This document shows positions 1 through 64,000 of a stretch of DNA of 64,000 nucleotides, in pieces. Source of the stretch: an uncultured Cryomorphaceae bacterium (lineage in GTDB: Bacteria; Bacteroidota; Bacteroidia; Flavobacteriales; Schleiferiaceae); contig CAKZJV010000007.1 in the NCBI GenBank assembly GCA_937120475.1, forward strand, positions 1,256,068 to 1,320,067, given 5' to 3'. A program made the translations under genes and the position numbers. Each line of letters opens with the position of its first letter. Within the stretch, counting starts at the first letter, position 1. The notes below the pieces were generated by a model that was given only the letters and a program-made list of their open reading frames with translations, was not told the origin of the DNA and made no database searches.

Positions 1-769
1 GATACTCGGAAGTTCCATCAGCTTCAGCCTGCGCGGCCATTTCCTTATCCATTCCATCAATATACCTGCCCACAAACTGCATAATGGGTTTTTTAGTAAG
101 TTTTTCTACCAAAAAGGGTAATGCCTTTACGGTTTGCAGGCAATTGCGGGCATGGGAGTGAGAACCTGAGGTTACAATCACCGGAGCTTTTTCAGTATCT
201 GGTTCTGGTAAATCAATACCTCGCAAACGCTCAATATCAGTGCTGTTCCGAGTAATTTCAATGGGTGTTTTTACGCCTTTAAACAAAGTACTCATGGATT
301 CAGAAACCACGGTAATTCCGTCCAGCTTATTGATGACGGATTTTTCATAGAGCCGAAAAAAGTTACCTAAAAAGGATGGCAGACCCCAATTGGCGAAACG
401 CCCGGCATAATTCTCATGGATATCATAAATAACCACCGATTTAGGAACTTTTTTTTGGAGAAAACCGATATGTGGTAAAATATCCGGATCATGAAACTCA
501 TAAACCTCTGCTCGCAATTCAATTGCAGCCTTAACCACTGCCTTTGATCCCTGCCACCTCCTTTGACAGCCTGAAAGGTGGGCTAAACAATGAACCTTAA
601 CACCCAAGGATTCAAAGTCTCCTGTTTCCTGCCCCTCTTCACAAATGGCTACCAGGTGTACCTCGTGCCCTAAGCGGGCGAGGCCAGCACAAGCTCTTTG
701 AAAAATGCGGTCATCTTCCCAGTCATGCATACTGGTTATATGACATATTTTTAATTTACGTCCGGTCAC
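1..769 (-). CDS. Glycosyltransferase family 4 protein, N-terminal part (cut by window start)
   Basis: An open minus-strand frame runs off the left edge; about 256 residues are visible. The N-terminus reads VTGRKLKICHITSMHDWEDD, the usual first beta strand of a GT-B enzyme, followed by a GLARLGHEVHLVA segment and a YEFHDPDILPHIG segment, both typical of the acceptor-side domain of GT4 enzymes from Bacteroidota polysaccharide loci. The donor-binding C-terminal half with the E-x7-E motif lies outside the window. I chose the GTG at 769 because an in-frame stop lies 21 bases upstream and no ATG precedes the conserved KICHIT strand. It is the last visible gene of the polysaccharide operon, 39 bases after the preceding stop. 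It probably adds a sugar to the repeat unit at the inner membrane; donor and linkage cannot be told. Confidence 0.85.
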   Translation of the reverse strand, partial: MTGRKLKICHITSMHDWEDDRIFQRACAGLARLGHEVHLVAICEEGQETGDFESLGVKVHCLAHLSGCQRRWQGSKAVVKAAIELRAEVYEFHDPDILPHIGFLQKKVPKSVVIYDIHENYAGRFANWGLPSFLGNFFRLYEKSVINKLDGITVVSESMSTLFKGVKTPIEITRNSTDIERLRGIDLPEPDTEKAPVIVTSGSHSHARNCLQTVKALPFLVEKLTKKPIMQFVGRYIDGMDKEMAAQAEADGTSEY

Positions 770-808
770 GGTTTCTATGTTCCAAGGTTAAGCCAAATGT
801 TCTGATAA

Positions 809-1771
809 TTACTTGTAGCGCATTGCTGCAAAGTAAGTTTTGCCCAACAACGAAAAGGGTATTTGAATTCGGTACTTCAGCGTTGGTTCGCCACCCATAA
901 GTCGGTAGTAATTAGCTACGCCTGGTATATTACTTCCTTCAAAATCGAAATTTAACTTTTGTTCCATCGCCTTTTGTATAGCCAAGTAAGTGGACAGTAT
1001 ATTCGAACGGTTCAATAAGCTATCTTCATGATTTATAGAAGCATTAACCAGGTGGTAAGCACTGAAAGAATCATAAGGACAGTAGGCTCCTGATAATGCT
1101 TTACCGTCAGGTGTGTATAAAACCAATGCATAGGCCTGATCATCCCTAAGCGATTCCATTATTTTTCGCAGTACTTTTTTACTGGCATCAAAACCACTTT
1201 TCTTTCCGGTTTCGGTTTGCAACCACAGCAGATCTTCTATGCACTGCGGTCCTTCCTTCAATAGGATATCTCCATTGTCCATAGCCTTCAATAACTTCTT
1301 CAGATACCGCCTTTTGGAAGAATGTATAAAGTTCTGTCCGAAATCAGGGGTATATTTGAAGATATGGGTTTGGCTGGCCATTATGGAAGCCCCTAACTGG
1401 TTATAATTAATAATGTCATTATCCGGTAAGGCTAATTGCCATTCTACCAGGGGTTGCTTTTTAAAACCCTTCAGCATTTGGGAAACAACAGCCCCTTCAT
1501 CCTTAACCCTTTTCGGTATTAAAACTGGGCCGTAGGTATATCCGTAGGGTGGAATGTGCGAAGCGCGCAAACCATACTTTTTAGTAGTAAGCTGAGGTAA
1601 GGCACCCACAATATCATCCTCCTCAAAAGCCACGGCCACGTGAAGATCATTCCCCACCGCGCGTAAAAATTCAAGCTGCTGGAATATAGTCGCATTTTCC
1701 TTTAGAAAATGATTCAGAGCCTCATGAGCTTGGGCTTGTTTATCATTAAGTATTTCAATGCGTAATGCCAT
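809..1771 (-). CDS. FemAB-like (GNAT-fold) acyltransferase
   Basis: About 320 residues with the layout of FemAB/BioF2-like N-acyltransferases: an N-terminal subdomain with an HIPPYGYTYGPVLI segment, a central basic stretch (SSKRRYLKKLLKA) before the second GNAT lobe, and a C-terminal FDFEGSNIPGVANYYRLMGG motif, matching the FDFxGs...ii...FK.GfG pattern of the family. Members transfer an acyl or aminoacyl group to an amine, for example on a peptidoglycan bridge or an amino sugar. It stands next to another FemAB-like gene and a CapK-like ligase, so the three may decorate the polysaccharide. A TTG codon lies one codon upstream; the ATG at 1771 is preferred. Substrate unknown. Confidence 0.75.
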   Translation of the reverse strand: MALRIEILNDKQAQAHEALNHFLKENATIFQQLEFLRAVGNDLHVAVAFEEDDIVGALPQLTTKKYGLRASHIPPYGYTYGPVLIPKRVKDEGAVVSQMLKGFKKQPLVEWQLALPDNDIINYNQLGASIMASQTHIFKYTPDFGQNFIHSSKRRYLKKLLKAMDNGDILLKEGPQCIEDLLWLQTETGKKSGFDASKKVLRKIMESLRDDQAYALVLYTPDGKALSGAYCPYDSFSAYHLVNASINHEDSLLNRSNILSTYLAIQKAMEQKLNFDFEGSNIPGVANYYRLMGGEPTLKYRIQIPFSLLGKTYFAAMRYK

Positions 1772-1817
1772 CAAAGCATTTTTTCGGGTAAATAAATGAT
1801 GTGAAGAAAAACGAAGG

Positions 1818-2642
1818 TCACTGTTTTGGTATTCCTCGCTTTATCCATTTATTCAAAAACTTGGGATAGGGAATAATTCCTCCGAGCAGTTCAGTTTTAA
1901 AGGGTATTTCCGTCACCTCAAAACCAAAGCTTTCCTTAAAGCTATCTAAAGTGGGACGTGTACTTTTACCCCCATACCACATCTCTTTTATACCACCTCG
2001 CTTCTGAAGATTGGTCAAAATGGAATACACTATGGCATCAATAGGACTGGTTTGTAGTAAATCCGTATCACTTTTAACTCCGTCAACAATTACCCGGTCA
2101 CCAATTACGTGAAGACAAATGTAGGCCGACATGGTACCCTCACTAAAGGCACACCAGAATTCCGTGTAATTGGCTACATCTGTAATTATTTTCCACCAAG
2201 CACCTCCTTCATCATCATCGTAAAACTCCGGGGGGTGACCGTGACCGTTACGTATGGCAGTGGATTTTAGTATTCTCCGGATGGATTCCTTATGATCCTC
2301 TACATTTTCAATTTTTTGAACTTCATTCTCCCTTAGCCCTTTACGAATACGTCTTCTTCGGTTGCCACTTTGCAAACCTTCGAGTGACCAATTTTTGATG
2401 GCTTCTTCACCCATTACAAAGGGCATCCAAAAACCGGAGGCCCTGGATTTATCCTTAGGACGGTAATTAAAACCTATGTACGATTGGGTAAAAGCGGGGC
2501 GTGCTTCCTTTGAAGAAAGTGGTTCATACATAAGGGCTGGCTTACAGTAGCCATCTCGGGTGGTTTCCCACCAAACCCCATGGCTTTCATGAAGCTTAAA
2601 ACCACTTTTCTTTTTACCTTCTATGTATTCTTCTTTAGTCAT
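1818..2642 (-). CDS. FemAB/GNAT-like protein of unknown substrate
   Basis: A 274-residue protein without signal peptide. It carries a basic patch at about residues 94-104 (GNRRRRIRKGLRENE) like the one between the two lobes of FemAB-type acyltransferases, then AYICLHVIGDRVIVDG and SPIDAIVYSILTNLQKRGG, which fit the second GNAT lobe (cofactor strand, then helix). It ends in a lysine-rich tail. It is divergent from its neighbour at 809-1771 but has the same general plan, so the two look like distant paralogues. The gene lies 83 bases after a CapK-like ligase and is likely co-transcribed with it. Family membership is inferred from pattern only; a sugar N-acyltransferase role is a guess. Confidence 0.6.
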   Translation of the reverse strand: MTKEEYIEGKKKSGFKLHESHGVWWETTRDGYCKPALMYEPLSSKEARPAFTQSYIGFNYRPKDKSRASGFWMPFVMGEEAIKNWSLEGLQSGNRRRRIRKGLRENEVQKIENVEDHKESIRRILKSTAIRNGHGHPPEFYDDDEGGAWWKIITDVANYTEFWCAFSEGTMSAYICLHVIGDRVIVDGVKSDTDLLQTSPIDAIVYSILTNLQKRGGIKEMWYGGKSTRPTLDSFKESFGFEVTEIPFKTELLGGIIPYPKFLNKWIKRGIPKQ

Positions 2643-2725
2643 TTAGTCAAAATCTTTCCGTGAAGAGTTTTTAAATCCCAATTGGCAATAAGAGCAAAGT
2701 GATACTAAACCTTATTAGGTGAATA

Positions 2726-4021
2726 TTAAATTTTTCGCAGTACCAGCGGTTGTTTACCTCGTGACGTCTTGGCAATTTCATCCACCGCTTCGGTTATCAC
2801 CCCCACTTGATTTCCAAGGCGTTTATGGATATGGTTAATGATCATTTCAATTTCTTTTCCGGCTCCTGCCGATTTACCATCGTATTGTATGCTAATCTGG
2901 TCTTCACCGGTTTGAATAAACTGAAGTTGCCCTACTTTGGTCAGGTCTTTTAAGTATGCCACTAACTGCGTGGCCTGGAGTCGTGTTCCGTTGCTACCGG
3001 AAAGGTAATCCTGACTGCGGCCTGCCAATTCAGAGATAAGCCTGGTGCTTCTTCTACACTTACACGTTTCATCGCTGATCACTGCCACATCACCAAGCTC
3101 ATAACGAATAAAGGGCATTGCCAGATTATCCAGATCGGTAACTACTATCCTACCAGGCTCATTTATTACAGGTTGATCGTGTTCATTCAGGGTTTCAACC
3201 AAAACGTGCTCTTCGCAAATATGTAATTGATGGTATTCACATTCAAAGGCAATGGAACCTATTTCATTGCTTCCATAATAGGTATATACGCGGGCGGAGT
3301 AACGATCCTCCAACTCTTTGCGTTGGTGAGGGTATAACATTTCACCGGTTGATACCACTACGTTAATTTTAAAATCCTCTTTGAACTGCGAACGATTAAT
3401 TGATTCCAACAAACCGGTTGCATAGCCTTCCATAGCTACTGGTTTAAAGTCATGCATCATCCGTGTAATGATCCTCACATCCTCATCAGAGCTGGGAAAA
3501 GCCTCACCCACCCGTTTATTGGCCAATCGCATTTTAAGTTTACCTTTTAGGGTACCTCCACCAAAGGCTTTCAAATAAATAGCTCGGTCAGATGGTCGTA
3601 CTCCCCAGTTATACCTAGCTCTCCACAAGGCAGCTTTAGAAATGGCATCGCATTTATAATCACGCCTTATAGTAAGTGGATTACCAGTGGTGCCTCCGGT
3701 AGTAGCTACGATGTATTCACTTTCCTTTTCAGACCATATTTTTTCACCTTGCTCCCGGATAATGGGTTTGTTTAATATGGGAATGTTAATCAACATAGAG
3801 TATGCATTACCCTCCTTAACTTTCGAAGCAAGGTTTACTTCACGCCAGTATGGAACATACTGAGCCGCATAGTTGAGCAATTTTTGTAGGCGGTTTTTCT
3901 GATACTCCTCTAATTTGGCACGATCCCAATCCTGAGATTTAAGCAGTTTTTTAAGTTCATTGATAACCTTAAGGTTTTTTATATTTATAATTCCTAAGGC
4001 TATACGGTCTCCTAGATTCAT
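2726..4021 (-). CDS. CapK/PaaK-like adenylate-forming ligase
   Basis: 431 residues of the phenylacetate-CoA ligase/coenzyme F390 synthetase branch of adenylate-forming enzymes. Visible signatures: the phosphate loop ATTGGTTGNPLTIRR near residues 105-120, YYGSNEIGSIAFECE near 250, and DLDNLAMPFIRYELGDVA near 300, where the IRYELGD element is diagnostic. Such CapK-like proteins recur in capsule loci; family enzymes activate a carboxylic acid with ATP, but capsule substrates are mostly unknown. Two FemAB-like acyltransferases follow directly, so one reading is that this enzyme activates an acid, perhaps an amino acid, which they place on an amino sugar or uronic acid. Start is ATG, 51 bases after the preceding stop. 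Confidence 0.85.
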   Translation of the reverse strand: MNLGDRIALGIINIKNLKVINELKKLLKSQDWDRAKLEEYQKNRLQKLLNYAAQYVPYWREVNLASKVKEGNAYSMLINIPILNKPIIREQGEKIWSEKESEYIVATTGGTTGNPLTIRRDYKCDAISKAALWRARYNWGVRPSDRAIYLKAFGGGTLKGKLKMRLANKRVGEAFPSSDEDVRIITRMMHDFKPVAMEGYATGLLESINRSQFKEDFKINVVVSTGEMLYPHQRKELEDRYSARVYTYYGSNEIGSIAFECEYHQLHICEEHVLVETLNEHDQPVINEPGRIVVTDLDNLAMPFIRYELGDVAVISDETCKCRRSTRLISELAGRSQDYLSGSNGTRLQATQLVAYLKDLTKVGQLQFIQTGEDQISIQYDGKSAGAGKEIEMIINHIHKRLGNQVGVITEAVDEIAKTSRGKQPLVLRKI

Positions 4022-4072
4022 TGGTACCAGATATTATTTTTGGATGAAGAAGTAAACTAAAACTGGTGTGTA

Positions 4073-5431
4073 CTAAGCCGATTTCTGCAATGCGAGTGTG
4101 CCTTGCGCTTGATCATCATTTCTTTTAATGGACAAAGAGGGTGTAAAAATCCGCTTTATCGGTAATATTAGCCCTAATACCAACCAAAAAGTCCGGTCAT
4201 ACGGTATAATCAAACCACCTCTAACCCCCATTATTATAAAGGCTACCAGCATTCCCAACAATAAAGATGCGCTTAGCTTGAATTTAGGTGAATTACTGGC
4301 CCTCAATAACTTCCACAATCTAAACATAGCCCAAAGAACGAGTATGATAAATGAGAGCGTTCCGAGAATACCAGTTTCACCTAAAATAGCACTAACTGTG
4401 TCATGAGCTCCCTGGGGGCCAGCCTCTGTAGCTGTTCGGTCTAATCCCACGCCAAATAGTGGATATTCCTTAACAAACTTCCAAGCCTGTAATTGTTGCT
4501 CTTCAGTTACACTAATCCGGGCAGTGGTACGGGCCGCAATACGTTCATCTTCACCCCCCATGAGAAGTCGGGCTTTAACCGGCTCGGGAGCAAACTGAAA
4601 AGCCCCGATAGCAATCACTAGAAACCCTATTATGGTCACAAAAATTTGAGATTTATTCTTGAATATTCGAAAAGCTCCAAAGCCTACCATCACCATTACT
4701 ATAATAATAGTTCCATAAAAGTTGGTTCTGGAACCAGACAATACCAAACCCGAAAGACAGAAAAAAAGAAAGCTCCATCCTAACATTTTACGAAGCTTCG
4801 ATTGCGTAGCTGTAACCAAAAGTATAGCCGCAAATATGCCATTCCTAGCAATAATCCCCAATGAGTTAGGGTTACCTCCACCTAATGTAGGTGCTCTCAT
4901 AGTTTCTTCGTTGAGGTCGGTTGGAGCCTGAGTTCCCACCATAGAGTATAAGTCAACACCTGTTATATATAATAAAGCTGGGATACAGGCCAGGGCACTG
5001 GCAAGGGCCATAGCTGTGGTGATCATCACCAAGCTTTTCCTTTCATGAATAAGATTTTCCAACATAAGTGCCAGCATACCCAACAATATAAATGTAACCG
5101 CCCCCACAATGGCATTTTTACCATTTTCTGCGGATAACCAGGATAACCCCGAAGTCGTGGCAAAAAGAAGAAACAAGGAAATTTTCTTTAAAAGGTCAGA
5201 CTTAAAGAGCTGGTTTTGAGATTTGGAATGACCCGCTAGGTATATCAACCAGATTATGGTAGTAAGGGCTCCAATAATCCTACCCACGGTCCAACCACCA
5301 AGCTCTGGGAAAAAAGATTCAAAGGGCTGGACTAGGAATATCAACACCACTCCCCATATAGGATTAGTAGTCATCCGATAGAGCACGTACATCACAAAGG
5401 GCACTATGAAAAACAGAACCAGACTATACAT
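4073..5431 (-). CDS. O-antigen ligase/polymerase family membrane protein (Wzy/WaaL-like)
   Basis: 452 residues, strongly hydrophobic, with roughly ten to twelve membrane segments starting at residue 2. The large external loop of the Wzy_C family is recognisable near residues 325-355: FPLFGVGLDRTATEAG, then GAHDTVSAILGETGILG, which matches the H-(N/D)-x(5-7)-E-x-G pattern of O-antigen ligases and polymerases. It acts in the inner membrane with the periplasmic face catalytic, either polymerising repeat units or ligating chains. Since the locus has a Wzx flippase and Wza/Wzc proteins and no other polymerase candidate is seen, the Wzy role is favoured by context, but sequence alone does not separate the two. 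Confidence 0.85.
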   Translation of the reverse strand: MYSLVLFFIVPFVMYVLYRMTTNPIWGVVLIFLVQPFESFFPELGGWTVGRIIGALTTIIWLIYLAGHSKSQNQLFKSDLLKKISLFLLFATTSGLSWLSAENGKNAIVGAVTFILLGMLALMLENLIHERKSLVMITTAMALASALACIPALLYITGVDLYSMVGTQAPTDLNEETMRAPTLGGGNPNSLGIIARNGIFAAILLVTATQSKLRKMLGWSFLFFCLSGLVLSGSRTNFYGTIIIVMVMVGFGAFRIFKNKSQIFVTIIGFLVIAIGAFQFAPEPVKARLLMGGEDERIAARTTARISVTEEQQLQAWKFVKEYPLFGVGLDRTATEAGPQGAHDTVSAILGETGILGTLSFIILVLWAMFRLWKLLRASNSPKFKLSASLLLGMLVAFIIMGVRGGLIIPYDRTFWLVLGLILPIKRIFTPSLSIKRNDDQAQGTLALQKSA

Positions 5432-5481
5432 ACGTCTTTACGATTTCATGGTTTATGTAACCTCTTCCCACCATAGTCTAA

Positions 5482-6519
5482 TCAAGCCAAATGTTTATGT
5501 TTCACCTTAGTATCGGTTTCAAGAGCCTTTTGCACTCGTAATATATAATTCTTTGATTCGTACTCGCTGCCCAAAATCATATGCTCAGCAAAGAGATATG
5601 ACCTCATTTCTATCTCGGGAAATATCCTGGCCAATGTGAACATTGCCGATGAAAAATGCCCAGCAAATATTGCCGGCCTGGGTTTGTCCAGAAACATCAA
5701 TTCCAGGGGCATATTAAATTCAGTTGTTTCACATATTTCGCTGATCCTCTCACGCATATGTTTCGACTCACTTCTATGATGTACGTATTTAAAGTGAAGC
5801 CCACTTCCCGATACATCCTCCATTACCTTTTTCAGCGACCAAAGATAGTTTTCTTCGGAAACAAGCTTCCGGTCTACAATATGCGATCCAATAAAAAGGA
5901 ACTCATCGGTTTGGGGGTGCTGCTTCACCTTAGATTGAACCCAGGTATAGTTATTATGAACCAATTTGTCACCTCCCCTAACCGGAAAGTCAAACATGGA
6001 AAAAAAGGTGATTTTGCCAGGGGGTCGATAAGCGGGTGGCAATATCCCTTGGTAGAGAATATTTTTAGCCAGTATGCGAAGCGATCTAAAGTGATAGGCA
6101 TTGTAAAACTTTCCCTGGCCACGTTTGTCAGCTACATTCAGTGTAGGGGTACCATCATCCAATACCGTAATGGCCGAAACCTTGTTTTTCACCTTTAAAA
6201 TAAAAGGGTACAGGTTTCCATCCACCAGGTTACCGACTATGATTTCATCGGGCTGGCATTTATTAAAAGTACCCTCCAAAAAAGCCTGGCTCCTGGTGAA
6301 AAACTCGCGGTCTGATTTATAATCACTTGGCTTTTCCCATTCAAGTCTGTACAGCTCCGACCACATTCCATCTGTACCCAATTGATTAATTCCCTCAATA
6401 CCCTTGGTATGCCTGGTCATAATGGCAATATGATCATCTCCCCCTCCCTGCTGATACACATACTCAATAGCATTGAGATAATGGGAGGGGTTAACAACAA
6501 CAAATAGTCGTTTGCTCAT
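5482..6519 (-). CDS. Putative sialyltransferase-like glycosyltransferase (GT52/polysialyltransferase-like)
   Basis: 345 residues starting MSKRLFVVVNPSHYLNAIEY, the usual opening of bacterial GT-B sialyltransferases and polysialyltransferases. Three features fit that class: a D/E-D/E-G motif in ITVLDDGTPTLN near residue 125, a His-containing segment YVHHRSESKHM near 250 where the HP motif is expected (here HHR, not HP), and a paired serine HFSSAMF near 288 like the S motif. The product would use a CMP-activated donor in the cytoplasm. The context agrees: two cytidylyltransferases and NeuB/NeuC lie in the operon. The gene follows the dehydrogenase by 3 bases. Family assignment rests on motifs, not on full-length similarity, and the imperfect HP motif lowers certainty. 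Confidence 0.6.
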   Translation of the reverse strand: MSKRLFVVVNPSHYLNAIEYVYQQGGGDDHIAIMTRHTKGIEGINQLGTDGMWSELYRLEWEKPSDYKSDREFFTRSQAFLEGTFNKCQPDEIIVGNLVDGNLYPFILKVKNKVSAITVLDDGTPTLNVADKRGQGKFYNAYHFRSLRILAKNILYQGILPPAYRPPGKITFFSMFDFPVRGGDKLVHNNYTWVQSKVKQHPQTDEFLFIGSHIVDRKLVSEENYLWSLKKVMEDVSGSGLHFKYVHHRSESKHMRERISEICETTEFNMPLELMFLDKPRPAIFAGHFSSAMFTLARIFPEIEMRSYLFAEHMILGSEYESKNYILRVQKALETDTKVKHKHLA

Positions 6520-6522
6520 CTC

Positions 6523-7467
6523 TTAAAGGATGTTCATTGGCTTTTCACCATTAAACAATCGCAAGGCGTTACTGGCTGCTCCCCTTCTCAGATCGAGAAT
6601 TGAAGATTGGGAAAAATACGAGGTATGTGGGTTTATAATCAATCGCCCCTGCAGCCAATCGGGCTGGTCTCTCCAGGCCTGGATAAGTATATTATCGCCA
6701 GGTGGTTCCTGGGGAATTACATCCAGGTATGCGAATGACAACTTTCCGGACTTCAAGCTATCATGCAGTACAGAAAGGTCAGACAAGATACCACCACGGG
6801 CTGTATTCACCAATGCTGCACCATCCTTCATCGCTGAAATGAAATCCTGGTTTACCATTCCCAATGTTTCCGGGCTCAACGGGCAATGGATGCTGACTAT
6901 ATCGGCTTCAACAAGAAGTTCAGATAGTGAATGGACCCGTTTTGCTCTAACAACCTTCTCATGCCCGCTCTCTTTGAAAGGATCAAAGAACATCGTTTGA
7001 AAGCCCAGGTACTGGCACTTCAGCAATACGCTTGTTCCGATACGCCCGGCACCGATCACTCCAACTTTGGTTTGATTAGCACGTTTGATATGTGGTAAGA
7101 TGTTTTCCTGCCAGGTGTCCGTCAACTTTCGAGCGATAGAATCATAGCGTAAAACTCCCCGGCTTATTGCCATGATAAAGGTGATCGCAGTATCAGAAAC
7201 CTCATCCACGCCATAATCAGGATTATTACAGCAGGTAATACCTTTTGACTTCAGATAATTCACATCCAGGTTATCAAAACCTACCCCGTACCGCTGAACA
7301 CCCCTGAGTTTTGAAAGATCTTTCACGTATTCAGCATCAATCTTATCATGCCAAACCAAAAGAACTTCGGTATCAGGCCCAGGTCCGGTACCTACCAGTT
7401 CGCCCAGTATTTCGAGTTCTTCAGCGGATGGAGAATCAAAGTAGTCTGTTATCGCAATCTTGGCCAT
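6523..7467 (-). CDS. D-isomer-specific 2-hydroxyacid dehydrogenase
   Basis: 314 residues, a full-length member of the NAD-dependent D-2-hydroxyacid dehydrogenase family. The nucleotide-binding motif VGVIGAGRIGTS lies near residue 135. All three catalytic residues are visible: Arg in LVNTARGGILSD (about 224), Glu in YLDVIPQEPP (about 253) and His in INPHTSYFS (about 281). The enzyme interconverts a 2-keto acid and a D-2-hydroxy acid. Its substrate is unknown. It sits within a tightly coupled block with an FAH-fold protein, a cytidylyltransferase and a GAPDH-like enzyme (11 and 3 bases to its neighbours), so it probably acts in the making of a polysaccharide building block, not in central metabolism. 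Confidence 0.88.
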   Translation of the reverse strand: MAKIAITDYFDSPSAEELEILGELVGTGPGPDTEVLLVWHDKIDAEYVKDLSKLRGVQRYGVGFDNLDVNYLKSKGITCCNNPDYGVDEVSDTAITFIMAISRGVLRYDSIARKLTDTWQENILPHIKRANQTKVGVIGAGRIGTSVLLKCQYLGFQTMFFDPFKESGHEKVVRAKRVHSLSELLVEADIVSIHCPLSPETLGMVNQDFISAMKDGAALVNTARGGILSDLSVLHDSLKSGKLSFAYLDVIPQEPPGDNILIQAWRDQPDWLQGRLIINPHTSYFSQSSILDLRRGAASNALRLFNGEKPMNIL

Positions 7468-7478
7468 CTCTCTGCTAT

Positions 7479-8081
7479 TTATACAATACTATATTCCAGT
7501 GATCCAATATTCTCAATGGTCTGAACTACCTTATCACCGGCATTGATGATATTATTTTCCACCCCACTTGGTGTTCCGGTCAGTATAATATCACCTTCTT
7601 CCAGTCGTGTAATTTGTGATATAAAAGACACACTTTTTGCCGTATCATAAATCATATCACGCAAGTAACCCGATTGGGTAAGTTTTCCATTTATTTCCGT
7701 TTCCAGCTTAAGAGGGGGAAGTTCCTTTAAGTCCATTTTAAGGCATACATCGAGAGTAGGACAGAAATTGAACCGGCTTTTGGAAAAACCCAGATGATGA
7801 TCCCTGCTATGTAGGTTGGAACACGTTATATCGGCACAAACTGTAAACCCCTTTATATAATCCTTTGCATCTTCAACCCCTACATTTTCACAGGTTCTTG
7901 AAATAATAATACCCAGTTCAACTTCTGTCCACATACTTTCAGAGTTGGACGGATAAGGAACCTCAGCCCCTGAAAAACAGAGGGCTGAGAGTGATTTTAC
8001 AAAATAAAGTGGTATCTGGTCACTAAGCCCAACACCTTTGTAATTCAGGGCTAAACAATGGATATTCCTGGGGTTGATCAT
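7479..8081 (-). CDS. Fumarylacetoacetate hydrolase (FAH) superfamily protein
   Basis: 200 residues, near the lower size limit of the FAH catalytic fold. The metal site is recognisable: Glu pair in MWTEVELGIII (about residue 53), Asp in VCADITCSNLHSRD (about 92), and the closing ILTGTPSGV loop near 170. Family members hydrolyse or decarboxylate acylpyruvates, or dehydrate 2-keto-3-deoxy sugar acids, with Mg2+ or Mn2+. The start ATG overlaps the stop of the preceding cytidylyltransferase by one base (TAATG), which implies translational coupling. A catabolic role is not supported by the neighbours; an action on a 2-keto acid intermediate of an unusual sugar acid is inferred. Reaction not determined. 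Confidence 0.85.
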   Translation of the reverse strand: MINPRNIHCLALNYKGVGLSDQIPLYFVKSLSALCFSGAEVPYPSNSESMWTEVELGIIISRTCENVGVEDAKDYIKGFTVCADITCSNLHSRDHHLGFSKSRFNFCPTLDVCLKMDLKELPPLKLETEINGKLTQSGYLRDMIYDTAKSVSFISQITRLEEGDIILTGTPSGVENNIINAGDKVVQTIENIGSLEYSIV

Positions 8082-8830
8082 TAGTTTCTAGGATCTATAT
8101 TTTTATCTAGCAACTCCTGCACAATGTGCGAATACTGTGGTTCACTTTTTTCACCGGAACCCTTAAAACGCGCTACATATTCCGCAAACTGGAAATCTTC
8201 TTCGTAATCAATGTCAATATTAGCTTCGCCATCGGTAGTAAAAAAGCCCAATTTACCGGTGTAAACTCCCCAACCAAGGTTCTCATAGTTGGCGATAAAT
8301 TTCTTGCAGTCAAAAACGGTTATCGCAAAATTTAGGGCCAGTACCGGCTCAAGGTCTTGTGAACGCGGGTGTTTACCAACCCTGGAAAAATTGATTGTTT
8401 CTCCTTTATAAAAACAATGTGTCTGGATTTTTTCACAACACAGCATAGTGTCAAAATCATTGGAAGCAAAGTACTTCCATGCGGCATCCAACTCTTCAGC
8501 AGTAATAAAAGGGGAAGTGGGGTTAACCACCGCGAGGTAGTCTGACTTCTCATTGATCATAAAATCATAGAGATATTCATCTATCAAAGAAGCACTGGTA
8601 GCCAGTTCAGCTTTACGCTTGTAAAACTGAACACCGCTTTCCTTCGCCAGTTCCCCGAAATAATCGCTGTCTGAATTGATATATATATCCTGTAAGTATT
8701 GGGTGCCTTTTAAAGCATCGAGTATATAACTAATCAAAGGCTTACCATTGAGCAGGCGCAGGCTTTTTACCATTACGCGCTGGCTCCCTAGCCTGGCAGG
8801 AACTACAACTTTTACACTACCCTTTCTCAT
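8081..8830 (-). CDS. Acylneuraminate/CMP-sugar cytidylyltransferase-like protein (first of two)
   Basis: 249 residues with the NeuA/SpsF-type fold: VKVVVPARLGSQRV at the N-terminus binds CTP, VVNPTSPFITAEELDAA near 100 is the family PTSP motif, and a C-terminal ANIDIDYEEDFQFAEYV fits the IDxxxDxxxAE ending of NeuA and KdsB. These enzymes activate a 2-keto sugar acid as CMP-sugar. The window has a second copy at 20616-21308 beside neuB and neuC. The copies differ strongly (PARLGSQRV here, ARGGSKGIPGKN there), so they probably serve different acids. It starts directly after the GAPDH-like gene with no gap and overlaps the FAH gene by one base. Confidence 0.82.
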   Translation of the reverse strand: MRKGSVKVVVPARLGSQRVMVKSLRLLNGKPLISYILDALKGTQYLQDIYINSDSDYFGELAKESGVQFYKRKAELATSASLIDEYLYDFMINEKSDYLAVVNPTSPFITAEELDAAWKYFASNDFDTMLCCEKIQTHCFYKGETINFSRVGKHPRSQDLEPVLALNFAITVFDCKKFIANYENLGWGVYTGKLGFFTTDGEANIDIDYEEDFQFAEYVARFKGSGEKSEPQYSHIVQELLDKNIDPRN

Positions 8831-9883
8831 TTATCCTAGTTTTTCTTCTACCAACTTAATCTGATCCAATACACGTGCAGCATAACCCCACTCATTGTCA
8901 TACCACAATACAAGCTTCAACATATGACCTTGTAATACATTGGTCCAACGGTGATCGATCACAGCGGCATAATCCGCTTTTTTGAAATCCAGGGAAACCA
9001 GTGGCTCCCAGTTATTGTGCACTATAGGCCAGTTTTGGCTGGATTCCATTTTTTCAAAAAGATCCAGCACATCTTTGGTCTGTGCTTTATCCCTGATATG
9101 GAAGGTAAGGTCGGCACTACCTACAATGGCGGTTGGTGTTCGATATGAGAAAGAACCTATAATTTCTTCTGTAATACCTTCCTCCTCCAATACGGTGCAC
9201 GTAGCGGTAATAGCAGAGGTAGGTTTGGGTATCATATTGCCAATGGAGGATCTTCCCAGAGCAAAATGGTGGTATATCTCACCGGGAACGGACCATGAAC
9301 TGGCAGGACCATCCATCAGGTTCTGGTAGCTCAGCCAAGGGTGTAATGTGGTAGCGTAGCCATGCTCAATGCCAAAGGCTTGTTTAATAGCTTTAGTAAC
9401 CGGGGCTATAGCGGTTGCATCACAGATACTGGTAGAAATAACATGGTGTTTCCCCACATCCAGCAGATGCTCGTTGGCACCCAATACCATGGTGAAATCA
9501 ACATTTTTAGGAGAATGTGTCACGAACACTTTTTTGGCCTGACCGCTTTCAATCACCTTTTGAGCGTCCAGAACATTCTGGTACACCCCTGAAGCATCTA
9601 TAACGAAATCCACGTCATGTGATTTCCAATTTACATCAGCAATTGATCTTTCATGGCTAATGGCTATCTTATTACCATCCCCACTAACCAAATTTTCACC
9701 TTCTACACGATAAGCTTTATCCAAACGGTCGTAAAGTGTGTCAAAATTTAGGGTATAAGCGATGTTGCTATTATCAGGGTTGATATCATTGATCGCTACC
9801 ACCTGAAAGAATTCCTTGTTAAGGTTATTTCTGAAAATAGCTCTTCCGATTCGGCCAAAGCCATTGATGCCTACTTTAATCAT
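8831..9883 (-). CDS. Divergent glyceraldehyde-3-phosphate dehydrogenase-like enzyme
   Basis: 350 residues with the complete GAPDH plan: Rossmann start MIKVGINGFGRIGRAIFRNN and the C-terminal WYDNEWGYAARVLDQ signature. The catalytic Cys is kept, but its loop reads STSICDATAIAP where classical enzymes have SxASCTTNCLAP, so the phosphate-contacting threonines and the asparagine are lost. The catalytic His is kept in TTLHPWLSYQN, but the usual AYT after it is PWL. The Arg of the FRVPT motif is present as SYRTPT. The paralogue therefore probably oxidises another aldehyde, phosphorylated or not. The gene is embedded in the polysaccharide operon, which is not the place of a glycolytic gene. Erythrose-4-phosphate dehydrogenase-like activity is one alternative; nothing proves it. 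Confidence 0.85.
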   Translation of the reverse strand: MIKVGINGFGRIGRAIFRNNLNKEFFQVVAINDINPDNSNIAYTLNFDTLYDRLDKAYRVEGENLVSGDGNKIAISHERSIADVNWKSHDVDFVIDASGVYQNVLDAQKVIESGQAKKVFVTHSPKNVDFTMVLGANEHLLDVGKHHVISTSICDATAIAPVTKAIKQAFGIEHGYATTLHPWLSYQNLMDGPASSWSVPGEIYHHFALGRSSIGNMIPKPTSAITATCTVLEEEGITEEIIGSFSYRTPTAIVGSADLTFHIRDKAQTKDVLDLFEKMESSQNWPIVHNNWEPLVSLDFKKADYAAVIDHRWTNVLQGHMLKLVLWYDNEWGYAARVLDQIKLVEEKLG

Positions 9884-9905
9884 GTTGATTTGAATTGATT
9901 TAGAA

Positions 9906-10538
9906 TTAAGAATTTATATCCTGGAAAAAATATGTAAGATCCGGAATTATAGTCACTTCCGGTTTATCTTCAAAAAAAACAGCCCACCCGTCAAACTGTG
10001 TATAGCGGGTCATAAAAGCAAAACCGGCATCCACCAACAGAGCGGTTTCATAGTCTATCTTGCTATCTCCTACATAAAGGCAAGGATGCACGACCGGAAG
10101 TTTCTTTATATGTTCCTTTTTAGAAACTGGGCCTCCATAAATACCTTCAAAAAAAGAAGTGATATTGTTTTTTTCAAACAGTGCCTTAACTTCACGCTCA
10201 GCTCCGCCCGACAATGCCCAAACCGGCATTTGTGAAGAGGCTTTCCTTAGGAAATCCTTTGATCCCTGAGTCATCTCCGCTGCCATAAGGGTTTGCTGGT
10301 TCAGTTGATTATAACGGTTCAAAAGAGCCTGTGATATCATGGTGTCTTTACCAAAATACTTTTCGATCTTGATCTCACGGGGCAGGCCATTGTGCAATAT
10401 GAAATAGGAAAGGAATTCCTCCAGCCTCTCCCCTTCCGCAAATTCACTTGCCGCCTTCCGCATATTATCGTGTTTGAGGGTATTGGAATCAAACAGAACT
10501 CCATCAACATCCAGTATTGTACTTTTAAAAGCTTTCAC
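9906..10538 (-). CDS. HAD-superfamily phosphatase
   Basis: 210 residues with all four HAD motifs: I in LDVDGVLFDS (nucleophile Asp near residue 9), II in VWALSGGAE, III a Lys in PVSKKEHIKKL, and IV in YVGDSKIDYETA. A helical cap between motifs I and II (residues about 20-90) puts it in the phosphoglycolate phosphatase/beta-phosphoglucomutase-like subgroup. It would dephosphorylate a small sugar or sugar acid phosphate. The start is GTG at 10538, overlapping the upstream stop by four bases (GTGA), a sign of coupling. It precedes the GAPDH-like gene, so it may remove the phosphate from an intermediate of the same pathway; this is inference. Confidence 0.85.
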   Translation of the reverse strand: MKAFKSTILDVDGVLFDSNTLKHDNMRKAASEFAEGERLEEFLSYFILHNGLPREIKIEKYFGKDTMISQALLNRYNQLNQQTLMAAEMTQGSKDFLRKASSQMPVWALSGGAEREVKALFEKNNITSFFEGIYGGPVSKKEHIKKLPVVHPCLYVGDSKIDYETALLVDAGFAFMTRYTQFDGWAVFFEDKPEVTIIPDLTYFFQDINS

Positions 10539-11944
10539 TGGTTTTCCACTCTTTTCAGGATGGTAGTAATATTCTCTACAAAGCGCTGTGTGGCGTGCCC
10601 GTCATTTTTATAACACTCCATTTCCACCGCTTTTTGACGTTCGGCTTCGTGCAATTGCGGGTTTTGCAGGTAATTTTCAATAGCCTCCTTCAGGGTTTGC
10701 AGGTTGGTGGTTACAGAACAACCTCCAAAAGAGACAAACTTGGTTAAGTGAATGTATTCCAGCAAGCGTCTGGCCGACTTCCATTTCGGGAAGTCCTCAA
10801 GATCAAAGGCGGTTAAGACCACGGGCCTGTTAAGGTAGGCTGCTTCAATAGCGATGGTTGAACCGGAATTCAGACATACCGATGCTCCGTTGATAAGACT
10901 GGAAAGCTTGATCATATCATTATGCTTCATATACCATGTAAGCAAGCTGTTTTCAGCACCCGGAAGGTCCAGGGCCACTCTTTTTGAAGGTAATTTTTCC
11001 AATCTTCCCAACCAACTTTGATCGGACCGGCTGGCCATGAGGTTGGCCATATGAGGCCGTACGATCAGTTGCATCTCTTCTCCAAAAGTGTTGTTCTCCA
11101 CTTCCCGGGCCAGCCATTCTACAATGTCAATTTCATTGGGTGCAAAATAAGAGGCGGACATGGTAAAGAACAGGTAAGGCTTTTGATTGTCCAGCCCCAA
11201 TTGTTCCACAAGTGCCGGAACTTTCAACTCTCCTTCTCTTACCCTGGCGTGAATATCAAAGTGAGTAACCCCGGTATTGAATATCTCGGAACCTGGCACA
11301 TTATAATACTCCTTTAATTCTTCATTCATCACCGGACCCCAGGTCAAATAGGAGTCACCCAATACGGGAAAAACACCTTTTGAGGTTATGTTATCCCAAC
11401 TTAATATATAGATAGAACGGTGAATACCCAGCCTGCGTGCCGCTTCCAGCAAGCATATTTCCATTTCATCCACTGGTCTTGTGGAAATGATTACATCAGG
11501 CCGTATTTCCTCTAATATCCTTGCTGCATCAGGCTTAAAATATCCATTGGCTTCCATCTTTGTAAACGCCTTGCGCCCTCCGGGTAAAACGCGGATAAAA
11601 GCTCCCAGGTAATAATACAAATGATTGGGAAGGCGTCTCTTCAGTGAATTCTTATTGGAACGGGTACGCCACAAATGTTTTTCCCAGAGTGCCGGATTCT
11701 TACGGATATTCTGGTGTACATGAGATCTGAGGATACCACGATGCTCATCGCCACGATCTATTTTAGATTCAAATGCATGGATAGAAGCGCCTTCCTTTTC
11801 AACAGTAGCGCTCAATGCTTCAACAGCATCGGGTTTGGCCACTACATGAACATCAGCCACCTTACTGAGCTGCCCCAGCAGGCCGGTTTGTAATGCCCCC
11901 CGGGCAGTATGCCCATGGGAAATGATATAAACAATTTTTTGCAT
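10535..11944 (-). CDS. GT-B-like transferase, possibly CDP-glycerol glycerophosphotransferase-related
   Basis: 469 residues without membrane segments. The N-terminus MQKIVYIISHGHTARGALQT suits the first strand of a GT-B fold, and the C-terminal half has LNSGSTIAIEAAYLNRPVV near residue 365, the S/T-rich donor loop and helix seen in CDP-glycerol glycerophosphotransferases and related surface-glycan transferases (compare GxSSvxxExxxlxkPvi). The middle part carries LSWDNITSKGVFPV, also common in this group. It is the first gene of the HAD-GAPDH-cytidylyltransferase block and is coupled to the HAD gene by GTGA. It may use the CMP- or CDP-activated product of that block; substrate and exact family are not established. 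Confidence 0.6.
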   Translation of the reverse strand: MQKIVYIISHGHTARGALQTGLLGQLSKVADVHVVAKPDAVEALSATVEKEGASIHAFESKIDRGDEHRGILRSHVHQNIRKNPALWEKHLWRTRSNKNSLKRRLPNHLYYYLGAFIRVLPGGRKAFTKMEANGYFKPDAARILEEIRPDVIISTRPVDEMEICLLEAARRLGIHRSIYILSWDNITSKGVFPVLGDSYLTWGPVMNEELKEYYNVPGSEIFNTGVTHFDIHARVREGELKVPALVEQLGLDNQKPYLFFTMSASYFAPNEIDIVEWLAREVENNTFGEEMQLIVRPHMANLMASRSDQSWLGRLEKLPSKRVALDLPGAENSLLTWYMKHNDMIKLSSLINGASVCLNSGSTIAIEAAYLNRPVVLTAFDLEDFPKWKSARRLLEYIHLTKFVSFGGCSVTTNLQTLKEAIENYLQNPQLHEAERQKAVEMECYKNDGHATQRFVENITTILKRVENQ

Positions 11945-11971
11945 TCCTAGCTTATTCGTGTGTTCTTCGGG

Positions 11972-12910
11972 TTAAACACTCTTCCAAAGAATTCCTATTC
12001 GCTTTTTAGGAAACCCGGATCGAATGAGAAACCCGAGTAGCCTATACCTCATATTAAAGGGATATTGTTTCTTTAAAAACTTTACTCCCTCCAGGGCTGA
12101 AGATTTATCTACACCAAACTTGTAAACCCTTATAATACTGCCTAGCATCTTAGCGGCTAGGGCTTTCTCTGAGGTTTTGTCAACCTGATCAAAATATTTA
12201 GGCCACATCTTTAAATGCGATCGGTGGATAAAAGCGTTTTTGGACTGTGAAATAGATCCCGATCTTTTGCGGTATTTAACAAAGGGTTGAGAGGAAAACC
12301 GGACCTCATAATTGAGAATAAGACGTATCCACATATCCACATCTTCTGTAAAGAGGTTTTGATCATATCCTCCTACTTCCCGGACACAACTCATACGCAT
12401 CATAACAGATGGGGCGGGAATGAATTGCTTTCTCAGAAAAGTACTCAGATCCACTTTACCGGAGGGCATAGCCTTAAGGTCAAAACCCTTCTTTGATAAA
12501 AAGCTTTGATTAATAAGATTATCCTCTTCATCTATTTCCGACATATCACTATAAACCAAGGCACAATTTTCCCCGGCTTCCTCCATTATCCTCACCTGTT
12601 CAAATAAGCGGCCTTCTTCCCAAATATCGTCCGCTATGCCGGTCAAATATTTACCTTTTGCCAGCTCATTGAATTCCTGCACTGTGGCAACAAGTCCTTT
12701 GTTTTCCTTGTGCTTGATGAAAGTACACTGGTACTCGTTCTCTGTAATCCAGTTATTAATCACTTCCACCGAATCATCGGTGGACGCATCATCAATAATA
12801 ATGTGCTGAACGTTAGGATATTTTTGCGCTTTTACACTTTCCAGGGCGGGAATTACAAATTTTCCTGTATTGTAAACAGCCGTACGAACCGTAACAAGCG
12901 GATAGTCCAT
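11972..12910 (-). CDS. Glycosyltransferase family 2 protein
   Basis: 312 residues with a classical GT-A fold of family 2: PLVTVRTAVYNTGKFVIPAL at the N-terminus, IIIDDASTDDS at about residues 38-48 for nucleotide binding, the DxD-like region GIADDIWEEGRLF near 92, and a catalytic-acid region LFTEDVDMWIRLI near 187. No membrane segments are evident, so the enzyme is cytoplasmic and peripheral. It probably adds one sugar during assembly of the repeat unit on the lipid carrier. It starts with ATG six bases after the acyltransferase gene stop. Donor and acceptor unknown. Confidence 0.88.
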   Translation of the reverse strand: MDYPLVTVRTAVYNTGKFVIPALESVKAQKYPNVQHIIIDDASTDDSVEVINNWITENEYQCTFIKHKENKGLVATVQEFNELAKGKYLTGIADDIWEEGRLFEQVRIMEEAGENCALVYSDMSEIDEEDNLINQSFLSKKGFDLKAMPSGKVDLSTFLRKQFIPAPSVMMRMSCVREVGGYDQNLFTEDVDMWIRLILNYEVRFSSQPFVKYRKRSGSISQSKNAFIHRSHLKMWPKYFDQVDKTSEKALAAKMLGSIIRVYKFGVDKSSALEGVKFLKKQYPFNMRYRLLGFLIRSGFPKKRIGILWKSV

Positions 12911-12916
12911 ATAAAT

Positions 12917-13486
12917 TTAAATATCCCGGATTAGTTTGGCCGGGTTACCACCGATTATAGAATTGGAAGGAAAGGATCTGGTTACTACTGATCCGGCTGC
13001 AATAACTGAATTCTCGCCTATTTCCACTCCCTTAAGAATAATAACATGGGCACCTATGAAAACATTATCGCCCAATTTTACGGTTGATGCCTGGGGCCTT
13101 TCCCTTCTTCGGTCAGGATCCAGCATATGCCCATCTGAGTTGGAACAATAGAAATTAGGCCCAATAAGGCAGTCGGCTCCGATCTGTATTTCTGCATTGC
13201 CACAAAACAGGCTGGCATTATTATTCAGTATGGTGTTTTTGCCAATGCTTACCGTACTGTCTTCAGATTCAAGCCTGATCTGTATATAACCTGAATAGAA
13301 ATAAGGTGAGTCCCTGAAACCCAGTTTTACGTTTTTCTCAAACCGGAGTTCGCCACCTTTCCTGATCCTGATCAGTGACGGTTGATTAATGATTGGAGAG
13401 CCCTCAAAGCAGTTATCGCTTATAGCGCGATACGCCCGCTTTTTAAAGCCGAACAGATATCTATACAATGTACGAGTTAATGACAT
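12917..13486 (-). CDS. Left-handed beta-helix (hexapeptide) acyltransferase
   Basis: About 189 residues with hexapeptide repeats from residue 60 on and the family ending: [53 protein letters not shown]. This is the WbbJ/maltose-O-acetyltransferase type, using acetyl-CoA or a related acyl-CoA as trimer. A DegT aminotransferase gene precedes it with overlap, so one likely job is N-acylation of the amino-sugar nucleotide; O-acetylation of the glycan is the alternative. The longest frame begins with TTG at 13489, but the next codon is an ATG at 13486, which I use. The overlap with the upstream gene is 26 bases. Confidence 0.85.
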
Positions 13487-14567
13487 CAATTATGTAATTG
13501 GTATCCTGCATGGTTTGAACCGGGCTGATCGGCAAGCTCACTACTTCCCGATGTATCCTTTCAGAGATTGGAAAGCTCATGTCCTTCATTTCTGAAAATG
13601 CTTCCTGTTTGTGCGGAGGTACAGGGTAGTGAATTAAGGTCTGTATGCCTTTATCATTCATGTACTCTATAAACCGGTCCCTATCTTTTATCTTAACCAC
13701 AAAAAGGTGAAATACATGGTCTTCCCCTCCCGAGTAAAAAGGAAGTTGTACATGCTCGTTGCGGATGCCACTTAAATACTGACGGGCTATCTCACGCCTT
13801 TTTGCATTATCATCGTCAAGGTTAACCAGCTTATGGCGTAGGAATGCAGCCTGTAGCTCATCCAAACGACTGTTTACGCCTTTATACAGGTTATAATATT
13901 TTTTATGTGAACCGTAATTACGGTATGCAGAAATAGCGGAAGCCAGTTCATCATCATCAGTGGTAATGGCTCCCCCGTCCCCGATACAACCTAAATTTTT
14001 TCCGGGGTAAAAGGAAAAGGCACTGGCATCGGCAATGGCACCGGCCTTTCTTCCATTGTCCATCTGTGCACCATGGGCCTGAGCCACATCATCAAACAGT
14101 AAAAGACCGTGGTCTTCAGCAAGTTTTTGCAGACCCTGCATATCGCTCAACTGTCCGTAAAGATGTACCGTAAAAATAGCTTTGGTATTGGCAGTTATTG
14201 CTTCAGCAGCCAGGGAAGGACTCATGTTGAAAGTTTCCACATCCGGTTCAACCAGAACGGGTTTAAGTCCGGCATGGTAAACGCCCAATATAGTAGCGAT
14301 ATACGTATTGGAAGGTACCAAAACCTCATCACCCTCTTTCAGTTTACCTAACTGTTTATATGCCTGTAAGATAATAGTGATAGCATCAAGGCCGTTGGCC
14401 ACTCCTACGCAGTGCTTTGCTCCGCAGTATTCGGCAAATTCACGCTCAAAACTCTCCAGGTTTTTACCCAAAAGCACCCAGCCGCTATTCACCAACTCAT
14501 CCACAGATCTGTGGAAGCTTTCCCGGTAAGGCTCATTGATAGCCTGAAGGTCTAAAAACTTTATCAT
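13461..14567 (-). CDS. DegT/DnrJ/EryC1/StrS-type sugar aminotransferase
   Basis: 368 residues, full length for the PLP-dependent nucleotide-sugar aminotransferases (fold type I). The PLP lysine is visible in [18 protein letters not shown] near residue 190, and [12 protein letters not shown] near 162 holds the Asp that contacts the pyridine nitrogen. N-terminal [20 protein letters not shown] and [13 protein letters not shown] agree with the FdtB/QdtB-like subgroup. With the FdtA-like cupins in the same operon, formation of a dTDP-3-amino-3,6-dideoxyhexose is the natural reading, though rmlA and rmlB are not in the window. Its ATG overlaps the sulfotransferase stop by one base (TAATG). Confidence 0.88.
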
Positions 14568-15403
14568 TATCTTGACTTTTCGTTATAAAGTTGAAGTAGG
14601 GGCCCAAACATTTTCCGGGCAATCTCCATTTCTTCAGGTGTAATAACATTTACCCCTTTTTTATTGGCTTCATAGCCATCAACAGAAGGGATACTATTCA
14701 GATCTACATTCAGAAATTCGCTGAAATCGAAGTCCTGAGACAACTTAAAATGTTCAAGCACCGGCTTTAGCGCTTTATTGGGATCGCTTTTGAAAATGTC
14801 ATAATCCACTATTTTGCCGGCATCGATATTCTTAAATAAGAAGTAATTTCTAACGGCAATAAGAAAGGCGGTTTTAATGGTGTAATTACCAGCCAGTACT
14901 TCATCAATATAGTTTTCAAAAAGGTCGGACAGTTCCGCATCCTCCTTTACAGATTCTATAACCTGCGAGAGAGCATCGGAATACCACTCCCCGTAAAATT
15001 CGTTCTTAATGCAACTGTTCAATATTTGCTCCGGATGCCTCCAGATAGCCCACTGCTCAATTTTAGGGAAATTATTATGCACCCACCTTGCTGAGAAATG
15101 ATTGATATTCGTAATGATCACATGAAGCTGCCCCGGCCTGAAGCTATCCTGTACCGAGGAAAATTTCTGATGCCAATGAGATACAAAATAAGAGCTATCC
15201 AAAACTTCATTTTGCAGATCCTTGAAAAAGGAAATATCCTCAGCAGATACTCTCTCATCATTCAGCAACTGATACATTTTCTGACGGATCGGTCCGCTGT
15301 TAAAGGGTCGAAAGATCAGCTCCACCTGGGGGTGTGCAGCCAGTGTCCGTGAGATAGCGGAAGTTCCCGACCTATCAAATCCGATTAATATGAAATTATT
15401 CAT
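14567..15403 (-). CDS. Sulfotransferase family protein
   Basis: About 278 residues with the two PAPS-binding elements of cytosolic-type sulfotransferases: the 5'-phosphosulfate loop [17 protein letters not shown] at the N-terminus and the 3'-phosphate element [17 protein letters not shown] near residue 135, where Arg and Ser are the expected ligands. It would move sulfate from PAPS to a sugar hydroxyl. A PAPS-producing cysDNC set stands upstream in the same orientation at 30.4-33.2 kb, which supports a sulfated polysaccharide. A longer frame reaches 15448, but the ATG at 15403 places the phosphosulfate loop at the normal distance from the N-terminus and gives an 8-base overlap with the upstream gene. 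Confidence 0.82.
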
Positions 15404-16340
15404 CCGCCTGAGATCGATAGGATTGAAAGATATCGCCAAAAAAGTCAATATGCGAGGTAGTAGTAAACTGATTCAAAGGCAGAAAAAAAGCTTCCTGTCC
15501 ATAGAAAGCACTGCACTGAATACCTCTTTCCCAGTAAAACTCCTTCAGCTTTTGCTTATCCACTCCTTTCGGTAGCCTGAAGAGATAAACTCCCGGCACA
15601 CTACCATTATAGTTTTCATAAAAGGGACTACAACCCAACTGCGTGAAAACCTGGTTAAAATATTCCTTACGGGCTTTCCGGACCTCGGTCCATTCCTCTA
15701 TTTTGGAGAAATAATAACCAACTACGTTCTCAACGTAACGTATCATTTCAGCGTCTTCATCATTGTGTAATTCCTGGCCTGATATCAAACAACCCCCTAT
15801 TTGGACCGGAAAGAACTTAGAAAAGCTCATCAAGGCGTATTTTCCAATAGAACCGCACCTGCTGTTATTAGAGAATTTTGAGTTAAAGGCAAATGCACAA
15901 TCTTCAATGAGGTATTCCGCATCTGTATTTTCCTCTAGCAAGCGATTATCCGGGTATCCAAATTCATGATTGGCCACCAGCACATCCTCTGGCTCCGCCA
16001 CATCACGATGCCATTTATTCTTTATTTCAATAGTTTTGGTTACGCAGCTACTGATGTAAAAGTTATCTGAAGTGGTTTGGATCTTCACCGATAAAGATGA
16101 TGAATGATCTTTGTGATATTGTTCAAGAGCCAGGTACAATGCTCTTCTGGCCCCGGAGGTGATCAGGACTTTTTTACCGGGGTAACGCTCCTCCATCATT
16201 CCCTTTAGATCGAAAGAATATTTCCGGTGTATTTCGGCATTTTGGAAAATATCATCAGCCCTGAAGGGGATAATCAAAAAGGCCGGGTGATTATTGTCAA
16301 TATACCTGGTAACGAAAGAATTGGAAGAAAGTGCTTTCAA
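15396..16340 (-). CDS. Divergent DegT-like PLP-dependent aminotransferase homologue
   Basis: 314 residues, about 50 shorter than usual DegT aminotransferases. Recognisable parts are VLITSGARRALYLALEQY (PLP phosphate region, residues about 54-71), EYLIEDCAFAFNSK with the ring-binding Asp near 148, and MSFSKFFPVQIGGCLISG with a lysine near 176 at the PLP position. The usual glycine-rich GDGGA after the lysine is replaced by IGGCL. It may be an aminotransferase with altered specificity or an inactive homologue. The frame has no ATG; TTG at 16340 is the only sensible start after the in-frame stop upstream. It follows the GNAT gene and precedes the sulfotransferase with a short overlap. Confidence 0.65.
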   Translation of the reverse strand: MKALSSNSFVTRYIDNNHPAFLIIPFRADDIFQNAEIHRKYSFDLKGMMEERYPGKKVLITSGARRALYLALEQYHKDHSSSLSVKIQTTSDNFYISSCVTKTIEIKNKWHRDVAEPEDVLVANHEFGYPDNRLLEENTDAEYLIEDCAFAFNSKFSNNSRCGSIGKYALMSFSKFFPVQIGGCLISGQELHNDEDAEMIRYVENVVGYYFSKIEEWTEVRKARKEYFNQVFTQLGCSPFYENYNGSVPGVYLFRLPKGVDKQKLKEFYWERGIQCSAFYGQEAFFLPLNQFTTTSHIDFFGDIFQSYRSQADE

Positions 16341-16353
16341 ATCTTCAGCTTCT

Positions 16354-17325
16354 CTATATCAGTTGGTATGAACCTGTATTGATCCTGTAGAAATCATGTG
16401 AATAGGTTCTGCCACCCATCCTCTCTTTCCAGGCCAGTAAACCGGGGTTTACACTTTTCCCCCCATCCTCATTGGCCGTTCCAAAATCGAAAAACCGTTG
16501 ATCTGCGAAATACTCATCCAGCAAGCTTATAAACAAGAAGTTAAGAGCCCCTTCTCTGCGGCCTTCATCTGTGGCGGAAATATACTGGCTGTGTGCAACG
16601 GTGGGCGTTTCAAACATCACCGTACCTGCCAGTATCTGTTTGTCATTGTCCACCGCTACAAACAGGCGAATTTCCTCATTGAACCTTTCTTTTAACAGGT
16701 TTATTTCTTCAAGGGAGTGTACTGGTTTTACTCCAAAACGGGCCTTTAAATTAGGTTCCAACACTTGCTGCCAGAAGCCTTTAAAATCATTGCTTTCTTG
16801 CACCAAAACACCATTTTTTTCGGCTTTGCGGGCCTCCCGCCTGATATTGCCGGCATAGGGTATGCGATATTCATAATCTACCGCAAGGGCGGTATCCCTG
16901 CGAAAGAGAGTGGCCTGGGTCAAAAAGAGGCAGTATTCGATCTCATCCGTCTGGACGGTATTGTAAAACCTGGGAAAATGCTTGTACACAAGTTGCTCTA
17001 TGCCCAGCTCACTATAATATTGTAATATACTTTTAAAGACCTCCATCTGAACCGGAAGTTTGACCTCCTTTTTCATGATAAACCCGCCATAAGTAAGCCC
17101 TTGGTGAGAAGCCACCTCCCGGGCATTTTTTTGATTGGCAGGCAAGCAGGCTAACAGAGCATCCTTTTCGTCAAAAACCATTACTGAATGATCCTGAAAA
17201 CGATCTTTATGATAATCCATAAAGCCACGTTTGAATAAGAAAGTAGCGTTCATGGCAGATGCAACGAAATCGTCCCATAGACCATCATCAATGCCTGATT
17301 CAAATCGCTTTACCTTCAGTGTCAT
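16354..17325 (-). CDS. FemAB/BioF2-like GNAT acyltransferase
   Basis: 323 residues. Features of the BioF2-like acetyltransferase group are visible: an N-terminal half ending in YRIPYAGNIRREARKAEKNG (the basic linker), then RLFVAVDNDKQILAGTVMF as the cofactor-binding strands, GALNFLFISLLDEYF, and the ending FFDFGTANEDGGKSVNPGLL. Similar proteins are frequent next to FdtA-type ketoisomerases in Bacteroidota loci and are thought to acylate the amino sugar; that link is context-based. It lies directly after the two FdtA-like genes (4 bases) and before a DegT-like gene. A third member of the broad FemAB group in this operon, after those at 0.8 and 1.8 kb. Confidence 0.75.
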   Translation of the reverse strand: MTLKVKRFESGIDDGLWDDFVASAMNATFLFKRGFMDYHKDRFQDHSVMVFDEKDALLACLPANQKNAREVASHQGLTYGGFIMKKEVKLPVQMEVFKSILQYYSELGIEQLVYKHFPRFYNTVQTDEIEYCLFLTQATLFRRDTALAVDYEYRIPYAGNIRREARKAEKNGVLVQESNDFKGFWQQVLEPNLKARFGVKPVHSLEEINLLKERFNEEIRLFVAVDNDKQILAGTVMFETPTVAHSQYISATDEGRREGALNFLFISLLDEYFADQRFFDFGTANEDGGKSVNPGLLAWKERMGGRTYSHDFYRINTGSYQLI

Positions 17326-17329
17326 GGAT

Positions 17330-17749
17330 CTACTTATCCAGGTTTACGTATTTCTTATAAGATTCATAATCCCGCAGATAATCATTTTCATCATAGGGAT
17401 GTGAAGCCATTACCAGACAGATCGCCCCGGAAGAAAAATTGATTTCACTGGCCCAGATACCGGGAGGTATATGTAAACCGATATATGGCCTGTTGAGCTG
17501 GACCAGCCGCTTAGTATGCCCGTCATCCAGCAAAACCTCAAAAGCACCACTGGCCGCTACTAAAAACTGATGACATTCTTTATGGGCGTGGGCACCTCTT
17601 GATTCCCCACCCGGAATATCATACAGGTAAAAAACCCTTTTTACGTCAAATGGTATCTCCCGACTATTATTAACCGGGGTAATATTTCCCGCCCGGTTAG
17701 CAATCCTGGGCAGGTGGATCATACTACAGTCAAAAACCGAAATTGTCAT
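17330..17749 (-). CDS. FdtA/QdtA-like sugar 3,4-ketoisomerase (cupin), copy 1
   Basis: 139 residues, typical length. The cupin motif RGAHAHKECHQFLV (residues about 51-64) carries the His residues that define FdtA/QdtA, followed by LNRPYIGLHIPPGIWASEIN and the ending SHPYDENDYLRDYESY, all standard for the WxcM-like family. Known enzymes convert dTDP-4-keto-6-deoxyglucose to the 3-keto isomer ahead of a DegT aminotransferase. Its start overlaps the preceding FdtA-like gene by four bases. Copy 1 has HAHK while copy 2 has HAYK; since HAHK is the classical form, this copy is the more likely active ketoisomerase. Confidence 0.85.
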   Translation of the reverse strand: MTISVFDCSMIHLPRIANRAGNITPVNNSREIPFDVKRVFYLYDIPGGESRGAHAHKECHQFLVAASGAFEVLLDDGHTKRLVQLNRPYIGLHIPPGIWASEINFSSGAICLVMASHPYDENDYLRDYESYKKYVNLDK

Positions 17750-18156
17750 TGAATTATATTCTGGGAGTTAGACAAAAGGTTGTGGTCCCTTATATAATCG
17801 CTTTCATCATAGAAAGTGTTGGCCAATGTAAGTGCACAGGTATTGGTGGCAAAATTTTCCAGGTGTCGCCAGATACCGGCTGGAATATACAGACCGTAGT
17901 AAGAACGGTTAAGATGATATTTCTCCTCCGTTCCATCGGGATTGGTAATCACCACATCAAATGAACCGGAAAGGGCAATGATCACCTCATGTTGCATTTT
18001 ATAAGCATGGCCTCCTCTTATCTCTCCACCGGGAACGTCATAGGTCCAGAAAACCCGCTTGATCTCAAAGGGTATATGATCATTGGTCTGGAGGAAGGTA
18101 AGATTACCTCTTGGATCCAGTATTTTAGGCAATTCTATGATCTGTACATTATACAT
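17746..18156 (-). CDS. FdtA/QdtA-like sugar 3,4-ketoisomerase (cupin), copy 2
   Basis: About 136 residues with the same plan as its downstream neighbour: RVFWTYDVPGGEIRGGHAYK, LNRSYYGLYIPAGIWRHLEN and the ending TFYDESDYIRDHNLL. One of the conserved cupin histidines is replaced by Tyr (HAYK for HAHK), so the pair may have split roles: a 3,4-ketoisomerase with the opposite C4 stereochemistry (FdtA against QdtA type), or a partner without activity. I start at ATG 18156; six further codons upstream begin with a weaker context and would lengthen the overlap with wzx. Overlaps wzx by 8 bases and the next copy by 4. Confidence 0.82.
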   Translation of the reverse strand: MYNVQIIELPKILDPRGNLTFLQTNDHIPFEIKRVFWTYDVPGGEIRGGHAYKMQHEVIIALSGSFDVVITNPDGTEEKYHLNRSYYGLYIPAGIWRHLENFATNTCALTLANTFYDESDYIRDHNLLSNSQNIIQ

Positions 18157-19633
18157 GGCTGAACCTTTTTCCAAATTTACTTTTGATCTTAGACACCATA
18201 ATAATGGCTTGCTTTTCTTTCATTATCAATAAGCTGCTCACATTTATCAACACAAAAACCGCCACCAACACTGGCAAGTCCACGTAAGGGTTAAAATCTA
18301 TAAAACGCTTTAAGTAGAACACCAGTGCCAATGAAAGCAATCCGGATGCAATGATCTTATAGAACAGGCTGTATTGATCCACGGTATCCAGACCTACGTG
18401 TTTTCGTATCATCACCGTCATATATACGGTGCTGATCAACTGCGTCAGCACAATCACCGACAGGAAAAGTATGGGGCTTTGTTCTCTGAAGGTAAAGGCT
18501 ACCAGCAGGTATAGACTGATCCTTATCGGGCTCATTACCGCATTTATACGAAGAGTTACATAGGAGCGACCCAGGGCATTGCAGGCATATACTTTAAAAG
18601 CATTATTACAATACAGAAGCCCTACTATACCCGTTAAGGCCAAAAAAGGTGCTGACGGTAACCATTTGGTGCCGTATAAAAAGACGATGATCTTTTCGGA
18701 TAGAAGACTTATGGCCGTAAAAAGCGGGAAGGTGATCAAGAAGATCCTGGTACTTTGAGAAAGGTAATATTTCCTGAAGTCTTCCAGGTCATGCTGTAAC
18801 CTGGAAAGAATAGGGAAGTAGGACCTTGTTAAAATAACCCCGATCTGATTAGCAGGAATCTGCCCCAGGCTCCTTCCTTTCTGATAAAAGCCCAGCACCG
18901 CAGGGTTAACAAATTTTCCGATCAGCAGGATGTCCATCTTTTGGGCAAATTGAGATATGATATTCCCATATAGAATATTCTTGCTGAAGCTCCATATTTC
19001 ATTGAAACTATCCCGGTTGAAAACCCAACTGGGCGACCATTTTCCCTGCACCCAGTACAATATTGATGAAATAGCCAGGGAACACAAACTGGAAAAAACC
19101 AGCGCCCAAACCCCATAATCCAATAAAGCGAGGCTAATACCTACTATTGCTGCGGCAACCTGACCAATCACTTGGGCAATGATCCTTTTTTTAAGGTCCA
19201 GGGTACGGTTCATAACATTCTTTTGTACTACCGATAAGGAAGTTAAGAGAGGGCTTAAAGACAGTACCCGCACTAAATTAACCAGCCGGTTATCTTCGTA
19301 AAACCAGGCTATGGCCGGAGCCGAAAAAAATAAAATGGCAGCCGCCAGAAAGCCGATAAACAGGTTATAAAAAAATACCGTAGAAAGATCTGTTTGGTTG
19401 ATCTCCTTTTTTTGGATTACCCCAGACCCTGTTCCCGCATCCACAAAGAGTGAAATAATGGAAACAAATACCGTAGTCATAGCAATAAGCCCAAAGTCCT
19501 TTGGATCCAACAGCCTTGCCAAAACTATACTTACCACAAAGGAGACCAGGAAATTGGAAAAAGAAAGGATACTATTCCATTTGATGGAATAGGTGGCTTT
19601 TGATTTATAATACTCCGAACTTTCGTTTTTCAA
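18149..19633 (-). CDS. wzx: Wzx-like polysaccharide flippase (MOP superfamily)
   Basis: 494 residues with about fourteen hydrophobic segments from residue 20 on. The N-terminal SIVLARLLDPKDFGLIAMTT is the family hallmark (ARxLxPxDFG), followed by GSGVIQKKEINQTDLSTVFF, as in the WzxC/AmsL branch. Such proteins flip undecaprenyl-PP-linked repeat units across the inner membrane, or export related glycans. This is the only flippase in the window and implies a Wzx/Wzy-type assembly route together with the O-antigen ligase-like protein and the Wza/Wzc proteins. Start is TTG at 19633; no ATG is available before the first membrane segment. Confidence 0.9.
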   Translation of the reverse strand: MKNESSEYYKSKATYSIKWNSILSFSNFLVSFVVSIVLARLLDPKDFGLIAMTTVFVSIISLFVDAGTGSGVIQKKEINQTDLSTVFFYNLFIGFLAAAILFFSAPAIAWFYEDNRLVNLVRVLSLSPLLTSLSVVQKNVMNRTLDLKKRIIAQVIGQVAAAIVGISLALLDYGVWALVFSSLCSLAISSILYWVQGKWSPSWVFNRDSFNEIWSFSKNILYGNIISQFAQKMDILLIGKFVNPAVLGFYQKGRSLGQIPANQIGVILTRSYFPILSRLQHDLEDFRKYYLSQSTRIFLITFPLFTAISLLSEKIIVFLYGTKWLPSAPFLALTGIVGLLYCNNAFKVYACNALGRSYVTLRINAVMSPIRISLYLLVAFTFREQSPILFLSVIVLTQLISTVYMTVMIRKHVGLDTVDQYSLFYKIIASGLLSLALVFYLKRFIDFNPYVDLPVLVAVFVLINVSSLLIMKEKQAIIMVSKIKSKFGKRFSHV

Positions 19634-19714
19634 AGCAAAACCCCACCAAGGGTTAAATTTTTATACTGGGATTTCTTTTAAGTAATATCCTGGTTGTATG
19701 AATATCTGTACCGA

Positions 19715-20578
19715 TCAATGTGTAAGCCATTGTTTTTCGGCATTTTTACTAATAGCAAAAGCGTACATAGAGATCTTGCCACTTGCCTCAAATATCCTTT
19801 CTATTCTCAAAACCGTATATCCTGTACTATCCAAAAGATAGTTCAGGCTCAGGTGGTTGTACAAATGATGGTGCAGGCTGCCCAGGCTATTATCTGATGA
19901 AGGTTTGTAATAAACGTTCATCTCATCCGGAATTTCGATGTATAAGAGGCCATGCTTATCATTCAAGACCTTTTGAACATCCGATAGAAGTTTATGTGGC
20001 TTTTCAATATGCTCCACCACCTTATTTAGTGTGACGATATCAAAACTCCTTTGATATTCTTTCTGTCCTGAAAAGAGTTGGTTGTGGAATTCAAAGGGAA
20101 AACTGTGGTCTATATGCACAGTACTCTGCCGGTCAGGCTCTATCATCACTCCTGTAAAATCCGGATTTACCTTCAAGTATTTATATAAAAATACACCTAG
20201 TCCGCCTCCGATATCTAAAATAGAAGGTGTGGAACTTTTTTTGAATTGTTGTATCCAGTTGCGGTAAAAATTGGCAACTCTCTTTACGCGGTAATAGTTA
20301 TCCGACCTTTGGTTCGGTATTTTCAGGATCCGGTTAAACCTATCCCCGGAAGCCAGATCGCCAAAATCGATACTATAATATTTATCCGAGATTTGGGCCA
20401 GTTTCTCATCCATGCCTTCATAGTGGACGGCTTGAAAAACGGAACATGATGAGCACTTGTGCCAGGTTCTTTTAAAGCTTGTTTCATCTGCACCAATAAA
20501 AGCTTCAAAACGGTCTGGGTTTTTAATTTCCAATACCGGCTCACTAATAAGCTCATGGTTACATATTTTACATTTCAT
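19715..20578 (-). CDS. Zinc-ribbon SAM-dependent methyltransferase
   Basis: 287 residues. Two Cys pairs, CKIC at residues 3-6 and HKCSSC near 38-43, form a zinc-ribbon like the N-terminal domain of sugar C-methyltransferases. The SAM-binding motif I is ILDIGGGLGVFLYKYLK near residue 117, and DIVTLNKVVEHIEKPHKLLS near 175 gives motif II and post-II of class I enzymes. It is shorter than the three-domain C-methyltransferases (about 400 residues), so it could be an O- or C-methyltransferase acting on a sugar. It sits between neuA and wzx, hence a decorating function in the polysaccharide. ATG start, 37 bases after neuA. Confidence 0.82.
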   Translation of the reverse strand: MKCKICNHELISEPVLEIKNPDRFEAFIGADETSFKRTWHKCSSCSVFQAVHYEGMDEKLAQISDKYYSIDFGDLASGDRFNRILKIPNQRSDNYYRVKRVANFYRNWIQQFKKSSTPSILDIGGGLGVFLYKYLKVNPDFTGVMIEPDRQSTVHIDHSFPFEFHNQLFSGQKEYQRSFDIVTLNKVVEHIEKPHKLLSDVQKVLNDKHGLLYIEIPDEMNVYYKPSSDNSLGSLHHHLYNHLSLNYLLDSTGYTVLRIERIFEASGKISMYAFAISKNAEKQWLTH

Positions 20579-20615
20579 TCCCTGTTAAGGGTTAGATTAA
20601 CAAACGATAATTTGG

Positions 20616-21308
20616 TTAACCCTCTGGCACGGGCAGAGACTCTGCTTGTTGCCAATCATCCATAGTATCCAGGTTGCAATAATAATTTACATCCGATACC
20701 ACGTATGATATCTTACCTGAAAGTAATGAATCATGGTTCAGGATTATATCTCTTTTGATAACATAAACTGACCCATCGCGATAATAGGTTTCAGGTAGAT
20801 CCTGCCTCCGATTTATCCTTACATCCCCAGCTGCAAAATTCAAAAAGTCCTGGTCATTTGGTTTAAAAGTCCAATAAGGGCTAAACTGATGGGGCACCGG
20901 AAGTACGCTTATCAAACAATCAGCCTCACTTTCAATGAATCTGTGAACACATTTATCGACAAAACCTTCCGGCTTATACGGGCTTGTTGGTTGTAAAAGG
21001 CAAACTGCATCATAATGGTCGCCCTCTTCATCCAAATACCTTAAAGCATGTCTCAATACATCAATGGACGGTGTATTATCAGAAGCCAGCTCCTTTGGCC
21101 TTAAAAAAGGTACTTCTACACCGAAACTTCTGGCTACATCTGCTATGTTTTGATCATCAGTGCTGATAATAAGTTTGCTTAGAGTGGAAGAATTCAACCC
21201 GTCACCAGCCACATAACCCAACAACGGCTTGCCATGCAAGGGCTTAATATTCTTACCGGGAATTCCTTTTGAGCCTCCTCTGGCTGTAATTAAACCTAAT
21301 ATCCTCAT
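20616..21308 (-). CDS. neuA: CMP-nonulosonate cytidylyltransferase (NeuA-like)
   Basis: 230 residues, the length of single-domain NeuA. The CTP-binding P-loop-like motif LITARGGSKGIPGKNIK stands at residues 5-21, and CLLQPTSPYKPEGFVDKCV near 104 is the second signature. It activates a nonulosonic acid (Neu5Ac or a relative) as CMP-sugar. Genes run neuB-neuC-neuA in transcription order with gaps of -4 and 12 bases, the usual arrangement. Whether the acid is Neu5Ac or a legionaminic or related form cannot be told; no pathway-specific dehydratase is seen near it. Confidence 0.9.
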   Translation of the reverse strand: MRILGLITARGGSKGIPGKNIKPLHGKPLLGYVAGDGLNSSTLSKLIISTDDQNIADVARSFGVEVPFLRPKELASDNTPSIDVLRHALRYLDEEGDHYDAVCLLQPTSPYKPEGFVDKCVHRFIESEADCLISVLPVPHQFSPYWTFKPNDQDFLNFAAGDVRINRRQDLPETYYRDGSVYVIKRDIILNHDSLLSGKISYVVSDVNYYCNLDTMDDWQQAESLPVPEG

Positions 21309-21320
21309 TTTTTCAGACGA

Positions 21321-22496
21321 TCAATATGCTATGGTCTTATGAAAGGTCAGTGAGAACTGGCTTAGAAGATCAGCTATTTTTTTTCCTGCATCACCACCAC
21401 CGTATACCATTGAAGGCTCCGGCCTTGAAGCATCTAACCAGTGCTTAATGGCTGTTTTTATTTCTTCCTGCTTATAATCCACATCCAATACATTATTTCC
21501 ACGGTCGCGCCTGTTTTGACGTGAACCGATATTAACAACCGGTACCCCTAGATAGGCGCACTCACGAATGCCCACACTGGAATTACCGATCAGGCAACTG
21601 GAATTGATCAGAAGTCTCAAAAAGTCCGCTGGTTCCATGTTCTTGAAGAAATGAATATGTTCAGGGCTATATTTTTCCCTGAACGACCGAATACCTTTGG
21701 AGGTACCATCGGAACCTGCATCTACATTTGGCCAAAACCAAAAAGTCGGTATTTTCAATTCATTAATGGCTGCAAGGGTCTCCCCTATGTGTAACCTGGA
21801 TTGTGAATATTCATTAGTAACAGGGTGTTGCATTACAACGATATACTTACCATGAAAATCGACCTTGGCTCCTACTCCGCCATATTTGGTAATAGGATTA
21901 AAATTGAACTCCGGGCTAGCTGCCACCTCAGCTGCTATGTCAATGGAAGGACAACCCGTATTCACCACAAATTCAGGATTTTCTCCAAGCTTTAATACCC
22001 TTTCCTTAGCCCCTTCTGAAGCTACTAGGTGGTAATCGGCCAGCTTGGTAATAGCATGCCTTACCTTTTCATCGATATTGCCCGTAACTTCACCACCCTG
22101 TATGTGAGCAAGTGGAATGTTCATATAGCTGGCTGCGATAGCGGTAGCCATAGTTTCAAACCGATCGGCCACGGTAACTACAATATCCGGACTGAGATTA
22201 TCAAATACGGTGGACAGCTCCAGAATACCAATACCGGTAGTTTTGGCGGCTGCCGTAAGATTCTCACCCTCCAGGATATTAAATACCTTGGCGGCAATCT
22301 CAAAACCATCGGCTTCAATATAATTAACGGCAGAACCGTAGCGGTCTAATAAGGCCGAAGCTGCAATCACCAGCTGTAACTCCAGTTCGGGATGATTCTG
22401 AATAGCCTTCAACGCAGTCTTGATACGGCTATAGCTGGGACGAGCCGTTATTACCACACATATCTTACGTTTGGCTGAGCCTTGGTTCTTTGTCAT
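21321..22496 (-). CDS. neuC: UDP-N-acetylglucosamine 2-epimerase, hydrolysing (NeuC-like)
   Basis: 391 residues, family length. The N-terminal VVITARPSYSRIKTALKAI replaces the usual GTRPE of non-hydrolysing WecB enzymes and is typical of NeuC. HIQGGEVTGNIDEKVRHAIT near 140 and GNSSVGIRECAYLGVPVVNI near 306 hold the known catalytic and UDP-binding residues. It converts UDP-GlcNAc to ManNAc plus UDP, feeding NeuB. It overlaps neuB by four bases (ATGA). A LegG-like role with UDP-diNAcBac as substrate is the main alternative. Confidence 0.9.
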   Translation of the reverse strand: MTKNQGSAKRKICVVITARPSYSRIKTALKAIQNHPELELQLVIAASALLDRYGSAVNYIEADGFEIAAKVFNILEGENLTAAAKTTGIGILELSTVFDNLSPDIVVTVADRFETMATAIAASYMNIPLAHIQGGEVTGNIDEKVRHAITKLADYHLVASEGAKERVLKLGENPEFVVNTGCPSIDIAAEVAASPEFNFNPITKYGGVGAKVDFHGKYIVVMQHPVTNEYSQSRLHIGETLAAINELKIPTFWFWPNVDAGSDGTSKGIRSFREKYSPEHIHFFKNMEPADFLRLLINSSCLIGNSSVGIRECAYLGVPVVNIGSRQNRRDRGNNVLDVDYKQEEIKTAIKHWLDASRPEPSMVYGGGDAGKKIADLLSQFSLTFHKTIAY

Positions 22497-23503
22497 AGCT
22501 CAATGTCTTCTTTGTTTAAGAAACCCCACTTCTTCAGAGGTTGCTTTAGCTTTTTACCGATGACCTCCCGGAAAAGGCTGGCACTCATCCCCTGCCCCTT
22601 GGGCTTTTTGGCTTCCAGGAATTCTATACTGATCTCTTGACCTTGTTCCAGGTCACGGTTCACAGACAGGGATTTTTCAAAAATATTTTTCAGTTCGGAA
22701 AAGCGACTATTGTCGTTTTTATCAATCTTATTTTCCAGCGAAAGTGTAATATGCCTTACTCCTTCCACCAATTTCTTTATCTGATCAATTTCCAGAGAGG
22801 CCCTTGCATCAGGTCCAAACATGCGTTTATCAAAAACCGCATGAAACTCCAGCGTAGTTGCACCAAGAGCTGTGGCAGCCAGGCAGGCGTATATATCGCC
22901 ACTGTGGTCAGAAAAACCTACGGGTAAATTATAACGTTCCATAAGGTCGGTGATCACATTGAGCCCCCATTCCTCCGGTTTGGTGGGGTAGGCGGTAGTA
23001 CATTGCAGGATAGACAGTTCATTACCAAAACCCTGTAAGAACCCTACCGTTTGGTCCAACTCTTCAAACGAACTCATCCCTGAGGAAAGGATTACCGGCT
23101 TTCCGGTACGGGCTATCTTTTCAAGCATCAGGAAATTACTCACTTCACCGGATCCTATCTTATAACGTTGCACACCTATTTCCTCCAGCAGATCAACTGC
23201 CGCATTGCTAAAAGGGGAAGATATGAATTCCATGCCCTTTTCCTCGCAATGATTTTTCAGGCCTTCCCATTGCTCAGGGGTAAATTCCATCCGCTTCCAA
23301 TAATCGATGCGGGTATCATCTTCATAAGAGAATTTCACCCGGAAAGGCTCCATTGCACTGCTCTCCGCTTCAGCTATGTGGGTTTGCCATTTAATGGCAT
23401 CCACCCCTGTTTCGGCCAAAGCATCTATATAGGAATGGGCTATCCCTAAACTTCCTTCATGGGCCTGGCCGATTTCGGCAATTATAAATACGGGCTTACT
23501 CAA
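22493..23503 (-). CDS. neuB: N-acetylneuraminate synthase family protein (NeuB-like)
   Basis: About 336 residues: a TIM-barrel condensing domain, then a C-terminal antifreeze-like SAF domain (from about residue 270; KKPKGQGMSASLFREVIGKK). FIIAEIGQAHEGS at the N-terminus, RYKIGSGEVSNFLMLEKIA and VGFSDHSGDIYACLAA are family signatures. It condenses PEP with ManNAc or a related amino sugar to a nonulosonic acid. The open frame reaches a TTG at 23542, which would give a 47-base overlap; I prefer the TTG at 23503, which yields MSKPVFIIAE, the normal N-terminus, and the 8-base overlap that recurs in this operon. No ATG is available. Confidence 0.9.
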   Translation of the reverse strand: MSKPVFIIAEIGQAHEGSLGIAHSYIDALAETGVDAIKWQTHIAEAESSAMEPFRVKFSYEDDTRIDYWKRMEFTPEQWEGLKNHCEEKGMEFISSPFSNAAVDLLEEIGVQRYKIGSGEVSNFLMLEKIARTGKPVILSSGMSSFEELDQTVGFLQGFGNELSILQCTTAYPTKPEEWGLNVITDLMERYNLPVGFSDHSGDIYACLAATALGATTLEFHAVFDKRMFGPDARASLEIDQIKKLVEGVRHITLSLENKIDKNDNSRFSELKNIFEKSLSVNRDLEQGQEISIEFLEAKKPKGQGMSASLFREVIGKKLKQPLKKWGFLNKEDIEL

Positions 23504-24464
23504 AAGTCTTGTTGTATTTATACCACTTATATACCTCAGCAAGTCCCTCGCGCATTTTCACCTCGGGTTTGTAGCCCAGGTTACTTGATATCTTGCTAAT
23601 ATCAGCTTTGGAATGGCGCACATCACCAGCCCGCTCATGGCCATAAACCGGTTCAATGTCTTTCCCGGATATTTCCCGTAGGAATTCCACCATTTCATTC
23701 AAGGTTACCTGCTCCCCACAAGCGGTATTGTAAATAGTGTTCAATGCCTGTTCATTTTCAGTGAATAAGGCCAATTCATTGGCTTGAATGGCATTGCTTA
23801 CGTAGGTGAAATCACGGCTGGTTTCACCATCACCATTTATGGTGGGTGCCTTCCCGTCTATAAAGGCCTGGCAAAATATGGGGATTACGGCAGCATAAGG
23901 ATTGCTCGGGTTTTGGCGGGGCCCGAAAACATTAAAATACCTTAAGCCGACATAGTTCAGGCCGTAAGTTTTATGAAAAACATCAGCAAACTGCTCCACT
24001 GAAAATTTGGTAACCGCATAAGGGCTTAGGGGGTTACCAATTCGGCTCTCTACTTTAGGAAGCTCCTTACTATCACCATAAGTGCTTGAACTACAGGCCA
24101 ATATAACACGATCGATATTACTTTGAACAGCTGCATATAAAACATTAACTGTACCCAAAATATTTACTTCGGTCGAGCGCATTGGATTTTCAATAGAGCG
24201 TGGTACTGAGCCCAAAGCTGCCTGGTGGCTTACTTTATGGATACCTTCCATTGCCTTAAGACAGGTGTCGTAATCGCAAATATCACCTTTGATAAATTTA
24301 AAGCGGGGATGGGACTCAAATTCCGCAATATTTTCGTAGTAACCATTGCTAAGGTCATCAATAACCCTAACCAGTCCTACTCTTTCATCATTGAGGAAAT
24401 AATTAACAAGGTTAGAACCTATAAAACCAGCTCCTCCGGTAATCAGTAAGTTTATTTTTTCCAT
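23496..24464 (-). CDS. UDP-HexNAc 4-epimerase (TviC/WbpP-like SDR)
   Basis: 322 residues, extended SDR. GGAGFIGSNLVNYFL binds NAD(H), SPYAVTKFSVEQF gives the YxxxK catalytic pair near residue 148, and HQAALGSVPRSIENP near 82 is the signature of the TviC/WbpP/Gne group that epimerises UDP-GlcNAc or UDP-GlcNAcA at C4. The dehydrogenase gene just before it is TviB-like, so together they likely provide UDP-GalNAcA, as for Vi antigen, or UDP-GalNAc. ATG start at 24464, 39 bases after the dehydrogenase. Confidence 0.88.
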   Translation of the reverse strand: MEKINLLITGGAGFIGSNLVNYFLNDERVGLVRVIDDLSNGYYENIAEFESHPRFKFIKGDICDYDTCLKAMEGIHKVSHQAALGSVPRSIENPMRSTEVNILGTVNVLYAAVQSNIDRVILACSSSTYGDSKELPKVESRIGNPLSPYAVTKFSVEQFADVFHKTYGLNYVGLRYFNVFGPRQNPSNPYAAVIPIFCQAFIDGKAPTINGDGETSRDFTYVSNAIQANELALFTENEQALNTIYNTACGEQVTLNEMVEFLREISGKDIEPVYGHERAGDVRHSKADISKISSNLGYKPEVKMREGLAEVYKWYKYNKTFE

Positions 24465-24503
24465 TTATACGAATGGATTCAGAAAGGATTAACCAGCTGT
24501 TTG

Positions 24504-25781
24504 TTAAAGTCGTTTATCAGAAACACTTCTGGGGAGAATACCCTTTACGTCATAGATCAGCGCCTTATCTTTTTTGAGAGTATCGAGGTTCATTTCAATA
24601 AACTGTTTATGTGCTACGGCCAGAATGATGGTATTGTATGTACCCAATTGCTCCTGGGGCAGAATATCTAGATTAAACTCATGCCTCACCTCTTCTGGGT
24701 TGGCCCAGGGATCGTAAACATCTACATCCATTTGATAGGTGAGAAGTTCATTGTAGATATCAATGGCGCGTGTGTTCCTAATGTCAGGACAGTTTTCTTT
24801 AAAGGTGATTCCCAGCATGAGCACCTTGGAATTCTTCACCGGCATTTCTGCCTTTACCATCATCTTTACGATCTCCGTAGCTACGTATTTGCCCATACCA
24901 TCGTTCAGCCTGCGGCCCGCCAGGATGATCTCCGGGTGGTAACCCACCTCCTGAGCTTTTTGAGCCAGGTAATAAGGATCAACCCCTATACAGTGGCCGC
25001 CCACCAAACCTGGTTTAAAGGGCAGAAAGTTCCACTTGGTACCGGCTGCTTCCAGAACATCGGCTGTATCAATACCCATCAGGTTGAATATTTTCGCCAG
25101 TTCATTTACAAAGGCAATGTTAATGTCGCGTTGGGAGTTTTCTATCACCTTAGCCGCTTCAGCCACTTTAATGGAACTGGCTTTATGCGTACCGGCTACG
25201 ATCACACTTTTGTAAAGCTCATCCACGTAATCCGCTACTTCAGGCGTAGAACCGGAGGTTACCTTGAGGATTTTGGTAACGGTATGCTCTTTATCACCGG
25301 GATTGATCCTTTCCGGGGAATAGCCGGCATAGAAGTCCTGATTATACGTAAGACCGGAAACACTTTCAACAATCGGAATACACTCATCTTCGGTAACACC
25401 GGGATAAACCGTGGATTCATAAATTACAATTCCCCCTTTTTGGATAACACTTCCCACCGTTTCACTGGCTTTGATAAGCGGGGTAAGTACCGGGCGATTG
25501 TACTTGTCAGTAGGAGTAGGCACCGTTACGATAAAAACATTGCAGTCCGCGATATCCGCCTTTTGGGTAGTTACCTTGAAATCGTAATTATCCAAAACCT
25601 CTTTGAGATAGCTGTCTTCCACTTCCAGGGTGGAGTCTTTTCCTTTTGACAGTTCGTTTACCCGAGCTTCGTTTATATCGAAACCCACGGTGGGGAATTT
25701 TTTTCCGAATTCCACGGCCAGGGGTAAGCCTACGTAGCCAAGGCCAATAACAGCGATTTTAGTGTTTTTAATGTCTGTCAT
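24504..25781 (-). CDS. UDP-HexNAc 6-dehydrogenase (TviB/WbpO-like nucleotide sugar dehydrogenase)
   Basis: 425 residues with the three-domain plan of UDP-glucose/HexNAc dehydrogenases. [20 protein letters not shown] binds NAD, and [20 protein letters not shown] near residue 262 has the catalytic Cys. The opening [20 protein letters not shown] and the [17 protein letters not shown] segment match the TviB/WbpO subgroup, which oxidises UDP-GlcNAc or UDP-GalNAc to the uronic acid; this separates it from Ugd. It opens the biosynthetic part of the operon after upxY (53 bases). Confidence 0.9.
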
Positions 25782-25834
25782 GTTTGATCAAAATTGATAA
25801 TGGAACGCCAACCCAAAGGCTGGAGGGTGTTATA

Positions 25835-26344
25835 TTAAACTTTTGTAGATTGAACCTTCAGTGTGGAAGGGCGTAGCTCTGCGCTTAATTCAAAGCCAAG
25901 GGTATTTAACTGGACCACTACTTTGTTGTTTCGTATTTCGCGCACTACTCCGCTTTCCCCTTTAAATACACCTTCTTCAACTTTTACGTCATGCCCTTTT
26001 TTGAATTGGGACGCCTGTGCTTTAGCTTCCGGGTATTCTTCCAGAAAATGCCGGATGGTTTCAATTTCAGCCGGTCGTATCACTACCGGTTTACCCAGCC
26101 AGAAAACACTGTTGGCTACCCCAGGGTCCTGTAATATTTCGTTACGTTGAAGTTCATTCACACATGCAAATACGTAAGAGGTAAACAATGGCTCCTGTAC
26201 CTTCTTCTTTCGGTCAGACCATTGCCTGATGGTAGTTCTAAGTGGGGCGTAAATCTCATATCCCCTGGAAACCAGTCTTTCAGCCACCGACTTTTCATTG
26301 CGTGGCTTGGTGTAAAATGCGGTCCAGTAGGCTTTATCTTTCAT
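25835..26344 (-). CDS. UpxY-type NusG-like antitermination factor
   Basis: 169 residues: a NusG N-terminal domain (WTAFYTKPRNEKSVAERLVS, RGYEIYAPLRTTIRQWSDRK, PLFTSYVFACV) and a C-terminal KOW domain (KKGHDVKVEEGVFKGESGVV). In Bacteroides, UpxY proteins are encoded at the head of capsule operons and prevent premature termination of their own long operon. The position is the same here: second gene of the transcript, ahead of more than 25 biosynthetic genes. Its ATG overlaps the winged-helix gene by 11 bases. Cytoplasmic; partner is RNA polymerase and probably a leader element upstream. Confidence 0.9.
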   Translation of the reverse strand: MKDKAYWTAFYTKPRNEKSVAERLVSRGYEIYAPLRTTIRQWSDRKKKVQEPLFTSYVFACVNELQRNEILQDPGVANSVFWLGKPVVIRPAEIETIRHFLEEYPEAKAQASQFKKGHDVKVEEGVFKGESGVVREIRNNKVVVQLNTLGFELSAELRPSTLKVQSTKV

Positions 26345-26864
26345 TCCAGATCAATAAATATTCTTCACCCCTGAACTCCTGTTTGGCCGCTTCTTCTTCA
26401 GAATAAATGAGGAACCTTATTTTACGACCACTCAACCTTTCCGACTTATCGATTAGCTTAAGCAAATAGTTCTTGTCAGGATTACCCACAAATATCAAGT
26501 CTATCACCTGGGAATCCAAACCTTTAGCAAGATCACCGGTAACATAAACCTTCTTGAGGTCACCCAGGCGCTCCACAATATTTTCAATAATCTGATCAAG
26601 CCCGGTGTGCTTGAGAATTATGCCCTGCAATTCCTTAAACAGGGGGTGTGTTTTACTGGCTTTGAAAATTTTCCGGTTACCCTGACTTTCCGCCTCCAAC
26701 AAACCGGCTTCTTCAAACCGGTTCAGCTCAACACGAATGGAGTTGGTGCTTTCGCCAAACTCCGATTCTAAAGACCTTAAATAAGCCCTTGATTCAGGGT
26801 TCAGAAAAAACTTTATTAAAAGTTTTATCCTGGTTTTAGAAGAAATTAAAGTATCCAGTATCAC
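26334..26864 (-). CDS. Winged-helix regulator with a degenerate nucleotidyltransferase-like domain
   Basis: 176 residues. Residues about 1-80 form a winged helix (TRIKLLIKFFLNPESRAYLR, then GESTNSIRVELNRFEEAGLL). Residues about 105-165 resemble the core of a minimal nucleotidyltransferase (VYVTGDLAKGLDSQVIDLIF), but the acidic pattern is incomplete, so catalysis is doubtful. Such wHTH proteins often accompany UpxY in Bacteroidota polysaccharide loci; their role is poorly known. It is the first gene of the operon, with a GTG start at 26864 and no ATG alternative. A perfect inverted repeat 61 bases upstream is a candidate binding site for it. Confidence 0.75.
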   Translation of the reverse strand: MILDTLISSKTRIKLLIKFFLNPESRAYLRSLESEFGESTNSIRVELNRFEEAGLLEAESQGNRKIFKASKTHPLFKELQGIILKHTGLDQIIENIVERLGDLKKVYVTGDLAKGLDSQVIDLIFVGNPDKNYLLKLIDKSERLSGRKIRFLIYSEEEAAKQEFRGEEYLLIWNER

Positions 26865-26924
26865 CGGTATTGCGATTTATCAAACACAGCTTCGCCCGGT
26901 CACCCCCATATCGGGCAACTACAA

Positions 26925-26947
26925 ATTGAGTAATTATTTTACTCAAT
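26925..26947. promoter_or_regulatory. Inverted repeat, candidate operator or leader hairpin
   Basis: A perfect 9-base inverted repeat with a 5-base spacer: ATTGAGTAA, then ttatt, then TTACTCAAT. It lies between the predicted -7 element at 26958-26965 and the GTG start at 26864, so it falls within the first transcribed bases. It could be an operator of the first-gene winged-helix protein or a small hairpin of the leader RNA on which UpxY acts. Binding is inferred from position. Confidence 0.5.
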
Positions 26948-26957
26948 TAAGATTTCG

Positions 26958-26965
26958 CAAATATA
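26958..26965 (-). promoter_or_regulatory. Putative Bacteroidota -7 element of the polysaccharide operon
   Basis: On the minus strand the sequence is TATATTTG, an exact match to the TAnnTTTG -7 element, followed by C, as at the wza promoter (30330-30337). No clear TTTG -33 element is found at 19-20 bases upstream. Predicted leader length before the GTG at 26864 is about 85-90 bases. Confidence 0.55.
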
Positions 26966-26997
26966 ACAATCCTTATGTAATGAATAGGTTAAATAGT

Positions 26998-27037
26998 AAA
27001 AAGCCACTTTTAAACATACCGTTCAAAAGTGGCTTTT
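26998..27037 (-). terminator. Intrinsic terminator after wzc
   Basis: A near-perfect hairpin, AAAAGCCACTTTT pairing with AAAAGTGGCTTTT around a 12-base loop, followed on the minus strand by a T run. It starts 20 bases past the wzc stop and separates the wza-wzc transcript from the biosynthetic operon, which has its own promoter about 35 bases further on. Confidence 0.85.
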
Positions 27038-27057
27038 AGATTTATTCTAGAGGCAGG

Positions 27058-29514
27058 TTAGTCTTTTTTCTTCTTTCGCCTTCGGCCGAAGAAATTACGG
27101 TTGGGCTTTTCATCTTCTACGTAACCATAGCCGTAACCATAACCATAGCCGTAACCATAGCCGTAACCATAATTATAATACCCATAACCCGACTCTACTA
27201 TTACATCATTTAGGATAATAGCTATATTCTTAATAGATCCTTCACGGTATTTATCATCAATCAATTTCAGGTAGCCCTTGGGAGTGTATTGCTGGCGCAC
27301 CACAAACAAGTTAATGTTAGAGTATCTCATGATATCAAAGGCATCTGCTACCAGCCCAACAGGGGGAGTATCAAAAATAAGGTAATCATATTTCTCCTTC
27401 AAGGCACTCATCATCTTGGCACATCTTTCCCCTAATATCAATTCTGATGGGTTAGGAGGTACAGGTCCAGCACTAATTAAATCGAGGTTTTTGATAGATG
27501 TTGGTTGAACTATTTCATCAAGCGTATCACGTCCGGCCAAATAAGAAGAAACACCTTTTTCATTGGACAATCCAAAGTCGTTGTAGATTTTGGGTTTGCG
27601 CAAATCAAGACCTACCAATACGGTTTTCTGGTTGGACAAGGCAATAGCAGAAGCAAGGTTGATAGAATTAAAAGTTTTCCCTTCACCACCAATTGACGAA
27701 GTAATCAGAATGGCTATTCCCTTATCCATAGGTATAGACTCATCGGCACCCATAAATTTCAAATTAGAGCGAAGAGCCCTAAAGTTCTCAGCAGCGGCTG
27801 ATTTAGGGTGATTAGCTACTGTAAGATTAGTGTTCTTACTATTATGCCCCACCGCTCCCAAAACAGGTATTGATGTGAGTTTTTCCAACATGGATATGGA
27901 CTGCACCTTATTATTAAGAAAACTACGGATGAGCATAACCGCAATAGGAACAAACAGACCAAGGATAAGGGAGATGACATAAACCCTGATCTTATTGGGA
28001 AAGATAGGTTGCCTTTCGGTACGGGCGTAGTCTATAATAGTACTACTCGCACGGTTTGAAGCAATGGCGATTCCTGCTTCAGCCTTTTTCTCCATCAAGA
28101 AGACAAATAAGTTTTCATTGAGTTTAAATTGACGCTCAATATTCAACAGATCCATTTCTTGTTCAGGCAGTTGAGAGAGGTCTCCTTCCAGGTTCCGGAG
28201 GTCTTTTTGAAGCTTATTAATACGAGAAGTATTTCTTTCTTTCACACCTTTCATCGTCTCCCTCAATTGAGACTTCAGGTAATTGATTTCAATATTTATA
28301 CTTTTCAATACTGGGTTGGTTTCAGAAGCCGTAATACCTAAGCTGGTTTTTCGGGTCTCCAAGCTGGCCAATTGATCAATGATATTTTGGGAAGCTCCAT
28401 CATCCATCGTCATTGGAATAACCGGCTGGTCTTGAAAACTATTACCCGCTAGGTAGTCCTCGATATAATTGATGTAGTTTCTCTCTATCTCAAGAGCTGT
28501 AAGCTCCTTCTCTAATTCTGTGATACGTTCATAATACCTTTGAGCCTTCATGGAGATGTTCATGATCATTTTATCTGATCGGAAATCCGCCAACTCGTTC
28601 TCAATAGTTCTTAAAGTATCCCCCACTCTATCCAATTCATAGCTAACAAAATCCAAGGTGTTTTTTGCGATTTCATTTTTTACGTAAAGTCCAAAAGAAA
28701 GGTACTGCTGAATTAATTCATCCAGATAAACCCTAACCTTTTCCGGATTAGCGGCTGTTGCTGTAATATCAACAGCAGAACTACCCTTAGCTGTAGGTTC
28801 AACCTGTAATCGATTCTGCCATCCCGCAGCCAAGCTTTGAACAGCTTTCAATTTCACTGTAATGTCTTCGAAAAAGCCATCGTTTTTGCGAATAATTTTA
28901 AACCTTAGGAAAGGCGAGTTATACCATTCCCCCTCTTTAAGGCTCTGTTTTGGCTGAGTCTTACCTGATGGAACTTCTTCCCTCTCAACAAATTGAAAAT
29001 TTTTGAAATCATACAAGTTAGGAGATTGTTCCAGATTAGTTATAGTGATACCATATTCTCCATTACCATTATCCGAAACAACAATATTATAATTCAAAGC
29101 TTGATAGTGGCTCGAGTCTATCACCAGCTGTATAGAGCTTTTATTGTATAGCTCGGTTACCCTTACCCTACCTTCCGTCCAATACTCAATGCCAAAGTCA
29201 GTATTTTTAACGGTTCTTTCAGCCATAGCTAAAGACTTGATAATAACCACTTCATTTTCAAAACTGAGGCGGGGATTGTAGTAACCAATGGCTTCCATCA
29301 CATTAGAGAGGCTATTGGTGTTCTCTGACTCAATCAGAAGTATAGCGGTTGCCCGGTAAATTTCTTTACTGTAACGATTATAGATGAAGCCTATACTAAG
29401 AGCTATAGCCATACAAACAATCAGGTATGGCCATATACTTAGTATCCTGAAAAGGAAATACCTTAAATCAGTGCCTTCGTTACTTTCTTCAGTGTTACGT
29501 AACTGTTCCTGCAT
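27058..29514 (-). CDS. wzc: Wzc-like bacterial tyrosine kinase, polysaccharide co-polymerase
   Basis: 818 residues. The N-terminal Wzz domain has a first membrane segment at about residues 28-48 (ILSIWPYLIVCMAIALSIGF) and a second near 505-525, with a long coiled-coil periplasmic part between. The cytoplasmic BY-kinase domain follows: Walker A SSIGGEGKTFNSINLA near 605, Walker A' VLVGLDLRKPK near 635, Walker B YDYLIFDTPPVG near 710. The C-terminus is a tyrosine cluster of alternating Gly-Tyr (about residues 775-798) and ends in a strongly basic tail. It controls chain length and export by autophosphorylation cycles. It lies 3 bases after wza, in one transcript with it. Confidence 0.93.
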   Translation of the reverse strand: MQEQLRNTEESNEGTDLRYFLFRILSIWPYLIVCMAIALSIGFIYNRYSKEIYRATAILLIESENTNSLSNVMEAIGYYNPRLSFENEVVIIKSLAMAERTVKNTDFGIEYWTEGRVRVTELYNKSSIQLVIDSSHYQALNYNIVVSDNGNGEYGITITNLEQSPNLYDFKNFQFVEREEVPSGKTQPKQSLKEGEWYNSPFLRFKIIRKNDGFFEDITVKLKAVQSLAAGWQNRLQVEPTAKGSSAVDITATAANPEKVRVYLDELIQQYLSFGLYVKNEIAKNTLDFVSYELDRVGDTLRTIENELADFRSDKMIMNISMKAQRYYERITELEKELTALEIERNYINYIEDYLAGNSFQDQPVIPMTMDDGASQNIIDQLASLETRKTSLGITASETNPVLKSINIEINYLKSQLRETMKGVKERNTSRINKLQKDLRNLEGDLSQLPEQEMDLLNIERQFKLNENLFVFLMEKKAEAGIAIASNRASSTIIDYARTERQPIFPNKIRVYVISLILGLFVPIAVMLIRSFLNNKVQSISMLEKLTSIPVLGAVGHNSKNTNLTVANHPKSAAAENFRALRSNLKFMGADESIPMDKGIAILITSSIGGEGKTFNSINLASAIALSNQKTVLVGLDLRKPKIYNDFGLSNEKGVSSYLAGRDTLDEIVQPTSIKNLDLISAGPVPPNPSELILGERCAKMMSALKEKYDYLIFDTPPVGLVADAFDIMRYSNINLFVVRQQYTPKGYLKLIDDKYREGSIKNIAIILNDVIVESGYGYYNYGYGYGYGYGYGYGYGYVEDEKPNRNFFGRRRKKKKD
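27119..27170 (-). repeat. Short tandem repeat encoding the Gly-Tyr tail of Wzc
   Basis: The DNA is built from 6- and 12-base units, GTAACCATAGCC on the plus strand with small variants, read on the minus strand as Gly-Tyr pairs. Eight pairs follow one another, with four further tyrosines just before them. Such repeats can gain or lose units by slippage in steps of whole codons, so the frame would stay intact. Confidence 0.8.
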
Positions 29515-29517
29515 AAG

Positions 29518-30300
29518 TTAAAAACGCTGGAGGTTAGTGATAATCAATAAGGTACTTGAAACAATGGTGAGAACGGATGCTATTGTAGCAAAGCCTGTGG
29601 TACCAATCCCCCATGATTTAGCAGGCAAGGGCCTCACATTGATCACATCATTGGGTAGAATGTAAAAATAAGGGCTTTCCACTACCTCTCGATCTGTAAG
29701 GTTAACTTCATAAAATTCCACTTTACCTTCTATCTGCCGCATGATCTGGATAGATGTTCTATCACCTACCAAGGTTATATCGCCACCCGTAGAAAGGGCT
29801 TCGAAAATATTTACCTGATTTTGATAAATAGTATATTTTCCTGGAGCTGAAACTTCTCCAATCAGCGTAAAACGAACACCTGCTAATTGCACAATAACGT
29901 GCAACACTTCATTTTGAAAATATTCAGAAAGGCGGGCAAGAACCATATTCTTAATCTCTTCAGTGTTCATACCCAGCACGTACATTTTGCCAAGAACCGG
30001 TAAATCAATGTTTCCTTCAATATCCACAGTATAACCATTCAGGTAAAACATTAGGTCACCACCGTTTTGGTTTACCTGGGTGGTGGAGTTAATATTGAAC
30101 ATATTGCTCACCTCTGGATTAAAGCTCCGAATCGCGATGTTTAATATATCATTCACCTGAACTTCATAGCGCGAGTTGGCATAATTCAGGTACAAAGAAT
30201 CTGTTCTACTGGTTTTATCCTGAAGGTAAGTGAGCTTTTTTCTGGGAATACAAGAACTGAAAAACAGAACACCCAATAACAGGATGAGAATCTTCTTCAT
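29518..30300 (-). CDS. wza: Wza-like outer-membrane polysaccharide export lipoprotein
   Basis: 260 residues. The signal sequence MKKILILLLGVLFFSSC ends in a lipobox with Cys at residue 17. The polysaccharide export (PES) domain is visible as YEVQVNDILNIAIRSFNPEV, and an SLBB-like domain follows (VRFTLIGEVSAPGKYTIYQN; VNIFEALSTGGDITLVGDRT). The C-terminal hydrophobic stretch GFATIASVLTIVSSTLLIIT is common in Bacteroidota members and replaces the amphipathic helix of E. coli Wza. It forms the export channel with Wzc. First gene of the wza-wzc transcript, with a good -7 element 30 bases upstream of the start. Confidence 0.92.
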   Translation of the reverse strand: MKKILILLLGVLFFSSCIPRKKLTYLQDKTSRTDSLYLNYANSRYEVQVNDILNIAIRSFNPEVSNMFNINSTTQVNQNGGDLMFYLNGYTVDIEGNIDLPVLGKMYVLGMNTEEIKNMVLARLSEYFQNEVLHVIVQLAGVRFTLIGEVSAPGKYTIYQNQVNIFEALSTGGDITLVGDRTSIQIMRQIEGKVEFYEVNLTDREVVESPYFYILPNDVINVRPLPAKSWGIGTTGFATIASVLTIVSSTLLIITNLQRF

Positions 30301-30329
30301 GGTTACCGAAGGTTTGAAAAATTCAGGCG

Positions 30330-30337
30330 CAAATATA
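30330..30337 (-). promoter_or_regulatory. Putative -7 element upstream of wza
   Basis: The minus strand reads TATATTTG followed by CG, an exact TAnnTTTG match, 30 bases before the wza ATG. A T-rich TTTAA lies about 20 bases further upstream where the -33 box would be. It allows wza-wzc to be transcribed apart from the cys operon. Confidence 0.6.
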
Positions 30338-30408
30338 GCTGAATAAATATGGTTAAATAATTATGACATCATTAATTAAGGCTGTGGTAACACTTAGCAC
30401 TTTGGTAG

Positions 30409-31680
30409 TTAAAGTTTGATCATTCCAGCGGCTACCGTCTCATTGGTAGCTTCATCAATTAATATTATACTGCCGGTAATGCGGTTATCGGAATAGTCGT
30501 CCACCATCAGAGGCTTGGTAGTACGCAAACGTACCCGCGCTATATCGTTCATACCGATATTCTTATCATCTTCCATACGATGTAAGGTATTGATGTTTAC
30601 CTTATACAATATCTCGGTAACCATACACCGTGCTTCATTACTGGTATGGCGGATGGTATATTTACTGCGAGGCATAGGTCCGTTATTATTGAACCAGCAT
30701 AACATTACATCAATATCCTGAAGCATTTTAGGCTGGTTGTTGGGTCTTACCAGCATATCGCCACGACTGATATCAATATCATCTTCAAGGGTTACGGATA
30801 CCGACATGGGCGAGAAAGCCTCTTCATAGCTTTCTTCAAAACAATGAATCTCTTTAATGCGCGAACTAAAGCCAGAGGGTAAAACCACCACATCATCACC
30901 CGGTTTAAATACTCCACCCGCAATACGCCCGGCATAGCCACGGTAATCATGATATTTATTGTTGTGGGGGCGAATTACGGTTTGTACGGGTAAACGGCAA
31001 TCAATATGATTATGATCACTGCCGATGTGTATAGTTTCCAGGGTATGCAACAAGGTTTCTCCCTGGTACCAGTCCATATTCTTTGAACGGTTTACCACAT
31101 TGTCACCATGCAGGGCACTTATCGGTATAAAGCGAATATCCCTAACATCCAGCTTGGAAGCGAAGTCCTTGTACTGCCTTACCACTTTTTGGTAAGCCTC
31201 TTCACTGTAATCTGCCAGGTCCATTTTATTGATGCACACTATAAGGTGCGGAATTTGTAAAAGGGAGGCGATAAAGGAATGGCGGCAGGTTTGCTCGATC
31301 ACTCCATTTCGTACATCCACCAGAATTAAAGCCAGGTTAGCCGTAGATGCCCCGGTAACCATATTACGGGTATATTGGATATGCCCGGGGGTATCGGCAA
31401 TGATGAATTTTCTTTCAGGCGTGGCGAAGTAACGATAGGCCACATCAATGGTTATACCTTGTTCCCGTTCGTCTTTAAGACCATCGGTTACCAGGGAAAG
31501 GTCCACGTGCTCCAGGCCTCGTTTGGCACTGCTGCTTTCCACCGCATCCAACTGATCTTCAAAGATGGATTTGGAATCGTACAGCAAACGCCCGATAAGG
31601 GTACTCTTGCCATCGTCCACACTTCCGGCTGTGGTAAACCGTAGTAGCTGCATATCCAGATAATCGTTGTGCTCAGCCAT
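30409..31680 (-). CDS. cysN: Sulfate adenylyltransferase large subunit, GTPase (CysN)
   Basis: 423 residues, an EF-Tu-like GTPase. G1 is TAGSVDDGKSTLIGRLLYDS near residue 15, G3 is IADTPGHIQYTRN near 92, and G4 is INKMDLADY near 150; two beta-barrel domains follow. With CysD it forms ATP sulfurylase, making APS from sulfate and ATP at the cost of GTP. The length shows that no APS kinase domain is fused, in agreement with a separate cysC. Third of the cysC-cysD-cysN genes, 22 bases after cysD. Confidence 0.95.
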   Translation of the reverse strand: MAEHNDYLDMQLLRFTTAGSVDDGKSTLIGRLLYDSKSIFEDQLDAVESSSAKRGLEHVDLSLVTDGLKDEREQGITIDVAYRYFATPERKFIIADTPGHIQYTRNMVTGASTANLALILVDVRNGVIEQTCRHSFIASLLQIPHLIVCINKMDLADYSEEAYQKVVRQYKDFASKLDVRDIRFIPISALHGDNVVNRSKNMDWYQGETLLHTLETIHIGSDHNHIDCRLPVQTVIRPHNNKYHDYRGYAGRIAGGVFKPGDDVVVLPSGFSSRIKEIHCFEESYEEAFSPMSVSVTLEDDIDISRGDMLVRPNNQPKMLQDIDVMLCWFNNNGPMPRSKYTIRHTSNEARCMVTEILYKVNINTLHRMEDDKNIGMNDIARVRLRTTKPLMVDDYSDNRITGSIILIDEATNETVAAGMIKL

Positions 31681-31702
31681 TTTTCAATCTTTAATACGTT
31701 TC

Positions 31703-32605
31703 TTAGAAATATCCTTGTTTCTTACGATCCTCCATGGAGGTTTCACTGCGCTTATCATCCGCACGATTACCACGCTCAGTATGACGGGCAGCTGCTACTT
31801 CCTCTACAATTTTTGTTAGGGTATCCGCATCCGACTCTACCCCACCCGTAATGGTAATATCTCCCAGGGTGCGGAAACGGATTTTGCGAACCTCCGGTTT
31901 ATCGGACTCCTCCAGTTTGATATAGTTTGAAACCGGTAACCAGGAATTATTGCGCCATATTACTTCTCTCTCATGGGCGATGTACAGGGATGGTATTTCG
32001 ATATTTTCCATTAAAATATACTGCCATACATCCATCTCGGTCCAGTTGCTGATCGGGAAAATACGGAAGTGCTCACCCATATTCTTCTTGCCGTTAAAGA
32101 GGTTCCACAGCTCAGGCCGTTGATTTTTAGGGTCCCATTGGCCAAAATCATCACGATGCGAGAAAAAACGTTCTTTCGCACGGGCTTTTTCTTCATCCCT
32201 GCGCGCTCCACCCATACAGGCATCAAACTGATGATCCTCAATAGTATCCAGCAGCGTGGTGGTTTGCAAGGCATTGCGGCTGGCGTTTTTACCGCTTTCT
32301 TCCCTTACTTTACCTTCATCAATGGATTTTTGAACGGAGCCAACAATCAGTTGAACTCCCAGTTTTTCTACCAAACGGTCTCTGAACTCTATGGTCTCCG
32401 GAAAGTTATGCCCGGTATCAATATGTACCAATGGGAACGGTATCCGTGCGGGCCAAAAGGCTTTCTTAGCCAGGTGTGTCATTATAATGGAGTCCTTACC
32501 CCCACTGAACAGTATGGCGGGTTTTTCAAATTGAGCATACACTTCTCGTAAAACAAAGATGGACTCTGCTTCCAGCTCTTTAAGATGGGTAAGTGAATAC
32601 CGCAT
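31703..32605 (-). CDS. cysD: Sulfate adenylyltransferase small subunit (CysD)
   Basis: 300 residues, family length. The PP-loop FSGGKDSIIMTHLAKKAF near residue 33 binds ATP; HIDTGHNFPETIEFRDRLVE near 62 and GGARRDEEKARAKERFFSHR near 137 are CysD signatures, the second distinguishing it from PAPS reductase. It is the catalytic subunit that forms APS. It begins one base after cysC and precedes cysN in the same transcript. Confidence 0.95.
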   Translation of the reverse strand: MRYSLTHLKELEAESIFVLREVYAQFEKPAILFSGGKDSIIMTHLAKKAFWPARIPFPLVHIDTGHNFPETIEFRDRLVEKLGVQLIVGSVQKSIDEGKVREESGKNASRNALQTTTLLDTIEDHQFDACMGGARRDEEKARAKERFFSHRDDFGQWDPKNQRPELWNLFNGKKNMGEHFRIFPISNWTEMDVWQYILMENIEIPSLYIAHEREVIWRNNSWLPVSNYIKLEESDKPEVRKIRFRTLGDITITGGVESDADTLTKIVEEVAAARHTERGNRADDKRSETSMEDRKKQGYF

Positions 32606-32606
32606 A

Positions 32607-33209
32607 TTAATTTGATTTTAATTTAGTATTGAGTTCATTAATAATAGCCTGAACTCCTTCATCAATAGTTTGCAGGTGCGTTTGAACTTTTACATCAGCA
32701 TTTTCAGGCTCTTCAAAAGGAGCGCTAATGCCGGTGAAATTGGAAATTTCGCCTGCCCTCGCTTTTTTGTAAAGGCCCTTTACGTCTCGTTTTTCGCATT
32801 CCTCCACCGGGCAGTCCACAAAAACCTCCATATAGTGCTCATCTCCCAAAAGGTTGCGCACCCACTCTCTTTCTCTGCGGTAAGGTGAAACGAACGCGGC
32901 CAGGGTAATAAGCCCTGCGTCATCCATCAGTTTACACACTTCTCCTATTCTACGGATGTTTTCCTGTCGCGATACCGCTGAAAAATCCAGGTCCTTGTTA
33001 AGCCCGGTGCGAATATTATCCCCATCCAGTAAATACGTATGAAATCCTTTTTCAATAAGTTTAACCTCCAGGGCATTGGCCAGGGTTGACTTTCCTGATC
33101 CGGAAAGCCCGGTAAACCATATTACGCAGGAGCGGTGGCCGTTCTTTTTTTCACGAATCTCGCGGTCCACCTGGTGATGGTGGGGTATGATGTGCAATTT
33201 TTCTTTCAC
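32607..33209 (-). CDS. cysC: Adenylyl-sulfate kinase (CysC)
   Basis: 200 residues. Walker A is WFTGLSGSGKSTLANALEVK near residue 32; LLDGDNIRTGLNKDLDFSAV and AFVSPYRREREWVRNLLGDE are the APS-binding signatures. It phosphorylates APS to PAPS, the donor for sulfotransferases. The start is GTG at 33209, overlapping the transporter gene stop by four bases (GTGA). No PAPS reductase or sulfite reductase gene is seen next to the set, which points to sulfation and not assimilation; the rest of the genome is not visible. Confidence 0.94.
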   Translation of the reverse strand: MKEKLHIIPHHHQVDREIREKKNGHRSCVIWFTGLSGSGKSTLANALEVKLIEKGFHTYLLDGDNIRTGLNKDLDFSAVSRQENIRRIGEVCKLMDDAGLITLAAFVSPYRREREWVRNLLGDEHYMEVFVDCPVEECEKRDVKGLYKKARAGEISNFTGISAPFEEPENADVKVQTHLQTIDEGVQAIINELNTKLKSN

Positions 33210-34987
33210 AATAAATCGTATTGTAAAACAATGTAACCTAAAAAGATAGAGGCATACAATAAACTAAGCGGCAAACCTAGCCTTAAATAATCAGAAAAGC
33301 GATAATTACCAGCTTCCATAACCATAAGGTTGGTTTGGTAGGCAAAGGGAGTTACAAAGCAACATGAGGCCGCAAAAGCTGCGGTAAGAAATAAAGCGGT
33401 AGCCGGCACACTGGCAGTAGCAGTGAGACCTAGTATAATCGGAAAAATTATGGAGATGGCGGCAACATTGGATATTACCGAGGTAAGAATAAACGTCATA
33501 AAAAAGACTACTACCACCAGTGTAAATGGAGACCAGTTAGCGGCTCCTTGAAACGAGGTGTCCATTAAGTACTTTGCCGCACCCGAATGAATCAGGGCCT
33601 GACCGATAGCCAAAGCTCCGGTAAGTATCAGAAACAGATCCAGACTCAAGTGTTTTTTAAGGGTATCCAGGTTTAACATACCCGCAATGAACTGTACAAA
33701 GAGTATGGCTAAAAGACCTTCGAAAAGCGAAAGAACACCGCCAATAATCAAGCCCAGTGAAAGTAAAGCTCCCGCCCAGAAAGTTCTTTTCTGGCTAATG
33801 GTAAGTTCTTTGTTTTCCTCCAGAGTATTTACTACGATAAGGTCCTGCTGTTGATGGTTACGTTCCTTAAAACCGGGACCACTCATTAACAATAACAGAT
33901 CACCCGTACGAAGTGCAATATGGCCAATCTTACCACTTACCTTTTCCCCTTTACGATGAATGCCAATGATGGCCGCATCGTATTTTTCACGAAACCCTAC
34001 CTCCTTAACGGTTCTGCGGTCCAGGGGACTATTTTGTGCAACAATAGCCTCGGCAATATGATGGCCGTTACTGTCCATTTTAAACTGGCTTTTTTTGGAT
34101 AACTCCAGCCCATTGTCTCTCTTGAGCAGTTTAAAGATCAAGGTGGTTTCACCGGCAAACATGAGTATATCGCCTGCCTTTATTACCTGGGTGGGTGAAA
34201 CGGGGGTAAAGTGCTGGGCACCCCTTACCAGTTCAGCTAAAAACACACCATCCAGATTGCGCAGTCCGGCTTGTTCTACGGTAAAACCGATCATGTCCGA
34301 TGTTTCCAGCACCTCCGTCTCTACCAGGTATTCGCGGGTATTTTCCTTGAGCACATCCAGAAAATCCTTTCGCCCTTTTAAGATAAGTGGTGATACTAAG
34401 CTTATAAAAACAATACTCCCAAAAGTTACCAATAGCCCAGGCACTAAAAAGTCGGTGAACGTTAACAAAGCTTGACCTTCAGAGGCCAATAGACCATTGA
34501 GCACCAGATTGGTAGAAGTACCGATAAGCGTGATCATACCGCCTACTATGGCCGAATACGAAAGGGGTATTAAAAGTTTGGAGGGACTCACCTTGTTTTC
34601 CTTACCCCATTGATATACGTAAGGCATCATCATGGCCACCACAGGAGTATTATTCATAAAGGCAGAAATACCCGAAACCATGGTGGACATTCGAAACAAA
34701 AATGAAGTGCCATTGCCGGCCTTGCCCAGGAAACGATCAAATAAGGTGGCCAGGTTAAAATGCTCGTTGAGCGCAGCCGTAATAATAATCAGCAGAAAAA
34801 TGGTGAGTATGCTCAGGTTACTGAAGCCCCGGGTAAAGTCTGAAACCTCCAAAACTCCACCGATCATAAAAATAAGCACGGTGCCCACAAATACCAATGA
34901 AGCCTTAAAGCGGTCCGTAACCAAAACCACCACCATAAGCACAATTAAGCTTAAAACAAAAGCGATATGATATTCAGGTGAAAGCAC
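33206..34987 (-). CDS. SLC13-family permease with TrkA-C domains, probable sulfate transporter
   Basis: 593 residues. About ten or eleven membrane segments are split by a cytoplasmic insert (about residues 205-375) holding two RCK_C/TrkA-C-like domains, for example DMIGFTVEQAGLRNLDGVFL and RTVKEVGFREKYDAAIIGIH. MNNTPVVAMMMPYVYQWGKE near 110 and LIGTSTNLVLNGLL near 155 are typical of the DASS/SLC13 and SAC1-like transporters. Coupling to cysC by four bases makes sulfate the likely substrate. Start is GTG. It is the first gene of the sulfate operon. Confidence 0.88.
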   Translation of the reverse strand: MLSPEYHIAFVLSLIVLMVVVLVTDRFKASLVFVGTVLIFMIGGVLEVSDFTRGFSNLSILTIFLLIIITAALNEHFNLATLFDRFLGKAGNGTSFLFRMSTMVSGISAFMNNTPVVAMMMPYVYQWGKENKVSPSKLLIPLSYSAIVGGMITLIGTSTNLVLNGLLASEGQALLTFTDFLVPGLLVTFGSIVFISLVSPLILKGRKDFLDVLKENTREYLVETEVLETSDMIGFTVEQAGLRNLDGVFLAELVRGAQHFTPVSPTQVIKAGDILMFAGETTLIFKLLKRDNGLELSKKSQFKMDSNGHHIAEAIVAQNSPLDRRTVKEVGFREKYDAAIIGIHRKGEKVSGKIGHIALRTGDLLLLMSGPGFKERNHQQQDLIVVNTLEENKELTISQKRTFWAGALLSLGLIIGGVLSLFEGLLAILFVQFIAGMLNLDTLKKHLSLDLFLILTGALAIGQALIHSGAAKYLMDTSFQGAANWSPFTLVVVVFFMTFILTSVISNVAAISIIFPIILGLTATASVPATALFLTAAFAASCCFVTPFAYQTNLMVMEAGNYRFSDYLRLGLPLSLLYASIFLGYIVLQYDLL

Positions 34988-35013
34988 TATTTGTCGAGCA
35001 AAAATTCTAAAAG

Positions 35014-35030
35014 TCTATAAAATATATAGA
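35014..35030. promoter_or_regulatory. Inverted repeat upstream of the sulfate operon
   Basis: TCTATA, five bases, TATAGA: a perfect 6-base inverted repeat 26 bases upstream of the transporter GTG. It may be an operator of the sulfate operon; no regulator gene is adjacent, and AT-rich DNA yields such repeats by chance, so the call is weak. Confidence 0.3.
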
Positions 35031-35063
35031 TTTTTATCTAATTTATTTCAAGGCCGTAAAGTT

Positions 35064-35087
35064 CTGGTTTATTGTTGACAACACCAG
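35064..35087. promoter_or_regulatory. Second inverted repeat between the divergent SLC13 and T9SS genes
   Basis: The arms CTGGT and ACCAG flank a perfect 11-base palindrome TGTTGACAACA at 35073-35083. It lies in the divergent intergenic space between the transporter gene (minus) and the T9SS type-B gene (plus), a likely place for a regulator site. No further evidence. Confidence 0.35.
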
Positions 35088-35238
35088 CTTCTCTGCAAAA
35101 TATTTCTGAAGATCAGCGTTTAATAGGTAGAAATACAAAAGTTAGCCTGCTATCACTTAATTTTGTTTTTTTGTACGACCCGACAATGTTTCGGATATTG
35201 TGCGTTTTTAGAAAGTGCGGCATTTTGCGGCAAGTTAT

Positions 35239-36408
35239 ATGAAGAGAGTATTTACCTTTTTCTTTTTATCCCTTTTGTTGAGCATAGCCAAGGGCCAGGA
35301 TAACGATGATAATTTCGTCCCTAATCCTAGCTTTGAGGCTACGCAATGCCCCATCTTTAGTCCTTTTCCGCGCGATTACATCAATCCCTGGACTACCTAT
35401 TACGGAAGTCCGGATTATTATGAACCCAATTGCGGCATTGCCGGTACCGATTTGACTACCAATAATTCCCAGCCTTTTGATGGAGATGGATTTATAGGTA
35501 TAGAAGTTTACGGGCAAAACGCGGGAGCTTTCCGCAGGGAGTATATTCATACAGAATTAAAAGATCCGCTGGTTGAGGGACAACTTTACCGCATTTCCTT
35601 TTACGTAAAACCGGTTTTTGTGGATGGGGGTTCTTTTGGTATCGATCGCATCGGTATGTTACTTACTGATACTATCGTAGATACCATTCCTACGGATTCC
35701 CTGCTTCCGGCATCTCCACAAATTTTCAGTCGTGAAGTGATTACCAGCACCCAATACTGGACACCCGTTTGTGGCGTGTACAAGGCTAAGGGTGGTGAAC
35801 AATATATTACCATCGGAAACTTCTCGCCCGATCCCCTTACCTCCGCAACCCCGCTGGAGGGTTCGGCCAATGCACAACGCGGGTATTTCCTTGTGGACTA
35901 TGTTTCTATAGTTGAAAACGACTTTCCCAAGTTGCCGGATGACAGTGTACTTTGTTTGCAAGGCCGTATTGACCTTGACTTGCGCAGGCCTGATTTCACC
36001 TTCCGCTGGCAGGACGGTAGAACCGGGGGCGCATACACCATTACCGAACCTGGCGACTACACGGTTACCATATCTTCCCCTTTTTGTTCTTACACCGACT
36101 CTATGTCGGTAATATCCGTAGAATGTGATGATTGTAAGGTATTTGTGCCTACGGCCTTCACACCTAATGGTGACGGTCGTAATGATTTCTATGACCTAAA
36201 GGCCAACTGTGAGTTGGTGAGCTACCGTTTGCAAATATTTGACCGCTGGGGGCAAAAGATGTTTGAATCTACGGACATAAACGTAAGCTGGGATGGGTCG
36301 GATGCCGATAAAACGGGCACGTACACTTATAATCTACAGTACACTTTCAACAAATTCCGAAAAACGGAAAAAGAATCGCGAAGGGGATACCTAACCCTCA
36401 TTAAATAG
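35239..36408 (+). CDS. T9SS type-B (gliding-motility C-terminal) secreted protein
   Basis: About 389 residues. The signal peptide MKRVFTFFFLSLLLSIAKGQ begins at the ATG I chose (35239), eight codons into the longest frame. A mature part of beta-rich character follows, with NLVPNPSFE-like text (VPNPSFEATQCP), then from about residue 290 the type-B sorting domain: FVPTAFTPNGDGRNDFYDLK, then LQIFDRWGQKMFESTD and a WDGSDADKTGTYTYNLQY ending. The domain directs passage through the type IX secretion system and surface attachment or release. Ligand or function of the N-terminal part is unknown. Its stop overlaps the convergent bestrophin-like gene by 8 bases. Confidence 0.9.
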   Translation: MKRVFTFFFLSLLLSIAKGQDNDDNFVPNPSFEATQCPIFSPFPRDYINPWTTYYGSPDYYEPNCGIAGTDLTTNNSQPFDGDGFIGIEVYGQNAGAFRREYIHTELKDPLVEGQLYRISFYVKPVFVDGGSFGIDRIGMLLTDTIVDTIPTDSLLPASPQIFSREVITSTQYWTPVCGVYKAKGGEQYITIGNFSPDPLTSATPLEGSANAQRGYFLVDYVSIVENDFPKLPDDSVLCLQGRIDLDLRRPDFTFRWQDGRTGGAYTITEPGDYTVTISSPFCSYTDSMSVISVECDDCKVFVPTAFTPNGDGRNDFYDLKANCELVSYRLQIFDRWGQKMFESTDINVSWDGSDADKTGTYTYNLQYTFNKFRKTEKESRRGYLTLIK

Positions 36409-37273
36409 GTTTCACAATTTCCCGTACGTTTCGCGCTATCGTTTCCGCTAGGTCATCGGTGGGCAGGTCGCTGGGATCCAACCCAAAGGGATCTTCAATT
36501 TCTTCCGCAATCATCTCGAGGCTGGCAAAGGCATAAAAGGTAACTACCGCCACGGGAATGGACCAGTAACCAAAGGTACCAATCAACCCAAAAGGTAAAG
36601 TGATGATGTAAATGAAGATAAACTTCTTGAGGAATATATTATAGGTATAAGGAATAGGTGTTTTTTTGATCCGTTCGCAGGCCCCGCAGATATCCGTAAA
36701 AGCATTCAGATCATTTAACAAGGCCAGGTAAGCCGCCTCACTGATCTTCTGACTTCGGTAAGTTTCCAGTAACTCCCTTTGTATGTTATTGGCCAGGAAA
36801 TTAGGTACATGTTCTGCGTTAGCTGGCAATTTCAAAAAATCAGGCAGGTGTTTTTCCAGTTCCTGAGCATCCCACGTGCGTAGGTGATCTTTCAGTACGG
36901 TGGCATACAGTGCGGTCATCTCCTTCAGCCGGTATTTTCTCTCCTCTTCCCCATCGGGAATAAAAGCATTGATCTTTAAAGCCATATTGCGGCTCACATT
37001 CACCAGGGCACCCCATTGCTTACGTCCTTCCCACCAACGGTCATAGGCGGTATTGGTGCGGAATACCAGTAATAGTGAAATCACAAAACCCAATAAAGAG
37101 TGCATGGTCATGGAAGTGATGAGGTTATCACTTAAAAAGTGTTTTTCAGCCCATATCACCAGAAAGCAAAACACCGCCAGGGAAAGCATCACCCAGAAAA
37201 GTTTTCGAAATGTTTCTGCTTTATGAAAGGTGAAGATCAGGCCAAACCAGGCTTTAGGATTGTACTTTACCAT
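36401..37273 (-). CDS. Bestrophin-like chloride channel family protein (UPF0187/YneE)
   Basis: 290 residues with four hydrophobic segments, two at about 25-75 and two near 210-245. VFRTNTAYDRWWEGRKQWGA near residue 71 is the diagnostic bestrophin sequence, and EMIAEEIEDPFGLDPSDLPT near 255 matches the conserved DPFG ending. Bacterial homologues form pentameric ion channels in the inner membrane. Single gene, convergent with the T9SS type-B gene. Confidence 0.9.
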   Translation of the reverse strand: MVKYNPKAWFGLIFTFHKAETFRKLFWVMLSLAVFCFLVIWAEKHFLSDNLITSMTMHSLLGFVISLLLVFRTNTAYDRWWEGRKQWGALVNVSRNMALKINAFIPDGEEERKYRLKEMTALYATVLKDHLRTWDAQELEKHLPDFLKLPANAEHVPNFLANNIQRELLETYRSQKISEAAYLALLNDLNAFTDICGACERIKKTPIPYTYNIFLKKFIFIYIITLPFGLIGTFGYWSIPVAVVTFYAFASLEMIAEEIEDPFGLDPSDLPTDDLAETIARNVREIVKPI

Positions 37274-37374
37274 GCTTTATTTTTAAGAATTCCAAAAATA
37301 AACGTTTTCCGAAAGCCCGTTGTGAAAGCCGTGTTTCGGCCCTGCGAAAAAATACCGCGTCACCAGAGTTTTTA

Positions 37375-37406
37375 TTTGGTAAAAATGGAAAAGTATCTAT
37401 CTTTGC
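37375..37406 (+). promoter_or_regulatory. Consensus Bacteroidota promoter ahead of the tRNA-Asp region
   Basis: TTTG at 37375-37378, a 20-base spacer and TATCTTTG at 37399-37406 give an exact TTTG-N20-TAnnTTTG promoter. It lies 37 bases before the broken tRNA-Asp copy and 335 bases before the intact tRNA, so it was probably the promoter of the tRNA gene before the GIY-YIG segment came between. Confidence 0.75.
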
Positions 37407-37410
37407 GCTC

Positions 37411-37437
37411 CCGTTTAGGAAACGGGTACGTTTTTTA
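37411..37437 (+). terminator. Hairpin with T run in the leader before the tRNA-Asp region
   Basis: CCCGTTT and AAACGGG around a 3-base loop, then TACG and six T. It starts about where transcription from the 37375-37406 promoter should begin. It may attenuate the transcript or mark its 5' end; four bases between stem and T run make it a weak terminator. Confidence 0.4.
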
Positions 37438-37443
37438 AATATT

Positions 37444-37497
37444 GGTCCAGTAGTTCAGTTGGCTACCCCGAGTGCTCGGGGATGCCTGTCACGCATG
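37444..37497 (+). pseudogene. Broken 5' half-copy of tRNA-Asp(GTC)
   Basis: The sequence matches the intact tRNA-Asp at 37742 from its first base to the 3' strand of the anticodon stem, including the loop with the GTC anticodon, then turns into the GIY-YIG coding sequence. One base differs in the acceptor stem (A for G at 37449) and one in the D-loop (C for T at 37463). The six bases GAATAC of the D arm are replaced by a 16-base palindrome. T arm and 3' acceptor strand are absent, so it cannot form a functional tRNA. Confidence 0.85.
37466..37481. repeat. 16-base palindrome inside the broken tRNA copy
   Basis: CCCCGAG, TG, CTCGGGG: a perfect 7-base stem with a 2-base centre. It replaces the 3' strand of the D stem of the tRNA-like copy. 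GC-rich palindromes of this kind may act as a cleavage or recombination site or as a protein-binding hairpin; here the role is unknown. Confidence 0.7.
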
Positions 37498-37764
37498 AAA
37501 AAGTATTACGCGTACATTATTCAAAGTGAAGCTGACCAATCGTTCTACATTGGGCAAACAGAGGATGTGTACAAAAGGCTAGATCAGCATAATGCAGGTT
37601 TATCCAAGTACACTTCCAGAAAAATACCCTGGAAGCTGGTATATTTTGAAAAATTTACCAGCAGAAAGGAAGCGATGATTCGCGAAAGGTTCTTAAAGAA
37701 ACAAAGGAATCGTAAGTTTTACGAAACCTTGATACAAAATTGGTCCGGTAGTTCAGTTGGTTAG
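37495..37764 (+). CDS. Small GIY-YIG endonuclease domain protein
   Basis: 89 residues from ATG 37495. YAYIIQSEADQSFYIGQTED has the GIY-YIG pattern (Y-I-I and Y-I-G), followed by the conserved Arg in VYKRLDQHNAG, Tyr in LSKYTSRK, and the catalytic Glu in REAMIRERFLKKQ-like text (RKEAMIRERFLKK). It is a UPF0213-type single-domain member. The ATG lies in the anticodon stem of the broken tRNA-Asp copy, and the last eight residues (NWSGSSVG) and the stop are encoded by the first bases of the intact tRNA-Asp. The frame start 12 codons further upstream would read through the palindrome and is unlikely. Confidence 0.85.
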   Translation: MKKYYAYIIQSEADQSFYIGQTEDVYKRLDQHNAGLSKYTSRKIPWKLVYFEKFTSRKEAMIRERFLKKQRNRKFYETLIQNWSGSSVG

Positions 37765-37815
37765 AATACATGCCTGTCACGCATGGGGTCGCGGGTTCGA
37801 GTCCCGTCCGGACCG
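37742..37815 (+). tRNA. tRNA-Asp (anticodon GTC)
   Basis: 74 bases fold into a complete cloverleaf: acceptor stem GGTCCGG with CCGGACC, anticodon stem CATGC/GCATG around CTGTCAC with GTC at 37776-37778, T arm with GTTCGAGT, discriminator base G. CCA is not encoded. The first 23 bases also encode the end of the GIY-YIG protein. Confidence 0.95.
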
Positions 37816-37816
37816 C

Positions 37817-37848
37817 TAAAAAGCCTCTCAGAAATGAGGGGCTTTTTT
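37817..37848 (+). terminator. Intrinsic terminator after tRNA-Asp
   Basis: AAAAAGCCTCTCA, loop GAAA, TGAGGGGCTTTTTT: a strong hairpin with T run starting two bases after the tRNA. It ends the tRNA transcript. No further feature is seen from here to the T9SS gene at 38135. Confidence 0.9.
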
Positions 37849-38134
37849 GTTGGTTTCTATTAGATAACCTAACCCTTTTCTCCAGCACTTTATTTCGGCA
37901 CTACTTGTACTATCACTTAAGAAAATAGTGTTTCAATTATCATACTTCTCAAAACAAAACCTCCCCGCACCGAACTCAAGATCACCCCTACCGTACTCCA
38001 CCCCACCGCCCCCATTCTCAAAAACCGTCCTTTTTAGCGAGTGATTTCCACTAAACTTACATCTGGTAAGAATTTTCTTGCCAGGTGGATGCCGAAAAAC
38101 CTTGAACCGAGTAGGCTACTTTAATTTCCTAAAA

Positions 38135-39949
38135 ATGAAACGTTTAAAAATCAATCTCAAATTTGCGCTATTTAGCGTACTGACAACCGGTCTGCTTACC
38201 ATCACCCGGGCTCAAACACCCGTGCGACCAGACCTCGCCAATACCGATGATAAAGAAATTTATAATGATTCGGAAGCAGTGCTCAGGAATACAGGTATGG
38301 GCTCTATTGAAGATAAACAGGTAATGGTATATGACCTGGCGAATGGAACCGCCCAGATAGGTTGGGACTATGCCGGCACCCAGAGTAAAACAGAGCTGAA
38401 CGGAGGTGAATACGCCTATGACCCGGACGTGGTAATGGCTAATTATGATGGAGCAGACTATGCCCTGGCGGTATTTATTAATGGTAATAATAAGGTGCAG
38501 TGGGAATCGTACAAATGGGTTTCAGGCACTTTCCAATTGCAGCTTTCCTGTGAACTGGGACATTTAAGTTACTGCGGTAGCCCTAATGTGGATGTGAATT
38601 CCGCAGGAATGGTGGCCATCACCTGGCATGAATCCTATGAGGTTTTAGAAAGCTGGGATCTAAAGTTTACCAATCCAGCAATAACTCCCACAGAATTAAA
38701 TCCTCTCACGGGAACCATGGAGTTTGTGGTAAGCGATGTTTACGGGGCTTACGGTTATATTGACGGCAGCGGACCGGCCGGTGATAACCTGGGGTGTACA
38801 TGCAGTTCTAAGGGCGCAGCTATCGGCATATCCGGAATAAACAACTGTAAAGGGGATTTAGTAAGTCCTTCAGTAGGACGGCCTATTAACGCAGAGGGCG
38901 ATGGAGAACTTTACGTATTCAACCAATATCCGGATGTGGCCATCTCTGGATACGCGGACTACAATACGGTAGTAACCTTTACTTACGTAAACGGTCAATA
39001 CCGCGTTGATGCCATTGATGCTACCATACACACCGAAACCGGAACAGTATATCAACCTCATACTTGGTATAACGGTACCTATTCTGCGTTTTTAGAAACT
39101 CCCCTGGACGGTAAACCCCGCATTGCCTCCCGCCAGGTTGGTGATATGCCCAATGATTTTGAAATCGTAACCGCATTATCAAGTTGTAACAACTCTGTTA
39201 TTTACAACTGGGGTGTTTTTAATGGAACAGAACGCCCGGATTATACCGTAGTCAATACCGAGTTTACTGAACGCCCCAACGCTGATCCGGTGGTTACTTA
39301 TAATGGTGGAAATGATGGTGATGATGGTATATATACCATTGCCTGGGCCAGCCATGTAGCGTTTTGCCTGGATGAGGATAATGGTTGGGATATATTGGCG
39401 CGCTCTTATATCAATGGTTCACATTTCCCAGCCGGAATACCAGTATATAGCTACGTAAATAAAGGTACCTTCCACGGTGATGACCTGGAAGGTGACCAGA
39501 TATACCCCTCAGTGGCCGCGCGCCTTACCAATGATGGTGTGGATTATATGTTTTACGAAGACTACTATGGCAACCACAGTGTGCTGTACAAACACAGTGA
39601 TATACTTGCGGGCAGCGGGCACGTAAGGATAGCACCAGACCCTAATAATGACACCAAAACGGAGGATGCCATAGGCCATTTTGGTACTGAAGAAAACTTC
39701 AACAGCTACCCCAATCCCTTTACGGATAAAGTGAACTTTACGTTTACCCTTAAGGAGGGGGAAAAAGGCGACCGGATAATGGTTACCGATGTTAAGGGAA
39801 CACAGATCAAGAGCTTTGATCTTTCATCATACCGTAAGGGTGCGCATACCCTGGAATGGGAACCGGGTAAAGTACCCGCAGGCATTTACATCGTACGATA
39901 CAGCACTTCGGAAGGCACTAAAACTTTGGAAATTACCACTACGGAGTAG
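38135..39949 (+). CDS. T9SS type-A secreted protein
   Basis: About 604 residues. The signal peptide MKRLKINLKFALFSVLTTGL begins at ATG 38135; the longest frame has 19 further codons without signal character. The mature protein is Asp/Tyr-rich and beta-strand-like, without a recognised enzyme motif; DGADYALAVFINGNNKVQWE and similar segments suggest a propeller or lectin-like surface. The last 80 residues are a type-A sorting domain: NSYPNPFTDKVNFTFTL, ending GIYIVRYSTSEGTKTLEITT. Followed by a good terminator. Confidence 0.88.
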   Translation: MKRLKINLKFALFSVLTTGLLTITRAQTPVRPDLANTDDKEIYNDSEAVLRNTGMGSIEDKQVMVYDLANGTAQIGWDYAGTQSKTELNGGEYAYDPDVVMANYDGADYALAVFINGNNKVQWESYKWVSGTFQLQLSCELGHLSYCGSPNVDVNSAGMVAITWHESYEVLESWDLKFTNPAITPTELNPLTGTMEFVVSDVYGAYGYIDGSGPAGDNLGCTCSSKGAAIGISGINNCKGDLVSPSVGRPINAEGDGELYVFNQYPDVAISGYADYNTVVTFTYVNGQYRVDAIDATIHTETGTVYQPHTWYNGTYSAFLETPLDGKPRIASRQVGDMPNDFEIVTALSSCNNSVIYNWGVFNGTERPDYTVVNTEFTERPNADPVVTYNGGNDGDDGIYTIAWASHVAFCLDEDNGWDILARSYINGSHFPAGIPVYSYVNKGTFHGDDLEGDQIYPSVAARLTNDGVDYMFYEDYYGNHSVLYKHSDILAGSGHVRIAPDPNNDTKTEDAIGHFGTEENFNSYPNPFTDKVNFTFTLKEGEKGDRIMVTDVKGTQIKSFDLSSYRKGAHTLEWEPGKVPAGIYIVRYSTSEGTKTLEITTTE

Positions 39950-39974
39950 GTTTACCTATTTTCTAAATTTAACA

Positions 39975-40004
39975 AGGTCCGGGGATATCACCCCGGACTT
40001 TTTT
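39975..40004 (+). terminator. Intrinsic terminator between convergent genes
   Basis: GTCCGGGG and CCCCGGAC around a 6-base loop, followed by six T on the plus strand. It ends the T9SS type-A gene; it may also slow the convergent kinase transcript, though the minus-strand T run is poor. Confidence 0.9.
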
Positions 40005-40013
40005 ATGATGATA

Positions 40014-42959
40014 TTAACCTTCATTAGTCTCAGCCCCAATTAAAGGTAAATACAATTCTACCTGTGTACCCGCTATTTCGCCTTGCTCATTGCGGAGTTC
40101 CCTGATGTTTATTTTTAACTGCTGCTTATAGCGATGGCTGAGATGAAGCAATCTTTCTTCGGTAAGCGTCATACCGCGAGACACGTGCCCTACCTTCAAT
40201 ACTTTTTTACTTGCTTCCATTCCAACCCCGTTATCCTTAATACTTACGTATATAAATCCTCCCGCACTTTTGAATTCGATCCAAAGTGTGCCCCCTTCCT
40301 TCTTAGGCATTAAGCCGTGCCATAAAGCATTTTCCACGTAAGGCTGGATTACCATGGGAGGGATCATTACAGTTACGGAATCAAGCTGATCATCTACCTC
40401 CAGGTGATAGGTAAGCCGTTCCTCAAACCGTAACTTTTCCAGGCCCAGGTATAACTGTAGGCGTTCCACTTCTTCTTCCAGGGGGATGAGGGTTTTTCCG
40501 GCCCCGCTCATATTCCTGCGCACCAGCTTTGCGAAGCGTGCCAGGTAATTATTGGCTTTTTCAGGACCATGTTCAAACATATACTGTTGGATGGAACCCA
40601 GGGCATTGAAGATAAAATGAGGATTCATCATGGCACTCAGGGCTTGGTGCTCCAGGTGATTTACCCGTTCCAGGCTCGCTCTTTTCTCCGCTTCTTTAGC
40701 TTCAACGCGGGATATCCGCCATCTCATACCCCCTATAACCAATAATAAAAAGACCAGAATGGCGAGTCCGCCAAACCACCTGGTTTGCCACCACGCAGGT
40801 ACTATTTGAAAGGATAATTGCTGCTCTTTTCCCCAACCTTGACCACTGCTCCTGGCCTGTACGGCAAAAGTATAATAGCCGGGTGCAAGATCTGAGTATT
40901 CGATCTGGCGATTATAAGTAATATGCCATTGTGATTTACCACCTAGCAGTCGGTATCGATACTCCACCCTCCTGGAATCAATCAGATCAAGAGCTAAAAA
41001 GTTTATTTTAATGGTATTCTGCTCATAGTTAAGCACTACATTTTCAGGATAATGAAGAACAGAATCAGCAAGATCCACGGAAGTTATATAAAGTGGCTGT
41101 TCCATGGTATCCGGCCATGATTTATTCAAATCCAGTACGGAGCAGCCCCGGGTAGTTCCTACCCACAGCCAGTTTTCCACTTCATCAAAATAAACACACT
41201 GTATTTCCTGAGATAGCATTCCTGAGCGAAGACCGTAATGACGTACTTCCCGATCCCCAATGGTGTATAAACCCATTGCAGTACCCACCCATAAATTACC
41301 GGTAGCATCCAAGGTCAATGATGTACAACGCTGCTTGCCCGGGCTTGCTTTTTCTTTATATGGGATCCATTCTCCTTTCCGATTCCTGTAAATCAAACCT
41401 TTTTGGGTGGCCAGCCAAAAGCAATGATCAGTTATCTGAAAATCAAAAATGCGACTATTGAGAATTTCGGATGCTTCTTTTCCCACTCTGGACGGGGTAG
41501 GATTAAAGACAATGGAATCTCCGCGTATGGCGCGCAGGCCCAGGGTTGTTCCTATCCACATTTGATCCAGGGAATCATTATGGATTACTTCAATACGGGC
41601 TTCCCGTGAAAAGGTTTGGGCCAACTTATCCGTCCAGGGATAATACTGGTAATTTGCTATTTGATCCGTAAAGCCATGCGCTACCTGACTGTCCCAACCG
41701 CCCATAATAACTTCACCGGAGTCTTTAAAGGCTACGGTACGGCCAGTTATGAGAAAAGCCTCCAACTCTTCGTTCCAGCTATTACTCCCTCTCTCTTCGG
41801 AGGGATTAAAACAGGTGATAAACAGTTTTCCATTTTCATTTTGCCTAAATGACACTATATAGGAACCTTGCCGGGAGAAATCAAGATGCTCCAGGCTTTG
41901 AGAGAATGGTTCAAAGGTGTAAAGATCCCAATCCGACCCCAGGATTATCTCTCCATTGCTTTTTCTTGAGATAGCCTTTACACCCTGATTCTGAGCTGTT
42001 TCTTCCAGGGTATAATTGGTGAAATTTGAAACAGGTATGTGGTAAATGCCTTTACCAAGGGTCCCAATCCATAGTGACCCACTTCTATCTACAAACAGGT
42101 CACTTACATCCATCTTTTCCAATCCAGTATAGGTGTTTGCTTTAACAAACTGCTGATTCCGGTAATAATAGAGTGAACCATGAATGGCTATCCACAATCT
42201 ACTTTCACCATCTACAGCAATATGATCCACACGCCCGGTAGGAGCAATACCGTTTCTTAGCCTCGTTACATTATTATTGGTATCTACTTTATATACTTCT
42301 CCTACTCCTCCTAACCATAATGTTCCGTCCGAATGTCGGTATATACACGCAATATCCTCTTTGAGTGCCGGGTGAAAAGCTTTGGTCTTTCCTTCAGAAT
42401 TTAAACTTATCATGGGGTCACCTCCCAGCAGCAAGTTCTTTTTTGAACTGCTTAAAAAACTAACCTCCAGCAGGCTCTGTTCTTCCGGATAAATACTGCC
42501 ATGGGTACTAAGAACACTATCCTGAAAGCTCCAAAGGGTATGGCTAGTAATTCCGTATAGTGCCCCCGCATGACTGGCCAGAATGTTATGTACCAATATC
42601 CCGTCTGGTATCTGTATGGGTAAGGTTTTATTGTTCCTTACCCTGTATATCCTCCCGGATATTTTCTCACCGGCATAAATATCTTCACCTACTTCGGTAA
42701 TAGCGGTTACCACTGCACCCCCAAGGCCCTCGGCACTACCAATATTCATAAAGTTTACGCCATTAAAGCGGCTGAGGCCATTCTGAGTTCCAAACCACAT
42801 AAAGCCGCGCTTATCCTGGTAAATTGCAAATACGGCATCGTTGGCCAAACCATCTCTGCTATCGTAGTGATGATAGGCCATGGATTGACCGGCTAAGGAA
42901 AAACCAAATAGGTTTATACCCCATACAAATAAGAGTACAATCACCTTAGGTATCTTCAT
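40014..42959 (-). CDS. Propeller (Reg_prop/Y_Y_Y) sensor histidine kinase of the LytS type
   Basis: 981 residues. A signal peptide is followed by two seven-bladed Reg_prop propellers (repeats such as RGFMWFGTQNGLSRFNGVNF and NLWVGTAMGLYTIGDREVRH), a Y_Y_Y domain (YRYRLLGGKSQWHITYNRQI), one membrane segment near residue 735 and a coiled coil. The kinase part is the His_kinase/LytS type, with the phosphorylated His in MNPHFIFNALGSIQQYMF near 780 and the ATP region VIQPYVENALWHGLMPKKEG. The domain set is that of Bacteroidota sensors of glycans or other surface signals. Its partner is the LytTR regulator encoded immediately upstream. Confidence 0.92.
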   Translation of the reverse strand: MKIPKVIVLLFVWGINLFGFSLAGQSMAYHHYDSRDGLANDAVFAIYQDKRGFMWFGTQNGLSRFNGVNFMNIGSAEGLGGAVVTAITEVGEDIYAGEKISGRIYRVRNNKTLPIQIPDGILVHNILASHAGALYGITSHTLWSFQDSVLSTHGSIYPEEQSLLEVSFLSSSKKNLLLGGDPMISLNSEGKTKAFHPALKEDIACIYRHSDGTLWLGGVGEVYKVDTNNNVTRLRNGIAPTGRVDHIAVDGESRLWIAIHGSLYYYRNQQFVKANTYTGLEKMDVSDLFVDRSGSLWIGTLGKGIYHIPVSNFTNYTLEETAQNQGVKAISRKSNGEIILGSDWDLYTFEPFSQSLEHLDFSRQGSYIVSFRQNENGKLFITCFNPSEERGSNSWNEELEAFLITGRTVAFKDSGEVIMGGWDSQVAHGFTDQIANYQYYPWTDKLAQTFSREARIEVIHNDSLDQMWIGTTLGLRAIRGDSIVFNPTPSRVGKEASEILNSRIFDFQITDHCFWLATQKGLIYRNRKGEWIPYKEKASPGKQRCTSLTLDATGNLWVGTAMGLYTIGDREVRHYGLRSGMLSQEIQCVYFDEVENWLWVGTTRGCSVLDLNKSWPDTMEQPLYITSVDLADSVLHYPENVVLNYEQNTIKINFLALDLIDSRRVEYRYRLLGGKSQWHITYNRQIEYSDLAPGYYTFAVQARSSGQGWGKEQQLSFQIVPAWWQTRWFGGLAILVFLLLVIGGMRWRISRVEAKEAEKRASLERVNHLEHQALSAMMNPHFIFNALGSIQQYMFEHGPEKANNYLARFAKLVRRNMSGAGKTLIPLEEEVERLQLYLGLEKLRFEERLTYHLEVDDQLDSVTVMIPPMVIQPYVENALWHGLMPKKEGGTLWIEFKSAGGFIYVSIKDNGVGMEASKKVLKVGHVSRGMTLTEERLLHLSHRYKQQLKINIRELRNEQGEIAGTQVELYLPLIGAETNEG

Positions 42960-43772
42960 TTACACTCGCCCTATATAGTTTTGAAGATGATCGTGAAAGT
43001 CTTTTAATTTTCTTCGTGCTACCGGCACTTTATCCCCATTGGTAAGGATCACCACCTGGTCGTATTTACGGTTGAACTCCTGCACATAGTTCAGGTTCAC
43101 TACGTGGGAGCGATGAATTCGCATAAAGCACCGGGGCTCCAATATCTCCTCAAATTCATGAATACCTTTGCTGCTCAAAAGGCGCCTCCCTTCTTCCATA
43201 CAAATGGTGGTATAAGTATTATCTGCTTCCAGCCTTATAATCTTTGCCGCATCCAGGATGTGAAACCCTTCGGCATAGGGTACCGTTATTTTATGTGAAG
43301 ATTGACTGTCCGGGCCTGGGGACTTTCTGGTATGGCTCCTTTCCGGGGAACGCTCTTGCCAAACTTTCATCACGTGTGAGACAGCTCGTTGAAGGTCCAG
43401 CGTATCGATTGGCTTCAGTACATAATCCGTAGCATCAGCCTGTACGGCTTTAATACCAAACTCCTCGTGAGCGGTTACAAAAACGGTTAGGAAATCCCTT
43501 CGTTTTAGGGTGGCCAGAAATTCAAAACCGTTCATAGTAGGCATTAGCACATCCAGGAAAACCAAATCTGGTTTAAGCTTGGAAATCAAACCTGTGGCCT
43601 CCTCTCCCGAGGCGGCTGTTCCCGCTACCTGCAGCTGATGACAATAGGTATCGATGAGCCGTTTAAGGTGCAGGCGACTTCGCCTTTCATCATCCACAAT
43701 AAGGGTTTTCAGCCTTAAGGGCGTTTGAGTTGAGAGCATAGAGTTTAAAATGTTAATAAGCTCTGGATACAT
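42960..43772 (-). CDS. LytTR-family response regulator
   Basis: About 270 residues. The receiver domain has TLIVDDERRSRLHLKRLI with the acidic pair, the phosphorylated Asp in DLVFLDVLMPTMNGFEFL near residue 75, and the Lys in DYVLKPIDTLD. The C-terminal LytTR domain has MRIHRSHVVNLNYVQEFNRK, as usual. It stands directly before the propeller kinase with no gap between stop and start, so both form one transcript and a two-component system. ATG at 43772 is used; a second ATG at 43739 (MLSTQTPLRL) would serve as well. Nothing recognisable lies between this gene and the next one upstream (about 240 bases). Confidence 0.92.
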   Translation of the reverse strand: MYPELINILNSMLSTQTPLRLKTLIVDDERRSRLHLKRLIDTYCHQLQVAGTAASGEEATGLISKLKPDLVFLDVLMPTMNGFEFLATLKRRDFLTVFVTAHEEFGIKAVQADATDYVLKPIDTLDLQRAVSHVMKVWQERSPERSHTRKSPGPDSQSSHKITVPYAEGFHILDAAKIIRLEADNTYTTICMEEGRRLLSSKGIHEFEEILEPRCFMRIHRSHVVNLNYVQEFNRKYDQVVILTNGDKVPVARRKLKDFHDHLQNYIGRV

Positions 43773-44013
43773 AGTTAGGGTACTATTAATCTATACCCGA
43801 CAAACTTTGTTACCAGAGAAGTTTATCATGACTTTCCTTAAGAACGTTTCCGTAAAAGATTTATCACAGGAGACGCCATTTTTTTAACACTTCACAAAAT
43901 AATCATCCGGTTAATTGAAATAAAGCTGAGTCTAAAAAATGCCTGATAATTTAGTTAAAGGCTTGATTTATGCTTCAATGCTAGTTGAGAAGACTGGAAT
44001 AGAGGGATGGATC

Positions 44014-45093
44014 TTAGTGGTTTAGTACTCTTGAGAGTATCATACTAAACAGTTCAATATTTCCAGCAAAACCGAAAAAAGGATTACGGCCGGCATCTTT
44101 TTCCAGTTCAATTCCATTACTGTAAGGTGTAAATGCTAAAATGCGATTTAATCGAATGTTGGTATTCTTTTTAGTTCCCATAAAAATAATACGTTTGTTA
44201 GTCAAATAAAGGTGTCCGTTATCTATATGCCGCCACTCCTCGCTGGTTACTCTATGTGTGCTAATACTTCCCATGCGATAATAAACACCTTTCATAATCC
44301 TGATACGTGCGGTGGGACCTCCATAATTGATCCTTTTTGTAATGGTTCTCATTTCCAACCAGTTTACAGGGGTGGTAAAATAACAACTCTCGTTGCGCTG
44401 TAAATTGATACCGGTCTCCACCACCGGTAACTCGCCATTTTCGATAGCCCAATAAAGCTTGTAACGCTCCATCTTTTCCCGACTGGCTTTATCGATCTGC
44501 AACTGGACTCCAAGGTTTTTGGAAATTAGTTCCAGTTCTTTTTCTTCTTCTGGCGACAATCTTTCATCATCTATGGCATCATAAAACTTCTTCCTCACCA
44601 AAGCCCCTCGTACATTTTCAGAAATTTTAGAAACCTGATCTTTGCTGAGCTTCAACCGCATCTGTAAATTTTCCAGGCTTCTGGTTTCTTCTTCGGTTAA
44701 TTCTCCGTCTGCGACAGCTTCGGTAAAGGCGTTTCGATAAATGGGCTCTACCATCTGATCGTAAATTTCGGCCGCTTTTTCTTCGCTCAGCATTAAAACC
44801 ATTCTCAAATGATCCAGTTCTTCTATTTCGGCAGCATCCAGGTGTTTATTTTTCAGGCAATTGTGCAGATACACGGCATAAAACTCCTCCAAGTTTTGCG
44901 AGTAGGTTTTTAAAAGGTCAAGCTTGTATTTGGCCGCAATGGCGATCACATCGGTCTTCCGGATTTCACTTACGGGCCGGGTAGCAAGAAGATTATTGAT
45001 TTCAATAACAGCGTTTTCATCAGGCTGCTGCCTGAATAGTTTCTGAAGCACACTTCTTCTTCGAAGTGGTATTTCCTGGTACAGGTTTTCCAT
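44014..45093 (-). CDS. TerB/Tic110-like helical repeat protein with a PH-like C-terminal domain
   Basis: 359 residues, cytoplasmic by composition. Residues about 70-205 contain three helical repeats of roughly 57 residues with the core (D/E)xELxxxExxxLxxLxxxLxL, for example VADGELTEEETRSLENLQMR and DDERLSPEEEKELELISKNL. This resembles TerB or Tic110-type acidic repeats. Residues about 260-350 (NGHLYLTNKRIIFMGTKKNT) look like a small PH/GRAM-like beta domain found in bacterial proteins. No enzymatic motif. It is the last gene of a long minus-strand run that also has a TerB-like protein at 49043. Function unknown. Confidence 0.6.
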   Translation of the reverse strand: MENLYQEIPLRRRSVLQKLFRQQPDENAVIEINNLLATRPVSEIRKTDVIAIAAKYKLDLLKTYSQNLEEFYAVYLHNCLKNKHLDAAEIEELDHLRMVLMLSEEKAAEIYDQMVEPIYRNAFTEAVADGELTEEETRSLENLQMRLKLSKDQVSKISENVRGALVRKKFYDAIDDERLSPEEEKELELISKNLGVQLQIDKASREKMERYKLYWAIENGELPVVETGINLQRNESCYFTTPVNWLEMRTITKRINYGGPTARIRIMKGVYYRMGSISTHRVTSEEWRHIDNGHLYLTNKRIIFMGTKKNTNIRLNRILAFTPYSNGIELEKDAGRNPFFGFAGNIELFSMILSRVLNH

Positions 45094-45098
45094 AAGTT

Positions 45099-46016
45099 TT
45101 AGTATTTGCGATACTCTTCATAAACCGGATCATTCCAATTGCAAACTCCCCCATGATGCGAGCAAGCTCCACGGCCTTTGGCTGATGAAGTACTTCCGTC
45201 ACAACAACGGGTTACATAGTAGGCAATACGCCTTTTCAGGGGATTAATTTTTTCATGTAGCTTTTCGGCTTCAGCGTTACCTAGTTTTATGGCTTCTTTC
45301 AGATCATTGACGGCTTCCTGCCTGTTGCCCGACTTTTCATAGCAACGTGCCCTTTCATAAAGGTGACTTGAAACCTCCGCACCGGATTCTATGAGATCCG
45401 TATAATCATTAATGGCTTCTCCATACTTTCCTGCTTTAAAATAGGAGTTCGCCCTTTGGCTTAAAATGTATGATTTTCCGGTGTCGGTATAGAGTAAGGC
45501 TTTATTAAAGAAGTGGACTGCGGTACTAAAATGACTACTTTTCATGTCGGCCCTGGCCAATGACATATATTTGTTAAGACTATCCTTACGGGCCTGCGCC
45601 TCTTTTTCTGCCGCTATCTCTGCTTGTTCTTTTTCATAGGCCTCCCGGGCCTCTTGCTTTTTCAATTCTGCATTGGCCAACTGTTCCTCTTTATCATAAC
45701 CGTTGGACATGATCGAAATAGTGCCGAGAAGGACCAAGCAAAACACGGTTTTGATGAGCCAGGTAAAACTAAACCTGAGTCTCTTTTCCAAGGCATTGTG
45801 TACACCTGGCAGTAGCACCAGCCCAAGGATCAAAAAGAAAAAGCCCTCCCAAAACCTGCTGAAAATATGTGCCAGCGCAGCCATTAAAAAACACACCGCA
45901 CCTAAGTAAGAGCAGAACATCCACCACCCTGGCCGTTTTACCAGAGTACTATAATCAAGGCCTGAGAATTTGTCAACTTTGGAATGATCGGGAATTAAAC
46001 CGGGGACGTATTTCAT
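45099..46016 (-). CDS. Membrane-anchored TPR protein with a DUF3761-like Cys motif
   Basis: About 305 residues. Three hydrophobic segments at about 35-55, 57-75 and 90-107 anchor the N-terminus; an Ala/Glu/Lys-rich coiled coil follows (about 118-150), then three TPR-like repeats (FSTAVHFFNKALLYTDTG; KYGEAINDYTDLIESGAEVS; NRQEAVNDLKEAIKLGNAEA). The C-terminus has CCDGSTSSAKGRGACSHHGG and then VCNWNDP, a motif shared with the small proteins at 51509 and 51759. The frame can start at 46091, but ATG 46016 avoids a 65-base overlap with the channel gene. Function unknown; the tail may be a small Cys-stabilised domain. Confidence 0.65.
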   Translation of the reverse strand: MKYVPGLIPDHSKVDKFSGLDYSTLVKRPGWWMFCSYLGAVCFLMAALAHIFSRFWEGFFFLILGLVLLPGVHNALEKRLRFSFTWLIKTVFCLVLLGTISIMSNGYDKEEQLANAELKKQEAREAYEKEQAEIAAEKEAQARKDSLNKYMSLARADMKSSHFSTAVHFFNKALLYTDTGKSYILSQRANSYFKAGKYGEAINDYTDLIESGAEVSSHLYERARCYEKSGNRQEAVNDLKEAIKLGNAEAEKLHEKINPLKRRIAYYVTRCCDGSTSSAKGRGACSHHGGVCNWNDPVYEEYRKY

Positions 46017-46026
46017 GCTGTATTTT

Positions 46027-46827
46027 TTAAGGAATGGATTCTCCGCAATGAGAGCAAAAATTAGGATGGAGTTTGCTTTCAGCAGTATCAAAAGTTTCTG
46101 AAAAACCGGAGGCTAGAATACCTGCCGGTAAAGCAAATAGCCCGATACCCAATATAGAAATCACTCCCCCCAGTAACTTACCTAAGGGAGTAATGGGATA
46201 CACATCACCATAGCCTACAGTAGTGAGCGTGGCTACTCCCCACCACATGGTTTCTGGTATGCTGGAGAATGTGTCGGGCTGTGCATCGTTCTCGATGTAA
46301 AACATAAGATTGGAGATGAGAAAAAGCAAAAAGAGTGTGAAGACAATGCTGATGACCAATTGATCTTTTTTTTCGCGGATCACCCTGGCAATAGTGCTTA
46401 AGGCACTTACATAGCGAACAATCTTAAACAAGCGGAATATCCTGAAAAGCCTTAAAATACGCAGGTATCGCAAGTCGATTGTAAACAAGGAAATGTAAAA
46501 GGGAAGTATGGACAAGAGGTCAATAAGTGCTAAGGGAGTGAGCATGAATTTTACCCGGCCACTGAGTGGATCTGAAAAGCGGTGGTTTTCCACACAGGCC
46601 CAAACCCTCAATACGTATTCAATTGTAAACAGACCTATGGAAAATAATTCAAAGGCCTCGAAAATGTAATGATACCGTGCATTAATGTCCTTTACCGATT
46701 GCAGAGCAATAGCCAGGGCATTAAGCGCAATTACCGTGGTTAAAAAAATATCGAAGTACCAGGAAGCTCCTTTTCTTTTAGCCGCAACTTCGAGGGTATT
46801 ATAAACGTACGTTCTTAAGGTTTTCAT
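46027..46827 (-). CDS. Voltage-gated potassium channel, six-TM
   Basis: 266 residues, the length of bacterial Kv channels. S1-S3 occupy about residues 25-115; S4 is RYLRILRLFRIFRLFKIVRY with Arg or Lys at every third position; the selectivity filter is TLTTVGYGDVYPIT near 193, followed by S6 (LLGGVISILGIGLFALPAGI) with a hinge Gly and the PAG element. The C-terminus ends in NFCSHCGESIP, a half zinc-ribbon. It conducts K+ across the inner membrane in a voltage-dependent way. The gene lies between the TPR protein and a VWA-like lipoprotein. Confidence 0.93.
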   Translation of the reverse strand: MKTLRTYVYNTLEVAAKRKGASWYFDIFLTTVIALNALAIALQSVKDINARYHYIFEAFELFSIGLFTIEYVLRVWACVENHRFSDPLSGRVKFMLTPLALIDLLSILPFYISLFTIDLRYLRILRLFRIFRLFKIVRYVSALSTIARVIREKKDQLVISIVFTLFLLFLISNLMFYIENDAQPDTFSSIPETMWWGVATLTTVGYGDVYPITPLGKLLGGVISILGIGLFALPAGILASGFSETFDTAESKLHPNFCSHCGESIP

Positions 46828-46854
46828 GGGAAAATGAAAGGGTTATTACACCTG

Positions 46855-47775
46855 TCATGATGAGGGGCTCAGGATGAAATCCTGAATAGGTTCATCAAGA
46901 TTCACCGGAAGGTCAGCCCGTTTGATCAGAATATCCTCTTTAGCAACCCCCATTTCCATCAACCATTTTTGCCACCAAGCCCTTAATACATCCTCTTCAA
47001 AGGGGTTATCCACACCTGGGTTCATGCCTAATACCAAAACCTTTAAACCTTCCAGCTTTACCGGTGCCGTATAAAAACCCAGGTCTTTCTCCTGCATTTC
47101 GGATTGCCAGGCCGGAGTGTTGAGTTTTAGCTTCTTAAAACTGCCTTTATTGATTTTAGTGGTACGGCCATTCTCACGGATTACAGAATTAGGATGATAC
47201 ATATACCCATCGGTAAGAATTACTAAAACGTTATGCGCTTCTTCCTTAATGCAGTAGCTTTTCACGCTGCTTTTGAAAAAACGCCAGGTATCTGAGCCTA
47301 CATAAACGTTATCTTCAATAGCCTGCCGGTAAAGTTCATGGGTGTTTTCCACATAATTAGCCGGAAGGTTGATCAGTACTTCTTTAGAAGCGTTATTACG
47401 GTCCAACTCTATTTTCAGTGCTTCCAGGTTCTTTACGATTCCCGGGCTTTGTGGTAACGGATCAATAAAGGTTTGGATACGATCATTGATGGTGATAACC
47501 TTTTTTCCTGAAACATGCCGGCTAAATGCGCCTACCACAGAAGCTATGTATCCCGTATCGCGCTGGTAATACTCCATAGTTGAATTCGGATATTTCAACG
47601 GATCAATCCGATCGGAGAGATCGATCAGGATGCTAATATTGAGGTTCGTGCGTGAATCCAGTTTGGAAGCCTTGGCGGTACCGGACTGTGTTGAACGCTT
47701 ATCCGTGGCTTCGGTTCCAGGATCTGATTGACAAGCCCCTAAAAGGACAGCCAGTACTATGACTTTCTTAATCAT
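46855..47775 (-). CDS. Lipoprotein with a VWA-like domain
   Basis: About 306 residues. The signal sequence MIKKVIVLAVLLGACQSDPG ends in a lipobox with Cys near residue 15. The mature part opens with NISILIDLSDRIDP, which has the hydrophobic-strand-then-DxSD shape of a von Willebrand factor A metal site, and VLVILTDGYMYHPNSV near residue 185 matches the fourth VWA strand (TDG). No MIDAS motif beyond this can be confirmed. I start at ATG 47775; the longer frame would add 13 codons lacking signal character. Overlaps the four-TM gene upstream by 8 bases, so the two are likely coupled. Function unknown. Confidence 0.6.
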   Translation of the reverse strand: MIKKVIVLAVLLGACQSDPGTEATDKRSTQSGTAKASKLDSRTNLNISILIDLSDRIDPLKYPNSTMEYYQRDTGYIASVVGAFSRHVSGKKVITINDRIQTFIDPLPQSPGIVKNLEALKIELDRNNASKEVLINLPANYVENTHELYRQAIEDNVYVGSDTWRFFKSSVKSYCIKEEAHNVLVILTDGYMYHPNSVIRENGRTTKINKGSFKKLKLNTPAWQSEMQEKDLGFYTAPVKLEGLKVLVLGMNPGVDNPFEEDVLRAWWQKWLMEMGVAKEDILIKRADLPVNLDEPIQDFILSPSS

Positions 47776-49036
47776 CGGTATCAGGATTGGTGTAAAACAA
47801 TATACTTTCTGCATTACCTACACCCAGGCCGTATTTACTCAGGTGAGCTTTTTCTACCTCCTGGCAGGCATGGATCAATTGATCTTTTTCATTAGCCGGA
47901 AGAGCTATTTCCTTTAAAATCGCTTTGATCCATCCCTTGGCATAGCGGGTATGCAACACCAGGTATTTTTGTTTAGGGAAAATGAAACCGTCAATTTTAG
48001 CCTGCAACTCCCTTGCCTTGCCTCTTAAGCCGGTAATCTCTTCCGTTACAGCATCCGTGGAAACCTTTATTTCCTCCAACCTTTTAATGCGGTGGCTTTT
48101 ATCCTCCTTCAGCTTTTTCACGTATTGCTGTACCCGGTCCAGGTTGTCATATTCTTTCATGATAAAATCGAATACCAACCCCCAGATGATGTACACCACA
48201 AAACCGGCAAAAATTATCCCCCAAAAGGCCACACTCTGAAAAGCGTACTCGATATTGAAGTCAGGGGAATTAAGTGTCCGGTTAAAGTCATATACTTTCA
48301 TTTCGATCTGGTAGGCCAGTATAGCATCAAATAAGAAGGTAATGAGGAACAAACCGATGATCTTAAGAGTGGCTTTATTCTTTTGGAACATATGGATCAG
48401 ATAACCGAGCCCCATGAAAGCAAAGGGAATGGTGCACACAAAAATGAGTTCCATCACGCCTTCGTTCAAGGCTTTGGAGTAGGTTTGAGCATCAAAAATG
48501 GCGGCCGTAAGTTCGTCAGTACTAAATTCTTTAAAAAAGGCCGAGTATGACGCTGACATATAAAATACGATCAGGTAGGCCGTTATAGGAAGCAAAACAA
48601 AAAGGCCGATATAGAACTGAGCTTTAGGCCGCTTATCTGCCTTCACCCCGTATTTTCCCGGGTTTACTTTAACCTCAGCTATATCATTATCAAGGCCCTG
48701 TATTTCCTGGTTCAGCTTTGCTGTTTCCTCCTTCTTAAGCTCCAGAAAGGTTTCTTTCCGTTCTATTTCCGTGAGAAGGCCGTTTTGCTCTTCTACCATG
48801 GGCTGCTTGAGCAAATGTTGTTCCCGGTCGGCCTCACGGCACTTTTCTTTGTACGATTCGTAAAGATCGGCCAGTCCGGCCGCAAAACTTGAAGGATGAC
48901 CCATGGAGTCTTTGGAGTCACCAAAGCCCCTTTGAAAATAGGTAACTTTAATGGTCTGGGTATCTTCCTGATCAGCTCCTGTTTCAGATTTGCCCCGGGT
49001 AGGTTTCATCCTGATCAGGTCTTTAAGTGAGGTCAT
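47768..49036 (-). CDS. Four-TM membrane protein with flanking coiled coils
   Basis: 422 residues. Residues about 60-125 form a coiled coil (EEQNGLLTEIERKETFLELK), then four membrane segments near 141-160, 196-215, 222-243 and 268-292, then a second coiled coil (about 300-350, VTEEITGLRGKARELQAKID). N- and C-terminal parts should both face the cytoplasm. No known family recognised. It is coupled to the VWA-like lipoprotein downstream (8-base overlap) and follows a TerB-like gene by 6 bases, which suggests a membrane complex of these products; this is inference. Confidence 0.6.
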   Translation of the reverse strand: MTSLKDLIRMKPTRGKSETGADQEDTQTIKVTYFQRGFGDSKDSMGHPSSFAAGLADLYESYKEKCREADREQHLLKQPMVEEQNGLLTEIERKETFLELKKEETAKLNQEIQGLDNDIAEVKVNPGKYGVKADKRPKAQFYIGLFVLLPITAYLIVFYMSASYSAFFKEFSTDELTAAIFDAQTYSKALNEGVMELIFVCTIPFAFMGLGYLIHMFQKNKATLKIIGLFLITFLFDAILAYQIEMKVYDFNRTLNSPDFNIEYAFQSVAFWGIIFAGFVVYIIWGLVFDFIMKEYDNLDRVQQYVKKLKEDKSHRIKRLEEIKVSTDAVTEEITGLRGKARELQAKIDGFIFPKQKYLVLHTRYAKGWIKAILKEIALPANEKDQLIHACQEVEKAHLSKYGLGVGNAESILFYTNPDTDD

Positions 49037-49042
49037 AAGGGT

Positions 49043-49435
49043 TTATTTAAGTTCGAGTAAAAGAGCTTCCTTACTAATGCCGTCCTTTACTTTTTGAATA
49101 AAGTAATCGGCCAATGGAACCACGGTATCATCTTCAAACTGGAATTTTCGGATGTATTTGATCAGGGTTTCCCTTTCATCGGGTGTCACCTCCCCATCGG
49201 CCCATATCATCCGGGTAAGATCGTAGAGGTACTCCACACGGGTCTCCACGGTTTCTGGTATTCCAATATTATCCGTAGGTGATAAAAAAACCTGATCCAG
49301 TTCGGATTGGGAAATACCACGCTCCCGTGCAAATTCATACAACATTTTCCACTCCGCTTTGGAAAAATTGCCATCGGTCATAGCCATTTGATATAAGCGC
49401 AGAAAATGGCCTTTTACTTCTGAGGTGATGTTCAT
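49043..49435 (-). CDS. TerB-like helical protein
   Basis: 130 residues, all helical by composition. Two repeats have the TerB pattern of a hydrophobic helix followed by an acidic DG segment: LYQMAMTDGNFSKAEWKMLY near residue 14 and RMIWADGEVTPDERETLIKY near 72. TerB-like domains occur in tellurite-resistance, stress and membrane-associated signalling proteins; the metal-binding pattern is only partly present. No signal peptide. Six bases before the four-TM protein gene. Confidence 0.72.
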   Translation of the reverse strand: MNITSEVKGHFLRLYQMAMTDGNFSKAEWKMLYEFARERGISQSELDQVFLSPTDNIGIPETVETRVEYLYDLTRMIWADGEVTPDERETLIKYIRKFQFEDDTVVPLADYFIQKVKDGISKEALLLELK

Positions 49436-49454
49436 GGTTTGGATTTAATGGATT

Positions 49455-50648
49455 TTAATCAACAATTGCTCTTATCTTTCTGCTGTTTACTACCATTCTA
49501 CTTTTATGCAGAGTAGTGTAAACCGGTTTAACTCTTTGCTGTGTTTCAGCTACATAACGAAAAGTCCGGGTGCGCCTCCATACGTAACAGTTTATGTAAA
49601 CGGTGACGGCATTACGTTCATTAGAGTTTGAAAGCCCCAGGTAAACAGAACCCTCCAGTGGATAATCTCTTCTAATCCCAGGAGATGAAACCAGATTATC
49701 TTCACGATAAACCCGATACTGACCATCATTCTTAAAGGAGTTTGCGCTTTCGAAATCTGGAATTAAGGCGCAGTAAATACTCTGATCTGAATGGTCATGG
49801 GTTAATGAACCTACCGCTTCAAATGCAACTTTCATTTGTGGGCCATATACAGCTGAAGAAAAATTTCCGGCCGCACTCATAAGATCTCTGTTTCTCTGCT
49901 GTACTTTTAATTTCATTTTCTGATCCACCGAAACCGAATAGTCCCATTCAACATTTTCTATAATCCTCAAGTCGGACGAAAACGTGGCCGGGAGATCAAT
50001 ACGCACAACTTCCTCATTATACCTTCCGTAGTGCTCACCGGTTATAGTCCAGTTATACTCTTTGGAGTGAACCTCAACAGCGTGATTATCCAGTAAGGTT
50101 AGGAGTTCTAATTCATCGCCAACTTTTTCTTTTTTCCGTACCTGAACATAAGTTGTATCGTACCGGATGAGGCTATCCTCCGTGTAAGGAACAAAGGAAG
50201 TATCATACTTAGTTTTCCACTGCCAATCGGTATTAAAGTGTACTAAATCTTCAGATACTGGAATTCGTTGAATATGAATACGGCATATGCGCTTACCCAA
50301 TGCCGAATTGGTAAAGCGAAAACAGTATATGCCGGTTTTATAAATCTTGATCTTTTTTTGGTCCACTTTGGCAGATCTGTAATCCATGAACTTGGAACTG
50401 CCAGGCAATTCAATAATCTCTATCTCCTTTACTTTCTTTCCCCTTTCCTCCTCAAAAGAAAAAAGAATTTCATCTCCTTCCGCGAAGCCATAGTAGAATT
50501 CCTCAATAGATAATCCTCCTAATTTAATGGTGAGGTTTGCAACTTCCACGGGGGGCAATTGCTGCCCATTATATACTGCCGGATTTAGCATCAAAGACAG
50601 CGTACTAAGAAGTAATAGCTTCGAATGAAAATCAACTGATAGGGTCAT
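49455..50648 (-). CDS. Secreted hypothetical protein, beta-rich
   Basis: 397 residues with an N-terminal signal-like segment (HSKLLLLSTLSLMLNPAVYN). The rest is beta-rich with many aromatic residues and no motif I can name; ILFSFEEERGKKVKEIEIIE near residue 65 and IYKTGIYCFRFTNSALGKRI near 105 resemble a jelly-roll or emp24/GOLD-like domain, as in proteins that have a YxFxFxN strand. A Gly-Asp enzymatic motif is absent. It is in line with the TerB-like gene (19 bases) and the PH-like membrane protein (17 bases). Periplasmic or surface; function unknown. Confidence 0.6.
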   Translation of the reverse strand: MTLSVDFHSKLLLLSTLSLMLNPAVYNGQQLPPVEVANLTIKLGGLSIEEFYYGFAEGDEILFSFEEERGKKVKEIEIIELPGSSKFMDYRSAKVDQKKIKIYKTGIYCFRFTNSALGKRICRIHIQRIPVSEDLVHFNTDWQWKTKYDTSFVPYTEDSLIRYDTTYVQVRKKEKVGDELELLTLLDNHAVEVHSKEYNWTITGEHYGRYNEEVVRIDLPATFSSDLRIIENVEWDYSVSVDQKMKLKVQQRNRDLMSAAGNFSSAVYGPQMKVAFEAVGSLTHDHSDQSIYCALIPDFESANSFKNDGQYRVYREDNLVSSPGIRRDYPLEGSVYLGLSNSNERNAVTVYINCYVWRRTRTFRYVAETQQRVKPVYTTLHKSRMVVNSRKIRAIVD

Positions 50649-50665
50649 ATGGAAGAAATAAAGTT

Positions 50666-51109
50666 TTAGCGTACATTATCTTGCTGCTTAAGCATAGCAC
50701 TCTCCACCTGATTTATAAAGTCAACTACTTCTTTATAGGACAAATCCTGGGTACGGAATTGTAGTTTATTCGCTCCGTCAGATCGAATACTGATCAGATG
50801 CTTTCTGCTTTTGTAGTACCCGATAAAAAAGAGGAGTGCCAGCACTATTAATGGTATAAAGAGTTCCATTTCCTCTTGCACTATACCATAAATGCTCACC
50901 AAGCCTGTGATGGCTCCCATTATCCAGAGCAGCGGTATGCTTTTACTATCCACCTCAATAGAACTTATTTTTCTCAGGAGCATTGAAATGATATAGGATT
51001 GCCCGGAATAACTCCGTTCCAAACGTATGCGGTGCGTAGTTAAAGTAACCAAGCCTCCTTTAGAAATAGTAATAAGCTCTTCTCCTTCTATAAATGCTTC
51101 CTGATTCAT
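50666..51109 (-). CDS. Two-TM protein with split PH-like domain
   Basis: 147 residues. The N-terminal strands (ELITISKGGLVTLTTHRIRL) and C-terminal part (LISIRSDGANKLQFRTQDLS, then a helix to residue 140) read like a bacterial PH-like domain interrupted by a hairpin of two membrane segments (about residues 60-80 and 84-100). The TTHRIRL element parallels the LTNKRIIF of the protein at 44014. No enzyme motif. It probably peripherally scaffolds something at the membrane. Function unknown. Confidence 0.6.
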   Translation of the reverse strand: MNQEAFIEGEELITISKGGLVTLTTHRIRLERSYSGQSYIISMLLRKISSIEVDSKSIPLLWIMGAITGLVSIYGIVQEEMELFIPLIVLALLFFIGYYKSRKHLISIRSDGANKLQFRTQDLSYKEVVDFINQVESAMLKQQDNVR

Positions 51110-51140
51110 GAAATACTTTTAAATTTTGAGCAATGTTGAT

Positions 51141-51165
51141 GGGAAAGAGCCGTAAACTCTTTCCC
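51141..51165. terminator. Stem-loop without clear T run
   Basis: GGGAAAGAG and CTCTTTCCC, a perfect 9-base stem around a 7-base loop, just after the small gene at 51175-51342 and before the PH-like gene. Without a T run on the minus strand it is more likely an mRNA-stabilising or partial termination hairpin. Confidence 0.5.
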
Positions 51166-51174
51166 ATTTACTTA

Positions 51175-51342
51175 CTATGCATACTGGATTAACTTCCAGG
51201 TAACTGCCTTACCATCATAAGGGGGCATTTTATTCCCCTTTGAAATGGGAGCGGTGGTTGATGGTTTTCCAACTACTTCCCACACCCCACTTTCCGGGCA
51301 GTTTTCTCCAGTCTTAGCTGTGGTTCCTAATGGTTTTCGCAT
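51175..51342 (-). CDS. Small conserved-looking protein (55 residues)
   Basis: 55 residues from ATG 51342 to TAG: MRKPLGTTAKTGENCPESGV, then WEVVGKPSTTAPISKGNKMP and PYDGKAVTWKLIQYA. The TGENCPESGVWEVVG core with ISKGNKMPP resembles a family of very small cytoplasmic proteins, YjzC-like, built as G-x-x-C-P-x-S-G-x-W followed by a KGxxxPP segment. The function of that group is not known to me. It has good coding character, no signal peptide, and is followed by a stem-loop. About 165 bases without a gene separate it from the small lipoprotein gene upstream. Confidence 0.65.
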   Translation of the reverse strand: MRKPLGTTAKTGENCPESGVWEVVGKPSTTAPISKGNKMPPYDGKAVTWKLIQYA

Positions 51343-51508
51343 TTCATAAAGTTTTAATTATTAATATTTCCTAAAAGATGATATGATTAATCACCAATAG
51401 CGGGTTTTCAAGCACTAATTAAATTAGGAGGGAAAACTTTTTCTCAGACTTATTTCCGAATGAATCAAATCTTCTTCCCAATGAACCAGGATTGACTTAA
51501 AATCTTGA

Positions 51509-51742
51509 TTATTTACATAGCCAAACCTCCACTCCTCCATGGCGGGAACAAGCTCCGGAACCGGTAGCCTTACTTTTTGAGCCATCCTTACAGCGTGCAC
51601 CGATGCGATTAGCCGAATTCTTTTGGCATTCATAAGCATTATCAAAATAAGGGTCAGATTCAGAGCTATTCTTTTCGCAGGACACAAAGGCAAATGCACT
51701 AAAAATGAGCAGGACCAGGCCTGACTTAAAATTTGATTTCAT
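51509..51742 (-). CDS. Small lipoprotein with DUF3761-like Cys motif
   Basis: 77 residues. The signal sequence KSGLVLLIFSAFAFVSCEKN carries a lipobox with Cys near residue 22. The last 35 residues contain SANRIGARCKDGSKSKATGS and GACSRHGGVEVWLCK, that is the pattern C-x-DGS-x-S-x-A-x-G-x-GACS-x-HGGV. The neighbouring protein at 51759 has the same plan, and the TPR protein at 45099 ends in it. The longer frame at 51424-51699 on the same strand is an overlapping shadow. A lipoprotein of unknown function, presumably a local duplicate. Confidence 0.72.
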   Translation of the reverse strand: MKSNFKSGLVLLIFSAFAFVSCEKNSSESDPYFDNAYECQKNSANRIGARCKDGSKSKATGSGACSRHGGVEVWLCK

Positions 51743-51758
51743 AATTTATCTGGATTGA

Positions 51759-51986
51759 TTATTTACACAGCCATAGCTTTACTCCACCGTGGTAGGAGCA
51801 GGCACCAGAGCCAACTGCTTTACTGTAAGTGCTATCATTACATAAGGCCCCAATGCGGTTTTCTGAATCTTTAAAACAAGGTTTGGCTCCCTCGAAATAA
51901 CGGTCAGCGGTTTTGGGTAGGTTTTGGGAGGTGGTGCAGGCTTGTAGTACTGCTATAAAAAGAAGTGGAAAGCAATAATTTCTCAT
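51759..51986 (-). CDS. Small lipoprotein with DUF3761-like Cys motif, paralogue
   Basis: 75 residues from ATG 51986 (an ATG three codons upstream is possible). MRNYCFPLLFIAVLQACTTS is a lipoprotein signal with Cys near residue 17. The C-terminal half reads SENRIGALCNDSTYSKAVGS and GACSYHGGVKLWLCK, closely parallel to the protein at 51509 (ENRIGALC against SANRIGARC, identical GSGACS, HGGV and WLCK). This shows a tandem duplication. Only DGS in the downstream copy is DST here. Gap to the next gene is 16 bases. Function unknown. Confidence 0.72.
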   Translation of the reverse strand: MRNYCFPLLFIAVLQACTTSQNLPKTADRYFEGAKPCFKDSENRIGALCNDSTYSKAVGSGACSYHGGVKLWLCK

Positions 51987-51998
51987 CGGTAACATGAT

Positions 51999-52367
51999 TT
52001 ATCGTGAGCCTAATGGAAAAGCATCTATACTATAGGTCGGTGATTTCGCTAGGAGTTTGACCTCATCAAAAATGAGCTCTACGGTACCTACATTATTGGA
52101 AGAAATAAAAATGGTCTTGCGTTTGGTCCATTTTTTTGAACCCTGAAAGACCGTAGCCTCAACTACAATGGTTCCAGCACCTCCCTTATTCATTATTTCA
52201 CCTTGAATTTTCATACTGTAGTTAAGGAACTTAGAAGATGAGCCATCAGCATGAGAGCTTACTATTACAGGGTTAGGAGGAACTACTTTCTCGTAAATAT
52301 CCTGGTAATTGGCAATGATTATTACCACACCTATAATCAGAATAAGGGGTAGTATAAACTTCTTCAT
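51999..52367 (-). CDS. Single-TM protein with a FxLYD-like beta domain
   Basis: 122 residues. MKKFILPLILIIGVVIIIAN is an uncleaved-looking signal anchor. The rest forms a beta sandwich: YSMKIQGEIMNKGGAGTIVV, then ATVFQGSKKWTKRKTIFISS, the arrangement of FxLYD-type domains (a G-x-V-x-N-x-G strand pair). Probably exposed in the periplasm. In line with the lipoprotein gene at 52391 and the small paralogous lipoproteins. Function unknown. Confidence 0.6.
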   Translation of the reverse strand: MKKFILPLILIIGVVIIIANYQDIYEKVVPPNPVIVSSHADGSSSKFLNYSMKIQGEIMNKGGAGTIVVEATVFQGSKKWTKRKTIFISSNNVGTVELIFDEVKLLAKSPTYSIDAFPLGSR

Positions 52368-52390
52368 AAATCAAACTAATTAGGTTAGAG

Positions 52391-52882
52391 TTACTGTAAC
52401 TGAAACTCTCGTTTCAAGGCCTCATAATCTGAAGAGTCAACTCCTGATTCAACAAAGAGCTCGTAAGATTCAATAGCGACTACTTTAAAAGTATTTACAA
52501 AAGGCGGTACGGGCCGCGTAAAATCCGAATCATACCAATAAAGTTGAACCTTTCCAGGAATACTAACTACTTCGATTGTCGTTGAATAGCCCATAGGAAA
52601 AAAGGTTATGGGTAGCTGTGAATATGAGTTTTCAGATGTTCTGGCGTACACCAGTATCGCTCCATTGGCTATAATGTCTTCACTAACAAAAGGCACCTCT
52701 ATTTCTCCTACATAGTTATAACTGAGTTCATCATAAACCCATTCTGATACCTCGTACGTTCCTGACCTTACATTTGCATTACCCGGCTCACCCCGTGGCC
52801 CAGCCGGACCCTCAATGAGTACTTCCTTTTCACAGGCACTTAAAAAGCTGATCGACAATAAAAGAATAGATAACTTCTTCAT
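52391..52882 (-). CDS. Lipoprotein with a short collagen-like stretch
   Basis: 163 residues. The lipobox signal is MKKLSILLLSISFLSACEKE (Cys near 17). It continues GPAGPRGEPGNANVRSGTYE, a stub of three Gly-x-y triplets, then a beta-rich domain up to residue 145. Many Bacteroidota lipoproteins have this CEKxxxxxGPxGxxG opening before an all-beta part; the family function is unknown. Start ATG, 106 bases after the preceding gene. Confidence 0.7.
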   Translation of the reverse strand: MKKLSILLLSISFLSACEKEVLIEGPAGPRGEPGNANVRSGTYEVSEWVYDELSYNYVGEIEVPFVSEDIIANGAILVYARTSENSYSQLPITFFPMGYSTTIEVVSIPGKVQLYWYDSDFTRPVPPFVNTFKVVAIESYELFVESGVDSSDYEALKREFQLQ

Positions 52883-52988
52883 TCCTATACAGATTAATCT
52901 GATTACGAAGTAAGCGGCAGTCGCATCTGCAGGTCATCGCTTTCTTCCCGGTACGCAAAATTGGTTTCCGAACGAAACCTGGATGTGT

Positions 52989-54254
52989 TCAACGGGTTCC
53001 CGTAATTTGCCAGCGACCTTCGGTATAGGTCACTATAAACTCTTCGGAAGGACGTGCTCCTGTGTAATAGGTGTTTTGTTCTTTCCGGCCACCGGAAACC
53101 TTCTTATACTTTGCCCCGGATTGTATGGTTTTCAATTCCTCGCTGCGATTGGCATATTCAGGCATTACCTTTTTGGCTTGTTCGCTGGTAAAACTGGCAT
53201 TGGTACGAACAAAACGAATATTATCCTGAAATGACACTTTCATTAGGTGCTTATTGTTGCTAAGCCTTTTCAGTTCATCAACCTTATACTTCGCCTTATT
53301 CAGGTTAATTAGGGCAAAATGAATACGGCACGAACGTTTTGCACCTTGCTTTACCGAGTCAATTTCATAAAGATAGACTTCATAATTATTGAGGTAGTAG
53401 GCTCTGTAAGGATTCAATGGCTTAATGAGAATACCCGCCTGAACCATGGCTTTTTGAGTAGATAGTTGCTCAAAACTGTTCTCAAAAAATACCACATTTC
53501 TATGGCTATCACATAAACCCTCATGGTGTTTATATATCCGGCAGATGTCTTCAAAAAATGCTTTTTTACCGCCATGCTGCACCAAAAGGCCGCGGTGCTG
53601 TGCTTCTACTTTTTTCTGTTTTTCCTGTAAATAACCCTCAATTAATTTTGAAGCCAGAACAAAACTTAAGGGCGGTATGGTATCCTTTATATTAATTGGA
53701 ATCACCTTACCATCGTACTTTTCAAGGAGTATAATGGTATCAATGGTTTTGTAGCTCAGGCGAATGTTTAACGGTAGCTCTAATTCCCCCTCGTAGGGTA
53801 TGTTGAAACAACCGTTGCCATCCGTATAATCCGTTTTGTTTAGTAAAGCTATACTTACCTCGGCTGCTTTAAGTGACCGGCCTGCATACAGCACTTTTCC
53901 TCTTAAATACTGCTCTTCATGGCAATTGTCTTTAACCGCAACAGAAGCAGGGTTAAAAAAGTAAACCACCATAAAAACCAACAAACCAGCCCCAAATTTT
54001 GCGATACCAGAAAGATTCACACGAAAAAACTGTGGCAAGGATGCAGCCAGAGAGCCCAATGCCAACGAAAGAACGATGCGAAAAATGCTGAATTGACTAT
54101 TTGAAGGGCATTCTACCAAGGCGACCCAGATCAGTATTAATAAGATTAAACCCACACCGGCCCAAAAAGAATATTGGGCCCCGGCATTTTTCTTCTGCCT
54201 GGAAATATTCACATCACCGCCTATAGACTGATATTTCCCTTTGTACTCACTCAT
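52989..54254 (-). CDS. Membrane protein with N-terminal KGKYQ motif and periplasmic-like domains
   Basis: 421 residues. MSEYKGKYQSIGGDVNISRQ at the N-terminus is followed by membrane segments at about 30-48, 60-80 and 85-103, then a carboxypeptidase-regulatory-like fold (YLRGKVLYAGRSLKAAEVSI, then KTDYTDGNGCFNIPYEGELE) and a larger mixed part without recognised motif. The KGKYQ-x-x-G element also ends the protein at 54806, two genes upstream. No enzymatic motif is evident. Function unknown; the peptide motif may be a docking or beta-hairpin element. Confidence 0.55.
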   Translation of the reverse strand: MSEYKGKYQSIGGDVNISRQKKNAGAQYSFWAGVGLILLILIWVALVECPSNSQFSIFRIVLSLALGSLAASLPQFFRVNLSGIAKFGAGLLVFMVVYFFNPASVAVKDNCHEEQYLRGKVLYAGRSLKAAEVSIALLNKTDYTDGNGCFNIPYEGELELPLNIRLSYKTIDTIILLEKYDGKVIPINIKDTIPPLSFVLASKLIEGYLQEKQKKVEAQHRGLLVQHGGKKAFFEDICRIYKHHEGLCDSHRNVVFFENSFEQLSTQKAMVQAGILIKPLNPYRAYYLNNYEVYLYEIDSVKQGAKRSCRIHFALINLNKAKYKVDELKRLSNNKHLMKVSFQDNIRFVRTNASFTSEQAKKVMPEYANRSEELKTIQSGAKYKKVSGGRKEQNTYYTGARPSEEFIVTYTEGRWQITGTR

Positions 54255-54301
54255 AATAGTGTAATTCTGTATCTGCGAGTTTTCAAATTATGCTTCAGAC
54301 C

Positions 54302-54775
54302 TCAGAGAGTAGTATTGTCCATAAAAATGATTCGTTCCGGGAGCCATTTTACTTCCAAATCTTCCAGGCCCCTATCCTTTAGTGCTACATCCTTTTCCAC
54401 ATAAGGTCGAAAAGTCATCCTCACGTTTTCCTTCACTTTATCACATCCCGGAATTTCCTTTTCACAGCTCAGTTCTAGCTGGTGGATTTCATCACCGAAA
54501 ACATTGCAAAAAATCACCCTACCCTTCACGGCCCGTATGCCTTTTTTGGACTGGTTGTGCAAAATGAAACTGAATACCATGTAGTCATGCCAGGCATCAC
54601 TATAGAAATCCTTGTGTTTGAGGTCAATTCCAACGGTATTCAGTCGTTTTACCAAGGCACTATCACACTCTATCACATGGTTTTTTTGTGATACCAATTC
54701 TTTCTCATTGGTAGATACCGGTGAACTGCAGGACAGTGTCAACAGCGTCAATGTAATTTTTAAAAGAGCTTTCAA
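54302..54775 (-). CDS. Lipoprotein of unknown function
   Basis: 157 residues. The sequence MKALLKITLTLLTLSCSSPV is a lipoprotein signal with Cys near residue 16. The mature part resembles one Ig-like or FxLYD-type beta domain (YMVFSFILHNQSKKGIRAVK, then GRVIFCNVFGDEIHQLELSC) with a helix before it. The start is TTG at 54775; no ATG lies before the signal peptide. It lies between the two genes that share the KGKYQ motif, 47 bases before the membrane protein gene. Function unknown. Confidence 0.6.
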   Translation of the reverse strand: MKALLKITLTLLTLSCSSPVSTNEKELVSQKNHVIECDSALVKRLNTVGIDLKHKDFYSDAWHDYMVFSFILHNQSKKGIRAVKGRVIFCNVFGDEIHQLELSCEKEIPGCDKVKENVRMTFRPYVEKDVALKDRGLEDLEVKWLPERIIFMDNTTL

Positions 54776-54805
54776 TGTGAATCCAGACTTACTTAGCCAA
54801 TCCGT

Positions 54806-55666
54806 TTAGGGTTTGTGCTTGTTCTTATTGATGGTGATATTCATGGTACCCACATTTTGATATTTGCCCTTGAATTTGTGTTGACCTCCTATGATAGCTC
54901 CTGACTTTTTTAAGCGGATGCCCTCCTTATATTCATCGGTATTTTCCTCTCGGTCTTCTTCATCCTCCAAATCCGTTTGCATTAGGCATAAAGCAATCCC
55001 CAAAGTTTGCTGATCCAACAAGGGTCTTTGCTGCCACGGTAGCGGTAATTCTTTTTGAAGGGAGCCATCATTACCAGAGCTGTAGAGAAAGAATGGCGGT
55101 CTTTTTTTCTGGCTATCATCCGGCAAAATGCTTTCTATGCGATCCAAATCCTGTGCTTTGTTAAAAACCCAGAGCACGAGGGAAGCTTGCTCTATTTGTT
55201 CGGGGACCGTCAAATCATCAGGGCTTAACCATAAAACGGATTCTTCCATCTGTTCGGTAAGCTGCTCTATTCCTTTAAACTGTTCACGGTCTTTTCCCTG
55301 CTGTATAACCAATACTTTCTGACCATCCGGTTTTGGTTGGGAAGAGTTTGGGAACCATTCCTTAAGTTGATTCTTGGATTTTTGAAAGGCCGTAAAGCTG
55401 TTAAAGCCTAAGAAATAACTCAGGCTATCTATATAAGCCTGGCTGATGTCAATAAGTGGCTGCCCACTCTCAATGGCCTCCTGTAAGCGATTGTACACAC
55501 GCTCCTTTAAGTACCGGGCAGATATTTTTATCTCATAGGGGTTCCCCCTGGTTCTTAGCTGACGGCTGATTTTATCAAAACCGCCTTTATCAAACTTCGG
55601 AACCCCTACTTTTTTGGCAAGTGTTTGCAGTAAAATATTAACATCAAAAACGGGATAATCGGGCAT
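54806..55666 (-). CDS. Hypothetical cytoplasmic protein with C-terminal KGKYQ motif
   Basis: 286 residues, no signal and no membrane segment. The N-terminal 100 residues are helical and include YFLGFNSFTAFQKSKNQLKE, a short LGFxSFxxFxx pattern common in Bacteroidota signalling proteins. The middle (VLVIQQGKDREQFKGIEQLT to VLWVFNKAQDLDRIESILPD) reads like an alpha/beta domain of the TIR-like or flavodoxin-like type, without clear active-site residues. The ending GAIIGGQHKFKGKYQNVGTM and NITINKNKHKP is beta-strand-like and shares KGKYQ with the protein at 52989. First gene of this run, 83 bases upstream of the LytTR regulator stop. Function unknown. Confidence 0.55.
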   Translation of the reverse strand: MPDYPVFDVNILLQTLAKKVGVPKFDKGGFDKISRQLRTRGNPYEIKISARYLKERVYNRLQEAIESGQPLIDISQAYIDSLSYFLGFNSFTAFQKSKNQLKEWFPNSSQPKPDGQKVLVIQQGKDREQFKGIEQLTEQMEESVLWLSPDDLTVPEQIEQASLVLWVFNKAQDLDRIESILPDDSQKKRPPFFLYSSGNDGSLQKELPLPWQQRPLLDQQTLGIALCLMQTDLEDEEDREENTDEYKEGIRLKKSGAIIGGQHKFKGKYQNVGTMNITINKNKHKP

Positions 55667-55749
55667 AGTACTTTAAGTTACTATGCCGAAGTAAAAAAGC
55701 CGGAAGGTAATTTCGGCATTAATGCTTCCAGATGTTGAAATTCCGTTTC

Positions 55750-56475
55750 CTAAGCTTGGTTTATGTATTCCAAAATTTGATCCCGGTACTTTTTACTGAA
55801 GGGTACTGCCCTATCTCTCAATATCAGATCATGCCGGTCAATCCCCTCTATCTTTTGAACGTTCACACAATACGAACGGTGTACCTGAGTAAAACGGTCA
55901 TTGGGTAATTTCTGGAGGGTATCTGACATACTTATGGAAAGCTCAACTTTTGAAAGATCCTTTTGCCCCTCCGGTAAGTAGTGAAGCTCACAATAAACCC
56001 TTTGAGCCCTGAGGTAATAGATTTGATCAAATGGGATGGCGGTTTTATGGGAATCTGTGGCTTTCACCCGCACAAAGAGGCTTTCGGGCTTGGTCTTAGT
56101 TGTAGCCGGTAAACGACTTAACATCAGCTCTATCTGCGATAAAAGAATGGCGTTCTCGAAGGGCTTGGTCATATAATAAGCATTATGGATATTTCGCGCC
56201 CTTTCTACAATCCGGCTATCCGTTTTGTCGGTAAGGTAAAGGATTGGAATATCCGAATGTTTCTTATGGATCTTGGCGGCCAGTTCTATACCATCCATAT
56301 CCGAGTTTAAGTCAATATCCATAAGGATGAGGTTGGGAACTCCTGCAGCCAGTTCAGCTAAAGCTTCTTTCGGTGATGATGCTTTTTCTACTGTATAACC
56401 CTCTATTTTTAAAGCATAAACTATACTCTCAAGGGTAAAAAGATCATCTTCTATGATTAATATTTTAGCCTCCAT
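55750..56475 (-). CDS. LytTR-family response regulator
   Basis: 241 residues. The receiver has ILIIEDDLFTLESIVYALKI, the phosphorylated Asp in LILMDIDLNSDMDGIELAAK near residue 55 and the Lys in YYMTKPFENA near 105. The C-terminal LytTR domain carries YLRAQRVYCELHYLPEGQKD and FTQVHRSYCVNVQKIEGIDR. It binds DNA as an output of a two-component system. The likely partner is the TPR kinase encoded divergently at 56537, 61 bases away; both starts share the intergenic space. Confidence 0.9.
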   Translation of the reverse strand: MEAKILIIEDDLFTLESIVYALKIEGYTVEKASSPKEALAELAAGVPNLILMDIDLNSDMDGIELAAKIHKKHSDIPILYLTDKTDSRIVERARNIHNAYYMTKPFENAILLSQIELMLSRLPATTKTKPESLFVRVKATDSHKTAIPFDQIYYLRAQRVYCELHYLPEGQKDLSKVELSISMSDTLQKLPNDRFTQVHRSYCVNVQKIEGIDRHDLILRDRAVPFSKKYRDQILEYINQA

Positions 56476-56477
56476 AA

Positions 56478-56485
56478 TAAATTTG
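56478..56485 (+). promoter_or_regulatory. Putative -7 element for the TPR histidine kinase gene
   Basis: TAAATTTG on the plus strand matches TAnnTTTG exactly, 51 bases before the ATG at 56537. No TTTG stands 19-20 bases upstream, so the call is moderate. The region is shared with the divergent response regulator gene. Confidence 0.45.
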
Positions 56486-56536
56486 TATCCTAGCAGTCAA
56501 AAGTAGAATTTTATTAAAACTATTATATGCTATAGT

Positions 56537-58483
56537 ATGCCTTCTCTATTGCCTCTTCGAGTTACCATAATTTTCTTAATCAGTCTTTTTCACCTGACTA
56601 TACTCGCTCAAACTGAGAAACAATACAATCAAATTATTGAGGATGTAAAGCTTTTAGAAAAAGAAGGACGGTTTGAGGATGCCCTGAATTTTTTGGTTGA
56701 AAACCTGGAAAAAGTATCTCCAGAACAGCGAAGCAAGCTGTACTTCAAAATCGGAGGCCTTCACTTTAAACTAAAACAAGCGGATGCAACCCTTAAAGCC
56801 TATGAACGTGCTTATGAATTTGCTGTACTTGCTGAGAATAAAGAACTGCAATCCAGAATATTGATTAACTCAGGGGCTATTTATTCCCAAACCGGACACC
56901 ACCTTCAGGCTATTGAAAAATTCAAAGCTGCTATCCAGGTTTTAAAGAGTTTGCAGAATGATACGCTTTTGGCCTCTATCCAATATAATCTGGCACTTTC
57001 GTACAAAGAAATCGGTGCTAACGATAAAGCAATCTCTTCAGCACTGGAAGCTTTGGAAAATTTTAAAACCTTACAGAATCGAGCTTATCAAGCCAAATGC
57101 TATCAAACTATCGGAAATATACACCGGGAAAATCAAAAGGACTCCTTATCTCTCTACTTCCATAACAAAGCCTTGGATTATTACACAAAACAGGAAAACA
57201 AGAAGGCCATAGCCTCTGTGCTAAACGATATGGGCAATACTTACAAACAGTTAATGGATTACGGGGAGGCCTTGAATTATTATCGGAAATCCATGATCGT
57301 AGGAGACTCCGCATTCAAACCTTTAACCTTCGGTAATATGGCTGAAGTTTATCAAAGAATGGGAGATTATAAGAATGCGGAGAAATACTATCTCAAAGCC
57401 ATTAAGTTGCGTGATGCATCTGGCGATCTTAAAGCCTTTGCCTATGCTATAACCGAACTGGGTGGTTTATACGTTGAACTAAAAAGATACAGCAGAGCCA
57501 AAGAGTATTTGAAAGAAGCTGCCAAAATTGCCCAGGTGCAGGAATACCTGGATATACAACTCAAGGCTTTTGAATTGCAATGGCAGTTGCACGAAAACCA
57601 GGGAAACCTGGATACGGCTTATCTTTTTCTAAGGGCCTTATCTGAGCTGAAAGACCAGGTTAACGCACGTGACCGGCAAGAAATTATTGAGCAAAAAACA
57701 GCGGAGTTTGGGCTGTCGGAATTACAAGTAACTGTAGCCGATTTGAGCGAAGAGAATGAGATAATCAGCCTTCTTGCCCGTGAGGAACGTAAGGCAAAAT
57801 TTACCTACCTCATAATAGCCATATTAGTTACTGTAATTGCAATCATACTGGCGCGTAATGCCCAAAAAAGTAAAAAACACGCCCGTTGGGAACAGGCACA
57901 AAAAATAGAAGTACAACATCGGGTTAAAAACTTTCTTCAAACCTTGGTTAACCTGGTTTACTTTCAACAGAAAACAACCGGCAATTCGGAGGCATTGGCC
58001 GCAATTCTACAAACCCAAAACAGGCTTAGCGCAATGCTGGAAATACATAAGTCATTAGAAATTACCGATTCGGGACAAGTGAATTTTACGGCCTATCTCA
58101 AAAATATAGTCAACCACATAAAATTAAGCTTTATCGAAGTAGTACCCACACTCGAAATTAGCTGGGAGGTTGATGAACTTACTTTAAATGCGGATGAAAT
58201 AATTCCGTTAGGACTAATAATTAATGAATTGGTTACCAATGCCTTTAAGTATGGTTTGCAAAATCAGGCTCAACCGAGGCTTACAATCTCCATGAGTCAT
58301 GAAGTCAGTACACTTCGACTATCTATTGTGGATAACGGCCCTGGAATAAGTGAAGATACCGAAGAAACTAAAGGTTTAAAACTAGTGAAGCTGTTTGCAC
58401 AGCAACTCCATGGTAAGGTGTATTTTAAAAATGAAAAAGGCACAAAGGCCATGGTAAAAGTTAAAATAAAACCGGCAGCCTGA
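56537..58483 (+). CDS. TPR-containing sensor histidine kinase (HisKA_2 type)
   Basis: 648 residues. A signal peptide (TIIFLISLFHLTILAQ) precedes seven or so TPR repeats at about residues 30-360 (for example SRILINSGAIYSQTGHHLQA; LNDMGNTYKQLMDYGEALNY), then a coiled coil, a membrane segment near 420 (FTYLIIAILVTVIAIILA) and the kinase: KIEVQHRVKNFLQTLVNLVY near 460 has the HR-x-KN H-box of HisKA_2 enzymes, IIPLGLIINELVTNAFKYGL the N-box, and LSIVDNGPGI the G1 box. Its TPR part is periplasmic and probably senses a peptide or partner. It is divergent from the LytTR regulator at 55750, a likely pair. Confidence 0.92.
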   Translation: MPSLLPLRVTIIFLISLFHLTILAQTEKQYNQIIEDVKLLEKEGRFEDALNFLVENLEKVSPEQRSKLYFKIGGLHFKLKQADATLKAYERAYEFAVLAENKELQSRILINSGAIYSQTGHHLQAIEKFKAAIQVLKSLQNDTLLASIQYNLALSYKEIGANDKAISSALEALENFKTLQNRAYQAKCYQTIGNIHRENQKDSLSLYFHNKALDYYTKQENKKAIASVLNDMGNTYKQLMDYGEALNYYRKSMIVGDSAFKPLTFGNMAEVYQRMGDYKNAEKYYLKAIKLRDASGDLKAFAYAITELGGLYVELKRYSRAKEYLKEAAKIAQVQEYLDIQLKAFELQWQLHENQGNLDTAYLFLRALSELKDQVNARDRQEIIEQKTAEFGLSELQVTVADLSEENEIISLLAREERKAKFTYLIIAILVTVIAIILARNAQKSKKHARWEQAQKIEVQHRVKNFLQTLVNLVYFQQKTTGNSEALAAILQTQNRLSAMLEIHKSLEITDSGQVNFTAYLKNIVNHIKLSFIEVVPTLEISWEVDELTLNADEIIPLGLIINELVTNAFKYGLQNQAQPRLTISMSHEVSTLRLSIVDNGPGISEDTEETKGLKLVKLFAQQLHGKVYFKNEKGTKAMVKVKIKPAA

Positions 58484-58492
58484 GGCTGCCGG
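58472..58492. terminator. Bidirectional hairpin whose loop is the kinase stop codon
   Basis: CCGGCAGCC, TGA, GGCTGCCGG: a perfect 9-base stem. The TGA loop is the stop codon of the kinase at 58481-58483. It lies 10 bases before the stop of the convergent lipoprotein gene. T runs are missing on both sides, so it would act as a block for colliding transcription or as mRNA protection. Confidence 0.6.
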
Positions 58493-58502
58493 CCTGCCAA
58501 CT

Positions 58503-58874
58503 CTAAAGTTGGACCACAAAATAGGTGCTATCTACCACCTCAACGGTATCACTCGTGATAAGCAGTTGCTCGTTCTGGAACAACTTCACATAGTAAAACC
58601 CGGTGTCCACCCTGAACTGAAAACCACCACTTTCATCGGTGGCCGTATCGGCTATCATCGGCACTTCGTTTACCTTGTAAAGTTCAACCGAGGCCGGGTA
58701 CAACGGGTCTTCTTGTGCATCTATCCCCAGTCCCACCATTATAGGGGTGTCGGTATCTTCACCTCCTTTTTTCTCTAGAAAAGTTTCCTTTTCAAAGTGA
58801 GAACTTTCGCAACTGGAAAGGCCAATTACCAGGCCTATCAAACAAACTGAAATTTTTAAAATATATGCTTTCAT
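58503..58874 (-). CDS. Small lipoprotein with a carboxypeptidase-regulatory-like fold
   Basis: 123 residues. LKISVCLIGLVIGLSSCESS is a lipoprotein signal with Cys near 23. The mature part (YPASVELYKVNEVPMIADTA, then TDESGGFQFRVDTGFYYVKL) has the transthyretin-like/SpaA pattern of variable loop, Thr-x-x-x-G-x-F and Gly-x-Y-x-V-x. Common among Bacteroidota outer-surface lipoproteins. Convergent with the kinase gene. Function unknown. Confidence 0.68.
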   Translation of the reverse strand: MKAYILKISVCLIGLVIGLSSCESSHFEKETFLEKKGGEDTDTPIMVGLGIDAQEDPLYPASVELYKVNEVPMIADTATDESGGFQFRVDTGFYYVKLFQNEQLLITSDTVEVVDSTYFVVQL

Positions 58875-59802
58875 GGTATTTTTCTTTTGAAATTTTTACT
58901 CCGTGAAAGCAGTTGACTACCGGATATAGCTATCCCCTTAAACCCCTATACTTAAAGGTTTTATCTCATTCGATCATGGATGCAAATCGGGCAGGATCAA
59001 CTGCCGAAAATGAGGAAGGGGCTTTAGGAAGTCTCTTTAGTCCGAACTCTTCCTCACGGTGCGGAGAAAAGAGGTTCCTTCGGCCAATTTTGCCATCCGG
59101 TAAAAAGCGGATCAGGCTTTTATTTGTGGTACCATATATCAGGCTCGTACAATTCCTGATACTCAAGAGATGACAGGTTTAGATTTGAAATCTGGGGCTA
59201 ATGTAGAAGTAGGGTAAAAAGGGGGGGCGCATCCGGGAACTCAAACTTTATCCCGGTACTATAGAATCTTCAAAATAAGAGGTTTGCAGATGAAATTAAT
59301 TATGTAGAAAAACTATTTTGCCATACTTATCCCTGAAAAACAGTACCTCCAATCCATTAAGCTCAAACCATGTCATCGTCCCCCAAAGAGCTTATATAAC
59401 TTAAAGCCAAATTACTCTATGGTGAAGCCTCCATGGAATTGGACGGCTATTATAAAAGTAGATGATGTTATTTATCTTTTGAAGTGTTTACCCGAATGGA
59501 TAAACCCAAAGCTGGTCGGAACAAAAGGCCAAACAGATATCCTGAAGATTTTGGCGTTTAAACACAATACTCCCAAAGCCTGCAGGCTTTGTTTGGTATT
59601 TCCAGACATGTCTCTTCCTAAAATAAATTGAAACAACCCGACTTATTATGTGAGCAATTTAAGGGTCAGTTAAGAAGAGTACCTAAGGCGATTACAATAT
59701 GGGCTTTAAATTGGAGATGGGTAACTAGGTTGAAAAGGTTCTATTAAACACGGCTATTCAGGAATAAGAGTTAGTTTCAGACTGAGACTTTACTTGGTCC
59801 TA
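58875..59802. other. Gene-poor stretch of about 0.93 kb
   Basis: No frame here has good coding character. The longest readable frames, on both strands, are under 90 codons, lack family signatures and have no recognisable start context. A G run of seven at 59221-59227 and no clear terminators or tRNAs are seen. It may hold a decayed gene or insertion remnant, for example around 59419-59631, but I recognise no transposase segment. Upstream sequences of the lipoprotein at 58503 lie at its left end. Confidence 0.5.
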
Positions 59803-61014
59803 CTAGTTGAACGTAATACTCTTTGTAAAACTAGGCACGTTAAAGTCGCCTTCGTAGTATTCCACCACAAACTCCCCGGTTGACCACATATTGAGTGCAA
59901 GGTCACAAATACCAGGGTTCTGGCTTATGAAGGTCTGGCTGTCGTCCGTCTTATCATAAGTGTTGACTGTCCAGTTATTGAATGAACTAACTGGCATGGA
60001 CCATCCATTAAAGTTACCACCGCTTATATACTTCAGCTTTACTTTCACTTTAGAGCATTGCCCGGCTAACTCAGCCCTCAGGCTATAACGTGCCGCGGTT
60101 CCCTGGAAGTTCTTTCTATCGGGATTCAGAAGGTTCAGGCCATTATCGCCCCATTCCGGATACTCGTTTACCTGAAGGGCCTTGGCAGTGTTTTGAGCTA
60201 TAAATTGATCTACATACTTCTCAAAGTTGGGTACCGGGGCACTAATACCCATGCTAGCGTAACGGTTTACAATATGAGCGCGTATCTGGTTTTTAGAAAT
60301 AGCCAGGGCATGCGCCTTTAAAACTCCCTTGGTTGCAGCATCGTCCAAAGCACCATCCGTGCGGATATCCGAAATAATATTGGCCATTAGTTCAGAATAA
60401 CTGCTTTCGGAATGATAACCCTGCAAAATGGAGGAAATAGCAATCAAAGCAGCATCGCCCTCGGTAGAGCCGGCAATACTCAGTTGTTGCGAAGTACTAA
60501 GGTTCAATGTGCTGGCATCTATTTCAAAAAGGGCAAATACTTCTTCCAAAGCCTGCTGTTTGGCATCCGCTATGGTCATGCCGGTACCTAAAAGGTATTG
60601 CACCCTTGCCTTTTCCATGTGGGTAATTACGTTGATGTTTATTCTGCTACCGGTAGAAAGATCGGTAATACCTTCGAGGGTAATGGGTGCTTCAGATTTT
60701 GCACCGCATACTTCATTAAAGTAAAAACCATTTATACTGGTAATAACATAGTTGGAAGAAAGGGTTATGCCGTTAAATTCAAAAGCCCCGGAATTATCGG
60801 TAATGTTGGTATTGAATACCCTTCCGGTGGGGGAAAAGCTATTGTTTAATTCGGCAAGACTAACCGTGGAACCATTTAAAAAAGGTCCTTTTTGAGCCTC
60901 ACCGGAAATTTGGGCGTTGTTGGGGCAGTTTGAACATCCCTTACCCTCTTCCTTGGAACAGCCTATGAATAGGATTGATAGAGTAGCAAGAAATAAAAGA
61001 GCAGGAATTCTCAT
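59803..61014 (-). CDS. Lipoprotein with an N-terminal Ig-like domain
   Basis: 403 residues. The signal LLFLATLSILFIGCSKEEGK has a lipobox (Cys near 19), followed by CSNCPNNAQISGEAQKGPFL. Residues about 35-120 look like a beta fold with a variable loop (TDNSGAFEFNGITLSSNYVI), similar to CnaB-like or carboxypeptidase-regulatory domains. A helical middle (about 130-270) is followed by a beta C-terminal part (VKVKLKYISGGNFNGWSMPV). It resembles metazoan-independent surface lipoproteins of Bacteroidota without a name. Divergent from the pentapeptide gene. Function unknown. Confidence 0.65.
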   Translation of the reverse strand: MRIPALLFLATLSILFIGCSKEEGKGCSNCPNNAQISGEAQKGPFLNGSTVSLAELNNSFSPTGRVFNTNITDNSGAFEFNGITLSSNYVITSINGFYFNEVCGAKSEAPITLEGITDLSTGSRININVITHMEKARVQYLLGTGMTIADAKQQALEEVFALFEIDASTLNLSTSQQLSIAGSTEGDAALIAISSILQGYHSESSYSELMANIISDIRTDGALDDAATKGVLKAHALAISKNQIRAHIVNRYASMGISAPVPNFEKYVDQFIAQNTAKALQVNEYPEWGDNGLNLLNPDRKNFQGTAARYSLRAELAGQCSKVKVKLKYISGGNFNGWSMPVSSFNNWTVNTYDKTDDSQTFISQNPGICDLALNMWSTGEFVVEYYEGDFNVPSFTKSITFN

Positions 61015-61133
61015 ATACAGGGTTTTAACGGGTTAATTAGTGCAATAAAAGTAACCATTATTTTGGTATCCGGGCTTCAGGATTTCAAAAGGTACCGTTG
61101 TAACTAAAGTTTAAGTATGATAAATTATGGTGA

Positions 61134-61169
61134 AAGCCGGTGTGTTATTTAGCACACCGCTTTTTTTTT
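61134..61169 (+). terminator. Intrinsic terminator-like hairpin upstream of the pentapeptide gene
   Basis: CGGTGTG pairs with CACACCG around TTATTTAG, extended by an AAGC/GCTT part with one bulge, and is followed by nine T on the plus strand. No plus-strand gene lies before it within 2.5 kb, so it ends either a short RNA from the divergent intergenic region or the leader of the pentapeptide gene, 58 bases downstream. Confidence 0.65.
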
Positions 61170-61226
61170 ATGTTTAATGTTTCCTGAAATTGCCACGGAT
61201 TCAGATTGAAAATAAAACACCATTGC

Positions 61227-61796
61227 ATGAGCCTATACACGGAAGGCAAAGACTTTAAAGGATTAAATCACTCCGCCCAAACTTTACCCAAAGGCGAATA
61301 CGAGCACTGCACCTTCACCGGGTGCCACTTTGCCGATGGCCACCTTTCCAATTACACTTTCCTGGAATGCACTTTTGTAGATTGTGACTTCAGCAATACC
61401 CACCTGGGTAATACCGCTTTTCGGCAGGTCTTTTTTAAGGATTGTAAAATGGTGGGTGCTCACTTTAATGAGTGCAATAGCTTTTTACTGGAAATGAGCT
61501 TTGAAGCCTGCCTCATGCAGTTGGCTTCCTTTTATAGTTTACCGCTTGGCACCTGCCGGTTCCACCATTGTCAACTACCAGAGGCGGACTTTACCGAAGC
61601 AAACCTCTCCGCCTCGGTCATCCGGAACTGTGATCTTAGTCAGGCCGTTTTTGAGCAAACCAATCTGGAAAAAGCCGACCTGAGGGGTTCTTACGGCTTT
61701 ACCCTGGACCCTGAACTAAACCGGGTTAAAGGCCTGAAAATTTCTAAAGATAGTTTGGGGGGTTTGTTGGCCAAATACCAACTGCATGTTGAGTAA
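61227..61796 (+). CDS. Pentapeptide-repeat protein (McbG/Qnr-like)
   Basis: 189 residues from ATG 61227; the longer frame starts at a TTG. About thirty pentapeptide units follow the A(D/N)LxX rule with F, L or M in the centre, for example CTFTGCHFADGHLSNYTFLE and ADFTEANLSASVIRNCDLSQ, with a short break near residue 110. The quadrilateral beta helix is as in Qnr/McbG proteins, which mimic DNA and protect gyrase; the similarity is structural and no gyrase function is shown. The end is convergent with the DUF58 gene (3 bases apart). A terminator-like hairpin lies in the leader. Confidence 0.8.
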   Translation: MSLYTEGKDFKGLNHSAQTLPKGEYEHCTFTGCHFADGHLSNYTFLECTFVDCDFSNTHLGNTAFRQVFFKDCKMVGAHFNECNSFLLEMSFEACLMQLASFYSLPLGTCRFHHCQLPEADFTEANLSASVIRNCDLSQAVFEQTNLEKADLRGSYGFTLDPELNRVKGLKISKDSLGGLLAKYQLHVE

Positions 61797-61799
61797 AAG

Positions 61800-62741
61800 T
61801 CAATACAATTTCCTGCGTTTGAAAATGTAGCCTTCCATTACCGGATAGTAACCTTTGCGCACATCGGCTTCCACCAGGTCGATCTTATACTGCAAACAAC
61901 GCACTTTAAGATCGTGGGCAAAACGCTCCATCTCCTGACGGTAATACGATCGAACCTCGGCCGGGTTCATTTTCACCACGGTCTTACTCTCCAAATCGAC
62001 AAAGCGGTAAGGCCGTTCTTCAAAGGAAAAATCAAGTTCGGTTTGGTGGTCGGTAGTCCAGAAGAGGACCACCTCGTGTTTGTTGTACTTTAAATGTTGT
62101 AGTGCATCCAGCACCGCTTCTTCATTTTCCTGCATTTCAAAAAGATCGGAAAAAAGGAGCACCATCGAGCGTTTTGGGATGCGCTCCGCCAAAACGTGCA
62201 GACTTTCCGCGAGGCCGACTTTGGGCTCCTTTTTCACCTCCGGATCGTGATCCATGAGTGCTTTGCCAAGTTCAACGGTGATAGCCTTGTGATGCTGCCG
62301 GGTGGAACGGGCATCGGTCTTCACATCCGACCGACCGAAAAGTGTTAGTCCTACGGCATCGCGCTGCTTGCGCATCAGTTGCATTATAGCAAGAGCCGAA
62401 ACGGAAGAAAATAAAACCTTATTAGGCTCTTGCGCATTCCACAAACGCTCTACCGGGTAAAACATACTCCCGGAAGTATCGATCACCATGTGGCAACGCA
62501 GATTGGTCTCTTCCTCGTAACGCTTGGTATATAAACGGTCGGTGCGGCCGTACAACTTCCAGTCAATGTTACGGGTACTTTCTCCGGGATTGTAAATACG
62601 GTGTTCCGAAAATTCCACTGAAAAACCATGGTAAGGACTTTTATGCAAACCGGTAATAAACCCTTCCACTACTTGACGGGCATAAAGCTCCAGGTGTTCC
62701 AGGTCGCGGTATTTTTGCAAGTCAAAAGTTCCTTTATCCAT
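61800..62741 (-). CDS. DUF58 domain protein (VWA-like)
   Basis: 313 residues. VEFSEHRIYNPGESTRNIDW near residue 40 and RTDRLYTKRYEEETNLRCHM are the DUF58 signature (G-x-x-x-R-x-I-D-W and K-x-Y-x-E-E), followed by VIDTSGSMFYPVERLWNAQE with the VWA DxSGS site near residue 88 and LLFSDLFEMQENEEAVLDAL. Such proteins are usually co-encoded with a MoxR ATPase; none is in the window on this side. Role presumably in assembly or regulation of membrane complexes. Single gene, ATG start. Confidence 0.92.
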   Translation of the reverse strand: MDKGTFDLQKYRDLEHLELYARQVVEGFITGLHKSPYHGFSVEFSEHRIYNPGESTRNIDWKLYGRTDRLYTKRYEEETNLRCHMVIDTSGSMFYPVERLWNAQEPNKVLFSSVSALAIMQLMRKQRDAVGLTLFGRSDVKTDARSTRQHHKAITVELGKALMDHDPEVKKEPKVGLAESLHVLAERIPKRSMVLLFSDLFEMQENEEAVLDALQHLKYNKHEVVLFWTTDHQTELDFSFEERPYRFVDLESKTVVKMNPAEVRSYYRQEMERFAHDLKVRCLQYKIDLVEADVRKGYYPVMEGYIFKRRKLY

Positions 62742-62830
62742 CGATCAAATAAAGTGGGAATATAAGAGGTTTAGGATGAATTTCACCACCTACTTTATTA
62801 GAAGGTAATTCACTGAGGCAAGGGTAAACA

Positions 62831-62862
62831 AAAAAGCCTCCCGGTTTCCCGGGAGGCTTTTT
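62831..62862 (-). terminator. Intrinsic terminator after thioredoxin
   Basis: GCCTCCCGG and CCGGGAGGC around a 4-base loop, extended by A and T runs to a long stem, with six T on the minus strand. It starts 18 bases past the trxA stop. Confidence 0.9.
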
Positions 62863-62879
62863 AAATTTATGTTTACGGC

Positions 62880-63200
62880 TTAAGCCATTTGCGCATCCAG
62901 TTTACCGGATAATACGGTTTTAGGAGCTACACCTACTTGTTTATCTACAATTTCTCCGTTTTTAAATACGAGAAGCGTAGGGATGTTACGGATACCATAC
63001 TTCATGGAAATTTCCTGGTTTTCATCCACATTCACTTTGCCAATAACGGCCTTACCGTCATAATCCTTCGATAATTCTTCAACAATAGGACCTACCATTC
63101 TACAGGGGCCACACCATTCTGCCCAAAAGTCCACTAATACGGGCTTATCGGATTTCAATACTACATCTTCGAAGTTAGCATCGGTTATTTCAACTGCCAT
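62880..63200 (-). CDS. trxA: Thioredoxin
   Basis: 106 residues, standard length for TrxA. The active site [20 protein letters not shown] has Cys at about residues 30 and 33, and the cis-proline loop is [13 protein letters not shown] near 74. It reduces disulfides in the cytoplasm with NADPH and thioredoxin reductase. Single-gene transcript with its own terminator; the dnaE terminator lies about 60 bases upstream, so it is not co-transcribed. Confidence 0.97.
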
Positions 63201-63260
63201 TCTTGAGTTATTCTGATTAATAAATAATTAAGTGTTCAAATATCTAACAAACAACGAACC

Positions 63261-63283
63261 AAAAAAGTCGTTTTCACGACCTT
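63261..63283 (-). terminator. Intrinsic terminator after dnaE
   Basis: On the minus strand AAGGTCGT, GAAA, ACGACTTTTTT form a hairpin with six T, 14 bases past the dnaE stop. The stem is short (five GC-rich pairs plus flanks) but the T run is good. Confidence 0.7.
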
Positions 63284-63296
63284 ATGCCAATATGGC

Positions 63297-64000
63297 TTAG
63301 GCGTTCAGTTGCATTTTCACAAAAGGTGTTTCATTCAAAGTATCCAGGAGTTCTCTCGATATCTCCACTCCACTGCTTCTTCGCGGCATCTTCACGTTCA
63401 CCTTTGGCTTTTCAGGGTCAAAGATCATTAAATTTAGCCTTTTCTTCCCCTTATGTTTTTCAACTATACCATTGATAAGCTCTATATTATCCTTGGTAAC
63501 ATCATTTAAAGCTATGGTAAGGCTTACAGATTGGCCCATTTGTTCCATCACATCCTGTAATAAGGTTACCTGTTTTAACTTGGGTTCCACCCGAGGCTGG
63601 GCACCTTCGTAGCTGGGTGTATAGCGATTGATAAAGCCTTTTACCATGAGCATTACATTGGTATCCAGGTAGGGTTTAAAGTTCAGGTATTCTTCCCCGA
63701 AAAGGGCAAACTCATGGTTGCCGGAAAAATCTTCGAGGGTAAATACACCAAAGGGTTTTCCTCTTTTTGTGGTAGCATGACGTACCTCTGAAATAATACC
63801 GGCTACCGTAAAGTCGGTAATACCATCCAGGCTGGCAAAACTCTTTAGCTCATGCGAGCAAAGCATTTTCAGTTCATACTTAAAATCATCCAGGGGGTGA
63901 CTGCTCAGGTAAATACCATTCACTTCCTTTTCCTTACCGAGAAGCATTAGGCGAGGCCAAGGGGTAACAGTAGGAATTTCCGGTTCGGGTAAGCTCACTT
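63297..64000 (-). CDS. dnaE: DNA polymerase III subunit alpha, C-terminal part (cut by window end)
   Basis: About 234 residues are visible; the frame is open at the right edge. LGKEKEVNGIYLSSHPLDDF near the start of the visible part is the conserved (E)xGxYxSxHPL segment just before the OB domain of DnaE. An OB-fold (FTVAGIISEVRHATTKRGKP, FGVFTLEDFSGNHEFALFGE) follows and a C-terminal tau-binding-like region ends in FVKMQLNA. The polymerase, PHP and finger domains lie beyond the window. It copies the chromosome as the replicase core. Confidence 0.95.
   Translation of the reverse strand, partial: VSLPEPEIPTVTPWPRLMLLGKEKEVNGIYLSSHPLDDFKYELKMLCSHELKSFASLDGITDFTVAGIISEVRHATTKRGKPFGVFTLEDFSGNHEFALFGEEYLNFKPYLDTNVMLMVKGFINRYTPSYEGAQPRVEPKLKQVTLLQDVMEQMGQSVSLTIALNDVTKDNIELINGIVEKHKGKKRLNLMIFDPEKPKVNVKMPRRSSGVEISRELLDTLNETPFVKMQLNA

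Follow-up and report, generated by a model that had tools for sequence, protein, structure and literature searches.

A GIY-YIG nuclease gene framed by a broken and an intact tRNA-Asp gene, probably one copy of a family of minimal tRNA-anchored elements

The window analysed here is a 64,000-nucleotide stretch of the genome of an uncultured Cryomorphaceae bacterium, and the locus under study lies on a 3.04-Mb contig. At this locus the ORF of a GIY-YIG nuclease begins inside a 5′ half-copy of tRNA-Asp and ends inside an intact tRNA-Asp gene (Table 1), as a sequence-only reading of the DNA had described. The half-copy matches tRNA-Asp in order over positions 1-19 (18/19 bases) and 29-44 (16/16 bases; blastn-short, 30.2 and 32.2 bits), and its final three bases are the ATG of the ORF. 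The ORF overlaps the intact tRNA-Asp by 23 nt, so that its last 7 residues (W83 in part, S84-G89) and its stop codon are tRNA sequence. The sequence-only reading was thus right about the stop codon, while its count of eight residues has to be lowered.

Table 1. Features of the tRNA-Asp locus, in window positions
Feature	Position	Strand	Remarks
Promoter, Bacteroidota-type	37375..37405	+	TTTG at 37375-37378 plus TATCTTTG at 37398-37405; native tRNA-Asp promoter, now before the half-copy
5′ half-copy of tRNA-Asp	37444..37497	+	tRNA positions 1-19 and 29-44 recognisable
Net 298-bp insert, compared with the empty site	37444..37741	+	half-copy and ORF up to the tRNA 5′ end; comparison with L084
Perfect hairpin CCCCGAGTGCTCGGGG, 7-bp stem	37466..37481	.	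replaces D-arm bases of the half-copy
GIY-YIG nuclease ORF, single domain, 89 aa	37495..37764	+	ATG at 37495 in the half-copy, TAG ending at 37764 in the intact tRNA
Intact tRNA-Asp(GTC)	37742..37816	+	ARAGORN; Rfam gives 37742-37815, 68.7 bits
Probable intrinsic terminator after the intact tRNA-Asp	37818..37850	+	identified by eye: inverted repeat, then a T run

A promoter had also been placed before the half-copy, and we located it there: the -7-type motif TATCTTTG was found by pattern matching and the TTTG -33 element was read by eye, the two together fitting what we take to be the Bacteroidota promoter consensus. A pattern scan of the 90 nt before the intact tRNA-Asp returned no -7-type motif. 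Translational control by the remnant anticodon stem or the hairpin was considered and dropped (leader fold z -1.79, with 10 of 200 shuffles equally or more stable). Further along the window, at 38082-38117 (+), Rfam reports a match to the DUF805b RNA (RF02914; 36.1 bits, gathering score 35.6); downstream of it lies an ORF of 623 aa that has a secretion sorting domain.

The 89-aa protein matched PF01541 (E 2.2e-19) and, weakly, PF10544. Its catalytic residues are conserved: Y18, H32 and E64 were kept in all 161 rows compared, Y7 and R28 in 160 of 161. AlphaFold2 predicted one compact domain (mean pLDDT 91.4), least certain in the tRNA-encoded tail, and this predicted structure has no DNA-binding domain beside the catalytic domain. 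Profile comparison gave UPF0213 BH0048 (E 1.2e-16) and SLX1 (1.8e-8), with I-TevI far behind (E 0.29). The best PDB matches in Foldseek were BH0048 (E 9.2e-5) and Slx1 (about 1e-3); on superposition 1zg2 fitted loosely (rmsd 7.3) and Slx1 7cq3 better (rmsd 1.4, TMq 0.62). PHROGs returned weak homing endonuclease matches, NCBIfam a sub-threshold match to a group I intron endonuclease, and PADLOC weak partial matches to PDC-S14.

Had the ORF been inserted, the sequence-only reading argued, close relatives should show an empty site with the promoter directly before a single tRNA-Asp. Such a site (L084) was present in the same-genus genome of Owenweeksia sp. isolate EAC74 (G001): it has one tRNA-Asp, no ORF, and the leader seen at 37375..37405 directly before the tRNA. 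A search of this locus for a GIY-YIG match found none. At both sites a divergent bestrophin gene lies upstream (tblastn 6.7e-143), and the two tRNA-Asp genes are identical (75/75 bases). Window positions 36438-37497 align to the empty site through tRNA position 44, and 37736-37819 align to it again at 97.7%. From this two-block alignment, a comparison with one element-free site, the occupied allele has a net 298-bp insert in which the tRNA 5′ half is duplicated.

Among 29 tRNA-Asp loci from other genomes, none had the ORF upstream; two had it downstream (L092, L095), and in L100 the match, located where the tRNA begins, was marginal (E 0.010). A third same-genus genome (G002) carries a GIY-YIG ORF downstream of tRNA-Asp, between two 3′ fragments (L050). 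The tRNA-Arg(TCT) site is the reverse of the tRNA-Asp site: isolate EAC74 has the ORF (L049), and the window's genome has two hairpin-bearing 5′ half-copies and no ORF (L018), with a collinear upstream gene at both loci. Judged by these arrangements, the tRNA-Asp and tRNA-Arg(TCT) sites appear to reflect reciprocal turnover between same-genus genomes.

Further tRNA loci of the window's genome are also marked. A hairpin-split half-copy precedes tRNA-Asn (L023), and a decayed GIY-YIG gene lies between two tRNA-Val genes (L006). As a raw count, 5 of the 30 tRNA loci scanned (40 found) have a fragment of their own tRNA at most 600 bp away and outside other tRNAs, the window locus included.

Three more places in this genome are worth recording. 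At tRNA-Leu(TAA) (L046, C7:1555900-1556900) there are two tandem 5′ half-copies with hairpins and without an ORF. At tRNA-Ala (L037, C7:2496978) units of ~146 bp, each made of CCTGCCTGCCGGCAGGCAGG and a 3′ piece of tRNA-Ala, are repeated without an ORF and resemble non-autonomous derivatives. Palindromic repeats accompany a cluster of unusual tRNA-like sequences with low scores (two at 40 bits) at C7:604700-605900 (L045).

To look for GIY-YIG ORFs between partial and full tRNA copies in other Bacteroidota, as the sequence-only reading had advised, we searched with the window protein (at least 24 of 88 family genomes matched; best 30 loci), with a 16-row profile of tRNA-adjacent relatives (at least 173 of 395 order genomes matched) and, in the GTDB collection, with a 4-row profile (best 80 of 443 loci). 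Many such ORFs were found. After four loci with peptides already present had been dropped (L217, L218, L254, L283), there were 202 distinct loci among the matches listed. A tRNA lay within 500 bp of 166 of these 202 listed loci, a fraction inflated by profile A1, which underlies most of the survey and whose own rows were tRNA-adjacent; ORF and tRNA were on the same strand in 166/166. Removal of two further ORF duplicates left 164 of 200 near a tRNA, and the proportion was 155/177 for ORFs with at least 400 nt on both sides and 21/33 in the search with the window protein alone, all among the matches listed. Random placement in the window's genome would put about 1.5% near a tRNA. Among the best 80 of 443 GTDB loci, 57 of 62 in Bacteroidota and 16 of 18 in other groups (two of the 18 titled only 'bacterium') were near a tRNA. 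The non-Bacteroidota loci in this best 80 of 443 were almost all metagenome-assembled and included several Patescibacteria groups, Chlorobiota, WOR-1, WOR-3, Margulisiibacteriota and Caldithrix. Isolate genomes, for example those of Cyclobacterium plantarum (L231) and Pedobacter (L248), show the same layout.

A fragment of the same tRNA was present beyond the ORF, on the far side, in 131 of the 166 near loci among the matches listed (at least 28 bits), compared with 1 of 498 permuted wrong-tRNA pairs. This makes a chance origin of the half-copy similarity very unlikely, a doubt that the sequence-only reading had raised. The remaining 35 of the 166 listed near loci had no far-side tRNA fragment at 28 bits. 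Elements stood at 28 anticodons among the matches listed, the host being the nearest tRNA, an assignment that may be wrong for some rows in tRNA clusters. Given these 28 anticodons, two sides of the tRNA and presence or absence within one genus, the overall picture is not that of an old arrangement fixed at one place across distant families, which would have spoken against insertion. The tRNA-Arg subgroup is an exception, with the arrangement at the same tRNA in several families; it fits long association as well as repeated homing.

The other 36 of the 202 loci among the matches listed lay away from tRNAs, some of them at contig ends, and L002, L003, L051, L052, L074 and L079 form a group away from tRNAs. 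Within it, L002 and L003 (window's genome, C7:2171146-2174361 and C7:2020539-2023757) and L052 (G001:C13) are small GIY-YIG genes beside long palindromic repeats of the type TGAGCG..GTCGAAG, possibly a REP-associated sister group. Viral contigs contributed 7 loci, one of which (L297, IMGVR_UViG_3300025138_000201) lies directly before tRNA-Arg(ACG). Carriage by phages or plasmids was rejected, as no vehicle was found among 17 phage and 6 plasmid records, each below 60% identity.

The survey revealed features of the layout beyond the sequence-only reading: a hairpin, a mirror-image downstream class, tandem arrays and ORF-less relics. Among the matches listed, the ORF was upstream of the tRNA in 71 loci, as in the window, and downstream in 95; in 6 of the 95 the tRNA falls within the span of an ORF array, giving negative gaps. 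Far-side fragments of at least 28 bits accompanied 61/71 upstream and 70/95 downstream loci among the matches listed. In the upstream class the overlap of ORF and tRNA measured exactly 10 nt for 21 loci and 23 nt for 17 (among the matches listed), and with either overlap the stop codon is supplied by tRNA bases. An exact match of the hairpin position to the ORF stop codon was dropped as a candidate rule; a 10-nt overlap with the hairpin at 20-22 is common. Arrays comprise five ORFs after tRNA-Met (L148), where each unit repeats a broken tRNA 3′ piece and a terminator, and four ORFs after tRNA-Asn (L189), where each unit repeats a broken tRNA 3′ piece; in L151 the whole tRNA-Val is repeated. 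Separately, eight tandem GIY-YIG ORFs with ~365-bp spacing were seen at L157 (G123:C34:5488-11272), with no tRNA found within the 5.8 kb examined.

Among 42 upstream-class loci, 30 had the motif TAnnTTTG within the 90 nt that precede the first half-copy, and 3 had it before the intact tRNA. Its background was 55/1260 windows, and native leaders of the downstream class had it in 47/95. Since the promoter motif thus stands before the half-copy and seldom before the intact tRNA, the intact tRNA of the upstream class is probably produced by read-through that starts at the original promoter.

A perfect stem of at least 7 bp was found in 80 of 118 broken copies; control regions had one in 2 of 354 cases and intact tRNAs in 17 of 118. 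Among the broken copies, no stem of 7 bp was present in 38 of the 118. Six hairpin motif classes, defined post hoc from the stem survey of broken copies, covered 100 of 164 far-side regions and gave 3 hits in 303 control regions. The hairpin of the upstream class is mostly a D-arm insertion (tRNA position before it 20-22, after it 22-23), and the D-arm position of CCCCGAGTGCTCGGGG in the window is the mode of this class. In the downstream class the hairpin mostly replaces the anticodon arm (left mode 27, right mode 45). General REP-like dispersal of hairpins was rejected on the class tested: CCTGCCTGCCGGCAGGCAGG, the commonest exact hairpin, occurred in 16 of 391 genomes, mostly in 1-2 copies each and in 14 copies in one, the genome-wide counts covering CCTGCCTGCCGGCAGGCAGG and the window's hairpin. 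Three of the four exact copies of this commonest hairpin in the window's genome lie 83-251 bp from a tRNA. Hairpins that resemble the one in the window occur elsewhere in the genome too, or act as terminators.

These features were mapped on a quick tree of the nuclease (192 rows, 162 labelled, about 85 columns). The hairpin class changed 8 times, compared with 42-53 changes when labels were shuffled and 15-19 when they were shuffled within side and amino acid. Thus, the class of hairpin tracks the phylogeny of the nuclease, also among loci at a single tRNA type. The amino acid of the tRNA changed 38 times (89-99 shuffled), the anticodon 54 times (118-130) and the side 16 times (45-62). Nuclease lineages are therefore faithful to a tRNA, yet switch repeatedly. 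The window nuclease has no close relative on this tree, its nearest being 1.44 substitutions per site away. The ORFs are under purifying selection (dN/dS 0.052-0.222, median 0.127; 31 pairs from 40 loci), and selection of this strength fits host benefit as well as selfish spread.

The sequence-only reading had proposed a minimal tRNA-targeted selfish element that keeps a working tRNA. Recurrence at many tRNA genes supports this proposal and widens it: on balance we favor the view that the window locus belongs, as one copy, to a family of selfish nuclease elements that are minimal and anchored on tRNA genes. Three parts would make up each element: a solitary Slx1/UPF0213-like GIY-YIG gene, a hairpin specific to the subfamily, and pieces of the host tRNA gene. 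The nuclease would break an element-free tRNA gene in one arm, the D-arm in the upstream class and the anticodon arm in the downstream class. Homology between tRNA genes would then allow repair from a tRNA locus that bears the element. This would place the ORF between two tRNA copies, one complete and working and the other broken, the broken one holding the hairpin in the targeted arm. In the upstream class, the window included, the ORF would take over the tRNA promoter and borrow its stop codon from the tRNA, which would come to depend on read-through and 5′ processing. Recombination between the tRNA repeats may generate tandem arrays and ORF-less relics. Note that the intact tRNA of the occupied allele is unchanged in sequence and changed in its upstream context. 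Because it is identical to the empty-site tRNA, a target wholly inside the tRNA would make the nuclease cut its own locus, and the model consequently calls for a target that reaches across the leader or that is structural.

An alternative that shares much of this evidence is hairpin-directed transposition, in which the nuclease would recognize its cognate hairpin, as a cruciform or single-stranded, along with the natural hairpins of tRNA genes, as REP-associated transposases recognize REPs; the hairpin would then be a mobile end and not a scar. The tracking of nuclease phylogeny by hairpin class, even within one tRNA type, points in this direction, as do the proximity of the catalytic domain to UPF0213 and Slx1, a structure-specific nuclease, far ahead of I-TevI, the replacement of the anticodon arm in the downstream class and the repeated ORF-less units of hairpin plus tRNA piece at tRNA-Ala (L037). 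However, the best-defined hairpin is hardly dispersed, window-like hairpins are found at other places in the genome or as terminators too, and about a third of the broken copies (38/118) lack a 7-bp stem, which leaves this explanation rather doubtful. Less probable still is that a structure-specific nuclease is maintained by the host beside its tRNA genes for a benefit, for example the amplification of tRNA genes or protection from phages or islands that exploit these genes. Presence, absence and relics within one genus argue against such maintenance, PADLOC offers weak partial PDC-S14 matches, and the arrays L148 and L189 multiply mostly the ORF and broken tRNA pieces instead of whole tRNAs, although L151 does repeat the whole tRNA-Val. 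The low median dN/dS, the long fidelity to tRNA types and the existence of tandem arrays would all agree with it, and phage SegB is reported to amplify tRNA genes as a way of resisting a defence system (PMC13096335).

Two other accounts are disfavoured. If recombination had simply duplicated a tRNA gene in tandem and had trapped an unrelated ORF between the copies, the nuclease playing no part, the ORF-less partial tRNA copies at L046 and L037 would be explained; the same protein family would, however, have to be caught repeatedly (166 of 202 loci among the matches listed), on one strand only and with family-specific hairpins, and we give this account very little credence. Chance similarity or misassembly might be suspected where related loci are metagenome-assembled, as many are, or at contig ends, as some are. 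Considering the 3.04-Mb contig, the single permuted pair among 498 and the same layout in isolate genomes (L231, L248), we regard an artefact as negligible in probability.

A bolder form of the selfish-element model can be offered tentatively, with the odds against it. The loci might constitute a distinct, widespread class of autonomous mobile elements, in which one GIY-YIG domain acts on DNA hairpins and travels with a cognate hairpin; the hairpin arms of tRNA genes would be the landing sites, from Bacteroidota to Patescibacteria, and the element would always leave one working tRNA and take a promoter or stop codon from it. If so, these would be among the smallest mobile elements (a net insert of 298 bp here), living on an essential gene class without killing it, and they would account for many partial tRNA copies near bacterial tRNA genes. 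They would provide a bacterial counterpart to phage SegB, a role for solitary UPF0213-like GIY-YIG domains and a testable system for the joint evolution of nuclease and palindrome. The promoters of some essential tRNA genes would now lie upstream of a nuclease ORF.

Several known systems share parts of this design. Integrative elements at tRNA genes lie between a piece of the tRNA and a reconstituted tRNA. The window locus likewise has a tRNA piece on one side and a complete tRNA on the other; in contrast to these elements, its insert measures 298 bp and has the nuclease as its sole ORF, with no integrase gene in it. REP elements with RAYTs combine a Y1 transposase with a lineage-specific palindrome. 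The elements described here resemble them in pairing a nuclease-type protein with such a palindrome, and differ in that the protein is GIY-YIG and not a Y1 transposase, in the tie to tRNA genes and in the rare dispersal of the hairpin tested. No Y1 transposase is present in the 298-bp insert, whose one ORF matches PF01541 and weakly PF10544.

Homing endonucleases of the SegB type typically have a separate DNA-binding domain, which the window protein, unlike a typical free-standing homing endonuclease, lacks. In profile and fold it is closest to UPF0213 BH0048 and the catalytic domain of Slx1, the matched Slx1 chains having 183-324 aa compared with its 89. To our knowledge, the UPF0213 and Slx1 families have no reported link to tRNA genes or hairpins. 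Our search of the open-access PMC literature found no description of GIY-YIG genes framed by tRNA copies in bacterial chromosomes. SegB of phage T4 is described as a GIY-YIG homing endonuclease of the tRNA region (PMC2988022). According to a second paper, whose survey covered phages and archaeal viruses, SegB is associated with tRNAs of many isotypes in phages and drives tandem tRNA-segB amplification (PMC13096335). The elements share with the free-standing SegB of phages T4 and T6 a GIY-YIG gene beside tRNA genes, many isotypes and tandem arrays. Unlike SegB, they reside in bacterial chromosomes, consist of one domain of ~80-90 aa, and are framed by an intact and a broken copy of one tRNA, the latter with a hairpin. 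The best reading of these comparisons is that the elements are probably SegB-like in behaviour, SegB being the closest known system, and Slx1/UPF0213-like in fold.
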